Below, piece after piece: positions 1-64,000 of a DNA stretch of 64,000 nt (positions are counted from its first letter, which is position 1; each line of letters starts with the position of its first letter). Origin of the DNA: Roseimaritima multifibrata (GTDB taxonomy: Bacteria > Planctomycetota > Planctomycetia > Pirellulales > Pirellulaceae); NCBI RefSeq assembly GCF_007741495.1, contig NZ_CP036262.1, positions 372,001 to 436,000 of the forward strand, read 5' to 3'. Position numbers and translations under genes: made by a program. Under the pieces are notes generated by a model, which saw only the letters and a program-made list of their open reading frames with translations, ran no database searches and had not been told where the DNA came from.

Positions 1-1794
1 GGAGTGGTCGTGCTTCGCGGTGCGCGAATGAAATCTGTTCGCAAAGAGAATGCCCGCCTCGTCCAGATCGAAACCGACGACGGCCGGACGGTTCGCGCCA
101 AGATGTTCATCGACACAACGTACGAAGGCGACCTGATGGCGGCCGCGGGTGTTCGTTTCACCCTGATCCGTGAGGGGAATGCCAAGTACGGCGAACACTA
201 CAATGGAATTCACTACACCGAAAAATATCGGCCTCGAACAGGCCACCAACAGCCGCGAGCCAACGGTCGCGTCCCCGGTGGTCAAGGCGTATGGGATCGT
301 GATTTTCCGCTTGATCCCTACCTGGTCAAAGGCGATCCGAGCAGCGGGCTGCTTCCGCTGATCGATGGCGGTCAGCCGGGAACGCATGGCGAACCTGCTC
401 CGGGCGTGATGGCGTATTGCTTTCGTTTGTGCCTGACGACGGACAAGTCGAATTGGATTCCGATCGCACCGCCAGCGGACTACGACCGAAATCGATACGA
501 ACTGGTCGCTCGCTTTATCGAAGCCTGCGTGGCGAATGGTGACGATATGGATCTGCGCTGGTTCAGTAAGTACGATCCTTTGCCCAATTCCAAATGGGAT
601 TTCAACACAGCAACCTTCGGCGGCAACTTGCCGGGTGCCAGTTGGCAGTGGCCTGAAGCAAGTTACGATCGTCGTGTCGAAATCGCCAAGGAGATTGAAG
701 GCTATCACCGCGGCCTGCTTCATTTTCTGGCAACCGATTCGCGAGTGCCGGTGAAAGTGCGCGACGACATGAAGCGATTCGGGCTGCCAAAGGATGAGTT
801 CACCGACAATGGCGGCTGGCCACATCAGCTGTACATTCGCGAAGGCCGCCGCATGGTCAGCGATTTGGTTTTAACAGAACATCACACGTTTGGGCGATCG
901 ACGGCGCCACACTCCATCGGTTTAGGATCTTATGGCACTGACGTTCATGAGATCCGTCGGATCGTGAAGGATGGCGTGGTTGCCCGGGAAGGGAAGATCG
1001 CTGGCGGGCGAGGCGGATTCGGTCCGTACAACATCGGGTACGGGGCAATCGTGCCGAAGCAAACGGAATGCGAAAACTTGTTCGTCACCTTTGCCCTCTC
1101 GGCAAGTCATACCGCGTTTGCCAGTATTCGTATGGAACCGGTACTCATGGTGACCAGCCAGTCAGCCGCTACCGCCGCCTGCATTGCGATCGACGAGGAC
1201 GTCCCGGTTCAACAAGTTGATTTTGATCGACTGCAGTCGCGTCTGATGGCTGACGGGCAGGTGCTGCAATGGACGTTTGCCAAAGGAAAAGCTTCGCCGC
1301 GAAAAATTACCAAGGCTGCGGACCTTCCCGGAATCGCAATGGACGATACGGACGCGGAGTTCACCGGCGATTGGATCCAAAGTTCCGGCCAACCATCGTT
1401 GATCGGAGTGTCATACCGGCACGATGGCAACACCAACCGCGGTCAGAAATCAGCGACGTTCACACCAGCAATTCCTCGCGATGGTCGTTATGAGGTTCGT
1501 CTGCTCTACACAGAGCATGCCAACCGGTCGACAAAAACCAAAGTTACCATTCGCAGCCTTGGTGGGGACCAGGTTGTCTACGTCGACCAGCAACAGGCGG
1601 CACTCGTCGATGAACTGCCTCGGTCGTTGGGTTTCTTTCGCTTCAAGCAAGGTACATCCGGTCAAATTGTCATTTCAAATGAAGCAGCCGATGGTTACGT
1701 CGTCGTAGATGGCATCCAGCTCGTTCCTGTCGAGTCGCTCCGGGATTCGGAGGTTGTAGAGCCTCCCGCAGAGGGAAAGCCCTCTTGCAGGTGA
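1..1794 (+). CDS. FAD-dependent oxidoreductase, C-terminal part (5' end outside window)
   Basis: The reading frame is open from the first base, so the gene starts before the window and the N-terminal Rossmann GxGxxG motif is missing. The visible part has the FIDTTYEGDLMAAAGV stretch near residues 35-50 and the late EPVLMVTSQSAATAACIAI stretch, both typical of the FAD_oxidored (PF12831) type found in planctomycetes. After about residue 450 there is a beta-rich tail ending in YVVVDGIQLVPV, which resembles the golvesin/Xly carbohydrate-binding-like domain. This suggests a secreted oxidoreductase acting on polymeric or sugar substrates; the substrate is inference. The neighbouring secreted-protein operon on the opposite strand converges with it. 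Confidence 0.8.
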   Translation, partial: GVVVLRGARMKSVRKENARLVQIETDDGRTVRAKMFIDTTYEGDLMAAAGVRFTLIREGNAKYGEHYNGIHYTEKYRPRTGHQQPRANGRVPGGQGVWDRDFPLDPYLVKGDPSSGLLPLIDGGQPGTHGEPAPGVMAYCFRLCLTTDKSNWIPIAPPADYDRNRYELVARFIEACVANGDDMDLRWFSKYDPLPNSKWDFNTATFGGNLPGASWQWPEASYDRRVEIAKEIEGYHRGLLHFLATDSRVPVKVRDDMKRFGLPKDEFTDNGGWPHQLYIREGRRMVSDLVLTEHHTFGRSTAPHSIGLGSYGTDVHEIRRIVKDGVVAREGKIAGGRGGFGPYNIGYGAIVPKQTECENLFVTFALSASHTAFASIRMEPVLMVTSQSAATAACIAIDEDVPVQQVDFDRLQSRLMADGQVLQWTFAKGKASPRKITKAADLPGIAMDDTDAEFTGDWIQSSGQPSLIGVSYRHDGNTNRGQKSATFTPAIPRDGRYEVRLLYTEHANRSTKTKVTIRSLGGDQVVYVDQQQAALVDELPRSLGFFRFKQGTSGQIVISNEAADGYVVVDGIQLVPVESLRDSEVVEPPAEGKPSCR

Positions 1795-1989
1795 CCATCG
1801 TCAGCTTCCAAGGCGCTGCCTGTTTCTGAGGCAGTCAAAAACTTGAAACTTGTCTTTGTCCCCGCAGGCTCACATCTGAAAACTACCAATTCGGAGCTGC
1901 GGGGAGAACGCAAGCGTGAGGTTTTTTAGGCAGCTGGCACCATTTATTCTTGCACTGCCATCCGATCGCCATCCCACAGCTCGTGCGGG

Positions 1990-3726
1990 TCAGTCCTTGG
2001 TCGCGGGGGCGGTTAGCCAGAAAGTTTTGACCTGGACCGCGTCTCTTAAATCGTGACCTGCGGTGAAAGTCGCCGAGGGGGATGGTTTATCGTCGGTTGC
2101 TTTGGGCCGGGCGGTGATCCGGAAAGGGCCTTGATAGGTGACCGTCTTGTCGGCGACCAGCTTCAGTTTGACGGTCTTTGATGTGTCACCTTTCGCTTCC
2201 GACACGACCGCTTCTGCATGGATTCCTTCAGGTAAGCCCTCGGCGGTGATCGTTAACTCATGGTTAAAACCATGCTTCCTGGCAATCGTGATGGGAATCT
2301 CCACGTTGCCGTCTTTGGTGATTGCGAATTGGGCATCGCTGACCGTCAGTTCCACGGTCGCGGGCGCTTCATCGATCACGACACTGTAGGCATGGCGGAG
2401 GCTGTGACCGTCGACGAGATCCGAAACCTGCAGTTCGACCTCGTCCGCTGTTTTGGGCGTGAACGTGACGCTGGCGTCGTACTGTTTGCGAGCCACGTCA
2501 TCATTTCTGACCAGCTCGCTATCGTCGGCAACGTTTATGACACGTAGGACCGAATCGAGCGGAAAGCCGTGAGCTCGTGAATGTACGACCGCTTCATAAC
2601 GCGTGCCTGCTTTTACTGTAAAACGCAGGCGATCTGTCTGGTTCCGCTCGCTAATGTGGCCAGAAAAAATACAGGGCAGCGAGGGAGCGGTGGCAAAATC
2701 TTCGCTCTCGTTCTCCGTAATCACGACAGCCTCATGCGATAGCGCCGTTTGCCATTGCCATCCGAGAGAAGATCCAATGTTCGCGATCCGCGGCGACTGG
2801 TCCGTCGCATCCTGAAATTGCAAATCGACCTTGGGCGGCAGGTTCCAGCCAAACGCTGTGCTAGCCGATGCGGAGGAATCGAGAGGTTGGACAAGAGGTA
2901 AAACGTGGTCGACGTAGACGTCGTTGGTCATGCGAATTGTGTACACAAACGATGCGGAGCCAGCGTAACCAATCGTTCCTGTGGGGACTTCGGGGAATGC
3001 GAAGATCCGCACAAACAGCTCGCGATCTTCCTCGGCTAAGTAAACAAGTTGCGGATCGATTCCGCGATCGTCATCGGCTTGAGTGATCACGTTGCCTTGC
3101 TGATCTACCAATTGCATCACGGCGTCCATCGGCGATCCTAGCGGCCGATGAGCAAGCGTCGATGCGACAAAGGTCTGTCCTTTTTTCAAATGAACACGAT
3201 AAGTATCAATGTCATTCGACTTGGCCAAGCGACCGTATACGACCGCTGGTAGCTCAACGGCGGTTGCCTCATTGATTTTCTGATTCGGTTCCACTTCCTC
3301 GAGTGTTGCTGTCGATTCGATCAGCAGTGGCACGAGCTTTGATGCGGAGGTTTTGTCGAACAGGCGAACCCAGGCGATTCCGGGGGGGGCATCGGAGGGT
3401 AGATTCAGGCTGAATTCTCCGGAGTCTTTTCCGACGACTAGTTTGACGTCCTCGCGATCGACGACCGCTTCGACAGGCCACTTGGGAAATTTGCCCTCAG
3501 CTTTGATGGCTGTTTCAGTGCCGACGCTAACGACCGGTGGGTAGAGGCGATCGAGTTGAACTTGTGCGGATGCCAGGGAGCAGCACGCCACGCCAAGCAC
3601 CAGTGAAAGGTACGCAGCGGGGCAAACGCTTGCACACAAGCAAGCGGTTCGGCGCAAGCCGTCTGGCTGGAAGCGAAGTAGCACGTGCAGGAGGAGGTTG
3701 AGGCGTGGTTCCATCAGGTTTTGCAT
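1990..3726 (-). CDS. Secreted PPC-domain-type protein of a DUF1501 operon
   Basis: The 578-residue product has a long hydrophobic leader ending near SLASA (about residue 54), so it is probably exported; an internal Met could be the true start. The centre (EVEPNQKINEATAVELPAVVYG onwards) has the pattern of the bacterial pre-peptidase C-terminal domain, with a beta-sandwich repeated about twice, and the C-terminus looks like an immunoglobulin-type fold. It is the last gene of the operon 7317 to 1990. Its ATG overlaps the stop of the DUF1501 gene by one base, which implies translational coupling. The role is unknown; planctomycetes often encode such proteins next to DUF1501/DUF1553 pairs. Confidence 0.75.
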   Translation of the reverse strand: MQNLMEPRLNLLLHVLLRFQPDGLRRTACLCASVCPAAYLSLVLGVACCSLASAQVQLDRLYPPVVSVGTETAIKAEGKFPKWPVEAVVDREDVKLVVGKDSGEFSLNLPSDAPPGIAWVRLFDKTSASKLVPLLIESTATLEEVEPNQKINEATAVELPAVVYGRLAKSNDIDTYRVHLKKGQTFVASTLAHRPLGSPMDAVMQLVDQQGNVITQADDDRGIDPQLVYLAEEDRELFVRIFAFPEVPTGTIGYAGSASFVYTIRMTNDVYVDHVLPLVQPLDSSASASTAFGWNLPPKVDLQFQDATDQSPRIANIGSSLGWQWQTALSHEAVVITENESEDFATAPSLPCIFSGHISERNQTDRLRFTVKAGTRYEAVVHSRAHGFPLDSVLRVINVADDSELVRNDDVARKQYDASVTFTPKTADEVELQVSDLVDGHSLRHAYSVVIDEAPATVELTVSDAQFAITKDGNVEIPITIARKHGFNHELTITAEGLPEGIHAEAVVSEAKGDTSKTVKLKLVADKTVTYQGPFRITARPKATDDKPSPSATFTAGHDLRDAVQVKTFWLTAPATKD

Positions 3727-5069
3727 CAGCTCATCAATTCCGAGATCGGTGTCGCGTCGCTGACCAAGTGGACCGGTCGGCCTTCGGGGGAATACAGCAT
3801 TTGTCCTGGGTCGATACCGAGTTTTCGGTAGACGGTCGAGACGAAGTTTTCGGGTGACAGCACGCGTTCGACCGCTGCGTAGCCATGGCGATCGGTCGCT
3901 CCGATGACTTGGCCGCCCGAGGTTCCGCCGCCAGCGAACATGACACTCATGGCATTGGCCCAGTGATCGCGACCGCCTCGTTCGTTGATCTTGGGGGTGC
4001 GTCCGAATTCACCAAGCGCGATCACCAGTGTCCGCTCCAGCATGCCGCGTTCTTTCAGGTCGGTTATCAACGCTGCAATCGTCGCTTCGAATGGCGGCAT
4101 CTTTTTATCGTAGGCGTTGAATAGGTCGACATGATGATCCCATCCACCTTGCACTAGGGTCACGAAGGGGACCCCGGCGCTGACTAAACGACGTGCCAGC
4201 AACGCTTGTTGACCGAACGTATTGCGACCATAGGCGTCGCGCACTTTGTCGGGTTCAGAGTGGATGTCGAACGCGGCTTGCGATTGGGGGCTGCTGACTA
4301 ATTCCATGCCTTGCGCAAAAAACTCGTCGGCTGCCACGACCGGATCGCCGGCAGCGGCGTCTTTGATTCGCCGCAGTTGGTCGATTTGACTGCGAATCTG
4401 TTGCCGCGTTGAGAATCGTTGGTCCGTCAGTCCGCTGGGGATCGTGACATCTCGGACTTGAAATGACGAGCGGTTAGGATTGTCGGGGACGACAAAGGGA
4501 GCGTGTTTCGCTCCCAGAAAGTTAGGGCCTCCCGAGCGTGACATGCTGGGGATCGAGAAGTAAGGGGGAATGCCATCGGGAGCACCGATTTGCTCCGACA
4601 CCACGCTGCCAAGGCTGGGGTGGAAACTGACAAACGCACCACAGCCGACGGGGATCCGAGTCGGAGCACCGGTCATCATGTAGTGATTGCCCGCGCCATG
4701 GTTGCCTTGATTGTGCCGAATGGAACGGACGATCGCCAAGTCGTCGGAGATCGCGGCCAGTCGTTTCATTGGTTCCGAAAAATGAACGCCGGGGGTCTGC
4801 GTTGCGATCGGCTGATACTTGCCTCGGATCTCGATCGGTGCATCCGGTTTTGGATCAAACGTTTCGTAGTGGCTTGGTCCGCCATCCATCCAAATCAGAA
4901 TGCATGCGTCCGCTTGTTTCTTCAGTTGCCCTGGCGATGTTTCCGATGCCTGAGCCGAAGTCGCACGCAGGGCACCAGCAAATCCGCCGGCGAGCAAGCC
5001 ATGCAGTCCGAGTTTCAGTCCGTCGCGGCGAGTGATGCCTTCGCAATTGCGATGGTGTTGCAGGTTCAT
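3726..5069 (-). CDS. DUF1501 family secreted protein (Tat substrate)
   Basis: The 447-residue protein has a twin-arginine leader (ITRRDGLKLGLHG) followed by a hydrophobic stretch, so export through Tat is likely. The core motifs ILIWMDGGPSHYETFDPKP, VVRSIRHNQGNHGAGNHYMMTG and LGEFGRTPKINERGGRDHWANAMSVMFAGGG are the hallmarks of the DUF1501 family, a sulfatase-like/alkaline-phosphatase-fold group abundant in planctomycetes. The biochemical role is not established. It sits between a DUF1549/DUF1553 protein (10-nt gap upstream) and a PPC-type protein (1-nt overlap downstream), so the three are probably co-transcribed and work as one extracytoplasmic complex or pathway. Confidence 0.92.
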   Translation of the reverse strand: MNLQHHRNCEGITRRDGLKLGLHGLLAGGFAGALRATSAQASETSPGQLKKQADACILIWMDGGPSHYETFDPKPDAPIEIRGKYQPIATQTPGVHFSEPMKRLAAISDDLAIVRSIRHNQGNHGAGNHYMMTGAPTRIPVGCGAFVSFHPSLGSVVSEQIGAPDGIPPYFSIPSMSRSGGPNFLGAKHAPFVVPDNPNRSSFQVRDVTIPSGLTDQRFSTRQQIRSQIDQLRRIKDAAAGDPVVAADEFFAQGMELVSSPQSQAAFDIHSEPDKVRDAYGRNTFGQQALLARRLVSAGVPFVTLVQGGWDHHVDLFNAYDKKMPPFEATIAALITDLKERGMLERTLVIALGEFGRTPKINERGGRDHWANAMSVMFAGGGTSGGQVIGATDRHGYAAVERVLSPENFVSTVYRKLGIDPGQMLYSPEGRPVHLVSDATPISELMS

Positions 5070-5079
5070 ACGTCGGTAC

Positions 5080-7317
5080 CTAGTTCAGGATTGAGAATTC
5101 AGGGCTATTGAGCATCGCCCACATCAGGTCTTCGATAACGCTACGGCGTTCCGCCGCCGCGTTGATAAGATTGACGGCGTAGTCGCGTTCGTCGGCAGTC
5201 GGGTACCGCGTGAAAGTGGATAGGTACAGCTCATCGACGATTTGCTCCGACGTTTTCTGGCTCGCAGCCAGCTTCGCAGCACGTCCGTTGTCGGACCGCA
5301 CTCGTTGGTCAAGCTGTTGAGAGTTCATCAAGTGTAGGGCTTGGGTGACCGTCGATTCAGGCAACCGTTCGCACGGTGGGTCTTGATTTTCGTTGGGGCG
5401 GCCAAAGGTGTCCAGGAAAATGGAATTAACGCGAGTCGTCCACACTTGGTTGGCTCGCGAATCGGGCGGCATCGCCTGAAAGGAATCCGTGGTCTGAGTT
5501 ACGTCAGCTACCGCGTCGGCCAAAACTTCGGCTCGCAGTCGGCGGCGGTAGTGACGCGAATAATTCAACCGGTCGGCGACATTGGACGGAGTTGGCTCGG
5601 AGCTGTGTAGATAAACTTGCGACAGCACGATCGTTTTCAAAAGTTGTTTGAAGCTGTAGTCGGATGCCTGGAATTCATCGGCCAATGCACTCAGCAAGGC
5701 CGGATTGGTGGCGGGGTTGGTCGCGCGAAGATCGTCGACAGGTTCGACCAAGCCGCGGCCCATCAGGATCCCCCAAGTCCGATTGACTTGGACTTCGGCA
5801 AAGGAATCGTTTTCTTTGGATGTCATCCATTCGGCAAGGGCAACGCGAGGATCAACTGGCTCGCCGTCGGTTTCTTCGGTTGCGGCGACGGGCTGGCCGC
5901 TCGGCAACTCAAATAGCGGCGTTGGTGTCATCGTCTCGCCAGTCAGTGGATGCGATACCGATCCTTTGGTGGACGTAAACACCACTTCTTCGCCACCGGA
6001 AATAGGAGGGCTCAGCCCGGTCCCCTTGTAGCCGACTTTGGCAAAGTAAGCCGAGAATTGGTAGAAGTCTTGCTGGCTCCATTTTTCAAACACATGGTGA
6101 TGGCATTTGGCACAGTCCAGTCGGATGCCTAGGAACAGTTGGCTGACCATCGGTGCGACTTCGTCTGGACTGCGTCGGTCACGGTACAGCGTGGCAGCGC
6201 CGTTTTGCCAAGTGCTTCCCTTGGCTGTGACCAGTTGACGAACAAACGAATCGTAGGGCACGTCATCGCGGAATTGTTGACGAATCCAGTTGTCATAATT
6301 CATCACCGCCTTGATGCCGACGCGATAAGGATTCGGACGCAGCATGTCGGCCCAATAGCCGGCCCAGTGATCTGCAAATTCAGGTCGGTCGAGCAGTTGA
6401 TCAACCAGCTTGGCCCGCCGCTCGGCTTTCGTTCCGCCCTCGGTGCCATCCAGGAATGCTTTCGCTTCTTCGACTGTGGGCAATCGCCCAATCAAGTCAA
6501 GACTGACGCGGCGCAAGAAAACATGATCGTCAACCGTCGGCGATGGTTCGATCCCTAACGTCTGCAATTTTTTGTAAACCTGTTCGTCAATGAAGCTGTT
6601 GCGGGGCAGCGATTCAAAAACTGCGGCTGGTAGCGGTTCGGTTTGCGGGATCACCACGTTGGCGACTTTGATGTGATACATGTATCGAGCCATCACCGCG
6701 GTTTCACCAGGCAGCGAACCAGCTTGGATGGTCCCGTTTTCGTCGACCGAAACCACTGCGTCGTCGTTGGATAGATAGGTTGTCAATCGAGTGACGTCGC
6801 GTGTCGAATTGTCGCTGTAGTGGGCTGTAACCCGCAGCGATTCAGATTGCGAGGGAGTGAGTGAAAACGAATCTTGCTCGAGCGTCACGCGTTCCAGAGT
6901 TGGCTCTTCTTCGACACGACGAGGGGCCGCTTGGGCGATCCACCGCGCCAAGGTTTGGTAGTCTTCGGAATCGCGTTCGATTTTGCGTCCACCACCGTGC
7001 GGCAATTCGGCCGTTGCCTTAAGTAGCAGCAAGCTGTTTTCGGGGGATGCGGGGAAGATGCGTCGGCCGCGTGCATCGCGGCTTACCGCGGCATGGTCGA
7101 ATTCAGGATCAAAACCTAACAGCGAGAGCTGGAATCCGTTCTGCCCACGCTGTTTCCCATGGCATCCGCCAGAGTTGCAGGAATGGGCCGTTAGGATCGG
7201 CTGGACGTCCAGTTCGAAACTGACCGGAGCATCGGCTGCGAGAGTGAATCCACACGGGATTGCGAAGCTGCCCGCGAGCCAGATCCAAACGCAGCATTGT
7301 CGGGTGATGGTATGCAT
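5080..7317 (-). CDS. DUF1549/DUF1553 protein with cytochrome-like and Ig-like N-terminus
   Basis: The 745-residue product has a signal peptide (IWLAGSFAIPCGFTLAA) and a CNSGGCHGK heme-type site (CxxxCH) near residue 50. A bacterial Ig-like segment (about 130-210, containing DENGTIQAGSLPGETAVMARY) follows. DUF1549 (about 225-430, with IDEQVYKKLQTLGIEPSP and the CAKCHHH site) and DUF1553 (about 480-740, with WMTSKENDSFAEVQVNRTWGILMGRGLVEPVDDLR) complete it. This is the standard planctomycete PSCyt-type arrangement, thought to be extracytoplasmic and redox-linked. It is the first gene of a three-gene operon on this strand, 10 nt from the DUF1501 gene. Confidence 0.93.
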   Translation of the reverse strand: MHTITRQCCVWIWLAGSFAIPCGFTLAADAPVSFELDVQPILTAHSCNSGGCHGKQRGQNGFQLSLLGFDPEFDHAAVSRDARGRRIFPASPENSLLLLKATAELPHGGGRKIERDSEDYQTLARWIAQAAPRRVEEEPTLERVTLEQDSFSLTPSQSESLRVTAHYSDNSTRDVTRLTTYLSNDDAVVSVDENGTIQAGSLPGETAVMARYMYHIKVANVVIPQTEPLPAAVFESLPRNSFIDEQVYKKLQTLGIEPSPTVDDHVFLRRVSLDLIGRLPTVEEAKAFLDGTEGGTKAERRAKLVDQLLDRPEFADHWAGYWADMLRPNPYRVGIKAVMNYDNWIRQQFRDDVPYDSFVRQLVTAKGSTWQNGAATLYRDRRSPDEVAPMVSQLFLGIRLDCAKCHHHVFEKWSQQDFYQFSAYFAKVGYKGTGLSPPISGGEEVVFTSTKGSVSHPLTGETMTPTPLFELPSGQPVAATEETDGEPVDPRVALAEWMTSKENDSFAEVQVNRTWGILMGRGLVEPVDDLRATNPATNPALLSALADEFQASDYSFKQLLKTIVLSQVYLHSSEPTPSNVADRLNYSRHYRRRLRAEVLADAVADVTQTTDSFQAMPPDSRANQVWTTRVNSIFLDTFGRPNENQDPPCERLPESTVTQALHLMNSQQLDQRVRSDNGRAAKLAASQKTSEQIVDELYLSTFTRYPTADERDYAVNLINAAAERRSVIEDLMWAMLNSPEFSILN

Positions 7318-7823
7318 GGCGTTACGCGTTAGTTGAGATCAGGTAGGGGAAGCCGAGGGGCGAGCAAGCGGGTGGGGAAACTGGCCGGGGCGGTTGTCCG
7401 AGCGATGCTGCTGACGCATGCAAAGCCCCATTTGGGAGCGACTGTGACCCATTTTTGACGCAAGTGAACTAGCAGGAGATCCGTCATCCAGTCACCGCAG
7501 CGACAAGTGGTATCCTCGATAACTCGCGACAGGCTACGTCGAATCGCATAAGCGAGTGTTGTAATTGTGGGGGTGGTCCCGGGTTCGGAGGTGGGGAGTC
7601 CAGGAAGTGCCTTATTGTGACTTGCCACTCCACGGACTTGAATGCCAGGATAGTGCTTCCTGGGCAAAATGTCAAATTATGAAATGCCCAGTTAGCCACA
7701 AGGACATTTTTTCGATTCCGCCAGGTTTTTCAGTCCTGGCACGCTTGGCACGCTTGCTTTTAGTAAACTGTTACTCCCTGCCCCTGCGTATTCCTACCCT
7801 CCAGATCAATCGATCAAATCACC
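7318..7823. other. Divergent intergenic region, no gene seen
   Basis: About 500 bp separate the divergent operon at 7317 and the cytochrome/WD40 gene at 7824, so promoters for both should lie here. I see no credible small gene. A tandem tggcacgct/tggcacgct repeat near 7737-7757 was inspected as a sigma-54 site, but its spacing does not fit. Confidence 0.5.
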
Positions 7824-10800
7824 ATGTCGGTTCCACTTTCTTGTTCATGTGTCCGTGCACGCGAAGTTTTTGCCACAGGAATTCTCTGGTTGCTCGGGGG
7901 CGGCAAAGCGACCACGGTCTGGATGGTTTTGGTTTGCAGTGTCACGATCGCTGCAGGCGCCGAACCTGTTTTGACGATCGCCGAATTGGAACGGACAACC
8001 CCTGTCGATTTTGCCACCGAAATCGCCCCAATCCTGAAACGCAGTTGTGTTGCTTGCCATCATAAAGGGGAAGCGGAAGGTGGCTTGGTTCTCGAGTCCC
8101 ATGCATCGTTGATGAAGGGAGGTGACAGCGGGCCAGCCGTGATTGCCAAGGACGCCAAGGCAAGCTTGTTGCTGATGCGCGCGACGGGGGAAGAAGAACC
8201 GCTGATGCCGCCCGAAGACAATGACGTCGGGGCGTCTCCGCTGACCGCCGAGGAGTTAGGGCTTTGGCAATTATGGATTCAGCAAGGCGCCGTAGGATCG
8301 GGCGCCAGCGAAACCGAGGTGATTAAGTGGCAACCCATTCCCGAATCCTTGCGAGCCGTCTATGCGTTGGACGTGTCGCCGGACGGACAGCAATTTGCCT
8401 TTGCCCGCGGCAATCGCTTATTCGTCGCTGGCATTAATACGCCAACCAAACATGTGTTGCTTGCGGATTCCGAATTGGGCGATGCTGGGGTTGCGGATGT
8501 CGACTTGATTCAATCGATCGCCTTTTCACCCGATGGGCTTCGGCTGGCCAGCGGTGGATTTCGAACGCTGCGATTGTGGAAACGAACGCACGCACCTCTT
8601 TCGCCAAAGGACGTGTCGTGGCTAAAGCCAGCTCAGCTGGTCGCGGCACATCCTGATGGTTCCGCCGTGGCGCTCGTCAATGCGATCGGTGACGTCGAGG
8701 TGTGGGATGTCGCGGCAAACGATCGCCGATCGGTAATTCTTGGGCACTCCGATCCGGTAATCGGAATGGCATGGGCCGGATCCACGGGCAATTTGGTCGT
8801 CGCCGATAACGCTGGTCGGGTGACCTTCCACGATGCGAAGGATGGACGCGAACTTGCCACCATTAAACTAAATGCCTCTCTGGCTGAATTGACCACTTCC
8901 AGTGACGGCGTGCATGCCGCCGTGCGAACTGACAGCGGTGCCGTGCAGCTTTTGCGTTTCGTTGCTGCCGTTGACGATGCTCCGGCTGGTATCGAAGTGG
9001 CGCAACCGTCTGTTGGCGATCTATCCGATGCGACCGCGATTGCCCTGATTGCCAAGCCATCGCTGGCAGTTGCGGTCGCTACCGAATCACGCGGCGTCTT
9101 GCTGGTCGACGCGGCGACAAACAAAGTCACTCGTACACTGGAGGTGGGGTCTGTCGTTGACGCTTTGGCCGTTTCCGCGGATCAAACGCAACTGGTGACA
9201 GGCGGTCGTGATGCCGCTGTTGTCGTTTGGAATCTAGACGACGGGAAACAGTTGGCCGCTAATGGTTCGGGTGTTGATGATACGTTGGCGTTAGGCAAAG
9301 CGACTCGTGATGCCAATCGCCAAAAGGCCTTGGTGGCGAAATTGACCAGCAAGACGAAAGAGCTTCAAGAACTGTTGAAAAAGGAAGACGAGGCACTTGC
9401 GGTGATCGTCAAAATACGTGATGCCGCCACCGTGGCGAATGACGCCAATGAAGAAAAGCGATCCGCCGCGGCAAAGTTGGTCACGGCGACGGAGGCGACA
9501 ATCGCAAAAACCACCGGCGAAGTGACCGGCGCCGAAAAGGCCCTCGCTCAGGCTCGGGCGAAACTCGAAAAAGCCAGCAAGGATCTGGAATCGCAACAGG
9601 CGGCCATTAATAAGGACGCAGAGGGTAAAGCAGAGAAACAAGCAGAGAAAGAGGAAGCCACTGCAGCGGAACCGACTGAGGCGGCAAAACAAATTGCCGA
9701 AACACAAGCGGCAGTTGCGCAAGCCAAGGCGGATATTGCAGCCGGAGAGAAGGCCATCGCCAGCGGCAAGGCGTTGCTGGAAAAAGCCACGAAGGAACTG
9801 GAAACGCAGCGTGCTACGCTTAAGAAAATGGAAGCCGAAAAAGCGAAGAGTGAGGCTGAGTTGGTTAAGCAGCAGCGATTGACCGACGCGGCCTCGGTGG
9901 CTCAGAAGCGAGCCACCGATGCGATCCCCGAACACCAGCGTGTTGTCGATGCCGAGACTCGCCGGCTTGCTCGGCTTGATGCCAAATTGGCCCTGGTCAA
10001 CACGGATTTGAAGCGACCTGGGCGTGCGGTGATCGGCATCGCGATCAGCCCCGATGCGACTCGTATTGCCACCGTTCATCAAGATGGCTCGTCACGCGTT
10101 TTGCGAAGTAGCGACGGGCAGCCTCTTAGTCAAATTCCTCCGTCGAATACCCTCGATGCATCTGGGGCTGGTGGCAACGCGCGATTTAACATCGCGTTGG
10201 TCGGCGACAAAATTTGTCGGCTGGCTGGCACGGGCACCGTGCAGTGCTGGCCACTGCAAGAGCAATGGGTACTCGAACGGACAATCGGTGCAACCAATGA
10301 TCGTGAACAGATAGTCGATCGGGTCACCGCGATTGATTTTCGGCCCGACGCAATGACGGTTGCCGTCGGCTCAGGTGAACCAAGCCGATCGGGGACCGTC
10401 AAGATTTTTGACGTTCAAACCGGCCAGCTCGTTCGCGATTTGGGCGACCTGCACACCGACAGCATACTTGGGTTAGCCTTCTCTCCCGATGGGCGAACGT
10501 TGGCGTCGTCGTCGGCGGATCGAACCATCGGGTTAACAGATGTTGCCAGCGGCCAAACGACTCGCCGTTTGGAGGGGCACTCGCATCATGTCTTGTCGGT
10601 TGCATGGCAGGACAGCGGTTCGGTCATCGCGTCGGCCGGAGCGGATCAGGCGGTCAAGATTTGGAATGCAGAGACGGGAGAAACGTCGCGAACCGTCAGT
10701 GGTTTTGCGAAAGAAATGACCGCAATCCGATTCGTAGAAGCGACCGATCAATTGGTGGCGGCATCTGGAAGCGGCGAAGTGCGGCTTGTGAATTCAACCA

Positions 10801-10955
10801 ACGGCGCCAAAGTCCGCAGTTATGATGCTTCGAAAGATTTTTTGTTTGCGATTGCAGTCACCCCGGACGGCAAGCAATTGATCGCTGGCGGCGAAAGTGG
10901 TGTGGTGCGGATATGGAATGTCGCCGATGGAAAACTGATTGCCGAATCAAAGTGA
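7824..10955 (+). CDS. Cytochrome-c-type / WD40 / coiled-coil fusion protein
   Basis: The 1043-residue protein has a signal sequence ending near AAGA (residue 46). A planctomycete cytochrome-c domain follows (DFATEIAPILKRSCVACHHKG, heme motif CVACH near residue 75, PLMPPED tail). Two blocks of WD40 repeats (about 170-480 and 740-1040; units ending in IWNAETG, LWKRTH, VWNLDDG) are separated by a long Ala/Lys/Glu-rich coiled coil (about 495-735). Each WD block could form part of a propeller. The pairing of a heme domain with propellers and a rod suggests a large periplasmic scaffold; no enzyme activity is evident. The annotated start is the first ATG of the frame and fits the leader length. Confidence 0.88.
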   Translation: MSVPLSCSCVRAREVFATGILWLLGGGKATTVWMVLVCSVTIAAGAEPVLTIAELERTTPVDFATEIAPILKRSCVACHHKGEAEGGLVLESHASLMKGGDSGPAVIAKDAKASLLLMRATGEEEPLMPPEDNDVGASPLTAEELGLWQLWIQQGAVGSGASETEVIKWQPIPESLRAVYALDVSPDGQQFAFARGNRLFVAGINTPTKHVLLADSELGDAGVADVDLIQSIAFSPDGLRLASGGFRTLRLWKRTHAPLSPKDVSWLKPAQLVAAHPDGSAVALVNAIGDVEVWDVAANDRRSVILGHSDPVIGMAWAGSTGNLVVADNAGRVTFHDAKDGRELATIKLNASLAELTTSSDGVHAAVRTDSGAVQLLRFVAAVDDAPAGIEVAQPSVGDLSDATAIALIAKPSLAVAVATESRGVLLVDAATNKVTRTLEVGSVVDALAVSADQTQLVTGGRDAAVVVWNLDDGKQLAANGSGVDDTLALGKATRDANRQKALVAKLTSKTKELQELLKKEDEALAVIVKIRDAATVANDANEEKRSAAAKLVTATEATIAKTTGEVTGAEKALAQARAKLEKASKDLESQQAAINKDAEGKAEKQAEKEEATAAEPTEAAKQIAETQAAVAQAKADIAAGEKAIASGKALLEKATKELETQRATLKKMEAEKAKSEAELVKQQRLTDAASVAQKRATDAIPEHQRVVDAETRRLARLDAKLALVNTDLKRPGRAVIGIAISPDATRIATVHQDGSSRVLRSSDGQPLSQIPPSNTLDASGAGGNARFNIALVGDKICRLAGTGTVQCWPLQEQWVLERTIGATNDREQIVDRVTAIDFRPDAMTVAVGSGEPSRSGTVKIFDVQTGQLVRDLGDLHTDSILGLAFSPDGRTLASSSADRTIGLTDVASGQTTRRLEGHSHHVLSVAWQDSGSVIASAGADQAVKIWNAETGETSRTVSGFAKEMTAIRFVEATDQLVAASGSGEVRLVNSTNGAKVRSYDASKDFLFAIAVTPDGKQLIAGGESGVVRIWNVADGKLIAESK

Positions 10956-11436
10956 GCGGTAACGAAAGACACCTATTCACCTTCTCGCATCGATTGCGCA
11001 CGTTGCGGTTTTAGATAGTTGGCAAGCGGAGGGAAATAGCTGCGTTTGACTCCGCTGCGCAAGACCATTTTGCGAACGTGGTGCAGATCGGCAACCAAAG
11101 TTTGGCTTCGTGACGATCTGCTGGAAGGGGCTTTGTCGTCTCAGATTCTGTTTGCAGCCTTAATCGCTGGTTCATTCGCGTGGCTTAGCGCTCGCGTATC
11201 TTCGCTTTACGCCATCGGTGGGGCTACGTTGAGTCTGTAGATGACCGTTTTAGCTTTTGGCTTTTGATTAGCCGATTTAGGTTAGTCGCTGGGGATCGGA
11301 AGCGATGGTGAATCGCCCGACGTAAAGCATTTGCCATTCAAAACCAGCAAGCGGCTCAGGACTTTTTTTCTCGCCCAATCACGTGGCTTGATTGGACGAA
11401 AAACAAGCAGCTGGCAATCAAACTCAGAGCGAATGG
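10956..11436. other. Gene-poor stretch
   Basis: About 480 bp between the convergent WD40 and hydroxylase genes. The short open frames here show no domain, signal or ribosome-binding support, and no strong terminator hairpin was found by eye. Confidence 0.4.
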
Positions 11437-12342
11437 TCAGTGATCGCCCAAAGATCTTTCGGGAGACACACCCCGTCTCGGCCGCGGAGCTGGGGTTCGA
11501 TAGCCAGGTGCTCGGTCTATTCGTATCGTCTTGCGTTCCGTAGCTTCGGATTCGGCCGCCAGCGTTTGGCGAACGCTGTCTTCAGAGACGGTGGTCGCTT
11601 GATCGTCCAGAAAAGTTCCCATCCAGCGATCCCAGACGTTGAAGAACGCTCCGAAGTTAACTCGCATGTTGGTGTGATGGTTGTCATGATGAGTGACGGT
11701 ATTGAAGCCTTTGAAAAACCGCCGTTGTGAGATCCACTTGGGTACCATCTCAAACCCAGTATGGCCTGCGACGTTAACGACTGTGTCGTAGCTGAGGAAT
11801 GCTAGTAGAACGAGCGGATGTAAAGGCAAAAACACGACAATCATGATAATGCCCAAGAATTGAGTGATCGCTTCTGCTGGCTGGAAAGCGTAGATTGCCC
11901 ACGGGCTGGGGCTGACAGATTTGTGGTGGCCTGCGTGGAAGTACTTAAACACCGGACGCCAATGCATGAAGCGATGGGTCCAATAGAAAAAGGTGTCGTG
12001 AATCACTAAGCATAAGAAAAAGCTAAGCGGTAAATACCAAAGCCCATACAGGGTGATATCACGATAGATGCTGGTCATGCCAGCTTTGTACATTTCAAAC
12101 AATCCAGTTCCCAGGATCGAAAAAATAGCAATTGTCTGCAGCGAGAGCTTAACTTCTCGACGAATGCCACGTTTTGTGGGTCGCCGCTCTTGGATGCGGC
12201 GTCGCTCCTTTTCAGGATCCGTGCGAACGAAGTAAGCGTAGTACGATTGTCCGCAGGGCAGCAGGTATCCAAACACCAAAATGAATAGAAAGATCGCGGC
12301 GAACTCTGTTGCGAGCGTTGCGATCAGGTTCGATGTGGACAT
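11437..12342 (-). CDS. Fatty acid hydroxylase / sterol desaturase family membrane enzyme
   Basis: The 301-residue protein has four or five hydrophobic segments and the three histidine boxes of the family: HDTFFYWTHRFMH (115-127), HAGHH (136-140) and HHDNHH (218-223). These bind a di-iron centre that inserts oxygen into, or desaturates, lipid-type substrates at the membrane. The substrate cannot be read from sequence; sterols, fatty acids and hopanoids are all used by relatives. The C-terminal 40 residues are charged and probably cytoplasmic. It is a single-gene unit whose neighbours are gene-poor. Confidence 0.9.
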   Translation of the reverse strand: MSTSNLIATLATEFAAIFLFILVFGYLLPCGQSYYAYFVRTDPEKERRRIQERRPTKRGIRREVKLSLQTIAIFSILGTGLFEMYKAGMTSIYRDITLYGLWYLPLSFFLCLVIHDTFFYWTHRFMHWRPVFKYFHAGHHKSVSPSPWAIYAFQPAEAITQFLGIIMIVVFLPLHPLVLLAFLSYDTVVNVAGHTGFEMVPKWISQRRFFKGFNTVTHHDNHHTNMRVNFGAFFNVWDRWMGTFLDDQATTVSEDSVRQTLAAESEATERKTIRIDRAPGYRTPAPRPRRGVSPERSLGDH

Positions 12343-13028
12343 GTTTTACCCCTCCAAAGTCATGCAAGCCGATACCACCGGCCAAATTCCTGCCAGCAAG
12401 ACGCTCGCAGCTGAGCTCGATTCAATGCGCAAAGGATGCCGCAAATGATGTGCCACTCAGTCGTTCGGCCGGTTCAGCAAACGAGAGAACGCTGATATCG
12501 CTGGAACAGGACGCGTCTCAATCATTGTTGAAAGATGGTCTCTCAACGAGCGGGCTCTGTACTCCGAACCTTACTAGTTTTTTCGGCTGCAAACGGTGGA
12601 GAGACCATCGCAAATGAAGTTAGTCTTTTAGAATTTCTGGGGTAAGTTTATGTTTCGGAGAGATGAAGGATCTTTCGCAACTTTCTGCGAGGTCACGCGT
12701 GAAAAAGGTTCTGTGCAGTCTTGGCCGTGGAGGTAGCCGAGTTGTGCGGTCTCATGCGCGCCCCATCGCTCAGCCAAATTGAACGTGCCGGCCCAAATTC
12801 AGAGCGCGCGTTGTATGAGAAAGAACGCGAAGAAGTTGATTTGTCGCAGGCTGATTACTGTTGTACTAGCCCGGTTGGGGGTCTCCTCATATCGCCCGTT
12901 AGCATTTGCTTTGACATAGAAATGGCAGAGCAGTTCAAAAGCATCTTTTGGTGTGATTGACAGTGCTGGTACCCGCTGGCAAATCAAAGGGACTCGCGTA
13001 AAAAAATATATTGCCGACTGTCGAGCGA
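12343..13028. other. Gene-poor stretch left of the first attC-like cassette
   Basis: Nearly 700 bp with only short, unsupported open frames. It forms the boundary between core genes and the first recombination-site-flanked gene at 13029-13427, and may hold cassette remnants too decayed to name. Confidence 0.35.
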
Positions 13029-13427
13029 CTAGAAGTTAGGACTGATTCGACCTAGCGGGAAGTTCATGAGCGTGACAATCGCTGTAAAGAGTAACCACCC
13101 GGGAAGAGTGACCAGTGCAAAAAAGAATCCGCTCACCAATCGTTCATGCAACATGAACGCACGAAACCAAAGTACGGCAGCGTAGAGACAAACCAGTGGC
13201 ATGGTGAAGTTTGACGCCGCCATTCCGAAATCTTCGACCTCGGTTGCACGTTCAGCGTAGATGCCAACGATGTCCGTTGCGAACATCGTCAGCGGCCAGG
13301 CGAATAGGGCAAGCAAGATGCATCGACCTGACGTGCGGGGCCAAAATATAGACCGGTTCAGAGTTGTCTGGTCGCCGGAACCTCGCTTAGCCGAAGCCGG
13401 TTCGTAAGGATTTGGCTGTTCGGTCAC
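13029..13427 (-). CDS. Small integral membrane protein with NPYEP N-terminus
   Basis: The 132-residue protein starts with GTG directly beside an attC-like site (13435). It opens with TEQPNPYEPAS, an N-terminal motif seen in many small planctomycete membrane proteins. Three or four hydrophobic segments follow (about 35-55, 70-95, 100-125). There is no recognisable family beyond that, and the function is unknown. Two other cassette genes here (24652-24918 and 29080-29631) share the NPY start, so this is probably a former cassette gene. Confidence 0.65.
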   Translation of the reverse strand: MTEQPNPYEPASAKRGSGDQTTLNRSIFWPRTSGRCILLALFAWPLTMFATDIVGIYAERATEVEDFGMAASNFTMPLVCLYAAVLWFRAFMLHERLVSGFFFALVTLPGWLLFTAIVTLMNFPLGRISPNF

Positions 13428-13434
13428 TGAAGTC

Positions 13435-13573
13435 GCTTAACGGAACGTTTTTATGTCACTGCCGTGAACGAAGCAAGCGACTCTGAGCGAAGAGAGATTC
13501 TAACAGCAGGAGCGTACATTGCGAAACAATGAAGCTGATTGCGAAGCGACCATGTGTCAAAAACATGTTGTGT
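13435..13573. repeat. attC-like recombination site (orphan copy 1)
   Basis: The left end carries core GCTTAAC followed by ggaacgttttta; the right end carries caaaaacatg before GTTGTGT. The inner arms gttttta/caaaaac can pair, as in an attC hairpin. The copy at 17635-17773 is closely similar. The right core departs from GTTRRRY, so the site may be inactive. Confidence 0.6.
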
Positions 13574-13605
13574 GGCCGTCTCGTTTTTATTCAGCATTCG
13601 CCGCA

Positions 13606-14040
13606 TTAGGAAACTGAACTCGAGTGCCTTTTGTCGGCGATCAGACGCAAATGAAAAAGCTCCCGCAGTGCATCGCTCAGTTGCGGATACTCGAATTCGA
13701 ATCCTGCTTCGGTCAATCGTTGTGGCATTACATATCGACCGTATAGCGCCAGTTCGGGATCGGTACGTAGGAACCAGTACGCTCCAAAGCGGACCATCGA
13801 CTCTGTTGCTGGCAATCCGACTGGCATTCGCATCGTTTTGCGGAGCTGTCGCATGAAATCAATTTGTGACACCGGGTTCGGCGAACTTGCAACGTATGCT
13901 CCCTGTATCGACGAATCAAGGACTGCACGTTCGAAGATACGGTTCATGTCTCTTTCGTGAATCCAACTCATGCCTTGACTGCCGCTGCCAACCTTGCCGC
14001 CTAAGCCGAGTCTTGTGAGAAAGCGTAAGTGCGAGCAGGG
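13606..14040 (-). pseudogene. Truncated TIGR01777-type epimerase (C-terminal half only)
   Basis: This is a second copy of the C-terminal part of the epimerase at 17806-18789, sharing the [20 protein letters not shown] stretch and the [17 protein letters not shown] stretch almost residue for residue. Homology begins around LRFLTR near 14035 and nothing of the NAD-binding half remains. The break lies about 10 bp from the stop of the HAD phosphatase gene. Because the adjacent attC-like site is duplicated too, the whole block 13435-14040 looks like a copied or recombined segment. Confidence 0.8.
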
Positions 14041-14049
14041 ATAGATCCT

Positions 14050-15060
14050 CTATTCTTCGAACGCGAAGATTCGTTTCCAGTCGTTCTTGATACTGATAAC
14101 GGTCCAGCCATCCTTGTTTGCTTTATCGAACAGCGGCTGGGTGAATGTGCCTACTCGTGTTTTAGGCAGCCCTTCCGCTGGGCCGTACGCATATTCACGT
14201 ACAGGATCATCGTGAAGCAGGATCATGGAAAGTCTCGCTCCATCGCCAGCGTTCGTGTATTCAAGCATCTGCTGATCGCCCGTGGAATTGCCGAATGCTG
14301 CGACGGGGCGACGCCCGATCATCAAGTGAATGCCCTCGGGTTTGCCGGCATTATTGTCGTTGAGCAGCAATTTCGGTTCCTTGATGAGAATCGGGTTGCC
14401 GTTCTTGTCGTATTGATATTTTGTTCCGCCTGCGGTCCCTACCACCTGCTCAGGCGGGATTCCATAGACTTTCTCTGAATAGACGCGGACAAAATCTTGG
14501 CCACCACCAGTGACAATGTAGGTTTTGAATCCATTGGCACGCAGGTACTCAAGAACCTCCTGCATTGGCAGGTAAGTCAACGCGGTGTATGGCTTTTTCC
14601 AGCGAGGGTGTTCGGCGGTGTCGATCCAGGCATTTACTTCCGCTTGAAACTGCTCGGTCGACATCCCCGTTAGAGTTGCAGCGAGAATCTTCATCAGTTC
14701 GTCTTTCGGGAGCTTCGCGATCGCTTCACGGTCTCCTGAAAGCACGGTTTTGAACGGTTCGATGTTCTTTAGTTCCGGCTTTTCGGCAACGACAGCCGGC
14801 ACTCGTTCTAGGCAAAACATTACTTGCGAATACATCGGATGTTCGACCCACAGCGTGCCGTCTTGGTCGAACGTCGCGATCCGTTCCTCGGGCGCCACGA
14901 ACTGTGGGCTGCCCACAGTCGTTGTAGCTTTCACAAATTCAACGATGGCTTGTTTCGCCGGCCCATCGTTCCAGGAAGGCAAAGCGTCTTGACCGTAGGA
15001 TTTCGAGATAGCGGCAAAAAAGATTGCTAACAAAATCCAAGATTTGGGCAGTGTGTTCAT
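14050..15060 (-). CDS. Secreted HAD-superfamily phosphatase
   Basis: From the ATG at 15060 the protein starts with a signal peptide (MNTLPKSWILLAIFFAAISKSYG). The HAD nucleophile motif ATFDQDGT has Asp65 and Asp67 as catalytic pair, motif II is IVTGGG and the late motif is FGNSTGDQQM. It should hydrolyse a phosphoester in the periplasm; the substrate is unknown. An arylsulfatase lies about 200 bp upstream on the same strand, so the two could help release phosphate and sulfate from organic material. The longer frame start (15099) would disrupt the leader, so 15060 is preferred. Its 3' end abuts a truncated epimerase copy. Confidence 0.85.
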   Translation of the reverse strand: MNTLPKSWILLAIFFAAISKSYGQDALPSWNDGPAKQAIVEFVKATTTVGSPQFVAPEERIATFDQDGTLWVEHPMYSQVMFCLERVPAVVAEKPELKNIEPFKTVLSGDREAIAKLPKDELMKILAATLTGMSTEQFQAEVNAWIDTAEHPRWKKPYTALTYLPMQEVLEYLRANGFKTYIVTGGGQDFVRVYSEKVYGIPPEQVVGTAGGTKYQYDKNGNPILIKEPKLLLNDNNAGKPEGIHLMIGRRPVAAFGNSTGDQQMLEYTNAGDGARLSMILLHDDPVREYAYGPAEGLPKTRVGTFTQPLFDKANKDGWTVISIKNDWKRIFAFEE

Positions 15061-15265
15061 GGGGTAAGTTCTACTTGCGCCAAAATTGGCAGGATGCAAA
15101 ATGGAAAGAAAAACGGGGCGTACTCATGTTGGAAGCAGTAACCAATGAACCGTTCGAAGAACTTGCTATTGCCCCGTTACGCTATGCCACTTTCTCCGAT
15201 AGCTCAGCTTGCGGATGCCCAAAATTGGACACCCGCAAGCATGTTCAAAATTCAGCAGTTCTCAC

Positions 15266-16993
15266 TCAGTCGCTGGGATGTCCAGAATTAGAGATCGCAC
15301 GCTTCTGTGCCTCAATCTGTTCCATGACCTGGCCCAGGTTGTACGAAGGTGGCGCCTGCATTGGCGGGAATTCGATGAACGACTCCAGATGTCGAAGTGC
15401 GATTCCCTGACTAATCGGTAGCAGATTCCAATCGTAAATGTAGGCCGTGCTTGGCGACGCCAACGAGCCCTGGATGGATGCGGCAGTCTTTTGCGTGGAT
15501 CCGACCGCTTGTTCGAACGGATCGCGCTTGATGTTGTTGACCAACGTGAAGTTGTAGTTGATTAACGGATTGAGCCAGCCGTCTGGGCCGGGACCTGACA
15601 TCGAGTAGTAGAACTTCCAGTTCTTGTAACGCACGGCAGATAGGGTCGCGCCCGAGTAGTAGATGAACGTTTGGCGAGCCGATTTGTCGGTCTTATTGGT
15701 CAGGTAATCGATCTGGTTGATTCCGGCGAGCTTCGTTTTGACGAAGTTCGGATACTTCCCAGCCTGGATCTGTTTATCCAGCTTGTCGCCCTTGGGGCCA
15801 CCAGCGATTTCGGTCAATGTAGGCATCCAGTCGTAGGATGCAAACATTTCCTTGTAAAGCGTACCGGGCTTGACGTGACCAGGCCAGCGAATGATACAAG
15901 GGACGCGGTAACCGCCCTCCCATGCTTGGCCTTTCTGGCCTTTAAACGGAGTGACGCCGCCGTCGGGATAGCTGATCGCTTCGGCACCATTGTCCGTCGT
16001 AAAGACGACGATGGTGTTGTCCAGCTCACCCATTGCTTCAAGTTTCTCAAGGACATACCCGATGTTGTCGTCCATCTGCTTCATGCCAGCTTCATTGGCT
16101 CCCCAGTCTTTGCCGCCTTTCACGCCGATCATGTTTTCATATTTCGGTGAAAGCACGGTGGTGACGTGCATGCGAGCCGGGTTGTACCAGCAGAAGAATG
16201 GCTTGTCGGTTTTTTCGGGATCGTTGCGGTCAAGCCAGTCGATGACCTTCGCGGAGATTTCCTCGTCAATTGTCTTTGAGCGCTCTAGTGTGAGCGGGCC
16301 ATCGCCTTTGACCTTTTGGTTCTTCAGCGTCCCGTCTACGGAGGTGCTGGAGATCATAGGCCGCGGTGGGATCAACGAAATGTTGGTTTTTGGATCCACG
16401 GATCCGGGAGGCGGTGTCAGCCCTTCGATCGGTGTGTTCAGTCCCGGAGGCGCTACGGCCTGCTCCGTCGGTGACTTGTTGATGTCAGGGAAGCTGACCT
16501 GCTGCATGGCGTCGAGGTGATACAGGTATCCCCAGTATTCCTGGAAACCTTGTGCCGTCGGCAACGATTCGGCGTGGTCGCCCAGGTGATTCTTGCCGAA
16601 CTGGCCGGTTGTATAGCCCTGGTTGTATAGGATCTTGGCAATGGTTGGTGTGCCAGGACGCAGCCAAGCAGGGCTGCCAGGAAGCTGCGGAACGGTCAAA
16701 CCCACGCGAACCGGCTCCATTCCGGTAAAAAATGCACAGCGTCCAGACGTGCAGCTCTGCATCGCGTAATAATCCATGAAGCGGCCACCTTCAGCGGCAA
16801 GGCGGTCGATGTTCGGCGTTTCGCCGACCATCAAGCCCTGGTGATACGCGCCGACGTTCATGATGCCGATGTCGTCACCCATGATGAACAGGATGTTCGG
16901 CTTTTTGGTCTGCGCCAAGGCTGTCGTAGAGACGCTCAATAGCGCTCCAATCGCAAATAAGATTGCGAAACGACTTGCGGTTCGTTGCTTCAT
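15266..16993 (-). CDS. Arylsulfatase (sulfatase family, secreted)
   Basis: From ATG 16993 the product is 575 residues with a signal peptide ending TTALAQ. Metal ligands lie in NILFIMGDD (Asp40, Asp41). The formylglycine site reads SCTSGR (Cys81), with Ser in place of the usual Pro/Ala at the third position; similar CTAGR variants occur in functional sulfatases. FTTDNGAE and GGYRVPCIIRWPG are the later family motifs. It cleaves sulfate esters, typically from algal polysaccharides or lipids in marine planctomycetes. The leader-less extension up to 17083 is not used. The insert at about 180-240 rich in Pro/Gly is unusual. Confidence 0.92.
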   Translation of the reverse strand: MKQRTASRFAILFAIGALLSVSTTALAQTKKPNILFIMGDDIGIMNVGAYHQGLMVGETPNIDRLAAEGGRFMDYYAMQSCTSGRCAFFTGMEPVRVGLTVPQLPGSPAWLRPGTPTIAKILYNQGYTTGQFGKNHLGDHAESLPTAQGFQEYWGYLYHLDAMQQVSFPDINKSPTEQAVAPPGLNTPIEGLTPPPGSVDPKTNISLIPPRPMISSTSVDGTLKNQKVKGDGPLTLERSKTIDEEISAKVIDWLDRNDPEKTDKPFFCWYNPARMHVTTVLSPKYENMIGVKGGKDWGANEAGMKQMDDNIGYVLEKLEAMGELDNTIVVFTTDNGAEAISYPDGGVTPFKGQKGQAWEGGYRVPCIIRWPGHVKPGTLYKEMFASYDWMPTLTEIAGGPKGDKLDKQIQAGKYPNFVKTKLAGINQIDYLTNKTDKSARQTFIYYSGATLSAVRYKNWKFYYSMSGPGPDGWLNPLINYNFTLVNNIKRDPFEQAVGSTQKTAASIQGSLASPSTAYIYDWNLLPISQGIALRHLESFIEFPPMQAPPSYNLGQVMEQIEAQKRAISNSGHPSD

Positions 16994-17478
16994 TGGAATT
17001 CTTTTTTGGTGGATGCACGTGAGTCGTATGAGAATACAGACGTACTTAGTGGAAACTGTACCCCCTAATGTCAGTAGCAACAATGATATTTTTTGAAATT
17101 GAGTAAATAGCCACGACGCGAGGCGGTCAACGCAAGTTTACGATCGTGAGCAACTTACCCATGAAACTTCGCGTTGCTTCGGTTCAACTCGCGAGGTGAT
17201 TTGACCACATCGAAATCTCGGTTGAACGCGAGCTCGTTGGCGACTTTCGTGCATCGACCGATGCGCGGTGGACGTGTGGTAACTAGCCTGCGTCGCGGTA
17301 GTACTGGGGGCTCGGTATGGCTGTTCGATTCGCGTTCATTGGTGTCATTCGCGGGCAAACTGACGGCGGAATATGATCTGCCTGCAAATCACACGAATTT
17401 CCGCGAATGCCATGATCGTGGTGCGCGGACGTCTTTTGTTGGCCACGTCCAGTGGTATTCAACTGTGTCTACGCCCAG
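16994..17478. other. Upstream region of the sulfatase with a small palindrome
   Basis: The open frames are shadows. An interrupted inverted repeat, cattcgcgg near 17347 and ccgcgaatg near 17403, resembles the palindrome in the gene-less cassette at 24241-24313. This suggests a dispersed element. Confidence 0.35.
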
Positions 17479-17625
17479 TCAGCGGAATCGTCCCAGGTCG
17501 AGCAGTTGTGCCCACATCAAACCAACTAATGCAACCATGGCGACTACACCGCCTAGTACTGCGCCGCGTTGCAATGTGCGAATATTTCGCGTGAAGGTTT
17601 CACGATTGGTGGATGTTATCTTCAC
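17479..17625 (-). CDS. 48-residue single-pass membrane peptide beside an attC-like site
   Basis: A GTG-started frame (MKITSTNRETFTRNIRTLQ...) ends at TGA 17479-17481 and encodes a basic N-terminus followed by one transmembrane helix (AVLGGVVAMVALVGLMWAQLL). It starts about 10 bp from the attC-like site at 17635, the same spacing seen for the NPYEP gene at 13427. It is too short for family assignment. A small cassette-encoded membrane peptide or toxin-like peptide is possible. Confidence 0.45.
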   Translation of the reverse strand: MKITSTNRETFTRNIRTLQRGAVLGGVVAMVALVGLMWAQLLDLGRFR

Positions 17626-17634
17626 CCCGCGTAG

Positions 17635-17773
17635 ACATAACGGAAGGTTTTAGCGTCACCGCTGTGAAAGAAGCGAGCGACTCTGAGTGAAGGGAGATTG
17701 TACCAGCAGGGCCATGCGTTGCGAAACAGTAAAGCCGGTCGTGAAGCGACTATACGTAAAAAACATTTGGTGT
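17635..17773. repeat. attC-like recombination site (orphan copy 2)
   Basis: The left end is ACATAAC-ggaaggttttagcg and the right end is cgtaaaaaacat before a degenerate core TTGGTGT. It is collinear with 13435-13573 over its whole length. The left half matches the array sites at 24-37 kb closely; the right core has lost the GTT. Confidence 0.6.
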
Positions 17774-18240
17774 GGCCGTCTCGCTTTTATTCAGCATTCG
17801 CTGCATTAAGAAACCGAACTCGACTGCCTTTCGTCGGCGATGAGACGCGAATGTAATAGCTCGGACAGTGCATCGCTCAGGTGCGGATACTCGAATTCGA
17901 ATCCTGCTTCGGTCAAACGCTGTGGCATTACATATCGACCGTATAACGCCAGTTCGGGATCGGTACGTAGGAACCAGTGTGCTCCAAAGCGGACGATCGA
18001 CTCCGGTGCCGGCAACCCAAATGGCATTCGCAACGTTTTCCGAAGCTGACGCATGAAATCAATTTGTGACACCGGATTCGGCGAACTAGCGACGTATGTG
18101 CCCTGCATCGACGAATCCAGGACTGCACGTTCAAAAATGCGGTTCATATCTCTTTCGTGAATCCAACTCATGCCTTGTTTGCCGGTGCCAACCTTACCGC
18201 CCAAACCGAATCTTGTGAGAAAACGTAAACGCGACAATGC
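17635..18240. repeat. Direct repeat, copy B (attC-like site plus epimerase 3' half)
   Basis: Partner of 13435-14040. Similarity runs through the attC-like site and the last roughly 140 codons of the epimerase and stops near codon GALSRLRF. Confidence 0.75.
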
Positions 18241-18789
18241 GCCGCCACCTGCACCGCGATCACGGCCAACAACGAAGCTTGTTCGCAACACAGTGCCACG
18301 TTGACGGGGCAAGATTGAGGCCGCGAACTGTTTTTCCCAGGCCCTGCCAATATCCGGTGCCAAGCCATGTCCCAGTGGCGATTCTTCCGAGCAGATCACC
18401 GTAGGAGGATCGCCATAAATATGCGCCGTGCTCATTTGCACCCAAACCGGTGGCGGCGACGCAATCGCTCGCATTGCCCTGCCGAGAACTCGTGTTGCCT
18501 CTACGCGTGATCGCAGAATCTCATCGCGATGGTCCGGCGTTTTAATACAGTCGACAGTGCGTCCCACCAGGTTGATGATGGCGTCGGAACCATTCAAGAC
18601 AGACGACCAACCGTTTAGGGTTCGTGCGTCCCAAGCGACGAAGTCCCAAGGGCCGTCTGGCTTGGGAGGGTTCCGTGACAAAATCGTCACCTTCGCACCC
18701 AGGCTCACCATGTGGTGTGCGAGCGACACGCCCAAGAAACCGCTGCCGCCCGCAATCACGATGTGGTTCAGTAATTCTTTGTGTGTCAT
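17806..18789 (-). CDS. TIGR01777-type NAD-dependent epimerase
   Basis: The 327-residue protein has an N-terminal Rossmann motif ([18 protein letters not shown]), a short-chain-dehydrogenase core ([13 protein letters not shown]) and the C-terminal DUF1731 tail ([27 protein letters not shown]). These are typical of the TIGR01777 family (YfcH/SDR39U1-like), whose substrates are mostly undefined. The gene lies beside an attC-like site at its 3' end. Its C-terminal half exists in a second copy 4.2 kb upstream in the window, so it may have moved as a cassette or been locally duplicated. Confidence 0.88.
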
Positions 18790-19579
18790 ATATGGGCTGA
18801 AGTTGCAGGAGTCGGTGCGTAACGCTATTGGTCTAACCGCAAAAACAACGCCCGTTTAACGGACACCGTCCGGCCCGCGATCGACGAGTTACGTTGTCGT
18901 GACACTGCACAGGAACCACCGTCTGGCGACGGTAGTGACGTGGGACGTGCAATAAATAAGTTGATGATTTCCGCTCAGGCTGCTCTCGTTTGTTTCCGCC
19001 GGGCTCGTCCCGGTCGGTACAACAACTGGCAGCTACCTGAATGCCTCCCCCACTCGATCCTTCTCCGCCAGGCCCGAATCGTCTAGGCGATTCGGGCCTG
19101 GCGGAGAACCGCATTTCGATCGAACAAGAGAGTAGCTGCCAGTTGTGAGCCCGCCGGGGCAAGCCCGGAATCGGAACTCTGTTAATCAATATTTCAAATC
19201 TTGGCTTCCTGCCAGGCAAGCTGGCATGGGGCCTTTTCTCCCTGCCACACTCGCAACTTATTTACCGCACGTCCCTAGCGACGCTCGCGAGAGCGTGGAC
19301 AGGCGGGGAATACGTCACGAATAAACTTTACGTCCCCCCTCTTCTTAGAAGGGGACATCGTTCCTGTGACGCAGATAGAACCGATCGACATGCTGGTCGA
19401 CGGGGTACTGATGATCTCGGATGAGGATGCGTCATTGGTCGGCATCCCCACAACCTCCTCAGGCCAATGAAGTGATATGGAAGCGCCATCTAGCCCGACG
19501 GCCTAAACTGGACACTTTACTGGTCGGTAATTACACTAAGGCGGTTTTCATCGTTACCGTGGCAAACAGGGGTCGCCCT
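18790..19579. other. Gene-free region containing a MITE-like element
   Basis: About 790 bp between the epimerase and the DUF3302 gene with no supported coding frame. It is dominated by the nested palindrome annotated separately at 18942-19275. Confidence 0.6.
18942..19275. mobile_element. MITE-like nested inverted-repeat element
   Basis: Terminal inverted repeats of 22 bp (18942-18963 and 19254-19275) differ at two positions. Inside are a second pair (acaactggcagctac near 19020 and its complement near 19130-19145) and a perfect 21-bp hairpin at 19061-19081/19088-19108 with a 6-base loop. There is no gene inside. The nested symmetry and 334-bp size fit a non-autonomous transposable element or a large cruciform. 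No clear target duplication is visible. Confidence 0.65.
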
Positions 19580-20008
19580 ATGAAACTCGACATGTGGGAC
19601 TACCTGACATTCCTTTGCTTTTTTGTGATTGGGACTGGCTTCCTTGTTACGCTGGTCTTCGTCCTGGGCTTGCCTGGACGGATCGCCCGCGCCCGCAAGC
19701 ATCCAGAAGCCGAGGCGATCGACATGATGGGTTGGGTGGGATTCCTTGCCGTCGTGCCATGGATTCAGGCGTTCGTGTGGGCGTTCAAGCCGACCGATGT
19801 GATCGATATACGCCGGTTCCCGAAAGAGGAACAAGCGGCGCTTGAACAGGAGGCCCGCGAATACGCGGAAGCCAACGCACCAAGGCGATCAAAAAAGAAG
19901 CTGGCAACAGCTGCATCAGCACCATCACAAGACCCGTCGGCACCAACCGCTTCAGTGTCGTCGACAGATAAACCGGCAGCCCCAGTGCCAGACCAAGATG
20001 AGAATTAA
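19580..20008 (+). CDS. DUF3302 inner-membrane protein (YiaW-like)
   Basis: From ATG 19580 the product is 142 residues. Two transmembrane helices (YLTFLCFFVIGTGFLVTLVFVLG and WVGFLAVVPWIQAFVWAF) surround a short RARKHPEAEAIDMMGW loop, the pattern of DUF3302 proteins such as E. coli YiaW. The C-terminal tail is low-complexity and Ala/Pro/Ser-rich. The next gene, 14 bp on, is a YiaV-like HlyD protein, the same pairing as E. coli yiaVW, so both probably form a membrane-fusion complex of unknown substrate. The longer upstream frame lacks support. Confidence 0.8.
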   Translation: MKLDMWDYLTFLCFFVIGTGFLVTLVFVLGLPGRIARARKHPEAEAIDMMGWVGFLAVVPWIQAFVWAFKPTDVIDIRRFPKEEQAALEQEAREYAEANAPRRSKKKLATAASAPSQDPSAPTASVSSTDKPAAPVPDQDEN

Positions 20009-20022
20009 TAGGAATTCATAGA

Positions 20023-21438
20023 ATGCTGCTTGGACTACTCATTTCTTTTGTCTACATCGCGGTTGTGTGGCTTGTCTTTTTTAAGTTCAAACTGCTGAAA
20101 TTCACGATGGGTTGGGGCGTCGTGTCGGTGCTCTTCGGGCTGCACCTGCTATTGATCTTCCTGATCGGAATTCGGTTTACGGCGCCCTACTCAAAGGATG
20201 CGAAAGTCGTTCAGCATACGGTTCAGCTCACGCCTCGTTTGTCCGAACCGACTCTCGTGACAGCCGTCTTGGTGGAGCCCAATGTTCCGGTCAAGAAGGG
20301 GCAACCGCTTTTTCAGTTTGATCGTCAGCTTTACGAAAGTAAGGTCAACGCAGCCAAAGCGAAGCTCGCCGCAGCTGAGCAATCTGTCCTGCAGTTGAAA
20401 GCCTCGTTGGACGCTGCCACTGCGACGGTGGACGAATCTCGGGCAAAGAAGGTAACGCTGCAAGCCGCACTCGTGGCCTCGACGAAAGCGGTTGCGGAGG
20501 CCAAGGCAAAACAGGTTACACTCAAGTCCGCGTTGGATTCGGTTATCGCGACCTTGGCAGAAGCCAAAGCGGAACGACTGTACTCCCAGGAAACCCTCCA
20601 GATTGCGGAGTCGATCAAGGTAAGTAACAGCAACGCCATTAGTCAGATGAAATATGACCAGGCGGCGACAGAACTTAAAAGGTACGACGCCAAGGTTGAC
20701 GCCGCCCAAGCGAATGTCGAACGGGCCCGGTCGGCCTATGAACAGGAAGCTCTGGCAGCGATCGATGTGGCGGTCGCGAACGAGGCGCGACTGCGGTCCG
20801 AAGCTGGCGCTGAAGCCGATGCAGCGATCGCTGTCACCATCGCCAACCAGAACGCCGCTCGCTTGGCCTTCGAATCACAGATCGACGGCGAGAATACTTT
20901 GGTAGCGCAATGCAAGGCAGAGTTGGCGGAGGCGACGTACTACTTGGACAATACTACGATGGTCGCCCCTGCAGATGGGTACATTATCAACCTGCAAGTC
21001 CAGCCTGGGATGGTGGCAGGGATCGTGCGATTCGGGGCAATCGCTACCTTCATCGTTGATGCCGAAAGGTATGTGTTAGCGACCTACACCCAGGAACAAC
21101 TTAAGTATGTCAAAGAGTCGCAGTCCGTGGAGGTTGCGTTCGATCTGTACCCGGGAGAAATTTTTAAGGGAAAAGTCGAGAACATCTGGCAAGGAAGTGG
21201 CGGTGGTCAAATGACGCCCAGTGGTCAATTGCCGACGTTCGTCCCCCAGGATCCCGACCAGCCCCAGGGCTTGTTTGCCGTCCAGATTGTCATGGACGAC
21301 GAGAACGAATCACAGTTTCCCATCGGCGCTCAGGGCGCGGCCGCGATCTATACCGGCAACGAAGGTTTTGGGGCGCTGCGGAAAATTGGGATCCGCGGCT
21401 ACAGTTGGTCTAACTGGCTCTACCCGATGGACTTCTAA
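20023..21438 (+). CDS. HlyD-family membrane fusion protein (YiaV-like)
   Basis: The 471-residue protein begins with two hydrophobic helices, then the biotinyl-lipoyl half motif (AVLVEPNVPVKKGQPLFQFD). A long alpha-helical coiled coil (about 105-300, Ala/Lys-rich with several internal repeats) precedes the second half motif (DNTTMVAPADGYIINLQVQPG) and a beta-barrel. This is the layout of periplasmic adaptor proteins. It follows the DUF3302 gene and is followed by a porin, suggesting an envelope-spanning export or uptake route. Confidence 0.87.
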   Translation: MLLGLLISFVYIAVVWLVFFKFKLLKFTMGWGVVSVLFGLHLLLIFLIGIRFTAPYSKDAKVVQHTVQLTPRLSEPTLVTAVLVEPNVPVKKGQPLFQFDRQLYESKVNAAKAKLAAAEQSVLQLKASLDAATATVDESRAKKVTLQAALVASTKAVAEAKAKQVTLKSALDSVIATLAEAKAERLYSQETLQIAESIKVSNSNAISQMKYDQAATELKRYDAKVDAAQANVERARSAYEQEALAAIDVAVANEARLRSEAGAEADAAIAVTIANQNAARLAFESQIDGENTLVAQCKAELAEATYYLDNTTMVAPADGYIINLQVQPGMVAGIVRFGAIATFIVDAERYVLATYTQEQLKYVKESQSVEVAFDLYPGEIFKGKVENIWQGSGGGQMTPSGQLPTFVPQDPDQPQGLFAVQIVMDDENESQFPIGAQGAAAIYTGNEGFGALRKIGIRGYSWSNWLYPMDF

Positions 21439-21825
21439 CATTCTGGATCTTTTCGATTCAATTGTTCCAGGTTCCAAGCCAACAGCAACGATCAAGAAAT
21501 CTTCTCGAAGCTGTGGATGAACGCGGCGATTGTCAGTCGCAGCCGCCCTCACCATTCAAGGTGTTATCTGTTTTCTCGCCGGCGGGTAGCTGCTGCTGTG
21601 CGAAGTGGCTTCGGCGGAGCCATAAGGAATCCGGATTGTCGGTATTGTTTTCCTGATCGGAACCGTCCGCGTCACGGCTTGCTGGTCATCGACCGACGTC
21701 CACCTTTTCCTTCGCACGCTTGATTCTTCTGACGATACAGACACGGTATTGTGCTTTCGCGCGGCTTGGCGGCCCCCGCCCCAATCAAGGGGGCTGGAAT
21801 GCGGAACCGGTTGCCTTGCACGAGG
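21439..21825. other. Intergenic spacer before the porin
   Basis: About 390 bp with no supported gene, between two same-strand genes. The region could hold a separate porin promoter. Confidence 0.35.
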
Positions 21826-23112
21826 ATGGCGCGGATGGATTCGCTCAAGGATGTTTTTTTGACGGGCTTGGTGATTCTCGTATTTACCACGCAGGATTTC
21901 GCCGTGGACGCGGCAGGCATGGACGATGGTGGCCAGATCGGATGTGACGCGAGCGTCTGTGACGGTTCCAATGTTTCTTGGCCGCGAATGTACACTTCTA
22001 AGTTGGCGGACGCATGGGGATTGACCATCAGCGGTCATCTTCAGCAAGGCACCACGACGAACTCGGGGAATCCAATCAATCCGCCATCTGGCTCAGGCAA
22101 CATGCCGGCGACGCTATTCAACTATCGAAATGACGAGTACATGCTCAACCAGATGGCGTGGACAGTCGCCCGCAAGGCGGACAACGGCGGATCCGGTTGG
22201 GATGTCGGCGGTCAGATTGATTTCGTGTACGGCACTGACTACATCTTCTTGCAATCGCGAGGACTGGAGACGGACGGTGATTTTCTAAACCGCTGGAACA
22301 GCAGCAACGGCAGCGGAGTCGGTGGAAATGGATTGATGGGTTTGGCGCTGCCGCAACTGTATCTCGAAGTTGCTTACAACGACCTGACGTTCACTCTTGG
22401 GCATTTTTATGAGCCCCTTGGATATGAGCGTCCCGTGCCGACTGAAAACTTCTATTATTCCACGTCTTACGGCCACAATTTTGGCTTCGAAACATCGCAA
22501 GTCACGGGTGCCATGGTGGATTGGCAGGCCAATGACCAGTGGACTTTCACGGGAGGGGCTCATCGTGGAATGTTGAATTGGGAGGACAACAATAATGATC
22601 TGAACGCCTTCGCTGGATTCACATACATCCCAGCGGGGAAGCAGGAGTCGCTCCAGTTCCTTTTTGATATTGGCAAGGAAGATGATGCCGGAACGGCATA
22701 TCGTTACTTACATAGCATCACCTTCAGTAAGGAGATTGGTAATTCTTGGAGCTACGTCATTCACAGTGACTTTGGCGCGGAGCAACACGCAGCGGCCGAT
22801 GGAGGAATGGCATACTGGTACAACGTTGTTCAGTGGCTGGCGTATCAGATCGACGATCACTGGGCGATGGGCGTGAGGTATGAATGGTTCGACGACATCG
22901 ACGGTGCGGCGGTGTCGCCGACGCCCGGTCCAGGCGTTTATCATGACATTACGCTGGGGCTAAACTACAAACCAAATAAAAGCGTCATCGTCCGCCCGGA
23001 AATCCGTTGGGATTGGTTCGATTCAGATACTGGCGTTGGTCCCGGGCCATTCGCGAATGGGACCAAACGGAATCAATTCATGGCCGCCGTGGATATGACT
23101 CTCTCTTTCTAG
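21826..23112 (+). CDS. BBP2-type outer-membrane beta-barrel porin
   Basis: The frame opens at 21751, but the likely start is an ATG at 21826 or 21835, directly before a signal sequence (DSLKDVFLTGLVILVFTT). Mature features are alternating aromatic beta strands and the sequence LTFTLGHFYEPLGYERPVPTENFYYSTSYGHNFG, characteristic of the BBP2 (OmpL-like) barrels common in planctomycetes. The C-terminus ends in FMAAVDMTLSF with terminal Phe, typical of outer-membrane barrels. It probably passes small solutes and may partner the HlyD protein upstream. Confidence 0.82.
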   Translation: MARMDSLKDVFLTGLVILVFTTQDFAVDAAGMDDGGQIGCDASVCDGSNVSWPRMYTSKLADAWGLTISGHLQQGTTTNSGNPINPPSGSGNMPATLFNYRNDEYMLNQMAWTVARKADNGGSGWDVGGQIDFVYGTDYIFLQSRGLETDGDFLNRWNSSNGSGVGGNGLMGLALPQLYLEVAYNDLTFTLGHFYEPLGYERPVPTENFYYSTSYGHNFGFETSQVTGAMVDWQANDQWTFTGGAHRGMLNWEDNNNDLNAFAGFTYIPAGKQESLQFLFDIGKEDDAGTAYRYLHSITFSKEIGNSWSYVIHSDFGAEQHAAADGGMAYWYNVVQWLAYQIDDHWAMGVRYEWFDDIDGAAVSPTPGPGVYHDITLGLNYKPNKSVIVRPEIRWDWFDSDTGVGPGPFANGTKRNQFMAAVDMTLSF

Positions 23113-23430
23113 TCATGCCCAAAGTCTAGTTTTAAAATTAGCCGGTTTAGTGAGTGCGGTCAGTCACGTAGATGCCGGGAATGGGGAAATCGAACCGTGC
23201 CGCTCGGCAATCGTACAGAAAGCACAATGCATTTGCTGGTCGGCTTGCACCGATCCGCCAAGAAATCCGCCCGCAGATGCCAAAGTCGTTGGCATTAGGA
23301 TCGCGCTCTTCCGCTAAGAATTTAAGTTTGGGATCACCTCATCGCGGAAGCATGCTTGGCCGATAATACGTCATCAATACATTTCACGTCCCCAGCGACT
23401 AGCGTAAGAACATGTTGTCCGCCGCGTAGC
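23113..23430. other. Left boundary of the cassette array
   Basis: There is no gene here. The last part (about 23380-23420) has agcgtaagaacatg before GTTGTCC, matching the right half of the array sites. No convincing left half is seen, so the array seems to start with a decayed site. Confidence 0.5.
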
Positions 23431-23880
23431 TCAGATGGGTTCCCCGCATTCTTGGCAGAACTTTGAGTCGTCTTCGTTCAGCTTCTGGCAGCTGCGGCAT
23501 CTGATCACCACTTTGGGTTCAGAGCCACGGTCCAGCATTTCGGGAATGCCTGATTCATCCAATGCGTCTGCGACCATCCCGCCGGTCATTTTACTATACG
23601 GCTTCAGGTCTTCTCTGGCTTTCTTAGGGTCAAGAACAACTCCAGAACCGGCAAGTCCACGCGCCCCAATGTGAGCAATTATTTTACCGGCAACGAAGAG
23701 AACCATCCCGCCGATTGCACGAAATACGAACGAGCGAGTTTGTCCCTCAAAATTGTCGAAGTTTCCAAAGTTCATCGCTCCGGTAACGAAGACCGATAAG
23801 AAGAGTAAAACACCCGCGATTGAAATGGCGATACCGATGTAGTACGCAGTCTTGCGTTCATTTGAAATTTGGTCGCTCAT
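23431..23880 (-). CDS. Membrane protein with C-terminal zinc ribbon (cassette gene)
   Basis: The 149-residue protein has two transmembrane helices (AYYIGIAISIAGVLLFLSVFVTGAM and FRAIGGMVLFVAGKIIAHIGARGLA). It ends in a double-CxxC zinc ribbon (CRSCQKLNEDDSKFCQECG). The stop lies 11 bp from an attC right core (23414-23420) and the start 9 bp from the next left core (23889). The function is unknown; zinc ribbons on small membrane proteins often mediate protein contacts. Confidence 0.75.
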   Translation of the reverse strand: MSDQISNERKTAYYIGIAISIAGVLLFLSVFVTGAMNFGNFDNFEGQTRSFVFRAIGGMVLFVAGKIIAHIGARGLAGSGVVLDPKKAREDLKPYSKMTGGMVADALDESGIPEMLDRGSEPKVVIRCRSCQKLNEDDSKFCQECGEPI

Positions 23881-23888
23881 TGTGAATG

Positions 23889-24098
23889 GCCTGCGGAAGG
23901 TTTGGCCGACGCCGATAGTGACCGAAGCGATCGGCGTTAAATAGGATCGGTTAATGATACGTTAGTTGCGGTAAATAACCAAATCAGGTGTCTGCGGTGC
24001 TCCGCACCCGTTGGCGTTCTCGAAGGCTCCAGCTGTTCTCCCCAGCCAGCGACCTTCCAACATTAAAGCCGCAGCGTACCGGCCAAACCATGTTGGGC
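23889..24098. repeat. attC-like site, long type
   Basis: About 210 bp. The left core GCCTGCG has lost AAC; the right core GTTGGGC is intact. The arms tttggccg and cggccaaa pair. Confidence 0.75.
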
Positions 24099-24427
24099 GT
24101 CGCTGAATGCCCAAAAAGCGATCCATCCCGAAAGACATCAAACCGACCGCGCAACCAATGCGAAGTTTGAATCACCGATAGATACAGACAGACACGGATG
24201 ATGTGAATAGCCGAACGCCAGTCGTGCGCGCCAAGCATGACATTCGCGCTCATTAGCGGGCAAATTTTGCGTGGCAGATTTTTGCCCGCGAATCACGCCA
24301 ATAAGCGCGAATGAATCGCCGGGGTGTGACTGGTTGCCTAATCGAAGCGATCACGGCCATCGCTTCGCTGGAATTTTCCACCTCCGAGAGTCCGTCCGCG
24401 CACCCGCGAACCACAACAGTCTGAGAC
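24099..24427. other. Gene-less cassette with a nested palindrome
   Basis: No coding frame is supported. Two nested inverted repeats are seen: CATTCGCGCT 24241-24250 with AGCGCGAATG 24304-24313, and GCGGGCAAA 24256-24264 with TTTGCCCGC 24281-24289. This may be a non-coding cassette or a cassette invaded by a small repeat. Confidence 0.5.
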
Positions 24428-24637
24428 GCCTAACGAAAGGTTTTGCCGACACCGTTTGTAAACGAAGCGATTGACGTGAGCTAGGATCCTTTAACGATAC
24501 GTTAGTTGAGGTGAATCGCCAAACCAGGTGTCCGCGGTGTACCGGACCGGTTGACGTTCTCGAAGGATCATGCCGTTTTCCTAGCGAAAAATGTTCTAAC
24601 AGTGAAGCCGCGGCATTGAGGCCAAACCATGTTTTGC
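24428..24637. repeat. attC-like site, long type
   Basis: The left core GCCTAAC is intact; the right core GTTTTGC is degenerate. The inner arms ttttgccg and ggccaaaac are nearly complementary. Confidence 0.75.
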
Positions 24638-24651
24638 GTCGATGTCTTTTG

Positions 24652-24918
24652 CTACCTGGCCGGCCTTGAGATTCGGTTCGCAAGCACTGCCCCAGCAGTC
24701 CCGCCAGCAACCATCGCAACCGCCCATAAGATTAAAGAAAATAGTCGCGTTCTCGAGAAGATCGGATTCTGCCAAATGAAAGTTAGGCCAAGGAACCAAC
24801 CGGCAATTGTGCCAACGGCAACGAGTGCGATTAGCGTTGCCAGAGATTTCCAACGTGTTCGACTGGAAGTAAGCTTGACGTTATTCGAGTCCCGTGGCGA
24901 TTCGTAAGGATTCTTCAA
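24652..24918 (-). CDS. Small membrane protein with NPYESP start (cassette gene)
   Basis: The 88-residue protein starts at TTG 24918, 11 bp from the next site, and opens KNPYESPRD, the planctomycete-type NPY motif. Two transmembrane helices follow (LATLIALVAVGTIAGWFLGLTF and LFSLILWAVAMVAGGTAGAVLA). The stop lies 15 bp from a right core. There is no known domain. Flanking attC sites and small size fit a single-gene cassette. Confidence 0.65.
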   Translation of the reverse strand: MKNPYESPRDSNNVKLTSSRTRWKSLATLIALVAVGTIAGWFLGLTFIWQNPIFSRTRLFSLILWAVAMVAGGTAGAVLANRISRPAR

Positions 24919-24928
24919 ACGAGTGCCC

Positions 24929-25056
24929 GCGTAACCGAAGGTTTGTATGACACCGCCCTAAACGATTTCTGAACTACGAGAAATTGTACCAAGGCCAGCC
25001 CGCGTCGCCAAACGCGGAAGGTGTGTCGAAGGCCTAGCGGTAACTCCATGTTATGT
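24929..25056. repeat. attC-like site, short type
   Basis: The left core is GCGTAAC and the right core GTTATGT, each one base off consensus. The centre (caccgccctaaacg to gcctagcgg) belongs to the short class. Confidence 0.75.
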
Positions 25057-25572
25057 GCCGCTTCGCAGCTGTTCGCGTTGTCTCTCGCGCAAAATGAACA
25101 CGATAAGCACAACACCACCAAGAAACCCAACCAGGTAACTGGCACTATGCGCCCAGAGGTCGATCAAAAACGGCACGTGACGATCCGCGGGAACACGGTC
25201 GGCGATAGACCCAACGAGAATCACCCAGCCATTCGATGCGGCGATCCAGCCCACGAGACCAGCGAGCGTGGCAATTGCGAAAGAGATCGCGGACAATCGA
25301 ATCAAGGGCTGCCATAGGGTTCGAGGTTCGCGTTTAGGCCAGCGCCCAAGGCGACATGCAGCAGCAAGTGGAACACCCAGCAGTACGCCGACCCACCAAG
25401 TCGCGATGACGCCCCAGCCGAGTCCGAGTAACGTCGGGTCGTCAGTTGGGAATGCAGGCGGGTGTCCGATTGTGAAGTATTCGACGCAAATGCGAGCCGT
25501 GATTTGGTCGTGGATGATTCCGTATGCCACACAGGTCGCGACGCACATCAGGATAATCGCGATCCATTTCAT
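25051..25572 (-). CDS. Four-helix membrane protein (cassette gene)
   Basis: The ATG at 25572 (an alternative at 25587 overlaps the attC core) gives 173 residues with about four hydrophobic helices: IAIILMCVATCVAYGIIHD, GVIATWWVGVLLGVPLAAA, ISFAIATLAGLVGWIAAS and ASYLVGFLGGVVLIVFIL. The basic C-terminus RERQREQLRSGT is cytosolic-like. No family is recognised. Its stop codon lies within the right end of the preceding attC-like site, consistent with tight packing of a cassette gene against its recombination site. Confidence 0.7.
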   Translation of the reverse strand: MKWIAIILMCVATCVAYGIIHDQITARICVEYFTIGHPPAFPTDDPTLLGLGWGVIATWWVGVLLGVPLAAACRLGRWPKREPRTLWQPLIRLSAISFAIATLAGLVGWIAASNGWVILVGSIADRVPADRHVPFLIDLWAHSASYLVGFLGGVVLIVFILRERQREQLRSGT

Positions 25573-25583
25573 TAGGCTGCGGT

Positions 25584-25722
25584 ACATAACGGAAGGTTTG
25601 GCCGGCATCGACGCAACCGAAGCGAAGATGTTCTGGATCTGATTCGATTGTATAATGGAAACGCGGTCCAATCCACGCCGAAGATGTCCCCGAAGGGGCT
25701 TTGCGTAAAAACCATGTTCTAC
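25584..25722. repeat. attC-like site, mixed type
   Basis: The left arm aaggtttggccgg is of the long class, while the right arm gcgtaaaaaccatg before GTTCTAC is of the short class. The two ends therefore look as if they came from different families. Confidence 0.7.
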
Positions 25723-25760
25723 GACCGTCAGAACTGCAAACCGGTTAAATTCGAGATGTC

Positions 25761-26003
25761 GTGGCAACAGAAATCCCAAGCGATTTAGTCCCGTTCGTAC
25801 AACGAATGGTCTCCGAAAAGAGGTTCCTGAACGAGTCGGATGTGCTTGCCGAAGGGTTGCGCATGTTGCAGGCAAGGGAAACGCTTCACGCTGAAGTGCG
25901 AAAGGGGTTCGATCAGTTGGACGCCGGTAAAGGTATTCCAGCCGAAGATGTTTACCGCCGTGCGGAAGAGCGAATCCGGGAAATTGAGAATGGCAAAGAC
26001 TAA
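25761..26003 (+). CDS. ParD-type antitoxin (module 1)
   Basis: The 80-residue GTG-started protein has a ribbon-helix-helix N-terminus (ATEIPSDLVPFVQRMVSEKRFLNESDVLAEGLRML), as in ParD antitoxins, and an acidic tail (EDVYRRAEERIREIE) that would wrap the toxin. Its stop overlaps the toxin start by one base. The module lies on the plus strand, against the majority of cassette genes, which suggests it has its own promoter, probably autorepressed by the antitoxin as is usual for ParDE. Confidence 0.85.
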   Translation: MATEIPSDLVPFVQRMVSEKRFLNESDVLAEGLRMLQARETLHAEVRKGFDQLDAGKGIPAEDVYRRAEERIREIENGKD

Positions 26004-26236
26004 TGGCAAGTGTCATCTACGCACCGGAGGCAGCACGCAATTGGTTGCGCAAGATGCGGGAGGCTTGCGAAGCAATTGCGACCCAGACTCAGATGGGTGA
26101 GCTGCGGCCAAGATTTGGTGTGCCAGGAGCCCGGTCATTCAGCGTTGGCAACTACGTGATCTTCTACCGCGCGATCGAAGGTGGCGTAGAAGTGTCTCGC
26201 GTCATTCACGGCAATCGTGACATGCGAAACGTCTAG
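26003..26236 (+). CDS. ParE/RelE-family toxin (module 1)
   Basis: The 77-residue protein has the RelE/ParE fold signature: AARNWLRKMREACEAIA helices and the sheet PGARSFSVGNYVIFYRAIEGGVEVSRVIHGNRD. Relatives target gyrase (ParE) or ribosome-bound mRNA (RelE); the target here cannot be fixed. The stop lies 3 bp from an attC left core (26240). Toxin-antitoxin cassettes in other bacteria stabilise large arrays against loss. Confidence 0.87.
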   Translation: MASVIYAPEAARNWLRKMREACEAIATQTQMGELRPRFGVPGARSFSVGNYVIFYRAIEGGVEVSRVIHGNRDMRNV

Positions 26237-26239
26237 GTC

Positions 26240-26367
26240 GCACAACGGAAGGTTTTTACGGCACCGCCCCAGACGATTTCTGAACTACGAGAAATTGTAA
26301 CAAGGCCAGCCCGCGTCGCCAAACGCGGAAGGTGTGTCGAAGGCCTAGCGTAAAAACCATGTTAGAC
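26240..26367. repeat. attC-like site, short type
   Basis: The left core is GCACAAC and the right core GTTAGAC. The perfectly paired inner arms are ggtttttacg and cgtaaaaacc. Confidence 0.85.
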
Positions 26368-26381
26368 GCCCCGGACCACGC

Positions 26382-26795
26382 CTATTCGATTGGGGGCTCA
26401 AAAGACAGGTCAGCGTAATCGAGCACCAAGAACAGAAAGTAGAGGCAGGCAGTTTGTTCGTGGTCCGTGATAGGATGTTTGTCAAGAAAACGATTTACGT
26501 CCGGGTAGTGATCGTTGATGCGTACGCGTTCTGCAACGGCAGCCAGTTCTTCCATTTGCTGGGGCGTTGCCGATTCGAGAAAGTCGAAGATGGTGTCATC
26601 GAATTGAAAGCGGCCGTATTCGAGCGCCGGCTCCGTAAGATACGCAAGCTCATCAGGTAGTTCGCTTAGAGCACCCGGGTCGGTCAGGCGAGGCGGCTCG
26701 GGCTCGGGAGTGTTTATCATCAGAGCGTTTGGATTTGGTGAGGATTCACCGCAGCCAATCAGCGTGAGCAAGCAGATTGCGGTAATGAGCCTCAT
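26382..26795 (-). CDS. Lipoprotein (cassette gene)
   Basis: The 137-residue protein has a lipobox (LLTLIGCGESS) and is probably lipid-anchored after signal peptidase II cleavage at Cys15. The mature part is acidic and helical (PQQMEELAAVAERVRINDHYPDVNRFLDKHPITDHEQTACLYFLFLVLDYADLS) with no known domain. The stop lies 15 bp from a right core and the start 13 bp from the next left core. It could modify the surface, for example as a receptor mask, but that is speculation. Confidence 0.72.
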   Translation of the reverse strand: MRLITAICLLTLIGCGESSPNPNALMINTPEPEPPRLTDPGALSELPDELAYLTEPALEYGRFQFDDTIFDFLESATPQQMEELAAVAERVRINDHYPDVNRFLDKHPITDHEQTACLYFLFLVLDYADLSFEPPIE

Positions 26796-26807
26796 TGGTC
26801 GAGGGTC

Positions 26808-26948
26808 GCCCAGCGGAAGGTTTGGCCGACACCGTTTTTGACCGGTGCGAGAAGACGTGGCAAACCGGGAGATTCTACCATTGCGGCCCCGGTTCGCCTA
26901 TAATGGAAGGCGTGCCCGAAGGGCCTCAGCGGCAAAACCATGTTGGCG
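26808..26948. repeat. attC-like site, mixed type
   Basis: The left core GCCCAGC is degenerate; the right core is GTTGGCG. The arms tttggccg and cggcaaaacc match with one mismatch. Confidence 0.75.
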
Positions 26949-26988
26949 GTCGCGGTCCATCGGGAAAACGCCATGGAGAATCGACGAC

Positions 26989-27234
26989 ATGTCAACCGTT
27001 CCCGTTGAATTACCAGATCATTTGATGTCGTATGTGGATCAAAATGTCGAGCAAGGCGGTTTTGCGAGTGCAAGCGAATATATTGTTGCCCTGGTCGCAG
27101 CAGCAAGCGAAAAGCAGGGCGAAATTGAGCGGGCCTTGATGGCCGGAATCGCAAGCGGTCCTGCAGAGCCTTGGACAGAGAACGAATGGCAAGCGATCAA
27201 GAGCCGAGTTGTTTCAAAGGCATCGAGTAAGTGA
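26989..27234 (+). CDS. ParD-type antitoxin (module 2)
   Basis: From ATG 26989 the product has 81 residues: STVPVELPDHLMSYVDQNVEQGGFASASEYIVALVAAASEKQ is the ParD ribbon-helix-helix and the remainder is a toxin-binding tail. Its TGA overlaps the GTG start of the toxin (GTGA). It differs clearly from module 1, so the two are not recent duplicates. Confidence 0.88.
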   Translation: MSTVPVELPDHLMSYVDQNVEQGGFASASEYIVALVAAASEKQGEIERALMAGIASGPAEPWTENEWQAIKSRVVSKASSK

Positions 27235-27554
27235 GCGACCTGAGGCCGATCATCCGGCGTCTGAAGGCAGCGGAGGACGTCGAACACCACGCGACGTACA
27301 TTGCCGATGGAAGCATTGACACGGCCTTGCGATTTCTCGAACGCGCCGAACAGACGATTAAAGGGCTGGCATTGTTTCCATCCAGCGGTTCGCTGTTTCC
27401 AAGTCGCAACCCAGAGTTCGCCGGCTTGCGAACCAAACTGGTGAAGGATTTCCCAAATCACGTTGTGTTCTACGTCGAGCGTCAGGACGCAATCGAAGTC
27501 ATTCGTGTTCTACGCGGTGGGCATGACATGAGCGTCGCAGTAGAGGAAAACTAG
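27231..27554 (+). CDS. ParE-family toxin (module 2)
   Basis: The 107-residue GTG-started protein shows typical ParE features: AAEDVEHHATYIADGSIDTALRFLERAEQTIKGLALFPSSG, then FAGLRTKLVKDFPNHVVFYVERQDAIEVIRVLRGGHD. ParE toxins of this type usually poison DNA gyrase. The stop is 5 bp from the left core of a minimal attC (27560). Confidence 0.9.
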   Translation: MSDLRPIIRRLKAAEDVEHHATYIADGSIDTALRFLERAEQTIKGLALFPSSGSLFPSRNPEFAGLRTKLVKDFPNHVVFYVERQDAIEVIRVLRGGHDMSVAVEEN

Positions 27555-27559
27555 CGACC

Positions 27560-27607
27560 GCACAACGGAAGGTGTGCCGAAGGCCTAGCGTAAAAAGCAT
27601 GTTAGGG
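27560..27607. repeat. Minimal 48-bp attC-like site
   Basis: The left core is GCACAAC and the right core GTTAGGG. The left arm ggtgtgccgaaggcc fuses directly to the right arm ctagcgtaaaaagcat, so the normal centre is missing. It looks like a deletion between the two internal repeats of a short-type site (aaggtttttacg and aaggtgtgccga). Confidence 0.75.
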
Positions 27608-27620
27608 GACGCCTGCACCG

Positions 27621-27902
27621 CTATTCAGCGTTGTCAATTGTACGATCAATTGCGTTGCGCAAGGTGCGGAGAAAGGATGTAACATCATCGTTCGGGCTGA
27701 GATGAACGTTGGGGGCGAACAGTTGTACGATCACCTCTAGCATGTCCGTGAACCAGCGGTCATCGTCCGCCATCGGTGGAATTGCGTGGATGCCGAGGTA
27801 GCTCACCGCACCAACCAAGACGTTCGGGTCGATGCCGTTCTGCTCGAGCCACTCGACGTGTTTCAGTGCGAGGGATTTGTAGTGAGCCGCCCTAGTTGCA
27901 AT
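27621..27902 (-). pseudogene. Orphan gene fragment, 5' end lost at a junction
   Basis: The frame reads ...[40 protein letters not shown], then an acidic helix and RTLRNAIDRTIDNAE before the stop, and looks protein-like to about 27902. There it meets the ThiF fragment head-to-head without an ATG/GTG/TTG. The first possible in-frame start further in is TTG 27818. Either a rare ATT start is used or the N-terminus was lost. There is no known family. Confidence 0.5.
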
Positions 27903-28479
27903 GGAATCAAGGCTAGTCGCATTGCAACTCTCTGCAATTGGTACGCCGAGAATTCAGCTGATAGATTTCGATCAAGTCGATCTCTCCAACACGACGACAC
28001 AGGGTTATCGAAGGCATGACATTGGCTGGCCCGAACCGTTCGCGTGTGGTGAAGCGATCAGTGAACTCGACCCGACTATCGAGGTCACGCGGATCGAAGA
28101 TCGCTTTCGCCCACGACAATCCATTGGAAACGTTGTTTTCTGCTGTGTCGACTCGATCACGGCGCGGTCCGCGATTTGGAAGTCCGTCAACGGTCGAGCG
28201 GCATTCTGGGCCGATGGCAGAATGCTGGGCGAGGTGATTCGCGTGCTGGCTGCTGATGAAGCAGCGTCTTCAAAGCACTACGCAACAACCTTGTTCGCTG
28301 CTTCAGGAGCTCAGCAAGGAACCTGCACTTCCCGGAGCACGATCTACGCGGCGAGCATCGCTGCCGCATTGATGCTTCACCAATTCACTCGCTGGCTCCG
28401 CGACATTCCGATTGACTCGGATACGACGGTCAACCTGTTTACCGGGGAGTGGACTCTCACTGAACAAGCATCGAACTGA
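27901..28479 (+). pseudogene. ThiF/E1-like adenylyltransferase, N-terminus truncated
   Basis: The 192-residue frame shows the E1/ThiF pattern: [32 protein letters not shown] (the Asp-x-Asp and Asn...Gln of the nucleotide site), then [16 protein letters not shown] and the late [28 protein letters not shown]. The glycine-rich GxGAxG loop that should precede it is mutated and cut off by stops just upstream. The ATP-binding site is therefore incomplete. It is probably a relic cassette; translation from ATG 27901 would give an inactive or partner-dependent protein. Confidence 0.6.
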
Positions 28480-29079
28480 CAACGAATTCAGGCCCTCCAA
28501 TGGGACCGTACTGAATATTGCCGTCATTCACCGAATTTCGAATGGCGTGAGGCACAACGTCCTGAACACGTTTTCCGGCTCGCTGATAGCCCCACAATCT
28601 ACTCAGGCGACGCCCAACTTTCCGGCATGGATATCTAACTCCATCGGAGTTCGCGATTTGCAGTGCTGCTTTCGTTCGGCCTATGGCCTCACTTCAGCAG
28701 CACTGCAAATCACCTGTCCCTGTTTCCTAACCCAATCTTTCATAACGCCTGGCACAGAAAATAGGGGCATTCCACGGAGACAAGTGAACTTTAAATCGCT
28801 CCGAATTTCTGCTTTAGCAATAACGATAGCGGCTACAATCCCAGGTATGGCACCCAACGAAAGACAAAAGCGTGACGGGCTAGCAGCCAGGAAACTTAAA
28901 TCCCTACGTGCTGCTAGTCAGTTTTCGCCAATGTTCAACGTGGCAGTTGAGGTCACGGAAATGGCCGGCATGGATTCCATCGCCAACGACCTGAAAAAAC
29001 ATGACGATGCGACTGGGAGGCTGTCAGTCGCGATCCAGCGGTTCCAGGTAGCGTTTGTTAGGTTTGCTGATTGGGTGGA
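28480..29079. other. Unassigned stretch inside the array, with inverted repeat
   Basis: About 600 bp. A long plus-strand frame runs through it but has no domain and its first part shadows the ThiF fragment. A 16-bp perfect inverted repeat (28655-28670 with 28696-28711) could form a strong stem-loop. A GTTAGGT core at 29057-29063 precedes the next gene and may be a divergent attC right end. Confidence 0.45.
28655..28711. repeat. 16-bp perfect inverted repeat (stem-loop)
   Basis: The arms read gatttgcagtgctgct and its complement, separated by 25 bases that contain a second short palindrome (ggcctatggcc). This is not the arm sequence of the other attC sites. It could be a structured RNA, terminator or different recombination site. 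Confidence 0.55.
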
Positions 29080-29631
29080 ATGCTAGTGACAGAAACAAAT
29101 CCCTACCGTGCCCCGGATAATTTCACCGGTGAGCCTATATCGCGTAAGTCGACGACTGTCGTCAACCAACGTAGCCTGTTCGGCGCGGTGATCTTGGGAT
29201 CCTTTGGTTACATTGCGCCGTTCCTGATTCAATCATGCCTTGGCTATCCCTTGAATGTCTCAAACTATTTTTTTGATGTCTTCGGCTACGTGATGTCGTA
29301 TCATCGGTCCCCCAGCGTATATGGATGCCTGCAATTGGGACCGAGTGCTTTTTGTGCTGGCGTTTTCGGGATTGCTGGGTACTTGGGTTTTCCCAACAAA
29401 TTGTCTCATCGTGGGGCACGGAGGTACCTCCTGGCTGGAGTCTTAACTTGCATTTCAGGCGGTGCGTACCTCATTGTTGTAACTGTTCAATATTTCGTCT
29501 GGGATTCCCGAACTTTACTCACTGGGGCGACGGAAGCGCTGGCACATTTTGTTGCAGCCGTATTGCCTCCTGTTTTGTTCCTAGTCTTTCCAGTGTTGAA
29601 AGTTAGAACGCGAAATTTACTAAATGCATAG
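29080..29631 (+). CDS. Multi-pass membrane protein with NPYRAP start
   Basis: From ATG 29080 the 183-residue product opens VTETNPYRAPDN, the same N-terminal pattern as the proteins at 13029 and 24652. It has about four hydrophobic helices: LFGAVILGSFGYIAPFLIQ, GPSAFCAGVFGIAGYLGF, LLAGVLTCISGGAYLIVVTVQY and FVAAVLPPVLFLVFPVLKV. There is no recognised family. It follows a possible attC right core, so it may be a cassette gene in the minority orientation. Confidence 0.65.
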   Translation: MLVTETNPYRAPDNFTGEPISRKSTTVVNQRSLFGAVILGSFGYIAPFLIQSCLGYPLNVSNYFFDVFGYVMSYHRSPSVYGCLQLGPSAFCAGVFGIAGYLGFPNKLSHRGARRYLLAGVLTCISGGAYLIVVTVQYFVWDSRTLLTGATEALAHFVAAVLPPVLFLVFPVLKVRTRNLLNA

Positions 29632-29798
29632 TATGCAGAAAAAGCTGAAGAAGTTGGACTTCGCCCCGCCAGCGACGTTGTGATTCTTCAACTGCTGAGA
29701 CAGTCTGTTGCTGCACCGGCTGATCGTATAACCGCATGGGCACCACAACATCGTCCAACGACTCCCTAACCATGGGAGTTTAGTCAAGCATGTGCAGT

Positions 29799-30371
29799 TC
29801 AGACAATCGGCACGCCATTCGTGACAGGTCCGATGCTGAACAGGCGGGTGACAAGCTCGGTGGTTGTTTCAACGGGCGTGAACTGGCCTTTGTTGACAAC
29901 GCGAATTGCTGGCCGTTCCGTTTTGAGCCCATCTTTATTGCCCTTCGTATGTTTGGCGATGCTGAAACCATCGAGCGAAGGCAATGGCATTCCTGGGGGG
30001 CCCCCAAAAAAACGATAGGTTAGCTTCATTCGGCAATCTGCACTGTCCTCGTTTCGGATGATCCAAACGACGCATCCACTCGGCTTGTCTGCCAACGCAA
30101 TATTGACTTTTTGTCGACTCGTCTTACCACCGACTCGGGAAGTCTTCAGCTGTACGTGCCTGACGATATTATTGCATTCGAACACGACGTCGTAGCCAGA
30201 CGCGTCGATCTCTGACCTCAGTACTTCTACCACCATACCGAAACGATAATAGACCTCCTGAAGCAGTTCTGAGATGAAAACATGTTCGACAAGTTGTTCA
30301 AAGAAGGAAGACTTCATATACGCGTCATCCTTTGATATCGTCCCGCTATGATCTGTTTGTCTCTCGGCCAT
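29799..30371 (-). CDS. PD-(D/E)xK nuclease-like protein (cassette-region gene)
   Basis: The 190-residue protein has a nuclease-fold signature: SFFEQLVEHVFISELLQEVYYRFG helix, then SEIDASGYDVVFECNNIVRHVQLKTS with Asp56/Asp61 and Gln74-Leu-Lys76 as the D...QxK metal site. The arrangement resembles DUF4365-type and restriction-like endonucleases. It could be a defence nuclease or a repair enzyme. It lies within the cassette region, although no attC site is recognisable immediately on either side. Confidence 0.65.
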   Translation of the reverse strand: MAERQTDHSGTISKDDAYMKSSFFEQLVEHVFISELLQEVYYRFGMVVEVLRSEIDASGYDVVFECNNIVRHVQLKTSRVGGKTSRQKVNIALADKPSGCVVWIIRNEDSADCRMKLTYRFFGGPPGMPLPSLDGFSIAKHTKGNKDGLKTERPAIRVVNKGQFTPVETTTELVTRLFSIGPVTNGVPIV

Positions 30372-30549
30372 CTACGCTGGTCCTTTATTTGCAATTCGAC
30401 GGCTTACGCCAATTTGTACGTCTCAGGCGTAGGCTGATCGTCGATCGGATAGATTTTTTGTTAGAGATTCAGCTTGTCAGGCTAATAGATTAGCTCGCAT
30501 GCGTGTCTATGAAGGTCACAGGCAGAGGCGTAGGCGAGCAGATCATTCG

Positions 30550-30810
30550 TCATCCGAGTCGGTTTGAACTGGCAGTTGTGAGTGGTGCCAATCTGCGTAG
30601 CTTTGACGAGTTCCCCCCAACTTTCCACGCCGTACGGCCATTCGCATTGCCGGCATTCACCGTTGCAGCGGCCGCACTGGGACTACTGAACACAACATCG
30701 TCAGTGAATTCCAGCAGACATCCATTCGGCTGTTCAGCCAGTTTGCGTTCTTCGATCAGCTGCTCACGAAGTTTACGATAGCCGTCTGTCGCCAAATAGC
30801 GAAGGCGATC
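30550..30810 (-). pseudogene. DUF4357-like C-terminal fragment
   Basis: The frame contains LRYLATDGYRKLREQLIEERKLAEQPNGCLLEFTDDVVFSSPSAAAATVNAGNANGRTAWKV. The last part matches the DUF4357 pattern (SSPSAAA...GNANGRTAWKV) found at the C-terminus of restriction-associated and GIY-YIG proteins. Upstream the frame runs into a half attC site, so the N-terminal domain and start are missing. Confidence 0.6.
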
Positions 30811-30913
30811 GCGGGCTGGCAGCGGTAGGAACGTGATCGAAGCGGTTGAACTTTGCCCAGAGAAAGACTCTCCAACAACGACAGTCGCGACTTTGCGTAA
30901 AAAACATGTTAGG
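30800..30913. repeat. Right half of an attC-like site
   Basis: The right end (tttgcgtaaaaaacatg before GTTAGGC) and centre match the site at 35516-35724, but the left half is absent. The break coincides with the truncated DUF4357 fragment. Confidence 0.65.
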
Positions 30914-31220
30914 CGACCGTACCACCAGTTTCGATTTCCCCCAAGTGTGGTTCGCCGTAGGACAGAACGAACACACATTGATCGCCAACAATCAGATATT
31001 CGCGTAATTTGGCGTGGGATGCGTCGCGCAGCCAAAATTGTTCGCGTTGAGATTCCAAGTCGAACCAACCACCAGAACGCACGACCCATAGCCAGCCATT
31101 GGGTTGCGAATACGTGTTCCAGAATTCGCAGATTTGCCCCTCGTCGATGACTCGCAATGCGGAGCAGCGATCGAACGAGACACAGAAGTCGCTATGTGAT
31201 TCAGACGACAGGTCGATCAA
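30909..31220 (-). CDS. Orphan cassette protein, unclear start
   Basis: The frame is protein-like from about 31310 (KCDLVGASKAYSGVWLVHYDVTSDARLLIDLSSESHS...), yet the only standard start is TTG 31220. Either a non-standard start is used or the gene is truncated. The product is Trp-rich (EFWNTYSQPNGWLWVVRSGGWFDL) with no known domain. Its TAA stop is formed by the attC core itself (GCC TAA C on this strand), a typical cassette feature. Confidence 0.55.
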   Translation of the reverse strand: MIDLSSESHSDFCVSFDRCSALRVIDEGQICEFWNTYSQPNGWLWVVRSGGWFDLESQREQFWLRDASHAKLREYLIVGDQCVFVLSYGEPHLGEIETGGTVA

Positions 31221-31328
31221 GAGCCGCGCATCGGATGTGACGTCGTAGTGGACTAACCAGACGCCAGAGTAGGCCTTCGATGCGCCAACGAGATCACATT
31301 TCGGCTCGAAGTGTATTTAGCTGAGGTC

Positions 31329-31464
31329 GCCTAACGGAAGGTTTTTACGACACCGCCGTTAACGAAGCGAACGGTGCTTGAGTTGGGGAAATTGTACCAA
31401 TGTCATGGCTCGTTGCCAAAGAGCCAAGGTGTGCCGTAGGCCTAGCGTAAAACCCATGTTAGCG
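31329..31464. repeat. attC-like site, short type
   Basis: The left core is GCCTAAC and the right core GTTAGCG. The arms ggtttttacg and cgtaaaaccc pair with one mismatch. Confidence 0.85.
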
Positions 31465-31469
31465 GACAA

Positions 31470-32111
31470 TTACGGTGTCAATCGGAAGCGATTGTCAAAT
31501 TCAGAAGACGCCCAGTTGACCCCGGAATCGGCCAGCACGGATTTCCACCACAGGCTCTTCGGTTGAGCAAAGCATACGGTTGCCCACGATTCAAAGAACG
31601 CGGTAAAAGTTTTGCCCATCAGAAATCCGTTTGCACCAGTGCCCCCGTCCAGCCAACTGTGATGATCGAATACTACGTTGCCGTATCCGTCAGGGTTAAG
31701 GTTCAACGAGAAATTGTCGCCGTTACCCTCTGCGTGTAGTGGAATCCAGTTGTGCATCAAGCGGTTGGTTTCGAGTGCAAGTTCCGGATCATCTGTGTGC
31801 GGGAAGCCATATTCGCGAGCAGCATCAGCGTCGTAAAATCGCCAATCACGCATCTCCAGTGCGCTGCCAACTGAGTTTTCGATGGGCTCTAGCTCAAACG
31901 AGCCGAACGGTCCGTCGTCCATGGACCAAGAGATCGACAACCCGTTGGCAAAACGGGTCACAAAGTCGATGTAGTCAGGCGGCAGGGGAAAGTCAACGCG
32001 TTTCTGAGCGGTCTCAATGTCGCTAGCCGTGGCAGCAGGGTTCAATTCCGCGTCGAGCGATATGCCCAAGCCGGATAGGTGTGCTGATACGCGATCGAGG
32101 ATTTCTTGCAT
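31470..32111 (-). CDS. SMI1/KNR4 (SUKH) family protein
   Basis: The 213-residue protein has the SUKH pattern: IETAQKRVDFPLPPDYIDFVTRFANG, then a DPELALETNRLMHNWIPLHAEGNGDNFSLNLNPDGYGNVVFDHHSW core and FTAFFESWATVCF. SUKH proteins are commonly immunity proteins against polymorphic or contact-dependent toxins, though many are orphans. It starts 6 bp from one core and ends 6 bp from the other, so it fills a single-gene cassette. Confidence 0.88.
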   Translation of the reverse strand: MQEILDRVSAHLSGLGISLDAELNPAATASDIETAQKRVDFPLPPDYIDFVTRFANGLSISWSMDDGPFGSFELEPIENSVGSALEMRDWRFYDADAAREYGFPHTDDPELALETNRLMHNWIPLHAEGNGDNFSLNLNPDGYGNVVFDHHSWLDGGTGANGFLMGKTFTAFFESWATVCFAQPKSLWWKSVLADSGVNWASSEFDNRFRLTP

Positions 32112-32116
32112 CTGTC

Positions 32117-32253
32117 CGACAACGGAAGGTTTTTACCACACCGCCCCGAACGAAGCGAGCGATGCCTGAACTGCGAGAAATTGTACCAAGGCCAACGCCC
32201 GTTGCCAAAGAGCGAAGGTGTGCCGAAGGCCTAGCGTAAAAACCATGTTGCAC
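32117..32253. repeat. attC-like site, short type
   Basis: The left core CGACAAC is slightly degenerate; the right core is GTTGCAC. The centre matches the 33313 site closely. Confidence 0.83.
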
Positions 32254-32270
32254 GACCGGTGAATCGCTAT

Positions 32271-32669
32271 TCAGGCAGGGCATTCAGATATAAAGCTCCA
32301 AGTCGTCACTCGCAAATCGGGATTGCGACTCGGGTCACGGCGAGCAACGATACGACCGTTGAGAACCCACGCGATTTCGCCCATGCCGCCGTGAGTATCG
32401 AGAAGCCACGGTTCAGCTGCAAGGTCAGGAATGTGGTCAGTGTCGCAAACGATCAGCTGAGCGCAGCCGTGAGAGTCAACGTCGTCGAGTAGTTTGGCGA
32501 CCCGAATCAGGGTTTGCATGGATGGGCCAGACCAGAAGGCGTTGACGACAACGACGGCGCGACGCAGGTCGGCAAGCACCGTCGTGGACAGATCGGCGTC
32601 GTAGCGGACGCGATCCCCGAGAAAGCCGCAATACTTCGTGATGATCGCATCGCCATCGAGGTCTGCCAT
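32271..32669 (-). CDS. Thioredoxin-fold protein without active cysteines
   Basis: The 132-residue protein has a thioredoxin-like core: AVVVVNAFWSGPSMQTLIRVAKLLDDVD, then CAQLIVCDTDHIPDL and GMGEIAWVLNGRIVARRD. The WCGPC motif is replaced by WSGPS (46-50), so redox chemistry is unlikely. It may act as a binding module. The ATG at 32669 is chosen because the longer frame runs through an attC site. Confidence 0.6.
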   Translation of the reverse strand: MADLDGDAIITKYCGFLGDRVRYDADLSTTVLADLRRAVVVVNAFWSGPSMQTLIRVAKLLDDVDSHGCAQLIVCDTDHIPDLAAEPWLLDTHGGMGEIAWVLNGRIVARRDPSRNPDLRVTTWSFISECPA

Positions 32670-32688
32670 CAGTTCATCTCGGTAGGTC

Positions 32689-32825
32689 GCACAACGGAAG
32701 GTTTCTACGACACCGCCCTGAACGAAGCGAACGATGTTTGAACTACGAAAGATTCTACCAATGCCAGCCCGCGTGACCAACCAAGGAAGGTGTGCCGAAG
32801 GCCTAGCGTAAAAACCATGTCAGGC
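32689..32825. repeat. attC-like site, short type
   Basis: The left core is GCACAAC. The right core is GTCAGGC, a GTT-to-GTC change at the recombination point. Confidence 0.82.
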
Positions 32826-32836
32826 GACGTGCACAA

Positions 32837-33295
32837 CTAAGTGGTATCCCATGAGTTGTAAGTGGTGCGCAGTACAAGCGAAACGTAGATTTCGAGTAAG
32901 CATTGACGCACCGGATCAGTTTCCTCGACGTACCGCAAAGTCATGTTGCGAATTCGCGTCTGGGCATCAGTGAAGGCAGTTGCAAAGTCAGGTTGCGTCA
33001 TCAACACGGAAATCGAGTTCTCTCGCCGGTAGGTTGCGGGATTGCCAGTCGCGAGCCGAGTGAGTTTGACGGCCAAGGCAGCCTTTCGGTGCCCGCCAGT
33101 GCAATGATCGCGGAGCCGCTTGGGCATCGTGTTGCTGCGACCCGTGTAGAGATGGACGTCATTCTCGGTGAGCAGGTAGACGCCGCGATTCGGCATGCCA
33201 GTTGGCGGTGCGACAGGGTGAATCCCCGGCATCGCAAGAAGTGCATCAAGGCGAGGTTGAAGCTGGTCGCAGTAGTTTAGAAAGCGTTCGTCCAT
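32837..33295 (-). CDS. GIY-YIG superfamily nuclease-like protein
   Basis: The 152-residue protein has the GIY-YIG signature as GVYLLTENDVHLYTGRSNTMPKRLRDH: GVY at 38-40, LYTGR at 49-53, then an Arg and a His. A helical C-terminus follows (ENSISVLMTQPDFATAFTDAQTRIRNMTLRYVEETDPVRQCLLEIYVSLVLRT). Relatives include homing and defence nucleases as well as repair enzymes. The catalytic Glu could be the one in LLEIY. It is a single cassette gene. Confidence 0.75.
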   Translation of the reverse strand: MDERFLNYCDQLQPRLDALLAMPGIHPVAPPTGMPNRGVYLLTENDVHLYTGRSNTMPKRLRDHCTGGHRKAALAVKLTRLATGNPATYRRENSISVLMTQPDFATAFTDAQTRIRNMTLRYVEETDPVRQCLLEIYVSLVLRTTYNSWDTT

Positions 33296-33312
33296 GGAGG
33301 AAAACTAGAGTC

Positions 33313-33449
33313 GCCTAACGGAAGGTTTTTACGACACCGCCCTGAACGAAGCGAACGATGTTTGAACTACGAAAGATTCTACCAAAGCCAAGGCCCGTTG
33401 CCAAAGAGCCAAGGTATGCCGAAGGCCTAGCGTAAAAACCATGTTGTCC
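33313..33449. repeat. attC-like site, short type (reference copy)
   Basis: Cores are GCCTAAC and GTTGTCC. Arms ggtttttacg/cgtaaaaacc, an internal aaggcccgttgcc and the gccaaggtatgccgaaggcc end give the cleanest example of the short class. Confidence 0.87.
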
Positions 33450-33460
33450 GCCCAATGCGG

Positions 33461-33757
33461 TCAGCCATCGGAGAGGAAGACCCCGATTGATTTGACAAGC
33501 GGTTCAGCCTCCGGAGTGTGAGCGGTGACGAAGAATCCCGACCAATTGTCCCAGTCCATGCCAATCGACCATTGTCCAACAGAGTAACCGCCGATCAGTT
33601 GATCGGGGCCGACCACCATCTCAGAGGTGGATTTGAGATTGAACTGGGCCACAATCCGGGCGACCAATTTGGGATAATCAATGGCGTCCACGTCAAACAT
33701 CTCGAAGCAGAGCCGATCGCTCGCGTCTTGGTGATACTCTCCAGTGGGTTTTGTCAT
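33461..33757 (-). CDS. Orphan 98-residue cassette protein
   Basis: The protein reads as one small alpha/beta domain: ASDRLCFEMFDVDAIDYPKLVARIVAQFNL helix, SEMVVGPDQLIGGYSVGQWSIGMDWDNWSGFFVTAHTPEAEPLVKSIGVFL sheet. No domain is recognised; the size and acidic character resemble immunity proteins. It fills a cassette between 33449 and 33769. Confidence 0.65.
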   Translation of the reverse strand: MTKPTGEYHQDASDRLCFEMFDVDAIDYPKLVARIVAQFNLKSTSEMVVGPDQLIGGYSVGQWSIGMDWDNWSGFFVTAHTPEAEPLVKSIGVFLSDG

Positions 33758-33768
33758 ATCTCTGGAGC

Positions 33769-33902
33769 GGACAACGGAAGGTTTTTACGACACCGCCCTG
33801 AACGAAGCCTGAACTATTGGGAATTTTACCAATGCCAATGCCAACGCCCGTTGCCAAAGAGCCAAGGTGTGCCGAAGGCCTAGCGTAAAAACCATGTTGT
33901 CG
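33769..33902. repeat. attC-like site, short type
   Basis: The left core is GGACAAC and the right core GTTGTCG. An extra gccaatgcc repeat is present in the centre. Confidence 0.83.
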
Positions 33903-33906
33903 GTCG

Positions 33907-34212
33907 CTACGAGACGGTGCGATCTGCCCAGTAACCCGGACGCTGTCTTTCGTGGGCTACTGCGATAATCTCAATTCGATCTGGTACGGCGCGATAGACA
34001 ATGAAGTATGGGAATCCTTTCAGCAGGTAACGCTGAGTGCCGTATAAGTACTCTGGCCAAACTTGCGGGCCACGTGTGATTGTCTGTCGAGAACGTTCTA
34101 GTTCGTCTTGAAACCGTTCGGCCAACTTGAAAGTCACCTCGCCATAGCGGTCATGTGCTACCAGCACCTCGGCGCTCGCATCAGGGTGAAACCAGAATGG
34201 ACGTTCATCCAT
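33907..34212 (-). CDS. ParE/RelE-family toxin (module 3)
   Basis: The 101-residue toxin has the pattern FHPDASAEVLVAHDRYGEVTFKLAERFQDELERSRQTI, then YLLKGFPYFIVYRAVPDRIEIIAVAHERQRPGYW, the RelE/ParE fold with the conserved Arg and His-type tail. It is preceded by its antitoxin with an 8-bp overlap. The stop lies 4 bp from an attC right core. It is in the majority orientation of the array. Confidence 0.9.
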   Translation of the reverse strand: MDERPFWFHPDASAEVLVAHDRYGEVTFKLAERFQDELERSRQTITRGPQVWPEYLYGTQRYLLKGFPYFIVYRAVPDRIEIIAVAHERQRPGYWADRTVS

Positions 34213-34438
34213 TGCGTCGATCGCGCATCGCCGACATCACATCATTCCAAGGCGTTAGTTCGACCTCACCCCGGTCGATGGACTCCACCCTCCGTTTGAT
34301 CTCAGCTGCCCATGCCTCATCTGCCGTCGGGTCTGGACTGGGGTCGAGGCTTCGCAGCAAGGAACCAGCGATGTTCGCACGCTCGATTTCGGGCAATGTC
34401 AGTGCAGCCGACAGAAGGTCTTGAGGTTGTGTGTTCAT
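34205..34438 (-). CDS. Addiction-module antitoxin (module 3)
   Basis: The 77-residue product (LLSAALTLPEIERANIAGSLLRSLDPSPDPTADEAWAAEIKRRVESIDRGEVELTPWNDV) matches the small putative addiction-module component family paired with RelE/ParE toxins: an N-terminal helical DNA- or dimer-binding part and a toxin-binding tail with WxxEIxxR. The start at 34438 follows the overlapping gene order antitoxin then toxin. Confidence 0.88.
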   Translation of the reverse strand: MNTQPQDLLSAALTLPEIERANIAGSLLRSLDPSPDPTADEAWAAEIKRRVESIDRGEVELTPWNDVMSAMRDRRNG

Positions 34439-34489
34439 GCCAATAGTATAGCCAAAATGGGGGTGAAGGCCACCGCGACCGACAACGGA

Positions 34490-34689
34490 AGGTTTGGCCG
34501 ACACCGTTTGTAAGCGAAGTGATCGGCGTGAAATAGGATCCGTTAATGATACGTTAGTTGAGGCGAATAACCAAATCAGGTGTCTGCGGTGTTCCGTACC
34601 TGTTGGCGTTCTCGAAGGATCCAGCCGTTTCCTTGGCGAAAGATCTTCCAACTGCGAAGCCGCAGCCTAGCGGCCCAACCATGTTGTCG
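34490..34689. repeat. attC-like site, long type
   Basis: The left core is CGACAAC and the right core GTTGTCG. The 200-bp centre has ggatccgttaatgatacgtt, ttgaggcgaataaccaaatc and tctgcggtg, shared with the sites at 23889, 24428, 36047 and 37183. Confidence 0.82.
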
Positions 34690-34699
34690 GGCACGGGCG

Positions 34700-35020
34700 T
34701 TACGTTTCGAGCGGAACTCCAAGTTCGGTAGAGACGGCCCGCCATTGATCGAGCGTGAAAGCAAGCGCCTCGTCGTCCGAAGCGTCGGGGTTGTCGTGCT
34801 TGAACCGCGAGAAAAGACCAGAAGGTGCCTTGTGTCGCGACAGGGTTTCGCTACGCAGTTCGCGAAAACGCACCTCCGATTCGCGGACGATCGCCCAAGC
34901 CCAGTGGAAGTTCCAAAGCGTGCTCTCGATCGTGTCGGGACGTGCATACATCGAAGGGCGAGCGTAGACGTGACGGATTACGTCAGCCAGTTCATCGGCG
35001 ATCTGGTCTGGAGTTCGCAT
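34700..35020 (-). CDS. Orphan 106-residue cassette protein
   Basis: The protein is helical and charged: RTPDQIADELADVIRHVYARPSMYARPDTIESTLWNFHWAWAIVRESEVRFRELRSE, then FSRFKHDNPDASDDEALAFTLDQWRAVSTELG. The RPSMY motif recurs in small planctomycete orphans. The start is 9 bp from a left core and the stop 11 bp from a right core. No function can be proposed. Confidence 0.65.
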   Translation of the reverse strand: MRTPDQIADELADVIRHVYARPSMYARPDTIESTLWNFHWAWAIVRESEVRFRELRSETLSRHKAPSGLFSRFKHDNPDASDDEALAFTLDQWRAVSTELGVPLET

Positions 35021-35028
35021 CTAGTACC

Positions 35029-35165
35029 CGACAACGGAAGGTTTTTACGACACCGCCCTGAACGAAGCGAACGATGTCTGAACTAGGGAAATTGTACCAA
35101 GGCCAGTCCGCGTTGACAAAGTTGGAAGGTGTGCCGAAGGCCTCAGCGTAAAAACCATGTTGCAC
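35029..35165. repeat. attC-like site, short type
   Basis: The left core is CGACAAC and the right core GTTGCAC. Arms and centre belong to the short class. Confidence 0.85.
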
Positions 35166-35168
35166 GAC

Positions 35169-35501
35169 CTATGCAGCGGGGTTGAGGAGGCCATGGAGAA
35201 ACGCACGCAAGTCCGCACGATCCATCAGGCCAACGCGGGAAGTGACGAGAGCGCCGTCGCGATACAGCGCAAGAAACGGGGGGCCATGCACGTTCAATTC
35301 ACGGCAGATGTCATGGTGATCGGGTGGATCAACGTCGAATTCGGCGAACGCGATCTGGCGGAAGTGCGGCATTTGGTCGGCTAGCGCCGCGCGCATTTTG
35401 TGATCGTAACCGTTCCATACCGCCCAGCAGTGGACCACTGCGAACGAATTTGACGCAACGAAGTCAGCGTATGTTTCGTGGGTCAATTGCGGTGACGACA
35501 T
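35169..35501 (-). CDS. Thioredoxin-family protein lacking CxxC
   Basis: The 110-residue protein shows a full thioredoxin fold: FAVVHCWAVWNGYDHKMRAALADQMPHFRQIAFAEFDVDPPDHHDICRELNVHGPPFLALYRDGALVTSRVGLMDRADLRAFL, with the conserved cis-Pro region (GPPFLALYRDG). The active-site CxxC is replaced by NGYD (30-33), so it is probably not a disulfide oxidoreductase. It could bind or chaperone another protein. Confidence 0.8.
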   Translation of the reverse strand: MSSPQLTHETYADFVASNSFAVVHCWAVWNGYDHKMRAALADQMPHFRQIAFAEFDVDPPDHHDICRELNVHGPPFLALYRDGALVTSRVGLMDRADLRAFLHGLLNPAA

Positions 35502-35515
35502 GTGAGGTCTAGGTC

Positions 35516-35724
35516 GCCTAACGGAAGGTTTTTACGTCACCGCCGTGAACGAAGCGGTTGACTCAGAGTTACGGAAGATTGTACCAATGCGAGGGGCCGT
35601 TGCCAAAGAGCCAAGGTGATCGCGGGTTTGCACCAGAGGGAACGTGACAGAAGCGATCGACCGTGGCACACCGAACGATTCTCTAACGACGACAGCCGCG
35701 ACTAGCGTAAAAACCATGTTAGGC
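35516..35724. repeat. attC-like site, third type
   Basis: Cores are GCCTAAC and GTTAGGC, exactly complementary. The 209-bp centre starts like the short class but ends tgatcgcgggtttgcacc... and agcgtaaaaacc, as in the half site at 30800-30913. Confidence 0.85.
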
Positions 35725-36039
35725 GACCGGTGGATCGTCGCTGAAGTCTCCATTCCGTACGTCTTGCAAGAGTTCGAGCAGTCCGCGACGGCGGGACGCA
35801 CCGTCATCGGCATTGAGCCATTTGTTGTCGTAACGTTCCAGGTCAGCGTCAATGTTGTCGGGCGTGAACCAATCGCCCGCGCCCCGAAGCATGGCCGGAA
35901 TGTTGTGCAGTGAGTCGAGAATGTCGTGAACCTCCGCGACGGTAACCGAATCGTCGTAGCGGATTCGGTAACGCAGATGGATGATGGCACGCTCCAGCAG
36001 CTTCATGTAGTCGCGTGCATCGTCCGCATCAAGATTCAC
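35719..36039 (-). CDS. Orphan 106-residue cassette protein
   Basis: The GTG-started helical protein (DADDARDYMKLLERAIIHLRYRIRYDDSVTVAEVHDILDSLHNIPAMLRGAGDWFTPDNIDADLERYDNKW) has no known domain. As in the gene at 30909, its stop TAA lies inside the attC core (GCC TAA C), which shows the gene end is tied to the recombination site in the minus orientation. Confidence 0.65.
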   Translation of the reverse strand: MNLDADDARDYMKLLERAIIHLRYRIRYDDSVTVAEVHDILDSLHNIPAMLRGAGDWFTPDNIDADLERYDNKWLNADDGASRRRGLLELLQDVRNGDFSDDPPVA

Positions 36040-36046
36040 TGAGGTC

Positions 36047-36256
36047 GCACAACGGAAGGTTTGGCCGACGCCGGTGGTGAGCGAAGCGATCGACGTTAAA
36101 GAGGATCCGTTAATGATACGTTAGTTGAGGTGAATAACCAAATCAGGTGTCTGCGGTGTGCCGTACCCGTTGGCGTTCTCGAAGGATCCAGTCGTTTCCC
36201 CAGCGAAAGGTCTTCCAGCAACGAAGCCGCAGCCTAGCGGCCCAACCATGTTGTGC
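36047..36256. repeat. attC-like site, long type
   Basis: The left core is GCACAAC and the right core GTTGTGC. It is nearly identical in the centre to the site at 37183-37392. Confidence 0.85.
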
Positions 36257-36565
36257 GTTCACCCGATTCGCTACTGAGATCCAGCGACCCTTGCTTGGCT
36301 CGCGAATGATGTTACTGAAACTAGATGATTTTGTGTTAGCGTGATTCGCCACATGTTCGCGCTCCAGCCCACGGCGACTTGCGGGCTCGCGACAGAGAAT
36401 TCAAGCCGGGCCCCGAGAACTCCACCGCCACCAAGTTCTCCCGAAGCCCACGACTCATTATGGTTCCATCAGCGAATGGCTCATTGTCCAGAGCAAGGGT
36501 CGCGTCCCAATGCGTGAACTGGTTGCAAACTAATGGACTGGAGCGAAGCGAATGATCGGGTGACC
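36257..36565. other. Gene-less cassette, copy 1
   Basis: A 309-bp cassette with no supported protein gene. It is about 90% identical by eye to 37393-37701, including its borders. Both strands have only short frames with differing stops between the two copies, which argues against coding. It may encode a small RNA or carry only regulatory sequence. Confidence 0.7.
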
Positions 36566-36701
36566 GCACAACGGAAGGTTTTTACGACACCGCCCTGAAC
36601 GAAGCGGTGGAGTTGAATCACGAAAAGCTTATGATACGCCAGCCCCGCTTGAAGTGCAAAGGAAGGTGTGCCGAAGGCCTAGCGTAAAAACCATGTTGGG
36701 C
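36566..36701. repeat. attC-like site, short type
   Basis: The left core is GCACAAC and the right core GTTGGGC. The centre is typical of the short class. Confidence 0.85.
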
Positions 36702-36706
36702 GGCAC

Positions 36707-36964
36707 CTACGCGCCGATCAAGCGATCGTATTCGGCATGATTTCCAATCCAAAACCATAGCAGGCCATCGTCGGTCTCGACGGCGAGCGCACGGAAGTCT
36801 CGCCCAACGCGAGCAGATCGATAGCGGCCGACCTTCTTGAAGTGGAGCGAGGGGTGATCTGGGTTATCCTTGAGCAGTGCGAAATTCTTGTCGGCCAACG
36901 TACGAATGACGTCTGGAAGTTTCTTGTAGCACTCCCAGAAGGCAGGGCTTGCAAAATGATTCAT
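36707..36964 (-). CDS. RelE/ParE-superfamily toxin (module 4)
   Basis: The 85-residue protein (FASPAFWECYKKLPDVIRTLADKNFALLKDNPDHPSLHFKKVGRYRSARVGRDFRALAVETDDGLLWFWIGNHAEYDRLI) fits a RelE-like toxin: the basic strand SARVGRDFRAL and the tail GNHAEYDRL recur in this superfamily. The start overlaps the stop of its antitoxin by 4 bp (ATGA). The stop is 6 bp from an attC right core. Confidence 0.88.
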   Translation of the reverse strand: MNHFASPAFWECYKKLPDVIRTLADKNFALLKDNPDHPSLHFKKVGRYRSARVGRDFRALAVETDDGLLWFWIGNHAEYDRLIGA

Positions 36965-37158
36965 AGTGGCGTCGATTTGCCAGTCGCGTGATCTCTGAGC
37001 GCCGCGTCAGCAAGCGAGTCTAGTCGCCCATCTCGTGCATCGGTTTCGATGCGTTTGTCAAACTGCGCGGAATCAAAATCCAGAAACCACTCGCGGAATT
37101 TCGCGAGTTCATCTGGCGGTAGCTTTGCGATTGTGTTTTCAAGTTCTTGAAGTGACAT
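36961..37158 (-). CDS. Antitoxin of module 4
   Basis: From ATG 37158 the 65-residue protein reads SLQELENTIAKLPPDELAKFREWFLDFDSAQFDKRIETDARDGRLDSLADAALRDHATGKSTPL. The LPPDELAKFREWF helix and Asp-rich linker are typical of small helical antitoxins that precede RelE-like toxins. The start lies 25 bp inside a left core, leaving room for its own promoter. Confidence 0.85.
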   Translation of the reverse strand: MSLQELENTIAKLPPDELAKFREWFLDFDSAQFDKRIETDARDGRLDSLADAALRDHATGKSTPL

Positions 37159-37182
37159 TGCGGTAGCCTTTCGAGCGGTGCC

Positions 37183-37392
37183 GCCCAACGGAAGGTTTGG
37201 CCGACGCCGGTGGTGACCGAAGCGATCGACGTGAAAGAGGATCCGTTAATGATACGTTAGTTGAGGCGAATAACCAAATCAGGTGTCTGCGGTGTGCCGT
37301 GCCCGTTGACGTTCTCGAAGGATCCAGTCGTTTCCCTAGCGAATGATCATCCAACAACAAAGCCGCAGCCTAGCGGCCCAACCATGTTGTGC
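37183..37392. repeat. attC-like site, long type
   Basis: The left core is GCCCAAC and the right core GTTGTGC. It is the last complete site at the right edge of the array. Confidence 0.86.
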
Positions 37393-37701
37393 GTTCACCC
37401 GTTTCGCTACTGAGAGCCAGCGACCCTTGCTTGGCTCACGAATGACGTTGTTGGAACCAATAGATTTTGTGTTAGCGTGTTTCGCTACATGTTCGCGCTC
37501 CAGCCCACGACGACTTGCAGGCTCGCGACAGAGAATTCAAGCCGGCCCCCGAGAGCTCCACCGCCGCCAGTTACTCCCGAAGCCCACGACTCGTTACGGC
37601 TCCATCAGCGAATGGCTCATTGTCCAAAGCAAGGGTCGCGTTCCAGTGCCAGAGTCGGTTACAAACCGATAGATTGGAGCGAAGCGATTGGTCGGGTGAC
37701 C
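37393..37701. other. Gene-less cassette, copy 2 (array end)
   Basis: Duplicate of 36257-36565 with scattered substitutions. It ends at the core GCACAAC 37702-37708, after which attC homology stops abruptly (gtgtttatggcc). Confidence 0.7.
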
Positions 37702-37708
37702 GCACAAC
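37702..37708. repeat. Terminal attC left core (site truncated)
   Basis: The core GCACAAC closes the last cassette but lacks the ggaagg arm and the right half, marking the junction between array and island. Confidence 0.6.
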
Positions 37709-37830
37709 GTGTTTATGGCCGACAGCGTGTCGCAATGACTGGTTTGCGGGGGCTGTTTGGGGTGGCCTGGGAAGGTTATTGCTTTTTTGAACTGTTTTAT
37801 GATAGCTGTTTATTGATTGCTGGCAAATTT

Positions 37831-38975
37831 TTACTTTGTTCGGACGCTCCAGGTTGGAAAAGGGGCTGTGGGAAAGGTGCTTGCGCTGAGGGAAATGTGT
37901 TTGGAGATGGTTGAGGGGAGGCTTCGGTCGCGATGTGGCCGATCGATTCGCGTGGCGATTGTGGCTGTTGTTGTTTGCTTTTCAGGACGATGAGTGATTA
38001 GGGTACCCGCCTGGAATCGGGAGCGAATCGATTGCTGCAACCGCTCGTAAAAATCAGCTTCTTGGAATCGTTCGCGCTGTCTGGGTCTGAGCCAATTAAG
38101 TTCCTTGTCCCATTTTTCAAGCGGTGGGACGCTGAGTGTTAAATAGCCCTGCCTTGCTTCGGTAACCGTTGTCCCAGTGAAATAGATGGCTCGACCTTCT
38201 GCTGGCACGCGGATGGTTAGCTGGATAGTCGACGATGAGTCGGGGGATGTTTTTCCGAACAATTGCATCCTTCCGACGGGCTCTGCTGGCGGAGATGGCA
38301 CGTTTGGCAGATTTTGGGGATCACGACTTAATGCCGGGGAGGAAGTGGCCATGTGCGATGGTTCGGATGGGCCATCTCCCGTTGCTGCGTGAAGGCGATC
38401 GATGGGGCTTGGCATCTGAGACGGGTCGGCCGGCTTTGCGACATGCACGTATATGGTGGTCGTTTCTAGGTGAACGTGCCCGAGAACCTTTTGTATTCGC
38501 CGAATGTCACAGCCCGCTTCAAAGCTATGAGTCGCAAAGCTGTGGCGAAGCGAATGGGGAGTTGCAGGTTTGTCGATTTTGGCAATCCGCATCGTTGTCT
38601 GCATGATTCTTTGGACGGTCCGTGTCGAGAGAAACCGTCCTTTGGCGGCCCCTGCGAATATGTAGGACTCTGCAGTTCCGTGTGCCCGCATCGATCGCAA
38701 TAGTTCTCGGTAGCTCTGCGGTAGCGTGACTAGCCGGTCCGCTCGACCCTTCCCCTGCCAGGTCATGATGATGTTGCGATCAAAATCGATGTCTCGAAAT
38801 CGTACTCTGACGACCTCGCTGACTCGCATGCCCGTTGCATACATTAATCCCAGCACCAGTTTGTCTCGGATGGTTGAGGCTGCCTGAAGCAGTCGAGCGA
38901 CTTCCCGAGTACTTAATACCACCGGTCGACGCTTAGGCTTGCGAGGTGTCGCTAAACCGAGTGTCACATCCCGGT
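37831..38975 (-). pseudogene. IntI/Xer-like tyrosine recombinase, N-terminus lost
   Basis: The catalytic domain is intact: Arg76 in TGMRVSEVV, His166 and Arg169 in ATPHSLRHSFATHSF, His192 in LGHVHLETT and Tyr201 in IYVHVAK (numbering from Met at 39051). The PATPHSLRHSFATHSFEAGCDIRRIQ block is close to IntI, but the roughly 45-residue IntI patch before it is missing. Homology to recombinases begins at FCYRDVTLG, so the core-binding N-terminal domain is gone. A roughly 190-residue C-terminal extension of unknown function follows the Tyr. It points towards the cassette array. Confidence 0.75.
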
Positions 38976-39370
38976 AGCAGAATTTGTCGAAAAACGTTCG
39001 GATCGACATCACGAGCCATCGTTTCATGGACCGCTTCGCGAAGAGCAACAATCAGACGTTCGTCGCCATTGATCGCCCACGCAAGCGAAACGCTTTTAGG
39101 AACCGAAAAGGTCAGATCCATTCCGGGGCGGCGATCCTTTCGGCTTCGCTGCGTAAGCTGGCTGCCGTCGATCGGATGTTTGCCTTGAAGAAGATCACTG
39201 AACTGCTGTTTGGTTACTTCAGTTCCACGACCAAGACCGAGTATTTCAGCACCATGACCATGCCAGTGGCCGTTCACTTCTTGCCCCAAGTAGTAGTCAC
39301 CCTGTGTCAGTACTTGGTCAAAGTATTGACGCGTAGCGACGATGTTTTTTCCTTGGGTTGCAATGAGCAT
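38933..39370 (-). pseudogene. TrwC/MobF relaxase N-terminal fragment
   Basis: From Met 39370: ATRQYFDQVLTQGDYYLGQEVNGHWHGHGAEILGLG, then GMDLTFSVPKSVSLAWAINGDERLIVALREAVHETMARDV. This is the start of a TrwC-type conjugative relaxase with its Tyr pair. It stops before the three-His metal site, the last residues (RQILLPGCDTRF) being recombinase DNA read in another frame. So it is a remnant of a conjugative element joined to the recombinase near 38985. Confidence 0.8.
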
Positions 39371-39831
39371 GTGGAACGATATGGAGCACCTCATGAAGGG
39401 TCAAATGAAGAAATGTTTTTTGGATAGGCTTGTCCCCTAAGCAGTGCTTTGGACTTTAGAAGCGTGACACACATGACCCGCATTCGCAACGGTTCATCGC
39501 TCCGATATCCACAGCCTTATTGACGCTCCAAAATCGCGGACCGATTGGAAAATGAATCGTTGGTGGAAGGTTGGCACGTCAAGATACATACAGAACAGGC
39601 CTGTCTTTTTGGGAGCCGGGTCCTGCCATCTTGGTACGGCATCCTCTAAACTGATTGGCTGCCTTTGGCTTCCAGAATTCGATTGAGATTTCGCGTCCGA
39701 TGCGTTAAACCTGAAGCGATGGCAATGAACTCTCAGGGACTGGATCGGATGAAAGCCAAAAGACAACTACGAACTGATCGAGTTTTGGAAGGAATCTCGG
39801 TTGTCGGGCAACCGCTGGGGGAGTTGCACAC
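39371..39831. other. Intergenic region, island interior
   Basis: About 460 bp with no supported gene; it precedes the DUF1016 gene, which has a ggggag ribosome-binding site. Confidence 0.4.
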
Positions 39832-40983
39832 ATGAACCGCGATGAACTTAACTTGTACGGTGATTTGCTCGCGGAGATCAAGCAGCGTGTTCGGCGAGGG
39901 CAGCAACGAGCCGTCTTGTCGGTCAACGCGACCTTGATCCTGACCTATTGGGATATTGGTCGCATGATCTCCGAGCGTCAGAACGACCAGGGGTGGGGAA
40001 GCAAGGTCATCCCTCGGCTGGCGGTCGATCTAAAGAACGAATTACCGGAGGAGAAGGGGTTTTCGGAGCGGAACATTGGGCGAATGATCGCTTTTTTCCG
40101 TGCTTATCCAATTTTGCCACCGTCCGTGGCAAAATTTCCATCGGTGCCCCCAGCAGTGCAGCAAACCCCGGAAATTGGGGAACTGCCAAATTTGCCACCG
40201 TCCGTGGCAAATTCTGATGTGAGCTCTTTCGACACACTCTGGGCGACGCTCCTGCAGATTTCCTGGAGCCACAATGTCATCCTCATTCAAAAGGTAAAAG
40301 ACCAGAGCACACGGCTTTGGTACGCCAGCCAAATCATTGAGCACGGCTGGTCGCGAGACACACTCGCCTCGCAGATCAAATCGGAGGTACACACGCGGCA
40401 CGGGAAGGCGATCACGAATTTCGACGGCACACTTCCAGAAGCCCATGCCGGAATTGCGACGGATCTCCTGAAAGATCCCTTCGTTTTCGATTTCTTGACT
40501 TTGGAAGAGCCGTTCCACGAGCGTGAGCTGGAAACCGGCTTGCTGACGCATATCGAGAAATTTCTGCTTGAACTTGGACGCGGCTTTGCATTCGTCGGCC
40601 GGCAATACGAAATGACCGTCGGTGACAGCGATTTCTATATTGACCTACTGTTCTATCACCTCAAGCTGCGTTGTTTTGTCGTGGTCGACTTAAAGAAGGG
40701 CCAGTTCAAGCCCGAGCACGCAGGCAAGATGAACTTCTACTGTTCGGCAGTCGACTCCGAGCTACGGCACGAATCGGACGCACAAACGATCGGACTGATT
40801 CTCTGTCAGACAAAGAATAGTATCGTTGCCGAATATGCGTTAAGAGGAATCGAAAAACCAATCGGTGTCGCAGACTATGAGCTGACCACGGCACTTCCCG
40901 AAACAATGGTGTCAAGTCTGCCAAGCATTGAAGACATCGAAGCAGAGTTGTCCACCGATCTTCCAGAGGCTGATGCCGAATAG
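39832..40983 (+). CDS. YhcG-type DUF1016 PD-(D/E)xK nuclease
   Basis: The 383-residue protein has the N-terminal DUF1016 helical domain (LILTYWDIGRMISERQNDQGWGSKVIPRLAVDLKNELPEEKGFSERNIGRMIAFFRAY). The C-terminal nuclease domain has DSDFYIDLLFYHLKLRCFVVVDLKKGQFKPEHAGKMNFY with Asp and DLK as metal ligands. Relatives (YhcG, RpnB-like) are widespread in defence islands and mobile elements. Between the domains a Pro-rich linker (LPPSVAKFPSVPP...LPPSVAN) is encoded by two palindromic repeats. It starts the island's defence-type block. Confidence 0.92.
   Translation: MNRDELNLYGDLLAEIKQRVRRGQQRAVLSVNATLILTYWDIGRMISERQNDQGWGSKVIPRLAVDLKNELPEEKGFSERNIGRMIAFFRAYPILPPSVAKFPSVPPAVQQTPEIGELPNLPPSVANSDVSSFDTLWATLLQISWSHNVILIQKVKDQSTRLWYASQIIEHGWSRDTLASQIKSEVHTRHGKAITNFDGTLPEAHAGIATDLLKDPFVFDFLTLEEPFHERELETGLLTHIEKFLLELGRGFAFVGRQYEMTVGDSDFYIDLLFYHLKLRCFVVVDLKKGQFKPEHAGKMNFYCSAVDSELRHESDAQTIGLILCQTKNSIVAEYALRGIEKPIGVADYELTTALPETMVSSLPSIEDIEAELSTDLPEADAE
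40109..40213. repeat. Two palindromic inserts inside the DUF1016 gene
   Basis: The palindromes at 40110-40136 and 40189-40213 share the core TTTGCCAC-cgtcc-GTGGCAAA (stems of 11 and 10 bp). Both are in frame and encode L-P-P-S-V-A. Between them a ccccggaaattgggg element forms a weaker third stem. Confidence 0.8.
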
Positions 40984-41403
40984 AAGTTACGGGGCGGCGA
41001 TCAGGCAGTCGGCCCAGGTCGCATACAGCAAAACACGAATGATGGATTACGACGATGCTACGGCGTCGGCCACCGGTGCATGCAAACTCACTATAGAAAC
41101 ACTCATCGGTGGCGTTGCATGAGCTCAAAGAACGGCGATAATTCACGTTATTGGACTACGACAAGAACTTCCCATTGGGTTCGAAAGAAACTCTCTCTGG
41201 CTCAGAGCGACACGCTATTCTTCAATCTTGATCCCGCCACCAAATCTGTGCCCAGAACGCTTCCGAAGGTACACTGTTCATTGATCAGAGAGTGCGACGT
41301 CTACTTGCACCCCCGTTTATCGATCAAAACAAAGCTGATGTAAGTATTGACGTGACGCTGAAACAGTATCTTTCGTCAATACTATCGATGAGTCTTCGAC
41401 GAG
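40984..41403. other. Gap before the large nuclease/TPR gene
   Basis: About 420 bp; the short open frames are unsupported. It separates two plus-strand genes and probably contains a promoter for the second. Confidence 0.35.
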
Positions 41404-43962
41404 TTGCCTGGGAATAAACGACGAATGCCACAAGACAGACGAGAGCCTATCCTCCCCAAGCCAAGCGAGCAAATGCGGGCGAATCGCCCATACCTTTTTT
41501 CTGATTCTCAACGTTTGTCGGCTCCACGACTGGAACGGTCGTTGCTTGAATATCATCTCGAAACCTTGGTGAATCGAAAAGAAGAGTACCTGTTTGAGGA
41601 TTTCTGTCGACGCATCGCAGAAGCTGAACTGTGCCCAAACCTAAAGCCACAGGCGGGGCCCTTAGGCGGCGGCGACTCGAAGACCGACTCGTCGACTTAC
41701 CCAGTTTCAACGACGCTACTTGAGCGTTGCTATTGGGGTACACCTGCAGCGCCAGTGACGGAACGCTGGGCCTTTGCATTCAGTTGCCAGAAGACCTGGA
41801 CCAGTAAAGTCCGAAGCGACTGTAAGAAAATCGCCGAACTGGATACCAAGTTCTCCGTTGTCTATTTCATCACCAGTCAGTTTGCCCGAGACAAGACCCG
41901 CGCAAGATTGGAAGGAGAACTTTCAAAGACGCACGAGTTCGAAGTTCATATCCTTGACCGCGAATGGCTTTGTACACGTGTCTTGACGTTCAACCGAGAG
42001 CACATCGCAATAGAAACGCTCAGAATTTCGGTGCCCGTAGCACCGGAGCTCAAACGTGGTCCGAAGGATACCGAACGTCAGCTGGAGCTCGACGAAGTGC
42101 TTAATAAGCTTCGTGAGCCACTAGCCAATTACGCATCTGACGATGGAATCGCAAGCGCTTACATGCAAGCTGGCTTTCTCTCTCGCGAACTTGAACTGCC
42201 AAGACATGAAACGACGGGTTTCTTTCAGCGTGCTCGGTCAATCGCCAAGAAATCACAAAACACGTCACTTATAGTCCACTGCGCCTATCACCACGCGTGG
42301 ACTGACAATTGGTGGTTCGACGACGTATCCACCGCCATCGAAGTCTACGACGAGATCGAGCGTTTTCTCGGTTCCGCACCTGATGCGCACGCCGTTGAAC
42401 AATTCTGCAACTTGCTTTCCATGTTATGGTGCTCCGTCGGTTGCGGTGAATTCGATCGCGACGAATTACGTTTGCGGGAGCGTGATGCGGCCGCACGTCA
42501 TAGGCTAAATGAGCTGGTAAACGATCATCCCGACGAGGCAGTCCGGCTACAAGCTGAAACAATGCTCGCATTTGGGGGATTGTCGCCTTGGCAATGCGAT
42601 GACTCCTTTGATCTTGATGAGATTCTGCGAAAGCTCACCTCATGTTTTGAACGTTCTCAAACGATCGTTTCCTATCCGTTAACGCGATTCACTGACACGG
42701 TGATAGGTCTTTCTGAATACTTAATTGAGAGTCCAGAATTCGATGCAATTTTTGACTTGATTCAGAAACTAACGTCAGAGCGTGATGGAGAAATTACAGA
42801 AGCAAGGTTGCTAATTCGTAAGGGAGAGGCTCTTCAAAAAGCGGGGCGGCTTCGCGAAGCGGCGTCCGCATACCAACAGGCAAGATACAAAGCGGCGAAG
42901 GAAGAAGGTCTTGAGACAAGTGTAAAAGCAGCCGATCTAGCTTCCACTGTGTTCATCTCACTTGGCCTACCCAATGCATCGCGTCAGGAAGCGCTCTTTG
43001 GAGCATATCACGCCTGCAAGTGGACGGGCGACTGCCACCAATCCTCATGGTATGGATATCGCACTGCCCGAATGCTCGCTTGGACAGACCTGAGCCAAGG
43101 GCGTTTGGCATCATTCATAAGATGGATGCAGCTGGCGACGAACTGCTTCTGCGAACTCTATGATGCAGACATCGAGCTTCAACAGTTTGCTGGTGTCTAC
43201 CAAGAAATTGAAAAGGCGTTTTGCAATCGTCTCTACACGCTGAACAGCGACCAGGTTAAGAGACTTGTACCGTATGCCAGCCAGCTTCAGGATATGCAGT
43301 TGCCCATGTCTCGATTCACGGTTCTATACTTAGCGGGGCTCGAAAACGAGATGGCAGAGGAATTTACAAGGAAGTTTGAGGAAGATGTTGAATGGATGCG
43401 AGCATTCTTCGCGAAGTGGAAATCTTCCGTGCGCAAAGGGTTCCCTGAAACTCTACTGCATCAATTCGGGACGAAAGTCCAAGCGACAGGTAACGTCCGG
43501 AACTCGGTGATTTGCCTTGAATGCGAAGCTGATTTCGAGACCATCATATATTCCGATGACCTTTTGGGTACGCTTGAGAGCCTTGCGTCTCTTTGCGTGT
43601 TTGATGAATGCGAAGCTACCGATCAGCTTATTCGGGTCGAGGTCTTCATGGACGACCAGGCTGTCTCACCACCTCAGATTCTCTTTTGCGAGTCGACGGA
43701 ATATACACAGGTACGAGTCAGAGTTAGTCCGAATTTTTGCAACTGGATACCTGATCACATCGAAGAGTTCCGCTCGCATCTAGTGAACGTCTCAATTGCG
43801 GTGCTCTGTTGTGCCTTTGGTACGAACCACGATGAGATTGCGGGCATGATGCACGACGTGAGCGAGACTGATGCTTTTGATCGGGCTCTGGATTGTGTTG
43901 GTTCAGAGGGGGCAGTTGAGGCAATGATCGGTCGAGATTGCTACTTGCTTCAAGCAACGTAA
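41404..43962 (+). CDS. PD-(D/E)xK nuclease plus helical/TPR-repeat protein (predicted defence)
   Basis: The 852-residue protein has an N-terminal nuclease-like domain: YLFEDFCRRIAEAELCPNLKPQAGPLGGGDSKTDSS, then RWAFAFSCQKTWTSK, with Glu65, Asp95 and Gln129-Lys130 in the restriction-endonuclease order. From about residue 230 it is alpha-helical; around 450-520 it shows TPR-like pairs (RKGEALQKAGRLREAASAYQQARYKAAKEEG). A nuclease coupled to a repeat sensor is common in single-gene antiphage proteins. The exact family is not recognised. It is convergent with the SIR2 operon and may act independently. Confidence 0.7.
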   Translation: MPGNKRRMPQDRREPILPKPSEQMRANRPYLFSDSQRLSAPRLERSLLEYHLETLVNRKEEYLFEDFCRRIAEAELCPNLKPQAGPLGGGDSKTDSSTYPVSTTLLERCYWGTPAAPVTERWAFAFSCQKTWTSKVRSDCKKIAELDTKFSVVYFITSQFARDKTRARLEGELSKTHEFEVHILDREWLCTRVLTFNREHIAIETLRISVPVAPELKRGPKDTERQLELDEVLNKLREPLANYASDDGIASAYMQAGFLSRELELPRHETTGFFQRARSIAKKSQNTSLIVHCAYHHAWTDNWWFDDVSTAIEVYDEIERFLGSAPDAHAVEQFCNLLSMLWCSVGCGEFDRDELRLRERDAAARHRLNELVNDHPDEAVRLQAETMLAFGGLSPWQCDDSFDLDEILRKLTSCFERSQTIVSYPLTRFTDTVIGLSEYLIESPEFDAIFDLIQKLTSERDGEITEARLLIRKGEALQKAGRLREAASAYQQARYKAAKEEGLETSVKAADLASTVFISLGLPNASRQEALFGAYHACKWTGDCHQSSWYGYRTARMLAWTDLSQGRLASFIRWMQLATNCFCELYDADIELQQFAGVYQEIEKAFCNRLYTLNSDQVKRLVPYASQLQDMQLPMSRFTVLYLAGLENEMAEEFTRKFEEDVEWMRAFFAKWKSSVRKGFPETLLHQFGTKVQATGNVRNSVICLECEADFETIIYSDDLLGTLESLASLCVFDECEATDQLIRVEVFMDDQAVSPPQILFCESTEYTQVRVRVSPNFCNWIPDHIEEFRSHLVNVSIAVLCCAFGTNHDEIAGMMHDVSETDAFDRALDCVGSEGAVEAMIGRDCYLLQAT

Positions 43963-44239
43963 GTGGTCCCAGTTCCGTGCTGGGCGTTTGCACCGGTTCA
44001 TCGCCCCGTAGATTTAGCTGGATTTTAAGCCCCACGTGTTGGCCACGCCGCGCCCCGGAACGACGGTCGCATGCGTTTGTCTGGTCGCGGCGCCTAATCC
44101 GCGATCTCCGACGCCATTGACTGTCTTCGCGCGGTCGCAAATTGACTCTGGTCGATGAAGCCTGAGTATCGAAGGGTCCGTTTCGACGCGGACGTGAAGG
44201 TAGCAGTTCGAGGAAAATGCGATGAAGCTGAACGCGAAT

Positions 44240-47101
44240 TCAGAATTTGTCCCCCAGCAACTTTCCAAACTCAAGAAAGCCTGAACGACCAAGACGGTCA
44301 ATCAAAGACTCTGCGATATCACGTGCTTTGGAGGACTCTGAGTTCAGGGAAGTGCGAAGAATGTCGGTTGCCGCCGCGCTCCATTCTGCGACACGCCAAT
44401 TCTGGTCATCAGACTCTATAAATCTTTGAAGGAGCTGAATTGACGATAAAGGATCACGTTCAGCCTGCTGAGCTAAGCGATTGACGACATCACGCCCTGC
44501 AATCACGGCGGGTACGGAAAAGACTGCTTCTTTCAGCTTTTGGAGTGCCCACACTTCGTCAAACGATCCAAACGCAAACCAATCAGCAAAGACAAATTCT
44601 TCTGGATTCGTCAAGAAGTCATTGCAACCGTGCATGGGCCAGTAAAAGTCCCAAAGACTTTGGAATCGGTTGACAACCTCTTGCGGAAGCTCTTTCTCAC
44701 CACGAAGGCTGTTACCTATAAACTGAAGAAGTTGACGTCGCACGCACGGACGGGCGTTGGTTAGCAATATTCGAATCAGGCTTCCATTCACCTCCAAACT
44801 CAAATAGCCACGACCATAGTAGATCGCAATGTGCTGCGAGAGAGAACGCATCGGAGACTGTGATCTTCGTTCAGTCTTAGCCACTTCTGACGTTTGGCTA
44901 CATGCGTATTCGTATTGTGATCGAAACAGATCCAAGTACACGCGATGAGGCTGCGTCCAGGTCAAGAATGCGTTCCAAGCCGCCCAGCCGAACGCTTCTT
45001 CAGGGTCTTCTTCAACGTCTTCAAGTCGAAAAATCAGGTCACGATGGTTTTCAAGCCAACGTTCATCAAAATGGTAGATTGTTGAAAGGTGTGAGCCGAT
45101 GATGGCAAGTCCAACCCAACTTCGGTTTTTCCCACACGCCTGACTTTCCAACACTTGTCGAAACTCGATCAAGTCCAGAGCCTCAAACGACTGATTCGTC
45201 ACTTCCGAAGCCAGCGATCTAATCCAGCCGGCATATGCGAAGGCAGTTTCTACTGCTTTACCACGTGCTGAATTGATTGCGAGCGTCGTAAAGTCATGAT
45301 CGCGAGGATCATCAGGTTCATTGTCCTGAAGAACCCAAGAATTTGGAGTTGCTTCGCACATTGTTTCAATGCACCCCCAAATCGCGAGCCGACCATCAAG
45401 GAGTGATTGGGAGGGCTCCTTCCTTTCCGTTTGGGCATCTAACAATCCGCGAATCAAGTCGAGTGCCCGCTCCTGCTCGTAGACGTAAGAATCGCCGCCC
45501 GCTGACCGCTTTCCATCAATCAGCCAAACGCAGAGTTCCAGTGTTGGCTCAATAGAGATCGCTTTCCCCTCAGTTACTGCGTTTCTCATCGCTGAGAGAA
45601 ATGCTGAAACGAATGGAGCCGGCTTGTCGATCAACTCATTTGCGAAACGCGAATAGCTGGAGGCATTATCTTTAACATACTGCTCGAATCTGTCCGCCAA
45701 ACCTTGCACGCTTGGACCAAATGAACTCGTCGATTCACCATCCCACTCGCAAACAGCCTTCAAAGCGTCGGCAAAATCTAGTTGTCGCAACGCGTCCAAT
45801 TCTATTGGGCTTTCGTAGCCGTATCGCAATGGACCGCTGTACGAGTGGAATTCGGCCAACTTGCCGTCTTCAAACTCTTCTAGTAGCTTGTTGTATTCAT
45901 CGAGTAACTGGTCGCTCAGATGCCTTCTAATGAGATGCAATCTGTGAAACCGCCAGTAACGGGCGTAGTTGGTTAAATGTTCATCGCTCTCGAAAAACGG
46001 ATATTCTCGATCAACGTCAGGCCGACCTTGATCGACGAACTCGATCCAGCTCTTGCGATCAGACTCGGGAAGTTCACCAAAACGATCCTGTACCAGTCGA
46101 GCGTATTCGTGTTTTAACGCAAAGTCATCGAATGAAGCTCGGTCGAGCAACACCGCGCGCGCAAGTTCTGGAACCCGATCCGCGAAAACGTTAATAAGAT
46201 GAACGCGAAACCTTCGGAAAACATCGAGTTCTTGCTCGGTTAATATCGCGAGAACTCGGGAGACGGGAATCAGGTCTTCACCAATGGCCCTCTCGCAAAC
46301 CTCACGCAATACGCCAACCACAAATCCAGCTAAATCGTAGTCCGAATTTTGTTCGTGCTCCTCGATTGCTGGTCGCCAGATGTACGAATAATCGTCTGCA
46401 ATCGAGGTCGAGTCTTCCCCGCGATTAACGCGTCCCAGAATGCCTACCCAGTCTCTCAGGCAAATAATCATGCGCTCGGGACTAGCGGAAACCAGCGATT
46501 CCGAAACTTGTTGCAAACCCTCGCGGTACCAATAGTCTTTGGGGTCATGCATGCTTCGCTCAGAGGCCGGTTCGCGCGGCAGGAACAAGGCTTCCGCAAG
46601 CTCGAACGCCTCCTCCATATGTCCCGAGTCACAGAGCTTGACGCAGAATTCGCACGCATCCTTAAAGTGAACCCAGACTGACAGGTTCTCCGCCGCATAG
46701 CGAATCGCAGGTACCAAGCAAACAGCGTCATCAATCGGCAGTTTGTTGGCCGCGTCGATGATGTCGCCGTTGACCGACGTGTTTGCTGTCCGAACGCTCG
46801 CCAAAATACGAGCCACGTCGGCGGGTGCAAGTGACGCCATCCTAACAAGATACTTCGATGCATCCCAACGCGGAAATCTTGAAGCATCCTCAGAGATATC
46901 TGGGGTAGGCGGTGATTCAAACTCAGCCGCCGATTCAAGGACGCTGATCCAATCTGCACTATCGAGCAGGCTCCAAAACTCGCGTTTGATAGGCTCGTCC
47001 GCTAGCAGTGGTTTGACCTCTTTCCACTTCTCTTCGGTCGACGTGCTTCCACCGAGAATTGCTTTGAGATTGGCAAGTTCAGAGAAAAAGGACGTGGTCA
47101 T
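44240..47101 (-). CDS. Large helical protein with DUF4020-like C-terminus (SIR2 partner)
   Basis: The 953-residue protein is almost entirely helical. Its N-terminal region (FPRWDASKYLVRMASLAPADVARILASVRTANTSVNGDIIDAANKLP) resembles HEAT-like repeats. The last 160 residues (FAFGSFDEVWALQKLKEAVFS...NWRVAEWSAAATDILRTSLNSESSKARDIAESLIDRLGRSGFLEFGKLL) resemble DUF4020, which I recall from Dsr1-type defence sirtuins. Its start overlaps the SIR2 stop by 4 bp. In this reading it senses infection and controls the SIR2 effector. Confidence 0.7.
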   Translation of the reverse strand: MTTSFFSELANLKAILGGSTSTEEKWKEVKPLLADEPIKREFWSLLDSADWISVLESAAEFESPPTPDISEDASRFPRWDASKYLVRMASLAPADVARILASVRTANTSVNGDIIDAANKLPIDDAVCLVPAIRYAAENLSVWVHFKDACEFCVKLCDSGHMEEAFELAEALFLPREPASERSMHDPKDYWYREGLQQVSESLVSASPERMIICLRDWVGILGRVNRGEDSTSIADDYSYIWRPAIEEHEQNSDYDLAGFVVGVLREVCERAIGEDLIPVSRVLAILTEQELDVFRRFRVHLINVFADRVPELARAVLLDRASFDDFALKHEYARLVQDRFGELPESDRKSWIEFVDQGRPDVDREYPFFESDEHLTNYARYWRFHRLHLIRRHLSDQLLDEYNKLLEEFEDGKLAEFHSYSGPLRYGYESPIELDALRQLDFADALKAVCEWDGESTSSFGPSVQGLADRFEQYVKDNASSYSRFANELIDKPAPFVSAFLSAMRNAVTEGKAISIEPTLELCVWLIDGKRSAGGDSYVYEQERALDLIRGLLDAQTERKEPSQSLLDGRLAIWGCIETMCEATPNSWVLQDNEPDDPRDHDFTTLAINSARGKAVETAFAYAGWIRSLASEVTNQSFEALDLIEFRQVLESQACGKNRSWVGLAIIGSHLSTIYHFDERWLENHRDLIFRLEDVEEDPEEAFGWAAWNAFLTWTQPHRVYLDLFRSQYEYACSQTSEVAKTERRSQSPMRSLSQHIAIYYGRGYLSLEVNGSLIRILLTNARPCVRRQLLQFIGNSLRGEKELPQEVVNRFQSLWDFYWPMHGCNDFLTNPEEFVFADWFAFGSFDEVWALQKLKEAVFSVPAVIAGRDVVNRLAQQAERDPLSSIQLLQRFIESDDQNWRVAEWSAAATDILRTSLNSESSKARDIAESLIDRLGRSGFLEFGKLLGDKF

Positions 47102-47997
47102 GGCTGCCCCCCGTCGTTTGACGCATAGGTACTTGATTCAACGCCACCTTGACGGTGACTGATTGGTCTATCGCCGGCGAGATGCTTCAGAACGTCGAGC
47201 AGGCCTGTATAGGCTCCATCTACCTTAGCGTAGTTCACCAAATTGACTCCGCATTTTTTCAACATCGGTTCAGCGCTATCATGATTCCAGAGCAGAAAAC
47301 GCCGTGGTCGACTTGGCGATGTGACGCCATGCAAACTCTCCTGAAAACTCTCGCAGGATCTGAGGATCCGTTTAAGGTTCGGTTCTTCCGGATTGCAACC
47401 TAGAAAGCAAACATCGTGGTCATTAAAAACGGATTGTAGGAAGGCATGCACTCTGCTCTTAATTGGGTGGTAGGCGGTTTTGAAATCCTCTTTGCTCAGT
47501 ACAATTCTGCCATCTTCGGCGGGAAAGTCTTTGTCGATCCGGCCGTGAAGGTGAAACACATTGCCATCGCGCAGGTGCTTTGGTTGAAGCACAGGGTACG
47601 TAGAAACACTGATGTTCGTATGCAAATTCAATACATCGCAGAGAACTGGGTCAAAATTTAGGTTGATGTAGCTACAGAATCCGATTCTCGCCAGTAAATG
47701 ATATCGGGTAGCGCACTCTGGACTCTTCCTGCGAGCGAACACCCGGTTTAGCGTGTCGTAATACGCCGCTCGATTTCTTGCACGCGCGAAATCTGCCAGG
47801 GACGCTATATCTCTCGCAATCTTTGCAGGAAGGTCTTCTGCTCGAATTCCGCAGTCGCGAAGCAGCTCCGTTAGCAATGCGTTCCAGAGCGGGTAATCCG
47901 GTGAAGATATCCCAGCACCAATCACAGCTATGCAATCGCGGTTTTCGATTGAGTCAAGAAGCGGCTGATACGCCAGGGCGTTCGTTGGGTTCGCCAT
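47098..47997 (-). CDS. SIR2-family effector of a two-gene predicted defence operon
   Basis: The 299-residue protein has the SIR2_2 layout: GAGISSPDYPLW (27-38) for NAD binding, INLNFDPVLCDVL (112-123) with the Asn/Asp pair, and VFHLHGRID with catalytic-type His151. It then has ILSKEDFKTAYHPIKSRVHAFLQSVFNDHDVCFLGCNPEEPNLKRIL. Phage-defence sirtuins of this type degrade NAD+ when triggered, which stops phage replication at the cost of the cell. It is the first gene of the operon and overlaps its large partner by 4 bp. Confidence 0.9.
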   Translation of the reverse strand: MANPTNALAYQPLLDSIENRDCIAVIGAGISSPDYPLWNALLTELLRDCGIRAEDLPAKIARDIASLADFARARNRAAYYDTLNRVFARRKSPECATRYHLLARIGFCSYINLNFDPVLCDVLNLHTNISVSTYPVLQPKHLRDGNVFHLHGRIDKDFPAEDGRIVLSKEDFKTAYHPIKSRVHAFLQSVFNDHDVCFLGCNPEEPNLKRILRSCESFQESLHGVTSPSRPRRFLLWNHDSAEPMLKKCGVNLVNYAKVDGAYTGLLDVLKHLAGDRPISHRQGGVESSTYASNDGGQP

Positions 47998-48940
47998 CCG
48001 GCTACCTACACCGAATGGCTAGGATCATGTCTCTCATCATACGCCCCACGTCGCCTCGCGGTGAAAAACCTTCCGAATTCCATGAATTCAACGCAAAAAC
48101 TTCGTACGGTCGTCAAATACTCGTTTTCACTTTGACTCCGTAGTTTATCGCTCGCAGCTTCTCCGGCAAAGACGACTGATTGCTTTCGTTAACGAGACAG
48201 GTAAATCGCAAGTTGTAACGATGAGTACTTTGTTCAGGGCAACGAAGGATTTCGGAGGATCAAACAAACTGAGCTGACTTCGGTTTCACCCCGCGAGCAT
48301 TTCTTCCGTGAACTGGTAGCAGCTTGGACCAATCAGGTCAGCGACGAAAGTCAATGAAGGCGATGCCAGGAACAAACGATCGACGCCAATCTTGTTGATT
48401 TCGCTAACACCGCGCGGATTCGTATTCTCGTTTGACTGACTGATGGCACAAGGTCGTTCTTCGGATTGTTCAATCCGTGGTCGGCAGCATTCATTCATCC
48501 CCTAGCGTGCTCCGGTGGCCGACACCGGAGCCAGAAATTGGGGACAGGGACGGGAAACCTGAGGCATCGTTTGATCTCGACTCACGCCGGGTTTCTCTAA
48601 TCCACGCTTGCGGTCGTGTGAGAATGTTTCTTATGGAAAGGGTGAGCTGTTTGGGCGGAGCAAGGTTCTGTGATCGTACGCACTTACCTATTCGAACATG
48701 CTCCCATTCGTTTGGCAAATGCTCAGTTGCTTTGGTAGGTGCGATTGAAGCACCTGCGACTTCTGCTTTGCCATGTCGGCTCGTGAGCCGACACAGTTCA
48801 CCTGCTCAGCCTGCGTCTTTTGCAAACTTCTCGGAAACGGAATAAGGCAGGCATGTCGAAATCGACATAAACGCATACGAAGCACGCCCCCGATCCGACC
48901 GTGTCGCAATGTGCCCCCACTGCCGGTCCGGGAAATTCAC
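47998..48940. other. Gene-poor region upstream of the SIR2 operon
   Basis: Nearly 1 kb. Several overlapping frames on both strands lack support. A 9-bp hairpin with 2-base loop (TGTCGGCTC-GAGCCGACA, about 48774-48793) is the only structured element. The SIR2 promoter should lie just above 47997. Confidence 0.45.
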
Positions 48941-49210
48941 TTATTGTTGATTTTCTTCGTTTAGACGCTGCACAAGGCGACGGACCTGGACTGGAGGTAA
49001 TAGTCCTAGGGCACGACGCATTTCTGGCTCGGAAAGGGACGCGATATCGACTCCCTGCCCATTGTTCTGCGTGGATTTCATTGCCTTTCTCTCTGTTTTG
49101 ACCTTCCGGATTGCCTGGTTCCAGCTTTTCTCGAACCTGTCCAGGCTGTTTCGATTCCGAATAACGGACGCTATCAGCCATGTCAGGGCATAGTAAACTC
49201 GCGGCCACAA
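48941..49210 (-). CDS. Possible small basic protein
   Basis: A frame of up to 89 residues ending MKSTQNNGQGVDIASLSEPEMRRALGLLPPVQVRRLVQRLNEENQQ. The amphipathic second half looks real, the first half (YYALTWLIASVI) could be upstream readthrough, and a start at the internal Met is possible. No family or partner is evident, and it overlaps other open frames. Confidence 0.3.
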   Translation of the reverse strand: MWPRVYYALTWLIASVIRNRNSLDRFEKSWNQAIRKVKTERKAMKSTQNNGQGVDIASLSEPEMRRALGLLPPVQVRRLVQRLNEENQQ

Positions 49211-49410
49211 TCCTATCCGTATATGTGCGTGTGCTCATGGAGAAAGGTGGCGACTGCCGAAGCGAAGTCAGATTCGAATACCGAAGAAGCGAGAAACACC
49301 TGTGGTGCTCGATAGGGAAGAGCCTTTTTAAATTGGCCGAGAAGGACTTCCGTTTCTGCTACCAATAGCTGGGTCGGCGGCTTCCGAAGTCCGCTGATTG
49401 TTAAGTCGAA

Positions 49411-49653
49411 TTACCCACGGTCGTGCCTGCGAACATCGCCTTCAATCAAGTTTCTCAGGAGGTCGGCGATTTGAATGCCTCGCTTGGCGCAGCTGATTTT
49501 TAGCTCGGTGTGCAGTTCGGGATCGATATCGATGGTTAACCGCTTTGGTTTGGTTCTCGGTTTAACATCAATCGACGATTCTCGCATTTCCACCCAATTG
49601 TCGACCTCGGGTTTCGGCTTTGGGCGTGCTGACATGGTGATTCGTTTGCTCAT
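49411..49653 (-). CDS. Ribbon-helix-helix partition-type protein
   Basis: The 80-residue protein has a basic N-terminus and a C-terminal ribbon-helix-helix (RLTIDIDPELHTELKISCAKRGIQIADLLRNLIEGD), as in ParG/Omega-like or CopG-like regulators. It directly follows parA with a 4-bp overlap (ATGA). It should bind a centromere-like site and repress the operon while ParA supplies ATPase activity. Confidence 0.8.
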   Translation of the reverse strand: MSKRITMSARPKPKPEVDNWVEMRESSIDVKPRTKPKRLTIDIDPELHTELKISCAKRGIQIADLLRNLIEGDVRRHDRG

Positions 49654-50270
49654 TTGATCCTCCTCAGTTCATTGACGAATTTTTTGATTTCCTTAGCGGC
49701 TTTCGATCTCTGCTGATCGAGTACGGTTGCTCCGTTCGCTGCCGTTTCGGCGAATGCGACACGTTGCCCGATGTCACTTTTCAGGATCGGCACTTCTAGT
49801 TCGGCCAGTGCTTCCCTGACGTCTCTTCCGATTGCCGTGTTGGCGATCTTGCGATTGAGCATGAGGCAGCACCTAATGTTTGGTTTGAACACCTGCGCCT
49901 CGCGGACAAGATCTACGGTTTCCGCAGCTGCCCAAACGTCCATTGGCGACGGTTGCAGCGGGATGACGACAACGTCCGCCGCCAGGATTATCGATCGCGC
50001 TAACTCGGTGACTCGTGGTGGGCCGTCAATGATTACGTCATCGTAGTCCTGGGCCAAGCTTTCGACTTCTCGGTGGATTGTCGCTTTGGCCATCCCTACG
50101 ACGGTGAAGTCGGATTTCTCTCGGTAGTTCGACCACGCCAAAGAGCTGCCCTGTGGGTCTGCATCGACTAGCAAGACACGTCGCCCGCGACTGGATAGTT
50201 CAGTCGCGGTATGAATGGAGAGCGTCGTCTTGCCGACACCGCCTTTTTGGTTCAAGAATGCATAAATCAT
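49650..50270 (-). CDS. parA: ParA-type partition ATPase
   Basis: From Met 50270 the product of 206 residues has the deviant Walker A KGGVGKTT, switch DADPQGSSLAWSN, the Walker B-like VIIDGPP and the VVVIPLQPSPMDVWAA segment. It is a short, ParF-like ParA without an N-terminal DNA-binding domain, as in plasmid-type systems. The downstream ribbon-helix-helix gene completes the pair. It suggests that the island once had, or still has, a plasmid-like replicating stage. Confidence 0.88.
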   Translation of the reverse strand: MIYAFLNQKGGVGKTTLSIHTATELSSRGRRVLLVDADPQGSSLAWSNYREKSDFTVVGMAKATIHREVESLAQDYDDVIIDGPPRVTELARSIILAADVVVIPLQPSPMDVWAAAETVDLVREAQVFKPNIRCCLMLNRKIANTAIGRDVREALAELEVPILKSDIGQRVAFAETAANGATVLDQQRSKAAKEIKKFVNELRRIK

Positions 50271-50381
50271 GTTCGTCGTATTTCTGTGCATCCGATTGCA
50301 CGTTGTTACGACTTCACGCTACAGGACTTTTTACCCGAGCGCAATCGTTTTCTTCGTCCATTGATCCAAGATCCGAAACGC

Positions 50382-51391
50382 TCACCCGGCCTCGTCTCGT
50401 TTTTTGATCGCGTTGCGTGCTTGGGCTCGTAGGAAGTCGGGGTTCTTGGTTAGGTGACTGTAGACACGGGAGACCATCGCAGTGTCTTTATGTCCCATTA
50501 GATGTGCGAGCGAGATTAGGTCGACACCGCCGGTCGTTAGGGCGTTGGTGGCATAGCTATGTCTCGCCCCGTATGCGATGACTCGGAGCCCTACTTTTTC
50601 GCTGATCCGGCGTAGGCGGCATTTGATTGCATCTTTCGTCCACGGGTTGTTGCGGGCGTTTAAAAACAAGGTTCCGGTGGGGCGGTCCGTTGCCAAACGA
50701 TCGAGGATCTCTTTGGCTTCCGGCGGTAGGAAAATGACTCGGGGGGCCGTTTCGCCTTTGGATTCATCGGCGGGGAACAGGACGAGATCGTCGTGGAGGT
50801 GTTTCTTTTCGACGATACGGGCCTCTTTGGGCCGGCAGCCGGTCAAGTAAAGAAAATCGAGAAGCTCAACGAGCGGTCCTGTGGCGGCGTCTTTAATTTG
50901 TTGCCATTGGTCACTTGTGTAAACCACGTCTCGGCGTTTCCGCCGTGGCTTGCGAACCTTCGGTAGAGGGGTGTACTTCAGATAGCCCCTTCGACGGCCC
51001 AGTTGAGCATCCGCTGAACGATCGCGATGGCGTCGTTGGTAGCGGTGTCAGATCAGTGGGGATTGTTGCCGGTCCACTTGGTGATGTGGTGCTTCTTAAG
51101 CTGGCCTACCTTCATTCGTTTGCTGACCGACGCGATAAAGCTCTTCAGGTACAGCAAATTGTTGTTGTAGGTCCCCTGTTTCCGATTGTTCTGGACCCAA
51201 TCCAGATATTTCTGGGATAGATCGTAGAGGGTTGTGATTTCAGCACTGACCGAAGTCTGGTCGCACATCAATTCGTGGAATTTTTTATCGGCGGCTTCTT
51301 TTTCTTTGCCGAGCCTGATCTGACGTCCGTCGATGGAGCAGTACCAGGTTTTGGTCTGCTTTCGGTAGAACGGTTTGCTTGGCCGTGCCAT
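50382..51391 (-). pseudogene. Tyrosine integrase of the tRNA-Val island, disrupted
   Basis: The N-terminal part (51053-51391; ARPSKPFYRKQTKTWYCSIDGRQIRLG...) is followed by an in-frame TGA near 51053. The frame continues (SDTATNDAIAIVQRMLNWAVEG) and then shifts near 50970 into KYTPLPKVRKPRRKRRDVVYTSDQW. The C-terminal part (50382-50927) has TGCRPKEAR, ARHSYATNAL, GHKDTAMVSRVYSHL: the Arg, His/Arg, His and Tyr residues. One stop plus one frameshift make it non-functional unless corrected. It lies 100 bp from the 3' end of tRNA-Val, the usual integrase position. Confidence 0.85.
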
Positions 51392-51466
51392 GATTGCTCT
51401 CCGATTACGTGCATAGTTTCGTGCATGTGCCGGTAAAAGGATTGCAATGGTTGCTGTCAGGGCAAG

Positions 51467-51494
51467 AAAAAACCCTGCTTTCGCAGGGTTTTTT
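51467..51494 (-). terminator. Bidirectional intrinsic terminator after tRNA-Val
   Basis: The hairpin aaaaaaccctgc-tttc-gcagggtttttt has a perfect 12-bp stem including the A/T tracts. It lies directly downstream of the tRNA and upstream of the integrase. Confidence 0.88.
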
Positions 51495-51497
51495 GAG

Positions 51498-51571
51498 TGG
51501 GCGATACAGAACTCGAATCTGTGACCTCCACGATGTCAACGTGGCGCTCTAACCAACTGAGCTAATCGCCC
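51498..51571 (-). tRNA. tRNA-Val (anticodon GAC)
   Basis: A 74-nt cloverleaf: acceptor GGGCGAT/ATCGCCC, D arm GCTC...GAGC, anticodon stem CCACG with loop TTGACAT (anticodon GAC), variable AGGTC, T arm ACAGA-TTCGAGT-TCTGT and discriminator A. The integrase remnant adjoins its 3' end, so it is the probable island attachment site. Confidence 0.96.
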
Positions 51572-51967
51572 TTGTGAGGTGCCTTGTGGGCCTCCATTCC
51601 TCACGGTTAAACAAGTTTGCTTCTTGGAAATCGGCTTTGGATTTCAAAAAAGTGAATGTCTTGTTTCGCGTGAGGGTTCGGTAGTTTGTGAAGAGTTTGC
51701 GTTTGCGTCAAGCCCCTCTTTTTTGATCCCGATATCGTTACAGGAGAAAGGCAAATAGGGTAAAACCGGCAAAATCGGCTTAATCTCTGTTGACTTGTGG
51801 GTTGCAGACCCCCGATACTCTCTAGTCAATGGTTCTTCACTACAATGCGCTGCTGGCGTGCTAGGTATGAGGGTTCTTGTTTTGAACCCTTGCGATTGCC
51901 CTGGGCTAGTGAGGAGGCCTTTCGATTCACATCCGCTGGGAACACCACCCGGCTAAGGAGCGACTTT

Positions 51968-52501
51968 TTGGTGGCACTGGCACGACGACCCCCACAAACC
52001 GAACAACGCGATTCCACTCGCATTAATGCCCAAATTCGAATCACTCCTATTCGTGTCATCGCGGATGACGGAGAGCAGTTGGGGATCATCCCGACTGAAG
52101 AAGCTCTCGAAAAGGCCCGCGAATCAGGCTTGGACTTGGTGGAAGTCGCTCCGACTGAGCGACCTCCGGTTTGCCGAATCATGGATTACGGCAAATATAA
52201 GTACGAGAAGAATAAGAAAAAGAATCACGGTGGAACTCACAACAAAACCAAAGAAATCCGGCTTCGTCCCAAAACGGGTCAAGAGGATATCAATACCCGC
52301 GTGAGGCAGGCGATTAAATTCCTGCAGCACAAGGACAAAGTCCAGGTATCGGTCTTGTTTCGTGGGCGTGAAATGGCTCACATCGAAGAAGGCCGTAAGG
52401 TCATGCAATCGGTGATTGAGACCTTGAGTGAGTATGGCAAGGTCGAAACGACTCCGCAGCAACACGGTCGTCGTATGATCTGCATGATCGCTCCCCGCTA
52501 G
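51968..52501 (+). CDS. infC: Translation initiation factor IF-3
   Basis: The 177-residue product has [62 protein letters not shown] and the C-terminal [42 protein letters not shown], unmistakable for IF-3. TTG 51968 is preferred, 7 nt after taaggag; GTG 51971 is the alternative. The frame is open to 51797 but without homology there. Unusual start codons are known to autoregulate infC in other bacteria. Confidence 0.95.
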
Positions 52502-52670
52502 TGCACCACTAAAGTCCGCCAACCGCACGCGATCGCGCTGCGGGTGGTGGCTTCTGGGTGATGAGCCGTCCGTTTATCGGTGAGCCGTCCGTTTACCGGA
52601 ACGTGTGCTTCCTGCACATGGTGGATGATTTCTCGCGCCTACCCGCCTCTCCCTCGCTCTGCGCTTCGAT

Positions 52671-53477
52671 ATGGCTTTGACGATTGAACAGTTTTCTCGG
52701 TCTCTCGTCTCTTTGGCCCCGCTAAAGCTGGCGGAATCCTGGGATAACGTCGGCCTGTTGGTCGGTGACCGCAAAGCGAGTGTTCAGCGTGTCATGGTCT
52801 GTCTGACGATTACCCCTGCCGTTGTTGCCGAAGCGGTTTCTCGGCAGGTTGATCTGGTTATCAGCCACCATCCCCTGCCCTTCAAGCCGCTTCCTCGGTT
52901 GACTCGAGATACGATCGCCGGAGGGATGTTGCTAGACCTGATTCAAGCACGCGTCGCCGTTTATAGCTCGCACACCGCTTGGGATTCGGCTTCCGGCGGC
53001 GTTAACCGCCAGTTGGCCGACCTGCTCTGTTTGGATTCGGTGGTTCCTTTGGTCCCGTTTGAATCCCCGGCGGACGACGCGACCGAGCCGCTTGGGGCCG
53101 GCCGCTGCGGGCGATTTGTCGAACCGGTGACGGTCCGAGAGTTGGCTGCACGGATTGGTGAGGCGACTGCTTCCAGTCGAGTTCGTTTTGTGGGAAATCC
53201 CGAACATCGCGTTGCCAAAGTTGCGTTCGCCTGCGGCAGTGGCGGCAGTTTCCTGGATGCGGCAGCTCGAGTGGGTTGCGATGCAATGGTGACCGGCGAA
53301 GCGACTTTCCATACCTGCCTGGATGCGGAATCGCGGGGGATTGGGCTGGTTATGCTGGGGCACTATGCCAGTGAACGGTTCGCGATGGAGTCGATGGCTG
53401 CCCAACTGGCAGGATTGCATCCAGATTTGACGATCTGGCCCAGCGAGAATGAAGCCGACCCGATTCGCCAATTGTAA
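52671..53477 (+). CDS. NIF3-like dinuclear-metal-centre protein (YbgI family)
   Basis: The 268-residue protein has the family motifs AESWDNVGLLVGDR, LVISHHPLPFKPL (metal His pair), VYSSHTAWDSASGGVN, ACGSGGSF and VTGEATFHTCLDAESRGIGLVMLGHYASERF. The protein forms toroidal hexamers with two metals per subunit; it is often called GTP cyclohydrolase I type 2 homolog. It is a core gene 170 bp after infC. Confidence 0.92.
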   Translation: MALTIEQFSRSLVSLAPLKLAESWDNVGLLVGDRKASVQRVMVCLTITPAVVAEAVSRQVDLVISHHPLPFKPLPRLTRDTIAGGMLLDLIQARVAVYSSHTAWDSASGGVNRQLADLLCLDSVVPLVPFESPADDATEPLGAGRCGRFVEPVTVRELAARIGEATASSRVRFVGNPEHRVAKVAFACGSGGSFLDAAARVGCDAMVTGEATFHTCLDAESRGIGLVMLGHYASERFAMESMAAQLAGLHPDLTIWPSENEADPIRQL

Positions 53478-53621
53478 GCGTTTCGCATAGGATTGGCGGT
53501 TGTGTCCAGCCGTCAGTCATCTTGAGGAGGCCTCGTGGGGTGAGTGTGGCCCGGGAATTGCTTGGTATTGGTGACGCTGGCCCTGTGAGAGACGTGAAAT
53601 CAATCGGTGATGGTTTTTGTG

Positions 53622-53677
53622 GCCTTTCGCTCCGCGAAAGTTGCTTCAAAAAGACGTTCTCTCGCGGAGTGAAAGGC
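53622..53677. repeat. Palindromic intergenic repeat (copy 1)
   Basis: The arms GCCTTTCGCTCCGCGA 53622-53637 and TCGCGGAGTGAAAGGC 53662-53677 pair with one mismatch. Related to 63626-63686. Confidence 0.75.
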
Positions 53678-53744
53678 GGGATTCACAAAAGCTGCATCTG
53701 CGGTTTGGGGGCATTGAGTTACTTAAGTTTGGAGTTGAGTCTGT

Positions 53745-54524
53745 ATGAGTACTGTAAAGCCTGGTGAAAGCAACGAACGTTGGTTGGTTGCCCTGCCCGT
53801 TTATAACGAGGCTGCCTACGTCGACGGGGTTCTGGACGAAGTCCTGGCTTATGCTGGTGATGTGCTGGTGGTCGATGACGGGAGCACGGATGGGACCTCG
53901 GAGATTCTGCAGGCTCGTGAGGATGTGCAGGTCATTCGACATCCGAAAAACCGTGGCTACGGTGCAGCGCTGCAGACCGCTTTTCAGTACACAATCGACG
54001 AGGGGTATGATGGGATCGTGACGCTGGACTGCGATGGCCAGCATCAGCCCAAGCGAATTCCTCGCTTTATCGAAGCGGCCAAAACCGTTGATATTGTGTC
54101 GGGCAGTCGATATTTAAAGCAGTACGAAGGCGATAGTCAGCCCCCTCAGCAGCGGTTGGTCATCAATCGTCAAATCACCAAACAGATCAATGAGCAGTTG
54201 GGGATCGATTTGACCGACGCTTTTTGCGGTTTTAAGGCGTATCGGACGGAGGGGCTGAAAAAATTGCGGATTACCGACGACGGTTACGCGATGCCCCTGC
54301 AATTGTGGGTGGAGGCGGCTGCGGCGGGGTTAAGTGTGCGGGAATTACCGGTTCCGTTGATCTATTTAGATCTTGAACGGTCTTTTGGTGGGTCTTTGGA
54401 TCATGCGGAAACTCGTCTGCGTTATTACAATCAGGTGATTGAACAATCGCTGGCTGCGGTTTGTGCCGATGGACGCACAATTCCGGCTGCCCGTTCTTCG
54501 CTTTGCCAGAATTCACTGGGATGA
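53745..54524 (+). CDS. Family 2 glycosyltransferase
   Basis: The 259-residue protein has the GT-A motifs VALPVYNEAAYVDGVLDEVL, VVDDGSTDGT, HPKNRGYGAALQTAFQY, DCDGQHQP and a C-terminal ITDDGYAMPLQLWVEAAAAGLSVRELPVPLIYLD. It resembles dolichol-phosphate mannosyl transferases without the membrane anchor, and probably transfers a sugar to a lipid or protein carrier. It overlaps the next gene by 4 bp (ATGA), implying coupling. Confidence 0.9.
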   Translation: MSTVKPGESNERWLVALPVYNEAAYVDGVLDEVLAYAGDVLVVDDGSTDGTSEILQAREDVQVIRHPKNRGYGAALQTAFQYTIDEGYDGIVTLDCDGQHQPKRIPRFIEAAKTVDIVSGSRYLKQYEGDSQPPQQRLVINRQITKQINEQLGIDLTDAFCGFKAYRTEGLKKLRITDDGYAMPLQLWVEAAAAGLSVRELPVPLIYLDLERSFGGSLDHAETRLRYYNQVIEQSLAAVCADGRTIPAARSSLCQNSLG

Positions 54525-56119
54525 TAACGCTGGAAGTCTCAACACCTTTTCAGGCCTACCAGGTTCCCCGCGCTGATCAGACAGCGTTGGTCTCTCCCCC
54601 TTTGGCTGAAGCTCCCGGCTTGCTGAAAGAGAATCAGCGATTGGCTGCAGGCTGGTCGTTCGAATTCGCGGGGATTCCGATCGCTCAGCTGCGGCAGCAG
54701 GCTCGGGTCGATCTGCTGGCGGCGGCCAACCAATACACGTCGGCTTACCGAGACTACTCGGGGCCTCAGGACCCCACATCGATTCTCCTGGCGGGGCATC
54801 AGCCTCAGCTGTTTCATCCGGGGGTTTGGTTTAAGAACTTTGCACTCTCCAAACTCGGGCATTCGCTTTCGGCGACTCCGATCAATTTGGTTGTCGATAA
54901 CGACCTGCGAGGCAGCGGGTCGGTTCGCGTGCCTGCGGAGGGCCCGGATGGTCGCATTCAGGCGGCTTCGATTGCATACGATGATCCGGGAGCGAGCGTT
55001 CCATTTGAGCAGCACCGGATTGCGAATCGCCAGCTGTTCAACTCCTTCGACGAACGGCTGGCCGCTGCGGTCGCTCCGTGGGTCGATTCTCCCTGCGTTT
55101 TCGAGATGTGGAAGCACGCTCGCAAGGCCGCTGAGCGATGCGAAAATACGGGCTGTGCACTGGCAAGTGCTCGGCATGCTGTCGAAGGCGAATTGGGGCT
55201 GCAGACGTTGGAGTTGCCCTTGAGCGTCGCTTGTCGCAGTCGGTCGTTTGCGGCATTTTTGATCGGATTGGTCGGTGATTTGCCTCGCCTGCATGCGTGC
55301 TACAACGATTCGGTTTTAGAGTACCGCGCGGCTCATGGGATCCGCAGTCAAGCTCACCCCGTTCCCCTGTTGGGTGAGAGCGACGGCTGGCTGGAGGCTC
55401 CACTTTGGTTGTATGGCGACGATGCTCCGGAACGGCGGCAGGTCTGGGTTAAGCAGCAAGGCGATTTGCTTTACCTATCGGACCTGCAGGGAGTAACGGT
55501 TTCGATCGATTACGATCCCGAATCACCCGAGATGGCGGACCAACTGTACCGGTTGCAGTCTGCGAATTTCAAATTGCGGCCGCGGGCTTTGGTGACCACG
55601 ATGTATTCCCGCTTGATCTTGGGGGACTTGTTCCTGCACGGAATCGGCGGAGGAAAATACGATCAGTTGGGGGACCGGATTATGGGGCGCTTCTTCGAGA
55701 TCACGCCGCCTAGTTTTATGGTGATGTCGGCGACCGTATGGTTGCCTCGGATCGGTGAAGCGGCGGATTCGGAGAGTGTGACAAGGTTGCAGCGAATGAT
55801 CCGCGACACCCGTTTTAACCCTCAGCGATTTTTCCCGGGAGCGGACCGTCCAGAAGAGTTGTTGGCCGAGCATCGTGCCTTGTTGGCAAACGTTCCGACG
55901 GGAGCGGAGAAGTCGGAATGGCATCGGCGATTGATGGACGTCAACACAAAGTTGTCGGCAATGCTAGATTCTGTCCGAAGTCGGTTGGCCGCACAGCAGC
56001 GTGAGGCTCAAGAGCATTCGCGTCAGTGGAATGTACTGGCCAGCCGCGAGATCCCATTTTGTGCATATCCACTTGAGATGCTGGACGAGACGTTCACGAA
56101 GTTACTGTCGCAGCACTAA
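54521..56119 (+). CDS. Conserved protein, distantly BshC-like
   Basis: From ATG 54521 (overlapping the glycosyltransferase stop) the protein has 532 residues. Segments AGHQPQLFHPGVWFKNFALSKLG, PVPLLGESDGWLEAPLWLYGDD and LRPRALVTTMYSRLILGDLFLHGIGGGKYDQLGDRIMGRFF correspond to the nucleotide-fold and C-terminal coiled coil of BshC-type proteins, the last enzyme of bacillithiol synthesis. Whether it adds cysteine to a glucosaminyl acceptor here is uncertain. The coupling to a glycosyltransferase suggests related substrates. Confidence 0.6.
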   Translation: MITLEVSTPFQAYQVPRADQTALVSPPLAEAPGLLKENQRLAAGWSFEFAGIPIAQLRQQARVDLLAAANQYTSAYRDYSGPQDPTSILLAGHQPQLFHPGVWFKNFALSKLGHSLSATPINLVVDNDLRGSGSVRVPAEGPDGRIQAASIAYDDPGASVPFEQHRIANRQLFNSFDERLAAAVAPWVDSPCVFEMWKHARKAAERCENTGCALASARHAVEGELGLQTLELPLSVACRSRSFAAFLIGLVGDLPRLHACYNDSVLEYRAAHGIRSQAHPVPLLGESDGWLEAPLWLYGDDAPERRQVWVKQQGDLLYLSDLQGVTVSIDYDPESPEMADQLYRLQSANFKLRPRALVTTMYSRLILGDLFLHGIGGGKYDQLGDRIMGRFFEITPPSFMVMSATVWLPRIGEAADSESVTRLQRMIRDTRFNPQRFFPGADRPEELLAEHRALLANVPTGAEKSEWHRRLMDVNTKLSAMLDSVRSRLAAQQREAQEHSRQWNVLASREIPFCAYPLEMLDETFTKLLSQH

Positions 56120-56252
56120 GTAGCCGCGGGCGAAAGGACGCCGTGCCTGCCGTAGCCACCGTCGCCAGACGGTGGTTCTTGCTGCATCGATGCAATGCAC
56201 ACCCCCGCGAAAGGCTTCGGTCTTTCTCTGCTTTCGATGCCAGGCTGTCGGT

Positions 56253-57590
56253 TTATTCGTGACGTAGGGCGTCGATGGGGTTCATTCTTGCGGCTCGGAT
56301 TGCGGGGTAGAGTCCGCTTGCTAGGCCTACTGACATGGCGATGATGACGGCCAACGGGATCGTGGCGTAGACGATCTTGGGTTTTGCATCGCGAATGACT
56401 TCGGGGAGGGCAGCGAATTTGTCAGGTGCCCAGTAGGCGACCTGCCCTAGGAAACCGTTGTACATCGGCGGGCCTAAGAATCCCAAGGCGATGCCTAGCA
56501 TGGCGCCTGCGAAACTGAGGGCGACGGTTTCGACAAGGAACTGTCTGGTGATGTCCGATCGCTTCGCCCCTAAGGCTCGGCGAACACCGATTTCGCGGGT
56601 TCGTTCGGTAACGCTTGCCAACATGATGTTCATGATCCCGATCCCGCCGACGATCAGCGAGATGCAGGCGATCATGACCCCGATCCCGAGAAACATCAGG
56701 CGAAGGTTGCGGGCTTGTTCCAGCAATTCCAGGGGGACGACGACGGCGGCGTCGCTGAGGTTTTCGTGCCTCGGTTTGATCATGGATTCAAGCATCTTGG
56801 CGGTGCTCCGCACGTACTCTTCGCCTCCGTTTACTCGCAGCGTGATCTGGTTCAATTCCATTTCTTCGACTTGGAATTGGCCGCTGCGGCGAGTCACGAT
56901 TCGGTCGCCGATCCGGGTGCGAACGGTCTGTAGCGGAACGTAAATGTCGTTCGAGAAATCTTGAGCGTCCAGCGAACCGCCGATTGCAGCGGAGGCGTTG
57001 CGGTGTTTAAGGACTCCGACCACTTGGTAGTAATCGGTGCTTTCAGGGACGTAGACGCGTTTGCCCAGCGGGTCTTCGTAAGGGAACAGGCGGTCAGCGA
57101 CTCCAGAGGACAGGACGCAAACGGTCGCCGACGAACTGTTGTCGGCATCGGTTAAGAAGCGTCCGCCTCGATCGCGTAGTTCTAGGCGGTTGACCTGGGC
57201 ATAGCCGGGAGTGCAACCGACCAGGCGACCGTCGACGGTGTTGTCGCCTCGGGTGAACTGGCGGCGGATTTCTCGGATCGGCACGACGCTGCGGAGGGTG
57301 GGGACGTTGGCCTTGATCATTTCCAGTTCGTCGCGCGTCAGGCCGTATTTGAGCGCAGAGGTGCTGGTCAGTTTTTCGGGCGGTGGTTTTAGGCTGACCA
57401 AGATGATCGTGTCGGCCCCAAGGGATTCCAGTTGTTGTTGGACTTGATCGCTGGCTCCTTGGCTGATGGCGGTCAGCACGATGACCGCCCAGACTCCGAT
57501 GAGGATTCCCAGCATCGTCAGTCCGCTGCGGAGCGGGTGAAGGAGAAGACTTTTGACGCCCAATTGCAGCGTCCGAATCCACATCATCAT
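56253..57590 (-). CDS. MacB-type ABC transporter permease
   Basis: The 445-residue protein has an N-terminal transmembrane helix (LTMLGILIGVWAVIVLTAIS), a large periplasmic MacB_PCD domain (about 50-300) and three C-terminal FtsX helices (IGVMIACISLIVGGIGIMNIMLASVTERTREIGVRRALGAKRSD). This is the ATPase-less half of a MacAB-like exporter. The gene follows the ATPase gene by 1 nt and belongs to the three-gene operon 60284 to 56253. Confidence 0.93.
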   Translation of the reverse strand: MMMWIRTLQLGVKSLLLHPLRSGLTMLGILIGVWAVIVLTAISQGASDQVQQQLESLGADTIILVSLKPPPEKLTSTSALKYGLTRDELEMIKANVPTLRSVVPIREIRRQFTRGDNTVDGRLVGCTPGYAQVNRLELRDRGGRFLTDADNSSSATVCVLSSGVADRLFPYEDPLGKRVYVPESTDYYQVVGVLKHRNASAAIGGSLDAQDFSNDIYVPLQTVRTRIGDRIVTRRSGQFQVEEMELNQITLRVNGGEEYVRSTAKMLESMIKPRHENLSDAAVVVPLELLEQARNLRLMFLGIGVMIACISLIVGGIGIMNIMLASVTERTREIGVRRALGAKRSDITRQFLVETVALSFAGAMLGIALGFLGPPMYNGFLGQVAYWAPDKFAALPEVIRDAKPKIVYATIPLAVIIAMSVGLASGLYPAIRAARMNPIDALRHE

Positions 57591-57591
57591 G

Positions 57592-58398
57592 TTAGTCTTC
57601 CTCTCGAGCGGCCAAGGCGATTACGGCAGCCTTCTGTTCTTCGCGGGCCAGTTGTCTGTCGGCTTCGTCGTTGGTGGTATCGCTTCGCAGCAGGCCGTCT
57701 TTCAGGCGGACGACGCGTTTGGCACGGCGGGCGACTTCGTCTTCGTGGGTGACCATGATGATGGTTCGCCCTTCCCCGTTCAGGCGGTCGAACAAGGTTA
57801 GGATCTCTTCGGTCGTTTTGGAGTCCAGGTTACCTGTCGGTTCGTCGGCCAGGATAAAGTAGGGATCGTTGACCAGTGATCGTGCGATCGCGACACGTTG
57901 CTGTTGACCACCGGAGAGTTGGTTGGGGCGGTGGTCCAAGCGGTCGCCCAGGCCGACCGTGGAGGCCAGGTCGGTGGCGCGTCGGCGTTCTTCCGAGCCG
58001 AGTCGGCCCTGGTAGTAGAGCGGGACCTGGATGTTTTCGACGACGGTTAATTGCTGAATCAGGTTGTAGGATTGGAAAACGAAACCGATGCGGCGGCTGC
58101 GAATTTCAGCCAATTCGTCATCGCTCATCGACGAGATGTCGTCTTCGCCAAGCAGCAGGTGGCCAGCGGTCGGTTTGTCCAGGCAGCCGAGCAGGTTCAG
58201 CAGCGTACTTTTGCCGCTACCCGACGGACCCATGATCGCGACGAAGTCCCCTTCGGGAACGTCGAACGAGACCCCGCGGAGGGCTCGAACGGTCTCGCTT
58301 TTAAGGACATACTCCTTGCGGACATCGCAAATGGAGGTGGCCAGGCGATTCGATTTTGCGGCGGATGCTGCAGCCGGTTGTGGGATCGCGTTAGGCAT
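57592..58398 (-). CDS. MacB-type ABC transporter ATPase
   Basis: The 268-residue protein has Walker A GPSGSGKST, Q-loop FQSYNL, signature LSGGQQQRVAIAR, Walker B FILADEPTG and H-loop MVTHE. It is of the LolD/MacB class that drives export of lipoproteins, toxins or drugs together with the neighbouring permease. Its start overlaps the adaptor gene stop by one base, so translation is coupled. Confidence 0.95.
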   Translation of the reverse strand: MPNAIPQPAAASAAKSNRLATSICDVRKEYVLKSETVRALRGVSFDVPEGDFVAIMGPSGSGKSTLLNLLGCLDKPTAGHLLLGEDDISSMSDDELAEIRSRRIGFVFQSYNLIQQLTVVENIQVPLYYQGRLGSEERRRATDLASTVGLGDRLDHRPNQLSGGQQQRVAIARSLVNDPYFILADEPTGNLDSKTTEEILTLFDRLNGEGRTIIMVTHEDEVARRAKRVVRLKDGLLRSDTTNDEADRQLAREEQKAAVIALAAREED

Positions 58399-60284
58399 TA
58401 GGATCCTCCTCGCCCGCGACCGCCACCTGGAGGTCCACCGCCAGGGCCGCCACCGCCCGATTGGCGGGCCCGCATCGCGGCCATCATTTTGCCAGCGGCA
58501 ACTGTCATTTCGGCTCGCGTAATCGCTCCGTCGCCATCGGTGTCGGCTTCGGCGATTCGATCGCGACGGTTGCCGTCCATTGCAGCGATTTCTTCTTTGG
58601 AAAGAATCCCATCGCCGTCTGTGTCGTTCGATTCAAAGGTTCGATTGACGATGTCGGCGGCGGAGCTTGGGGGGCCACCTGAAGGCGGTCCTGCATTGCT
58701 AGGGCCGTCGGCGTCGGCTGTTTTAGCTCCCGGAGCCTGGCGGAGGGCGGCCATATCGGAATTGTCGATCGCGGCAACTTCGGGCAGATTGACTAGGTCC
58801 AGATGGTCGCGAAGGTTCAGGACGACATCTTCGCCTTCGGTGATCCCGTCAGAGATCGTCGCCATTTTGTCGTTCGTGGCGACGACGGTTACATTTCGGG
58901 TTTCGAGTTCTCCGTTGGAGCCTCGCATCAGGGCCAGCGTGTTGCCGCGGTATTCGTAAACCCCTTGGATCGGGATTTGGAGAGCGTCGTCCAGTTGTTG
59001 GACGAAGATTTGAACTTCGGCCGTCATTCCGGTCCGGATGGATGGTGGAGGGTCGATGATCTTGATCGTGGTGCCATATTCTTTGATCGACGAGCTCATC
59101 CAGCTGCCCGGTTCGGCATAGCGATTGACCTTGGTGACTCGGCCCTGCAGTTGCAGTCCGGGGATCGCGTCGACGCGGATTCGAGCGGGCATGCCCTCTT
59201 CCAGCAGGGTGACGCGTGATTCGTTGATCTTGGCACTGACCTGCATTTCGCTTGGGTCGGGCAGGCGGATGATCGCTTGGCGTTCGCGGATGATGGCTCC
59301 CGGTTCGATCACGACTTCGGCGTTGCCGCCGCGGCTGCTGTATTTGTTCGCATGGACTACCACTCCGTCGGTTGGAGCGTACATCACGCAGGCCGTGATT
59401 TGCTCGCGGATCTCTTCAAGCTTTTCCGTTTCTTCTTCCTGGGTCCCGCGGTAGGCTTCCAGGCCGGCTCGAGCGGCCGCGATATCGCTGTCAAACTGCA
59501 CCAGCATTTTCTGACGCGTCAGGTTTTGCAGGACCTTTAGGCGACCTTGGTTTGCTTCCAGTTGGTTGCGAGCGTTGGCGACGGCATACTGGTCGGCTTC
59601 CAGTTGCAGGGATTTGACCAGGCCTTTGGCGACCAGGCGTTCGGAGCTATCGAGTGCGAGTTGTGCTTTGCGAAGTTCTTGCTGAGCGATGGCGATTTCG
59701 CTTTCGATCGCTTTTTCGTCCGTCATGAAAACCCCTTCGAGGTACTCCTGGCGAGCGATCATGGCTTGCTTGACGGCCGCTTCGCCGGTGGCAACGTTGG
59801 CATCCGCATTGCCGACGACGATACGTTGCTGCTTCAGTTCCTGTTCAAGCTGCGAGGAATCGAGTTCAACCAGTTTGTCCCCTTTTTTGACAGGGGTTCC
59901 CTCGTCGGCGACCCACAGGATGGCGATCCCGCTGCCTCCGGTTCGCGATTTGACGTTACAGATCAGTTCCGTATTGCGGCTACTTTCGATTTCGCCTTGT
60001 TCAAGCACGATATGGTCGAAAGATCCACGGAAAGCGGTATGGGTGATCAGGTTGCGGTTTTGGTCTTCGCTATTGCCGTTTTGGTAGTAGTAATAGACTC
60101 CGCCACCGACAGCGGCGATCACGACAAGGAGGATGATGACGCCACCCAGGATGCCACCGGTCCGCTGTAGAGACGGATTCCGCTGGATGCTTCGAGCGCG
60201 TGGAACATGGGGTTTCGCAGCCACAAGAAGAAACCTTGGTAGGGGGAGGAGGAGGGAGGCGAAAAATACGGAACTCGCCTTCAA
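58398..60284 (-). CDS. Periplasmic adaptor (MacA/HlyD type) with EF-hands
   Basis: The 628-residue adaptor has a transmembrane anchor (GGILGGVIILLVVIAAVGGGVYYY). A lipoyl half (SGIAILWVADEGTPVKKGDKLVELD), a coiled coil (about 170-300), the second half (CVMYAPTDGVVVHANK) and a beta-barrel with MTAEVQIFVQQLDDALQIPIQGV follow. Unusually it adds two EF-hand loops near the C-terminus (DTDGDGILSKEE and DTDGDGAITRAE) and a Gly-rich tail. Calcium may tune assembly. It is the first gene of the efflux operon. Confidence 0.9.
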   Translation of the reverse strand: MKASSVFFASLLLPLPRFLLVAAKPHVPRARSIQRNPSLQRTGGILGGVIILLVVIAAVGGGVYYYYQNGNSEDQNRNLITHTAFRGSFDHIVLEQGEIESSRNTELICNVKSRTGGSGIAILWVADEGTPVKKGDKLVELDSSQLEQELKQQRIVVGNADANVATGEAAVKQAMIARQEYLEGVFMTDEKAIESEIAIAQQELRKAQLALDSSERLVAKGLVKSLQLEADQYAVANARNQLEANQGRLKVLQNLTRQKMLVQFDSDIAAARAGLEAYRGTQEEETEKLEEIREQITACVMYAPTDGVVVHANKYSSRGGNAEVVIEPGAIIRERQAIIRLPDPSEMQVSAKINESRVTLLEEGMPARIRVDAIPGLQLQGRVTKVNRYAEPGSWMSSSIKEYGTTIKIIDPPPSIRTGMTAEVQIFVQQLDDALQIPIQGVYEYRGNTLALMRGSNGELETRNVTVVATNDKMATISDGITEGEDVVLNLRDHLDLVNLPEVAAIDNSDMAALRQAPGAKTADADGPSNAGPPSGGPPSSAADIVNRTFESNDTDGDGILSKEEIAAMDGNRRDRIAEADTDGDGAITRAEMTVAAGKMMAAMRARQSGGGGPGGGPPGGGRGRGGS

Positions 60285-60432
60285 CCTATTCTAACCCCGC
60301 AGAACGGAATAGGTTTTGCTGTAATAAAAAAGTTTTGCCGGTGCTAGCAGGCGATGGCGATGCCCTTTGCTAGTGCTGGATTTCGAGGCGGTTTCGTTGT
60401 GGGGGAGCGGTTTGCGCCCAGTGCCGTCTACT

Positions 60433-60620
60433 TTCTTAGCGGAACGGCGCGAGCCGTCCGGCATTGGTGGTGAGAACCCGATGGATTTGTGGGCGGCTTG
60501 TGCCGCTCCGCTAGGAATTTGGGGCCTGGCGTTACGTTCGGGTGATTTGGCGTGGTGGACGTTTCGCTTGCGGCTGGGCCAAGTGCGGGGGCCGGACGGC
60601 TTGCGCCGTTCCGCTAAGAA
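60433..60620. mobile_element. MITE-like element with 30-bp inverted ends
   Basis: Left end 60433-60462 and right end 60591-60620 are inverted repeats with one mismatch (ttcttagcggaacggcgc and complement). A degenerate internal copy lies near 60492-60518. No coding content; it resembles a dispersed planctomycete intergenic repeat. Confidence 0.7.
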
Positions 60621-60668
60621 TGGGGGCCGGACGGCTCCGTGGGGCGGACTGGGGCAGTGGACCAGCTG

Positions 60669-60699
60669 GCTGCATGACCTTTTGAGAAGGTCATGCAGC
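60669..60699 (-). terminator. Possible terminator hairpin
   Basis: The 13-bp perfect stem gctgcatgacctt with loop ttgag lies 20 bp past the stop of the gene at 60719. It lacks a clear U-tract, so its function is uncertain. Confidence 0.4.
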
Positions 60700-60718
60700 G
60701 CGTCGATGGTCTACAGTC

Positions 60719-61687
60719 CTAGGCGGCTCGCCGGAGCGGGGCGCTGGAGGCTGGAGCCGTTGGTTGGGCTCGATTTAGCGGAAGCGTTGCTGGACGATTT
60801 CCGTCGGCGACCGCGGATCGTACGGCTGTAAAGGCTTCGGGCAGTTCGGCACGTAATCGCTGCTGGAATGAACCATCCGACCATGCGGCGGAAGTGCGTC
60901 CCCAAGCGGTTCCCCAGTTGCCGACGCGGTGAATGTTCGCCAACCAGCTGAACATTCCGCTTCGGAGGGCCGATTTTCCTTCGATGACGGCTGCGACCGA
61001 CTGTAGGTGCCGGGCGGTCGTGGACGAAACCGTGACCAAACGCGATGCGGCTGAGCGATCGGCGAGGACGACCGAAGTCGCTTCGCTGTGGCATCGCAGG
61101 CCGACGGCTTGGGCGGCCGAAGTCCAAACGGCTGCGGCGATTTTCGTTTGTCGCAGCGTCGGTAGTCGCTCAAGCGACTGAAGGACATCGGTACGCCAAA
61201 AGGAAGCGTTTAGGTAAGCTCCATCGACGCTGGCTCGATCGTGCCGAGTGGCACTTTTCTTGCCAGAGGCGACCGGGCTGCAGATCGAACTGCTTCCCTG
61301 TTTCCAGCCGAGTGCGACCAGTGCTTTTTGATCGGCATGCTGGATCGCAGGCGATACCGACGCGACTGTCTCATCAGAGAAACAATCGACGGGGCCTTCC
61401 GTCCAGCCTTCCGTTGCCTGCAAGCCATTGGCTAGCACGTGCATGATCCGACCTTTCGCCTGATGGGCGGCGGTCAGGACTTGCGTCGGCAAATCTTTTT
61501 GTGGGCAAACCACGAACTGAACTTCATCGCCCAGTTCAAATGGATCGGTATAGCTCCCGTCGTGGCAAACGATGACCTCGCAGCGGCGAGGTCTGTTTTC
61601 CAAAACGGAAACCAAACTTGTTTCAAACGAGGCGTCATCCCCTAAATGCGGGACGACGACTGACAACACGGGCGTCGGCGAGAACAT
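60719..61687 (-). CDS. Glycosyltransferase-like protein
   Basis: The 322-residue protein (Met 61687; GTG and TTG just upstream are alternatives) has the start of a family-2 glycosyltransferase fold: PVLSVVVPHLGDDASFETSLVSVLENRPRRCEVIVCHDGSYTDPFEL, then HQAKGRIMHVLANGLQATEGWTEG. The second half is divergent and no DxD is obvious, so it may be inactive or a new branch. There are no close operon partners. Confidence 0.6.
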   Translation of the reverse strand: MFSPTPVLSVVVPHLGDDASFETSLVSVLENRPRRCEVIVCHDGSYTDPFELGDEVQFVVCPQKDLPTQVLTAAHQAKGRIMHVLANGLQATEGWTEGPVDCFSDETVASVSPAIQHADQKALVALGWKQGSSSICSPVASGKKSATRHDRASVDGAYLNASFWRTDVLQSLERLPTLRQTKIAAAVWTSAAQAVGLRCHSEATSVVLADRSAASRLVTVSSTTARHLQSVAAVIEGKSALRSGMFSWLANIHRVGNWGTAWGRTSAAWSDGSFQQRLRAELPEAFTAVRSAVADGNRPATLPLNRAQPTAPASSAPLRRAA

Positions 61688-61876
61688 AGACACCTGCAAG
61701 ACCCTCCTTGAAGTCTAACCTCCCGTAAGTCGGGAGGCCGATGATAGCAGCGTTGCTTGAGAGAGATCGGTAAGCGGCGGCAGGAGATTGAGACCAACAC
61801 CCTCGCGAGTCAGGAAAGGGATGAAATTGTGCAAGCAAGCCGCGCGGTGTCGGTGCAACCGGCAAATTTTGCCACC

Positions 61877-62073
61877 GAGTTGGGAGTTGGGAGTTGGGAG
61901 TTGGGAGTTGGGAGTTGGGAGTTGGGAGTTGGGAGTTGGGAGTTGGGAGTTGGGAGTTGGGAGTTGGGAGTTGGGAGTTGGGAGTTGGGAGTTGGAAGTT
62001 GGGAGTTGGGAGTTGGGAGTTGGGAGTTGGGAGTTGGGAGTTGGAAGTTGGAAGTTGGAAGTTGGAAGTTGGA
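61877..62073. repeat. Heptamer tandem array (GGGAGTT)n
   Basis: About 28 head-to-tail units, mostly gggagtt, with ggaagtt variants at 61995 and in the last units. The unit frame has no stop, giving false long open frames on both strands. Confidence 0.9.
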
Positions 62074-62074
62074 A

Positions 62075-62140
62075 GACACGGAGACACGGAGACACGGAGA
62101 CACGGAGACACGGAGACACGGAGACACGGAGACACGGAGA
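62075..62140. repeat. Octamer tandem array (ACACGGAG)n
   Basis: About eight units directly adjoin the heptamer array. They share the GGAG core. Confidence 0.9.
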
Positions 62141-62240
62141 TTTGCGTTTTACAGTATTGCGGAAACTGATATGTCGATGCCCAGGTCCGAATTCCGTCAT
62201 CCAGCCAGACTAGCACCGCCCGCCCCCCCCCGCCCCGCCC

Positions 62241-62455
62241 CACTCCTCCACTCCTCCACTCCTCCACTCCTCCACTCCTCCACTCCTCCACTCCTCCACT
62301 CCTTCACTCCTTCACTCCTTCACTCCTTCACTCCTTCGCTCCTTCACTCCTTCACTCCTTCACTCCTTCACTCCTTCACTCCTTCACTCCTTGTCTCCTT
62401 GTCTCCTTGTCTCCTTGTCTCCTTGTCTCCTTGTCTCCTTGTCTCCTTGTCTCCC
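62241..62455. repeat. Octamer tandem arrays, opposite purine strand
   Basis: Blocks of cactcctc, cactcctt and ttgtctcc run consecutively (about 27 units). Read on the minus strand they are GGAG-containing, so the purine-rich strand switches between this array and the one at 61877-62140. Confidence 0.9.
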
Positions 62456-62577
62456 CCTCTCCCTCTCCCCTCTCCCCTCCCTCCTCTCCAAAACCGTGGG
62501 GTATGGAATCGGCCTTTGATTCTTCATATTGAAAGGGGTTGGCTTTGAAATTTGGTTTCCTTTTTGAAAAATCTATC

Positions 62578-63567
62578 ATGTTGAAACGACGTCCCTTGGG
62601 GGATCATGGACTAGAGGTTTCTGAAATCGGTTTCGGGGCTTGGGCGTTTGGGGGTGAATGGGGAGAGCAGTCGGACAAGGATTCCGTGGGGGCGTTGCAT
62701 GCGGCCCTGGATGCGGGGGTCAACCTGATCGATACGGCTCCGGGCTACGGAGACGGCCGCAGCGAACGGGTGATCGCTCAGGTTCTGGCTTCGCGTACCG
62801 ACCATCCCTTGGTCGCTACCAAGACTCCGCCTGCCCCGGGGCCTTGGCCCCCCTCCCCTTATTGTCGTTGGCAGGATCGGTACAGCGCGGCGTATCTGCG
62901 GGAGAACGTCCAGCAGCGTTTGCAGCAGCTTGGGACGGAACGGATCGATTTGCTCCAGCTGCACACTTGGACTCGAGCCTGGAACGAAGACCCACAGCCT
63001 TTGTTGGTCCTCCGCCGGATGAAAGAGGAAGGAAAAATTCGCTTGGTTGGCGTCAGTGCACCCGAGCAAGATCCGAATAGCGTGATCCCCTTGATGCAGA
63101 CCGGTTTGGTCGATGTCGTGCAAGTTGTCTTCAACCTGTTTCAGCAGGAACCGGCCGCTGAATTGTTTGCGGCTGCTGAGGAATCCGGGACCGGTGTGAT
63201 CGTGCGAGTCGCGTTGGATGAGGGAGCTTTGACAGGAAAATATAAAGCCGATCACCAGTTCGCCGAGACCGATTTTCGTCGGGCTTATTTTGCCGGAGAC
63301 CGGATGGAGCGAACCGTGAAGCGAGTCCAGGCGATCGCTGACGATGTTGCGAGATTCGGATTGACCGAACGGTACCATTTGGCCGACGTCGCTCTCAAGT
63401 TCGCGCTTTCTCCTTCGGCGGTTAGCAGCGTCGTTGTCGGGATGCGAAACGTTCAGCAAGTGTCACAGAATATCGCCACCAGCTCGCTGCCCGATCTGCC
63501 TGAGGCATTGCTGCAAGTCTTGCAAAGACACAATTGGCATCGCGGCGTCTGGTATGCGGGAAAGTAG
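62578..63567 (+). CDS. Aldo/keto reductase
   Basis: From ATG 62578 the product has 329 residues: LGDHGLEVSEIGFGAWAFGG, NLIDTAPGYGDGRSERVIAQVL (catalytic Asp and Tyr), LVATKT (Lys), DLLQLHTW (His), and the NAD(P) tail VSSVVVGMRNVQQVSQNI. It reduces carbonyls using NADPH. The start lies about 100 bp after the repeat tract; the 62539 start adds 13 unlikely residues. Confidence 0.93.
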   Translation: MLKRRPLGDHGLEVSEIGFGAWAFGGEWGEQSDKDSVGALHAALDAGVNLIDTAPGYGDGRSERVIAQVLASRTDHPLVATKTPPAPGPWPPSPYCRWQDRYSAAYLRENVQQRLQQLGTERIDLLQLHTWTRAWNEDPQPLLVLRRMKEEGKIRLVGVSAPEQDPNSVIPLMQTGLVDVVQVVFNLFQQEPAAELFAAAEESGTGVIVRVALDEGALTGKYKADHQFAETDFRRAYFAGDRMERTVKRVQAIADDVARFGLTERYHLADVALKFALSPSAVSSVVVGMRNVQQVSQNIATSSLPDLPEALLQVLQRHNWHRGVWYAGK

Positions 63568-63625
63568 GCAGGTCGGTTGTGCCTCAAATACCGGGCTGTC
63601 GATTTAATCGGACGCATAGAAAATT

Positions 63626-63686
63626 GTCGCCTTTCGCTCCGCGAAAGTATCGCCCGTAAACACACTTTCACGCCGCGAAAGGCGAC
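63626..63686. repeat. Palindromic intergenic repeat (copy 2)
   Basis: The arms GTCGCCTTTCGC 63626-63637 and GCGAAAGGCGAC 63675-63686 are perfect. The arm core ctttcgctccgcgaaag is shared with 53622-53677. Confidence 0.75.
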
Positions 63687-63716
63687 ACGCTTACCCTTCA
63701 TTGGAGATAGACCTTG

Positions 63717-64000
63717 ATGACAAACGAACGCCTTCTTGAAATTGCCAAATCAGCCGCTTTGGGAGCTGGAGAGATTCTGCTCCGCTATCGCAAGGAAGGC
63801 GTTTTGATTCGCAACAAGGCCGAGAGCGGAGGCGTGAGCCATGACTTGGTTTCGGATGCCGATTTGCATTCCGAACAACACATTGCCGAAGTCCTTCGCA
63901 AAGAGACGCCGGGCTACGAACTGCTGGGCGAGGAGACCTTGCATGGGGCGGCGGACGCCGAACATCTGTGGGTGATCGATCCGCTGGATGGCACCAATAA
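63717..64000 (+). CDS. Inositol monophosphatase family protein, 3' end outside window
   Basis: The visible 94 codons (TNERLLEIAKSAALGAGEILLRYRKEGVLIRNKAESGGVSHDLVSDADLHSEQHIAEVLRKETPGYELLGEE) plus WVIDPLDGTN give the IMPase metal motifs: Glu70-type GEE and DPLDGTN. The ATG at 63717 follows ttggagatag as ribosome-binding site. It probably dephosphorylates inositol-phosphate or a related sugar phosphate (SuhB/CysQ-like). Confidence 0.92.
   Translation, partial: MTNERLLEIAKSAALGAGEILLRYRKEGVLIRNKAESGGVSHDLVSDADLHSEQHIAEVLRKETPGYELLGEETLHGAADAEHLWVIDPLDGTN

What the first reader, a model, noticed from the sequence alone, without database searches (positions are those of the whole stretch)
41404..43962. 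Unrecognised nuclease-TPR protein
An 852-residue protein joins a GGGD-type PD-(D/E)xK domain (E65, D95, QK129-130) to a long helical repeat region, next to DUF1016 and SIR2 genes. No family name comes to mind, and its setting suggests a single-gene defence system.
Basis: partly seen in the sequence, partly recalled or inferred. Interest (0 to 1): 0.75.

Follow-up and report, generated by a model that had tools for sequence, protein, structure and literature searches.

The report
ATPase-free nuclease-TPR defence protein family
This is a large unnamed protein, spread thinly over many bacteria, that joins a DNA-cutting domain to a coiled sensor-like body and sits among virus-defence genes; it probably cuts DNA when it senses a phage, but nobody has tested this here.

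Summary
The ORF is real and encodes a nuclease fused to a TPR-like solenoid. It reaches no Pfam, PADLOC, NCBIfam, PHROGs or PDB-sequence family. It belongs to an unnamed family: 200 relative-encoding stretches in species genomes (lower bound), 14 plasmid records, and E. coli, where 23 of 5,426 complete genomes hold at least 80% of the gene, 17 of them under one annotated gene. 76 of 85 fetched relatives have 1,051-1,121 residues. The window copy and one relative of the same phylum are short forms lacking a conserved C-terminal domain. Structure prediction supports a PD-(D/E)xK nuclease resembling Avs4's N-terminal domain, a TPR solenoid and an alpha/beta domain, without a STAND ATPase. Neighbours match 152 PADLOC models against 11 in control regions. 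No constant partner gene appears. A related body carries a Cap4-type nuclease in four proteins. Best reading: a stand-alone, ATPase-independent sensor-effector defence protein. Defence and DNA cleavage are inferred, not shown.

The parts
41404..43962 (+). Nuclease-TPR protein, 852 codons as listed (TTG start); ATG at 41425 may be the true start
   Evidence: homologues
41584..41988 (+). PD-(D/E)xK-fold nuclease domain, residues about 61-195: E65, G88-D91, D95, S127, Q129-K130, invariant K135 and D139
   Evidence: fold match in the full-length relative
42061..43428 (+). TPR-like helical solenoid, residues about 220-675 (proposed sensor / regulatory body); no Walker A motif
43471..43929 (+). Alpha/beta domain, residues about 690-842, with family-invariant E725 and R827; the protein ends here, where most relatives continue with a further conserved domain
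39832..40983 (+). Neighbour: DUF1016 / YhcG PDDEXK nuclease (PADLOC candidate PDC-S02)
44240..47101 (-). Neighbour: 953-aa protein matching the C-terminal part of Dsr1 (PADLOC E 2.1e-29)
47098..47997 (-). Neighbour: SIR2 protein (299 aa); PADLOC ThsA E 1.3e-11, Dsr1 E 4.5e-7; overlaps the previous gene by 4 bases

Best explanation
A stand-alone anti-phage (or anti-mobile-element) protein built as effector plus sensor. The TPR solenoid and the alpha/beta domain hold the N-terminal PD-(D/E)xK nuclease inactive. Binding of a phage component to this body switches the nuclease on, probably within an oligomer and without ATP, and it degrades DNA, so that the infection or the cell is ended. Shown by computation: gene, family, domain order, nuclease fold, absence of a Walker A motif, selection in relatives, defence neighbourhood, exchange of the nuclease domain in a related branch. 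Inferred: defence, the trigger, DNA as substrate, oligomerisation.
For: Widespread family with open frames, in genome assemblies, on plasmids and at E. coli prophage edges. Its tree mixes phyla, as expected for horizontal spread. Nuclease fold: Avs4 N-terminal domain Z 10.9, rmsd 3.1, 141 residues, 17% identity with the full-length model; AspBHI Z 10.2, rmsd 4.2, 143 residues, 8% identity with the window model. E65 (75 of 77), D91, D95, K135 and D139 (77 of 77 each) are conserved; D91, D95, K135 and D139 also in 6 of 6 related type-B proteins aligned. Neighbourhood: 152 against 11 PADLOC models. No constant partner. A second family (type B) has the same layout; four proteins with its body carry a Cap4-type nuclease instead (body E 5e-66 to 3e-128; Cap4_nuclease E 4.9e-8 above the Pfam cut-off in one, 2.2e-5 just below it in another). 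Exchange of effectors on one body is what a sensor-effector protein predicts. dN/dS 0.08-0.25 in ten close pairs of relatives, lowest in the nuclease part for nine of them. Precedent without an NTPase: DSR2, whose C-terminal sensor binds tail tube protein and activates SIR2 (PMC10981675, passages, one from the abstract).
Against: No activity has been tested. The nuclease match is by fold only; no sequence profile reaches Avs4 or any other PDB nuclease, and each fold match stood in only one of the two top-50 lists. In the window model the loops around the active site are poorly predicted (pLDDT 54-68 at residues 81-120), so the geometry of the catalytic residues is not shown. The window has Q at position 129 and S at 97, where 73 and 76 of 77 have K and E; a weakened or inactive nuclease is possible. 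PADLOC counts are of models, not of genes, and defence islands also collect other cargo.
Confidence: 0.68

Rival explanations
1. It is a plasmid- or prophage-borne competition or stabilisation nuclease (addiction, interference with other plasmids) rather than a phage sensor.
For: Found on plasmids, with partition or toxin-antitoxin genes near some copies, and at the edge of E. coli prophages.
Against: No antidote-like gene recurs beside it; strong enrichment of diverse defence models near it, though defence genes also ride on such elements. The 80 fetched relatives are contigs of genome assemblies whose replicon is mostly not stated, so they do not decide.
Confidence: 0.15
2. The window copy is a decaying or inactive member: it lost the C-terminal domain and has non-consensus residues Q129 and S97 in the nuclease.
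For: 852 aa against 1,051-1,121 in 76 of 85 relatives; the C-terminal domain was not found in the whole genome, while two control genomes rang; Q129 and S97 are rare; other short members are cut by insertions (L012, L070, L101).
Against: A relative from another family of the same phylum (L020, 870 aa, 35% identical over 634 residues) ends at nearly the same place (profile positions 842 and 834 of 1096) and its 91%-complete draft genome lacks the domain too; the two group together with support 100, with a warning about long branches. The match of a Cap4-type body protein also ends at position 834. 852 codons are free of stops. K135, D91, D95 and E65 are kept. K129 is also missing in the full-length E. 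coli proteins and in six of six type-B proteins.
Confidence: 0.2
3. It is a DNA repair or nucleic-acid maintenance nuclease regulated by a TPR scaffold, not a defence protein.
For: TPR scaffolds and PD-(D/E)xK nucleases serve many housekeeping roles (general knowledge).
Against: Rare and patchy: 5 of 392 genomes of the phylum and 3 of 397 of the class, own genome included, 23 of 5,426 E. coli over at least 80% of the gene; defence neighbourhoods; effector exchange with Cap4-type nucleases.
Confidence: 0.07

Closest known systems
Avs4 (AVAST type 4), PDB 8dgf
   Same: N-terminal nuclease of the same fold (Z 10.9 over 141 residues in the full-length relative); helical repeat region behind it (Avs4's own repeats recalled); defence setting
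   Different: No STAND ATPase domain: 0 of 77 members have a Walker A motif and the middle of the model is all helix. No sequence-level match. Trigger unknown
DSR2 / Dsr1 (defence-associated sirtuins)
   Same: Single protein with N-terminal enzyme and a sensor behind it, no NTPase; direct activation by a phage protein is the model for how this may work (PMC10981675, passages)
   Different: Nuclease instead of SIR2 NADase; no Dsr match of the window protein at E<=1 in PADLOC or NCBIfam
Cap4-type (PF14130) nuclease fusions
   Same: Four proteins carry a Cap4-type nuclease on a body related to this family
   Different: The window protein has the other nuclease type; none of the five neighbours scanned is a CD-NTase
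AspBHI and other Mrr-like PD-(D/E)xK restriction enzymes
   Same: Catalytic-domain fold (Z 10.2 over 143 residues)
   Different: 8% identity; TPR body instead, and no other Pfam domain was found in the window protein

Membership tests
AVAST / Avs | N-terminal effector domain (nuclease in Avs1-4) | tested here: met
   Fold match to Avs4 N-terminal domain in the full-length relative; Avs1-4 nuclease effectors per PMC12931631 passages. Met by fold only
AVAST / Avs | Central STAND NTPase with Walker A motif | tested here: not met
   0 of 77 members match [AG]xxxxGK[ST]; all-helical middle in both models
AVAST / Avs | C-terminal repeat sensor recognising terminase or portal | not testable with these tools
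   TPR-like solenoid present; the ligand needs experiment
PD-(D/E)xK nuclease superfamily | Core fold with acidic residues and a lysine | tested here: met
   Fold matches; E65, D91, D95, K135 conserved. Which lysine is catalytic is open; geometry not measured
TPR proteins (Pfam TPR clan) | Repeats above Pfam's gathering score | tested here: not met
   Best TPR_2 14 bits against cut-off 27; TPR-like by structure only
Dsr1/Dsr2 sirtuins | SIR2 NADase domain in the protein | tested here: not met
   No SIR2 match in this protein; SIR2 is in a gene 3.1 kb away, the second gene downstream
CBASS Cap4 effectors | PF14130 nuclease plus SAVED domain and a CD-NTase partner | tested here: not met
   No PF14130 or SAVED match in the window protein; scanned neighbours are DUF1016, Dsr1-like, SIR2, recombinase and ParA
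Any PADLOC v2.0.0 system | Match to a PADLOC model | tested here: not met
   0 families at E<=1 for the whole window protein; nuclease domains of 77 members: only scattered hits, best E 0.0069. Newer systems are not in that copy

The most novel reading that the evidence does not exclude
A widespread, undescribed class of bacterial immune receptors that detect phage directly with a TPR plus alpha/beta body and fire an exchangeable nuclease (Avs4-like or Cap4-like), without the STAND ATPase thought central to Avs signalling; the C-terminal domain is an optional specificity module that short forms such as this one do without.
Probability: 0.4. Interest if true: 0.78.

Novelty: new variant of a known kind. 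Interest (0 to 1): 0.6.

Why it matters
If it defends, it is an ATPase-free counterpart of Avs immune receptors, found in many phyla and unnamed by the libraries searched here (Pfam 2025, NCBIfam June 2026, PADLOC 2023, PHROGs v4, each with the window protein and some relatives). It would show that the same nuclease effectors can be gated by allostery alone, and the presence of a full-length E. coli member makes this directly testable in a standard laboratory host.

Tried and rejected
Single-protein search of genome contigs gave no relatives, probably because its peptide patterns were not the conserved ones; the alignment search succeeded. That search used the peptide W[AG]FA[FI]SAK as one of two patterns, so conservation of K129 in the set is inflated. 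Sequence and profile searches of the PDB gave nothing relevant. Foldseek of the whole models had no match at E<=0.001; the rows shown were mostly TPR-like solenoids (window model against PDB) or weak hits (full-length relative against viral proteins). An AVAST row appeared in the top 50 for the full-length relative but not for the window model, and AspBHI the other way round. The C-terminal domain had no consistent Pfam match. I rejected 'broken pseudogene' as first choice because a second short form ends at nearly the same place. I looked for an attachment-site copy of the tRNA-Val 3' end in the window and found none. A further Cap4-type body, sought with the L138 body in the phylum of G395: 1 of 345 genomes.

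Rows dropped: of 85 fetched relatives (L024-L108), alignment A2 holds the window and 76; L025 (near copy, left out by hand), L034, L042, L058, L082 (run off the contig), L081, L086 (internal stop), L101 and L107 (short) were left out. L103 and L104, whose frame stops slightly before the end of the tblastn match, were kept. A3 leaves out L070 and L104 as well; A5 uses 41 of 75 C-terminal pieces. Neighbour test: 126 of 153 near genes and 140 of 162 control genes were scanned, each clipped at 600 aa, 49,398 and 49,462 residues; the control region nearest to a relative is 36 kb away (L030), the others 41 kb or more. Type-B proteins used: 6 (L141, split into two annotated genes, and L142, unannotated, were fetched and not used). 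Of 14 plasmid records 12 loci were read; H4 and H6, look-alikes of H3 and H5, were not.

Full report
WHAT IS THERE. The ORF at 41404-43962 (+) is open for 852 codons. The listed start is TTG at 41404; ATG at 41425 is a plausible alternative (sequence; inference). The protein has no match in PADLOC or NCBIfam at E<=1, none in PHROGs at 0.01, none in PDB sequences at 1, and only sub-threshold hits in Pfam, the best TPR_2 with 14 bits against a cut-off of 27. The gene occurs once in its own 7.2-Mb single-contig genome at E<=0.001.

FAMILY. tblastn against 72,556 plasmid records found 14 with relatives, all 14 annotated 'hypothetical protein', 22.6-39.1% identical. An alignment-based scan of the species-genome collection found 259 pattern matches, 200 of them encoding relatives; the best 80 were kept, among them Cyanobacteriota, Bacillota, Bacteroidota, Pseudomonadota, Acidobacteriota, Chloroflexota, Verrucomicrobiota and one archaeal MAG (L072). 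Viral contigs gave 5; one of these records also encodes an S78-family phage protease (1 of 6 virus records tested). Of the 85 fetched, 76 have 1,051-1,121 residues; the other nine are longer (L060, 1,139), cut by the contig end, interrupted or short. In the host's phylum the family is rare: 5 of 392 genomes, own included, and 3 of 397 in the class. The gene tree mixes phyla, as expected for horizontal transfer.

E. COLI. A nucleotide search with the Pantoea member led to E. coli genes (24 of 5,426 genomes with a short match). The E. coli protein (1,083 aa) is a full-length member (family profile E about 4e-300, 24% identical to the window protein over 851 columns). With that gene as query 26 of 5,426 complete genomes match, 23 over at least 80% of it; of those 23, two are split by IS elements and four more are annotated as two pieces, which leaves 17 under one annotated gene. 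In the two loci that I read it follows prophage tail-fibre genes and an integrase remnant; behind it come core genes (L150) or an integrase gene (L151). RefSeq calls it 'hypothetical protein'.

ARCHITECTURE. AlphaFold2 with 77 family sequences gave the window protein mean pLDDT 83.7, pTM 0.77; a full-length relative (L027, 1,121 aa) reached 89.0 and 0.85. Domains in the window protein: nuclease (about 61-195), helical solenoid (220-675), alpha/beta domain (690-842). The full-length relative continues with a second alpha/beta domain (about 918-1080). VIA-align matched the relative's nuclease (52-219) to Avs4 bound to phage portal (8dgf_B residues 2-176: Z 10.9, rmsd 3.1, 141 aligned, 17% identity) and the window's (42-207) to AspBHI (4oc8_A: Z 10.2, rmsd 4.2, 143 aligned, 8% identity). 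Each of these rows was in one of the two top-50 lists only. The solenoid matches TPR proteins such as LGN in both. None of 77 members contains a Walker A motif. The active-site region of the window model is weak (pLDDT 54-68 at residues 81-120).

CATALYTIC RESIDUES. Across 77 members D91, D95, S127, K135 and D139 are invariant, E65 is E in 75, K129 is K in 73 and K130 in 47. Members lacking K129 are the window, L028, L055 and L085, and also the E. coli proteins. The six type-B proteins aligned keep G89-D91, D95, K135 and D139 but not K129. K135, in the helix after the strand that holds S127, is therefore the best candidate for the active-site lysine; K129/K130 may assist or swap. This is inference.

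THE SHORT FORM. The window protein's match ends at profile position 834 of 1096. L020, from another family in the same phylum, is 870 aa, 35% identical over 634 residues, and ends at 842. A search with the C-terminal domain found it in two genomes with long members (G392, G692) but not in those of the window, of L020 (G192, a draft, 91% complete) or of G470. The two short proteins group together with support 100, but the program warns that long branches meet. The match of a Cap4-type body protein also ends at position 834 (L148). So the short form looks natural. By contrast L012, L070 and L101 are cut by insertions: L012's C-terminal remnant lies 773 bases beyond the break, with an IS5 gene between, L070's lies 5 kb beyond, and a transposase-like ORF (IS3 type by eye) lies 5 bases beyond the end of L101.

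MODULARITY. In L027 a second, diverged homologue (type B, 1,007 aa) lies 48 bases upstream on the same strand. Type-B relatives occur on plasmids. A profile of the type-B body (789 positions, six proteins) matches four other proteins, L136, L137, L138 and L148, at E 3e-128 to 5e-66 (L148 over positions 7-595 only), while their N-termini do not match the family nuclease profile at E<=0.01. L138 has Pfam Cap4_nuclease above cut-off (E 4.9e-8), L137 just below it (2.2e-5), L136 has none in Pfam but matches the local profile it helped to build; L148 matches that profile at 5e-68 without having been in it. Thus the nuclease has been exchanged on a common body.

NEIGHBOURHOOD. In the window: DUF1016/YhcG nuclease, SIR2 protein, Dsr1-like protein. 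The four genes have 50.6-52.7% GC against 54.5% for the window. For 27 relatives on long contigs, 126 near genes matched 152 PADLOC models at E<=1e-15 (the 25 shown include AriA, type I and IIG restriction-modification, DrmA, HerA, SIR2 and PDC-S28); 140 genes 36 kb or more away on the same contigs, with equal total residues, matched 11 (AbiEi, AbiEii, PrimPol, mad2; mad2 is in both arms). These are counts of models; one gene can match many. Of 12 plasmid loci read, 6 have a gene with a defence or toxin-antitoxin name or pairing within 10 kb (L007 AbiEii, L012 HipA, L014 DUF1837 with a helicase, a pairing I recall as Hachiman, L015 RelE/ParE, L016 SAVED, L018 Shedu). L020's upstream neighbour matches NCBIfam 'anti-phage-associated DUF499' at E 9e-51, below that model's curated cut-off (172.8 of 1200 bits). 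Among 1,306 neighbouring ORFs of 94 loci (87 with an upstream and 86 with a downstream neighbour) no cluster is present in more than 8 loci; the recurrent ones look like recombinases, transposases, integrases and ParB (names by eye). So no constant partner was found.

SELECTION. Ten close pairs of relatives show dN/dS 0.08-0.25 overall, with the nuclease part lowest in nine of ten pairs. The window gene has no relative close enough for this test.

HOW IT MOST LIKELY WORKS. The body senses, the nuclease executes. The nearest working precedents are Avs4 (nuclease, phage portal or terminase sensing, per passages of PMC12931631) and DSR2 (sensor domain binds tail tube protein and activates the SIR2 enzyme; passages of PMC10981675; that DSR2 has no NTPase domain follows from its three described domains). 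I place this protein as working like a DSR2-type allosteric switch with an Avs4-type nuclease. It is not a member of Avs, because the STAND ATPase was tested and is missing.

LITERATURE. In the listings of ten full-text searches I recognised no paper that describes this family; I saw listings, and passages of four papers. DefensePredictor (PMC13092281, passages) validated 42 E. coli systems, many with PD-(D/E)XK domains, and names TPR in figure legends; its supplements were not readable here, so an overlap cannot be excluded. PMC7159879 (passages) describes related conflict-system logic with STAND NTPases and TPRs.

VERDICT. A real, unnamed, modular protein family with a strong defence setting. 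Observation confirmed; interpretation supported; function untested.

Noticed in passing
window 13425-37481, recombinase at 37831-39051 (-): A long array of attC-like repeats (13 copies of the 51-nt family D4, some extending to about 140 nt) with small ORFs between them, ending at a tyrosine recombinase (Phage_integrase E 8.5e-40): looks like a chromosomal integron cassette array. The attC likeness is by eye and integron integrase identity was not tested.
   Followed up: partly
window 44240-47997 (-): A Dsr1-like system apparently split into two genes with a 4-base overlap: SIR2 protein (299 aa) and a 953-aa protein.
   Followed up: partly
window 41057-41083 and 48505-48531: A 27-nt inverted repeat (85% complementary) flanks the nuclease-TPR gene and the split Dsr1 pair and shares GGCCGACGCCG with the attC-like repeats; that word (up to 1 mismatch) occurs 11 times in the window against 2.9 expected.
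   Followed up: partly
window 38933-39394, 49650-50291, 50382-50927, 51497-51571: Short ORF that looks by eye like a TrwC-type relaxase start, a ParA gene, a short integrase-like ORF (by eye) and a tRNA-Val: possible remains of an integrated mobile element; no second copy of the tRNA end was found.
   Followed up: partly
L027 6852-9875 and 9923-13285: Tandem pair of diverged homologues (type B and type A) 48 bases apart in an Acidobacteria MAG.
   Followed up: partly
L150 and L151 8258-11509: The E. coli member of the family follows prophage tail-fibre genes and an integrase remnant, a possible cargo site at the prophage edge.
   Followed up: partly
L143 812-4308, L016 5914-9375, L011 5173-8871: An ATP-binding or AAA protein beside an S8 family peptidase recurs near family members on plasmids; possibly another defence pair.
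   Followed up: no
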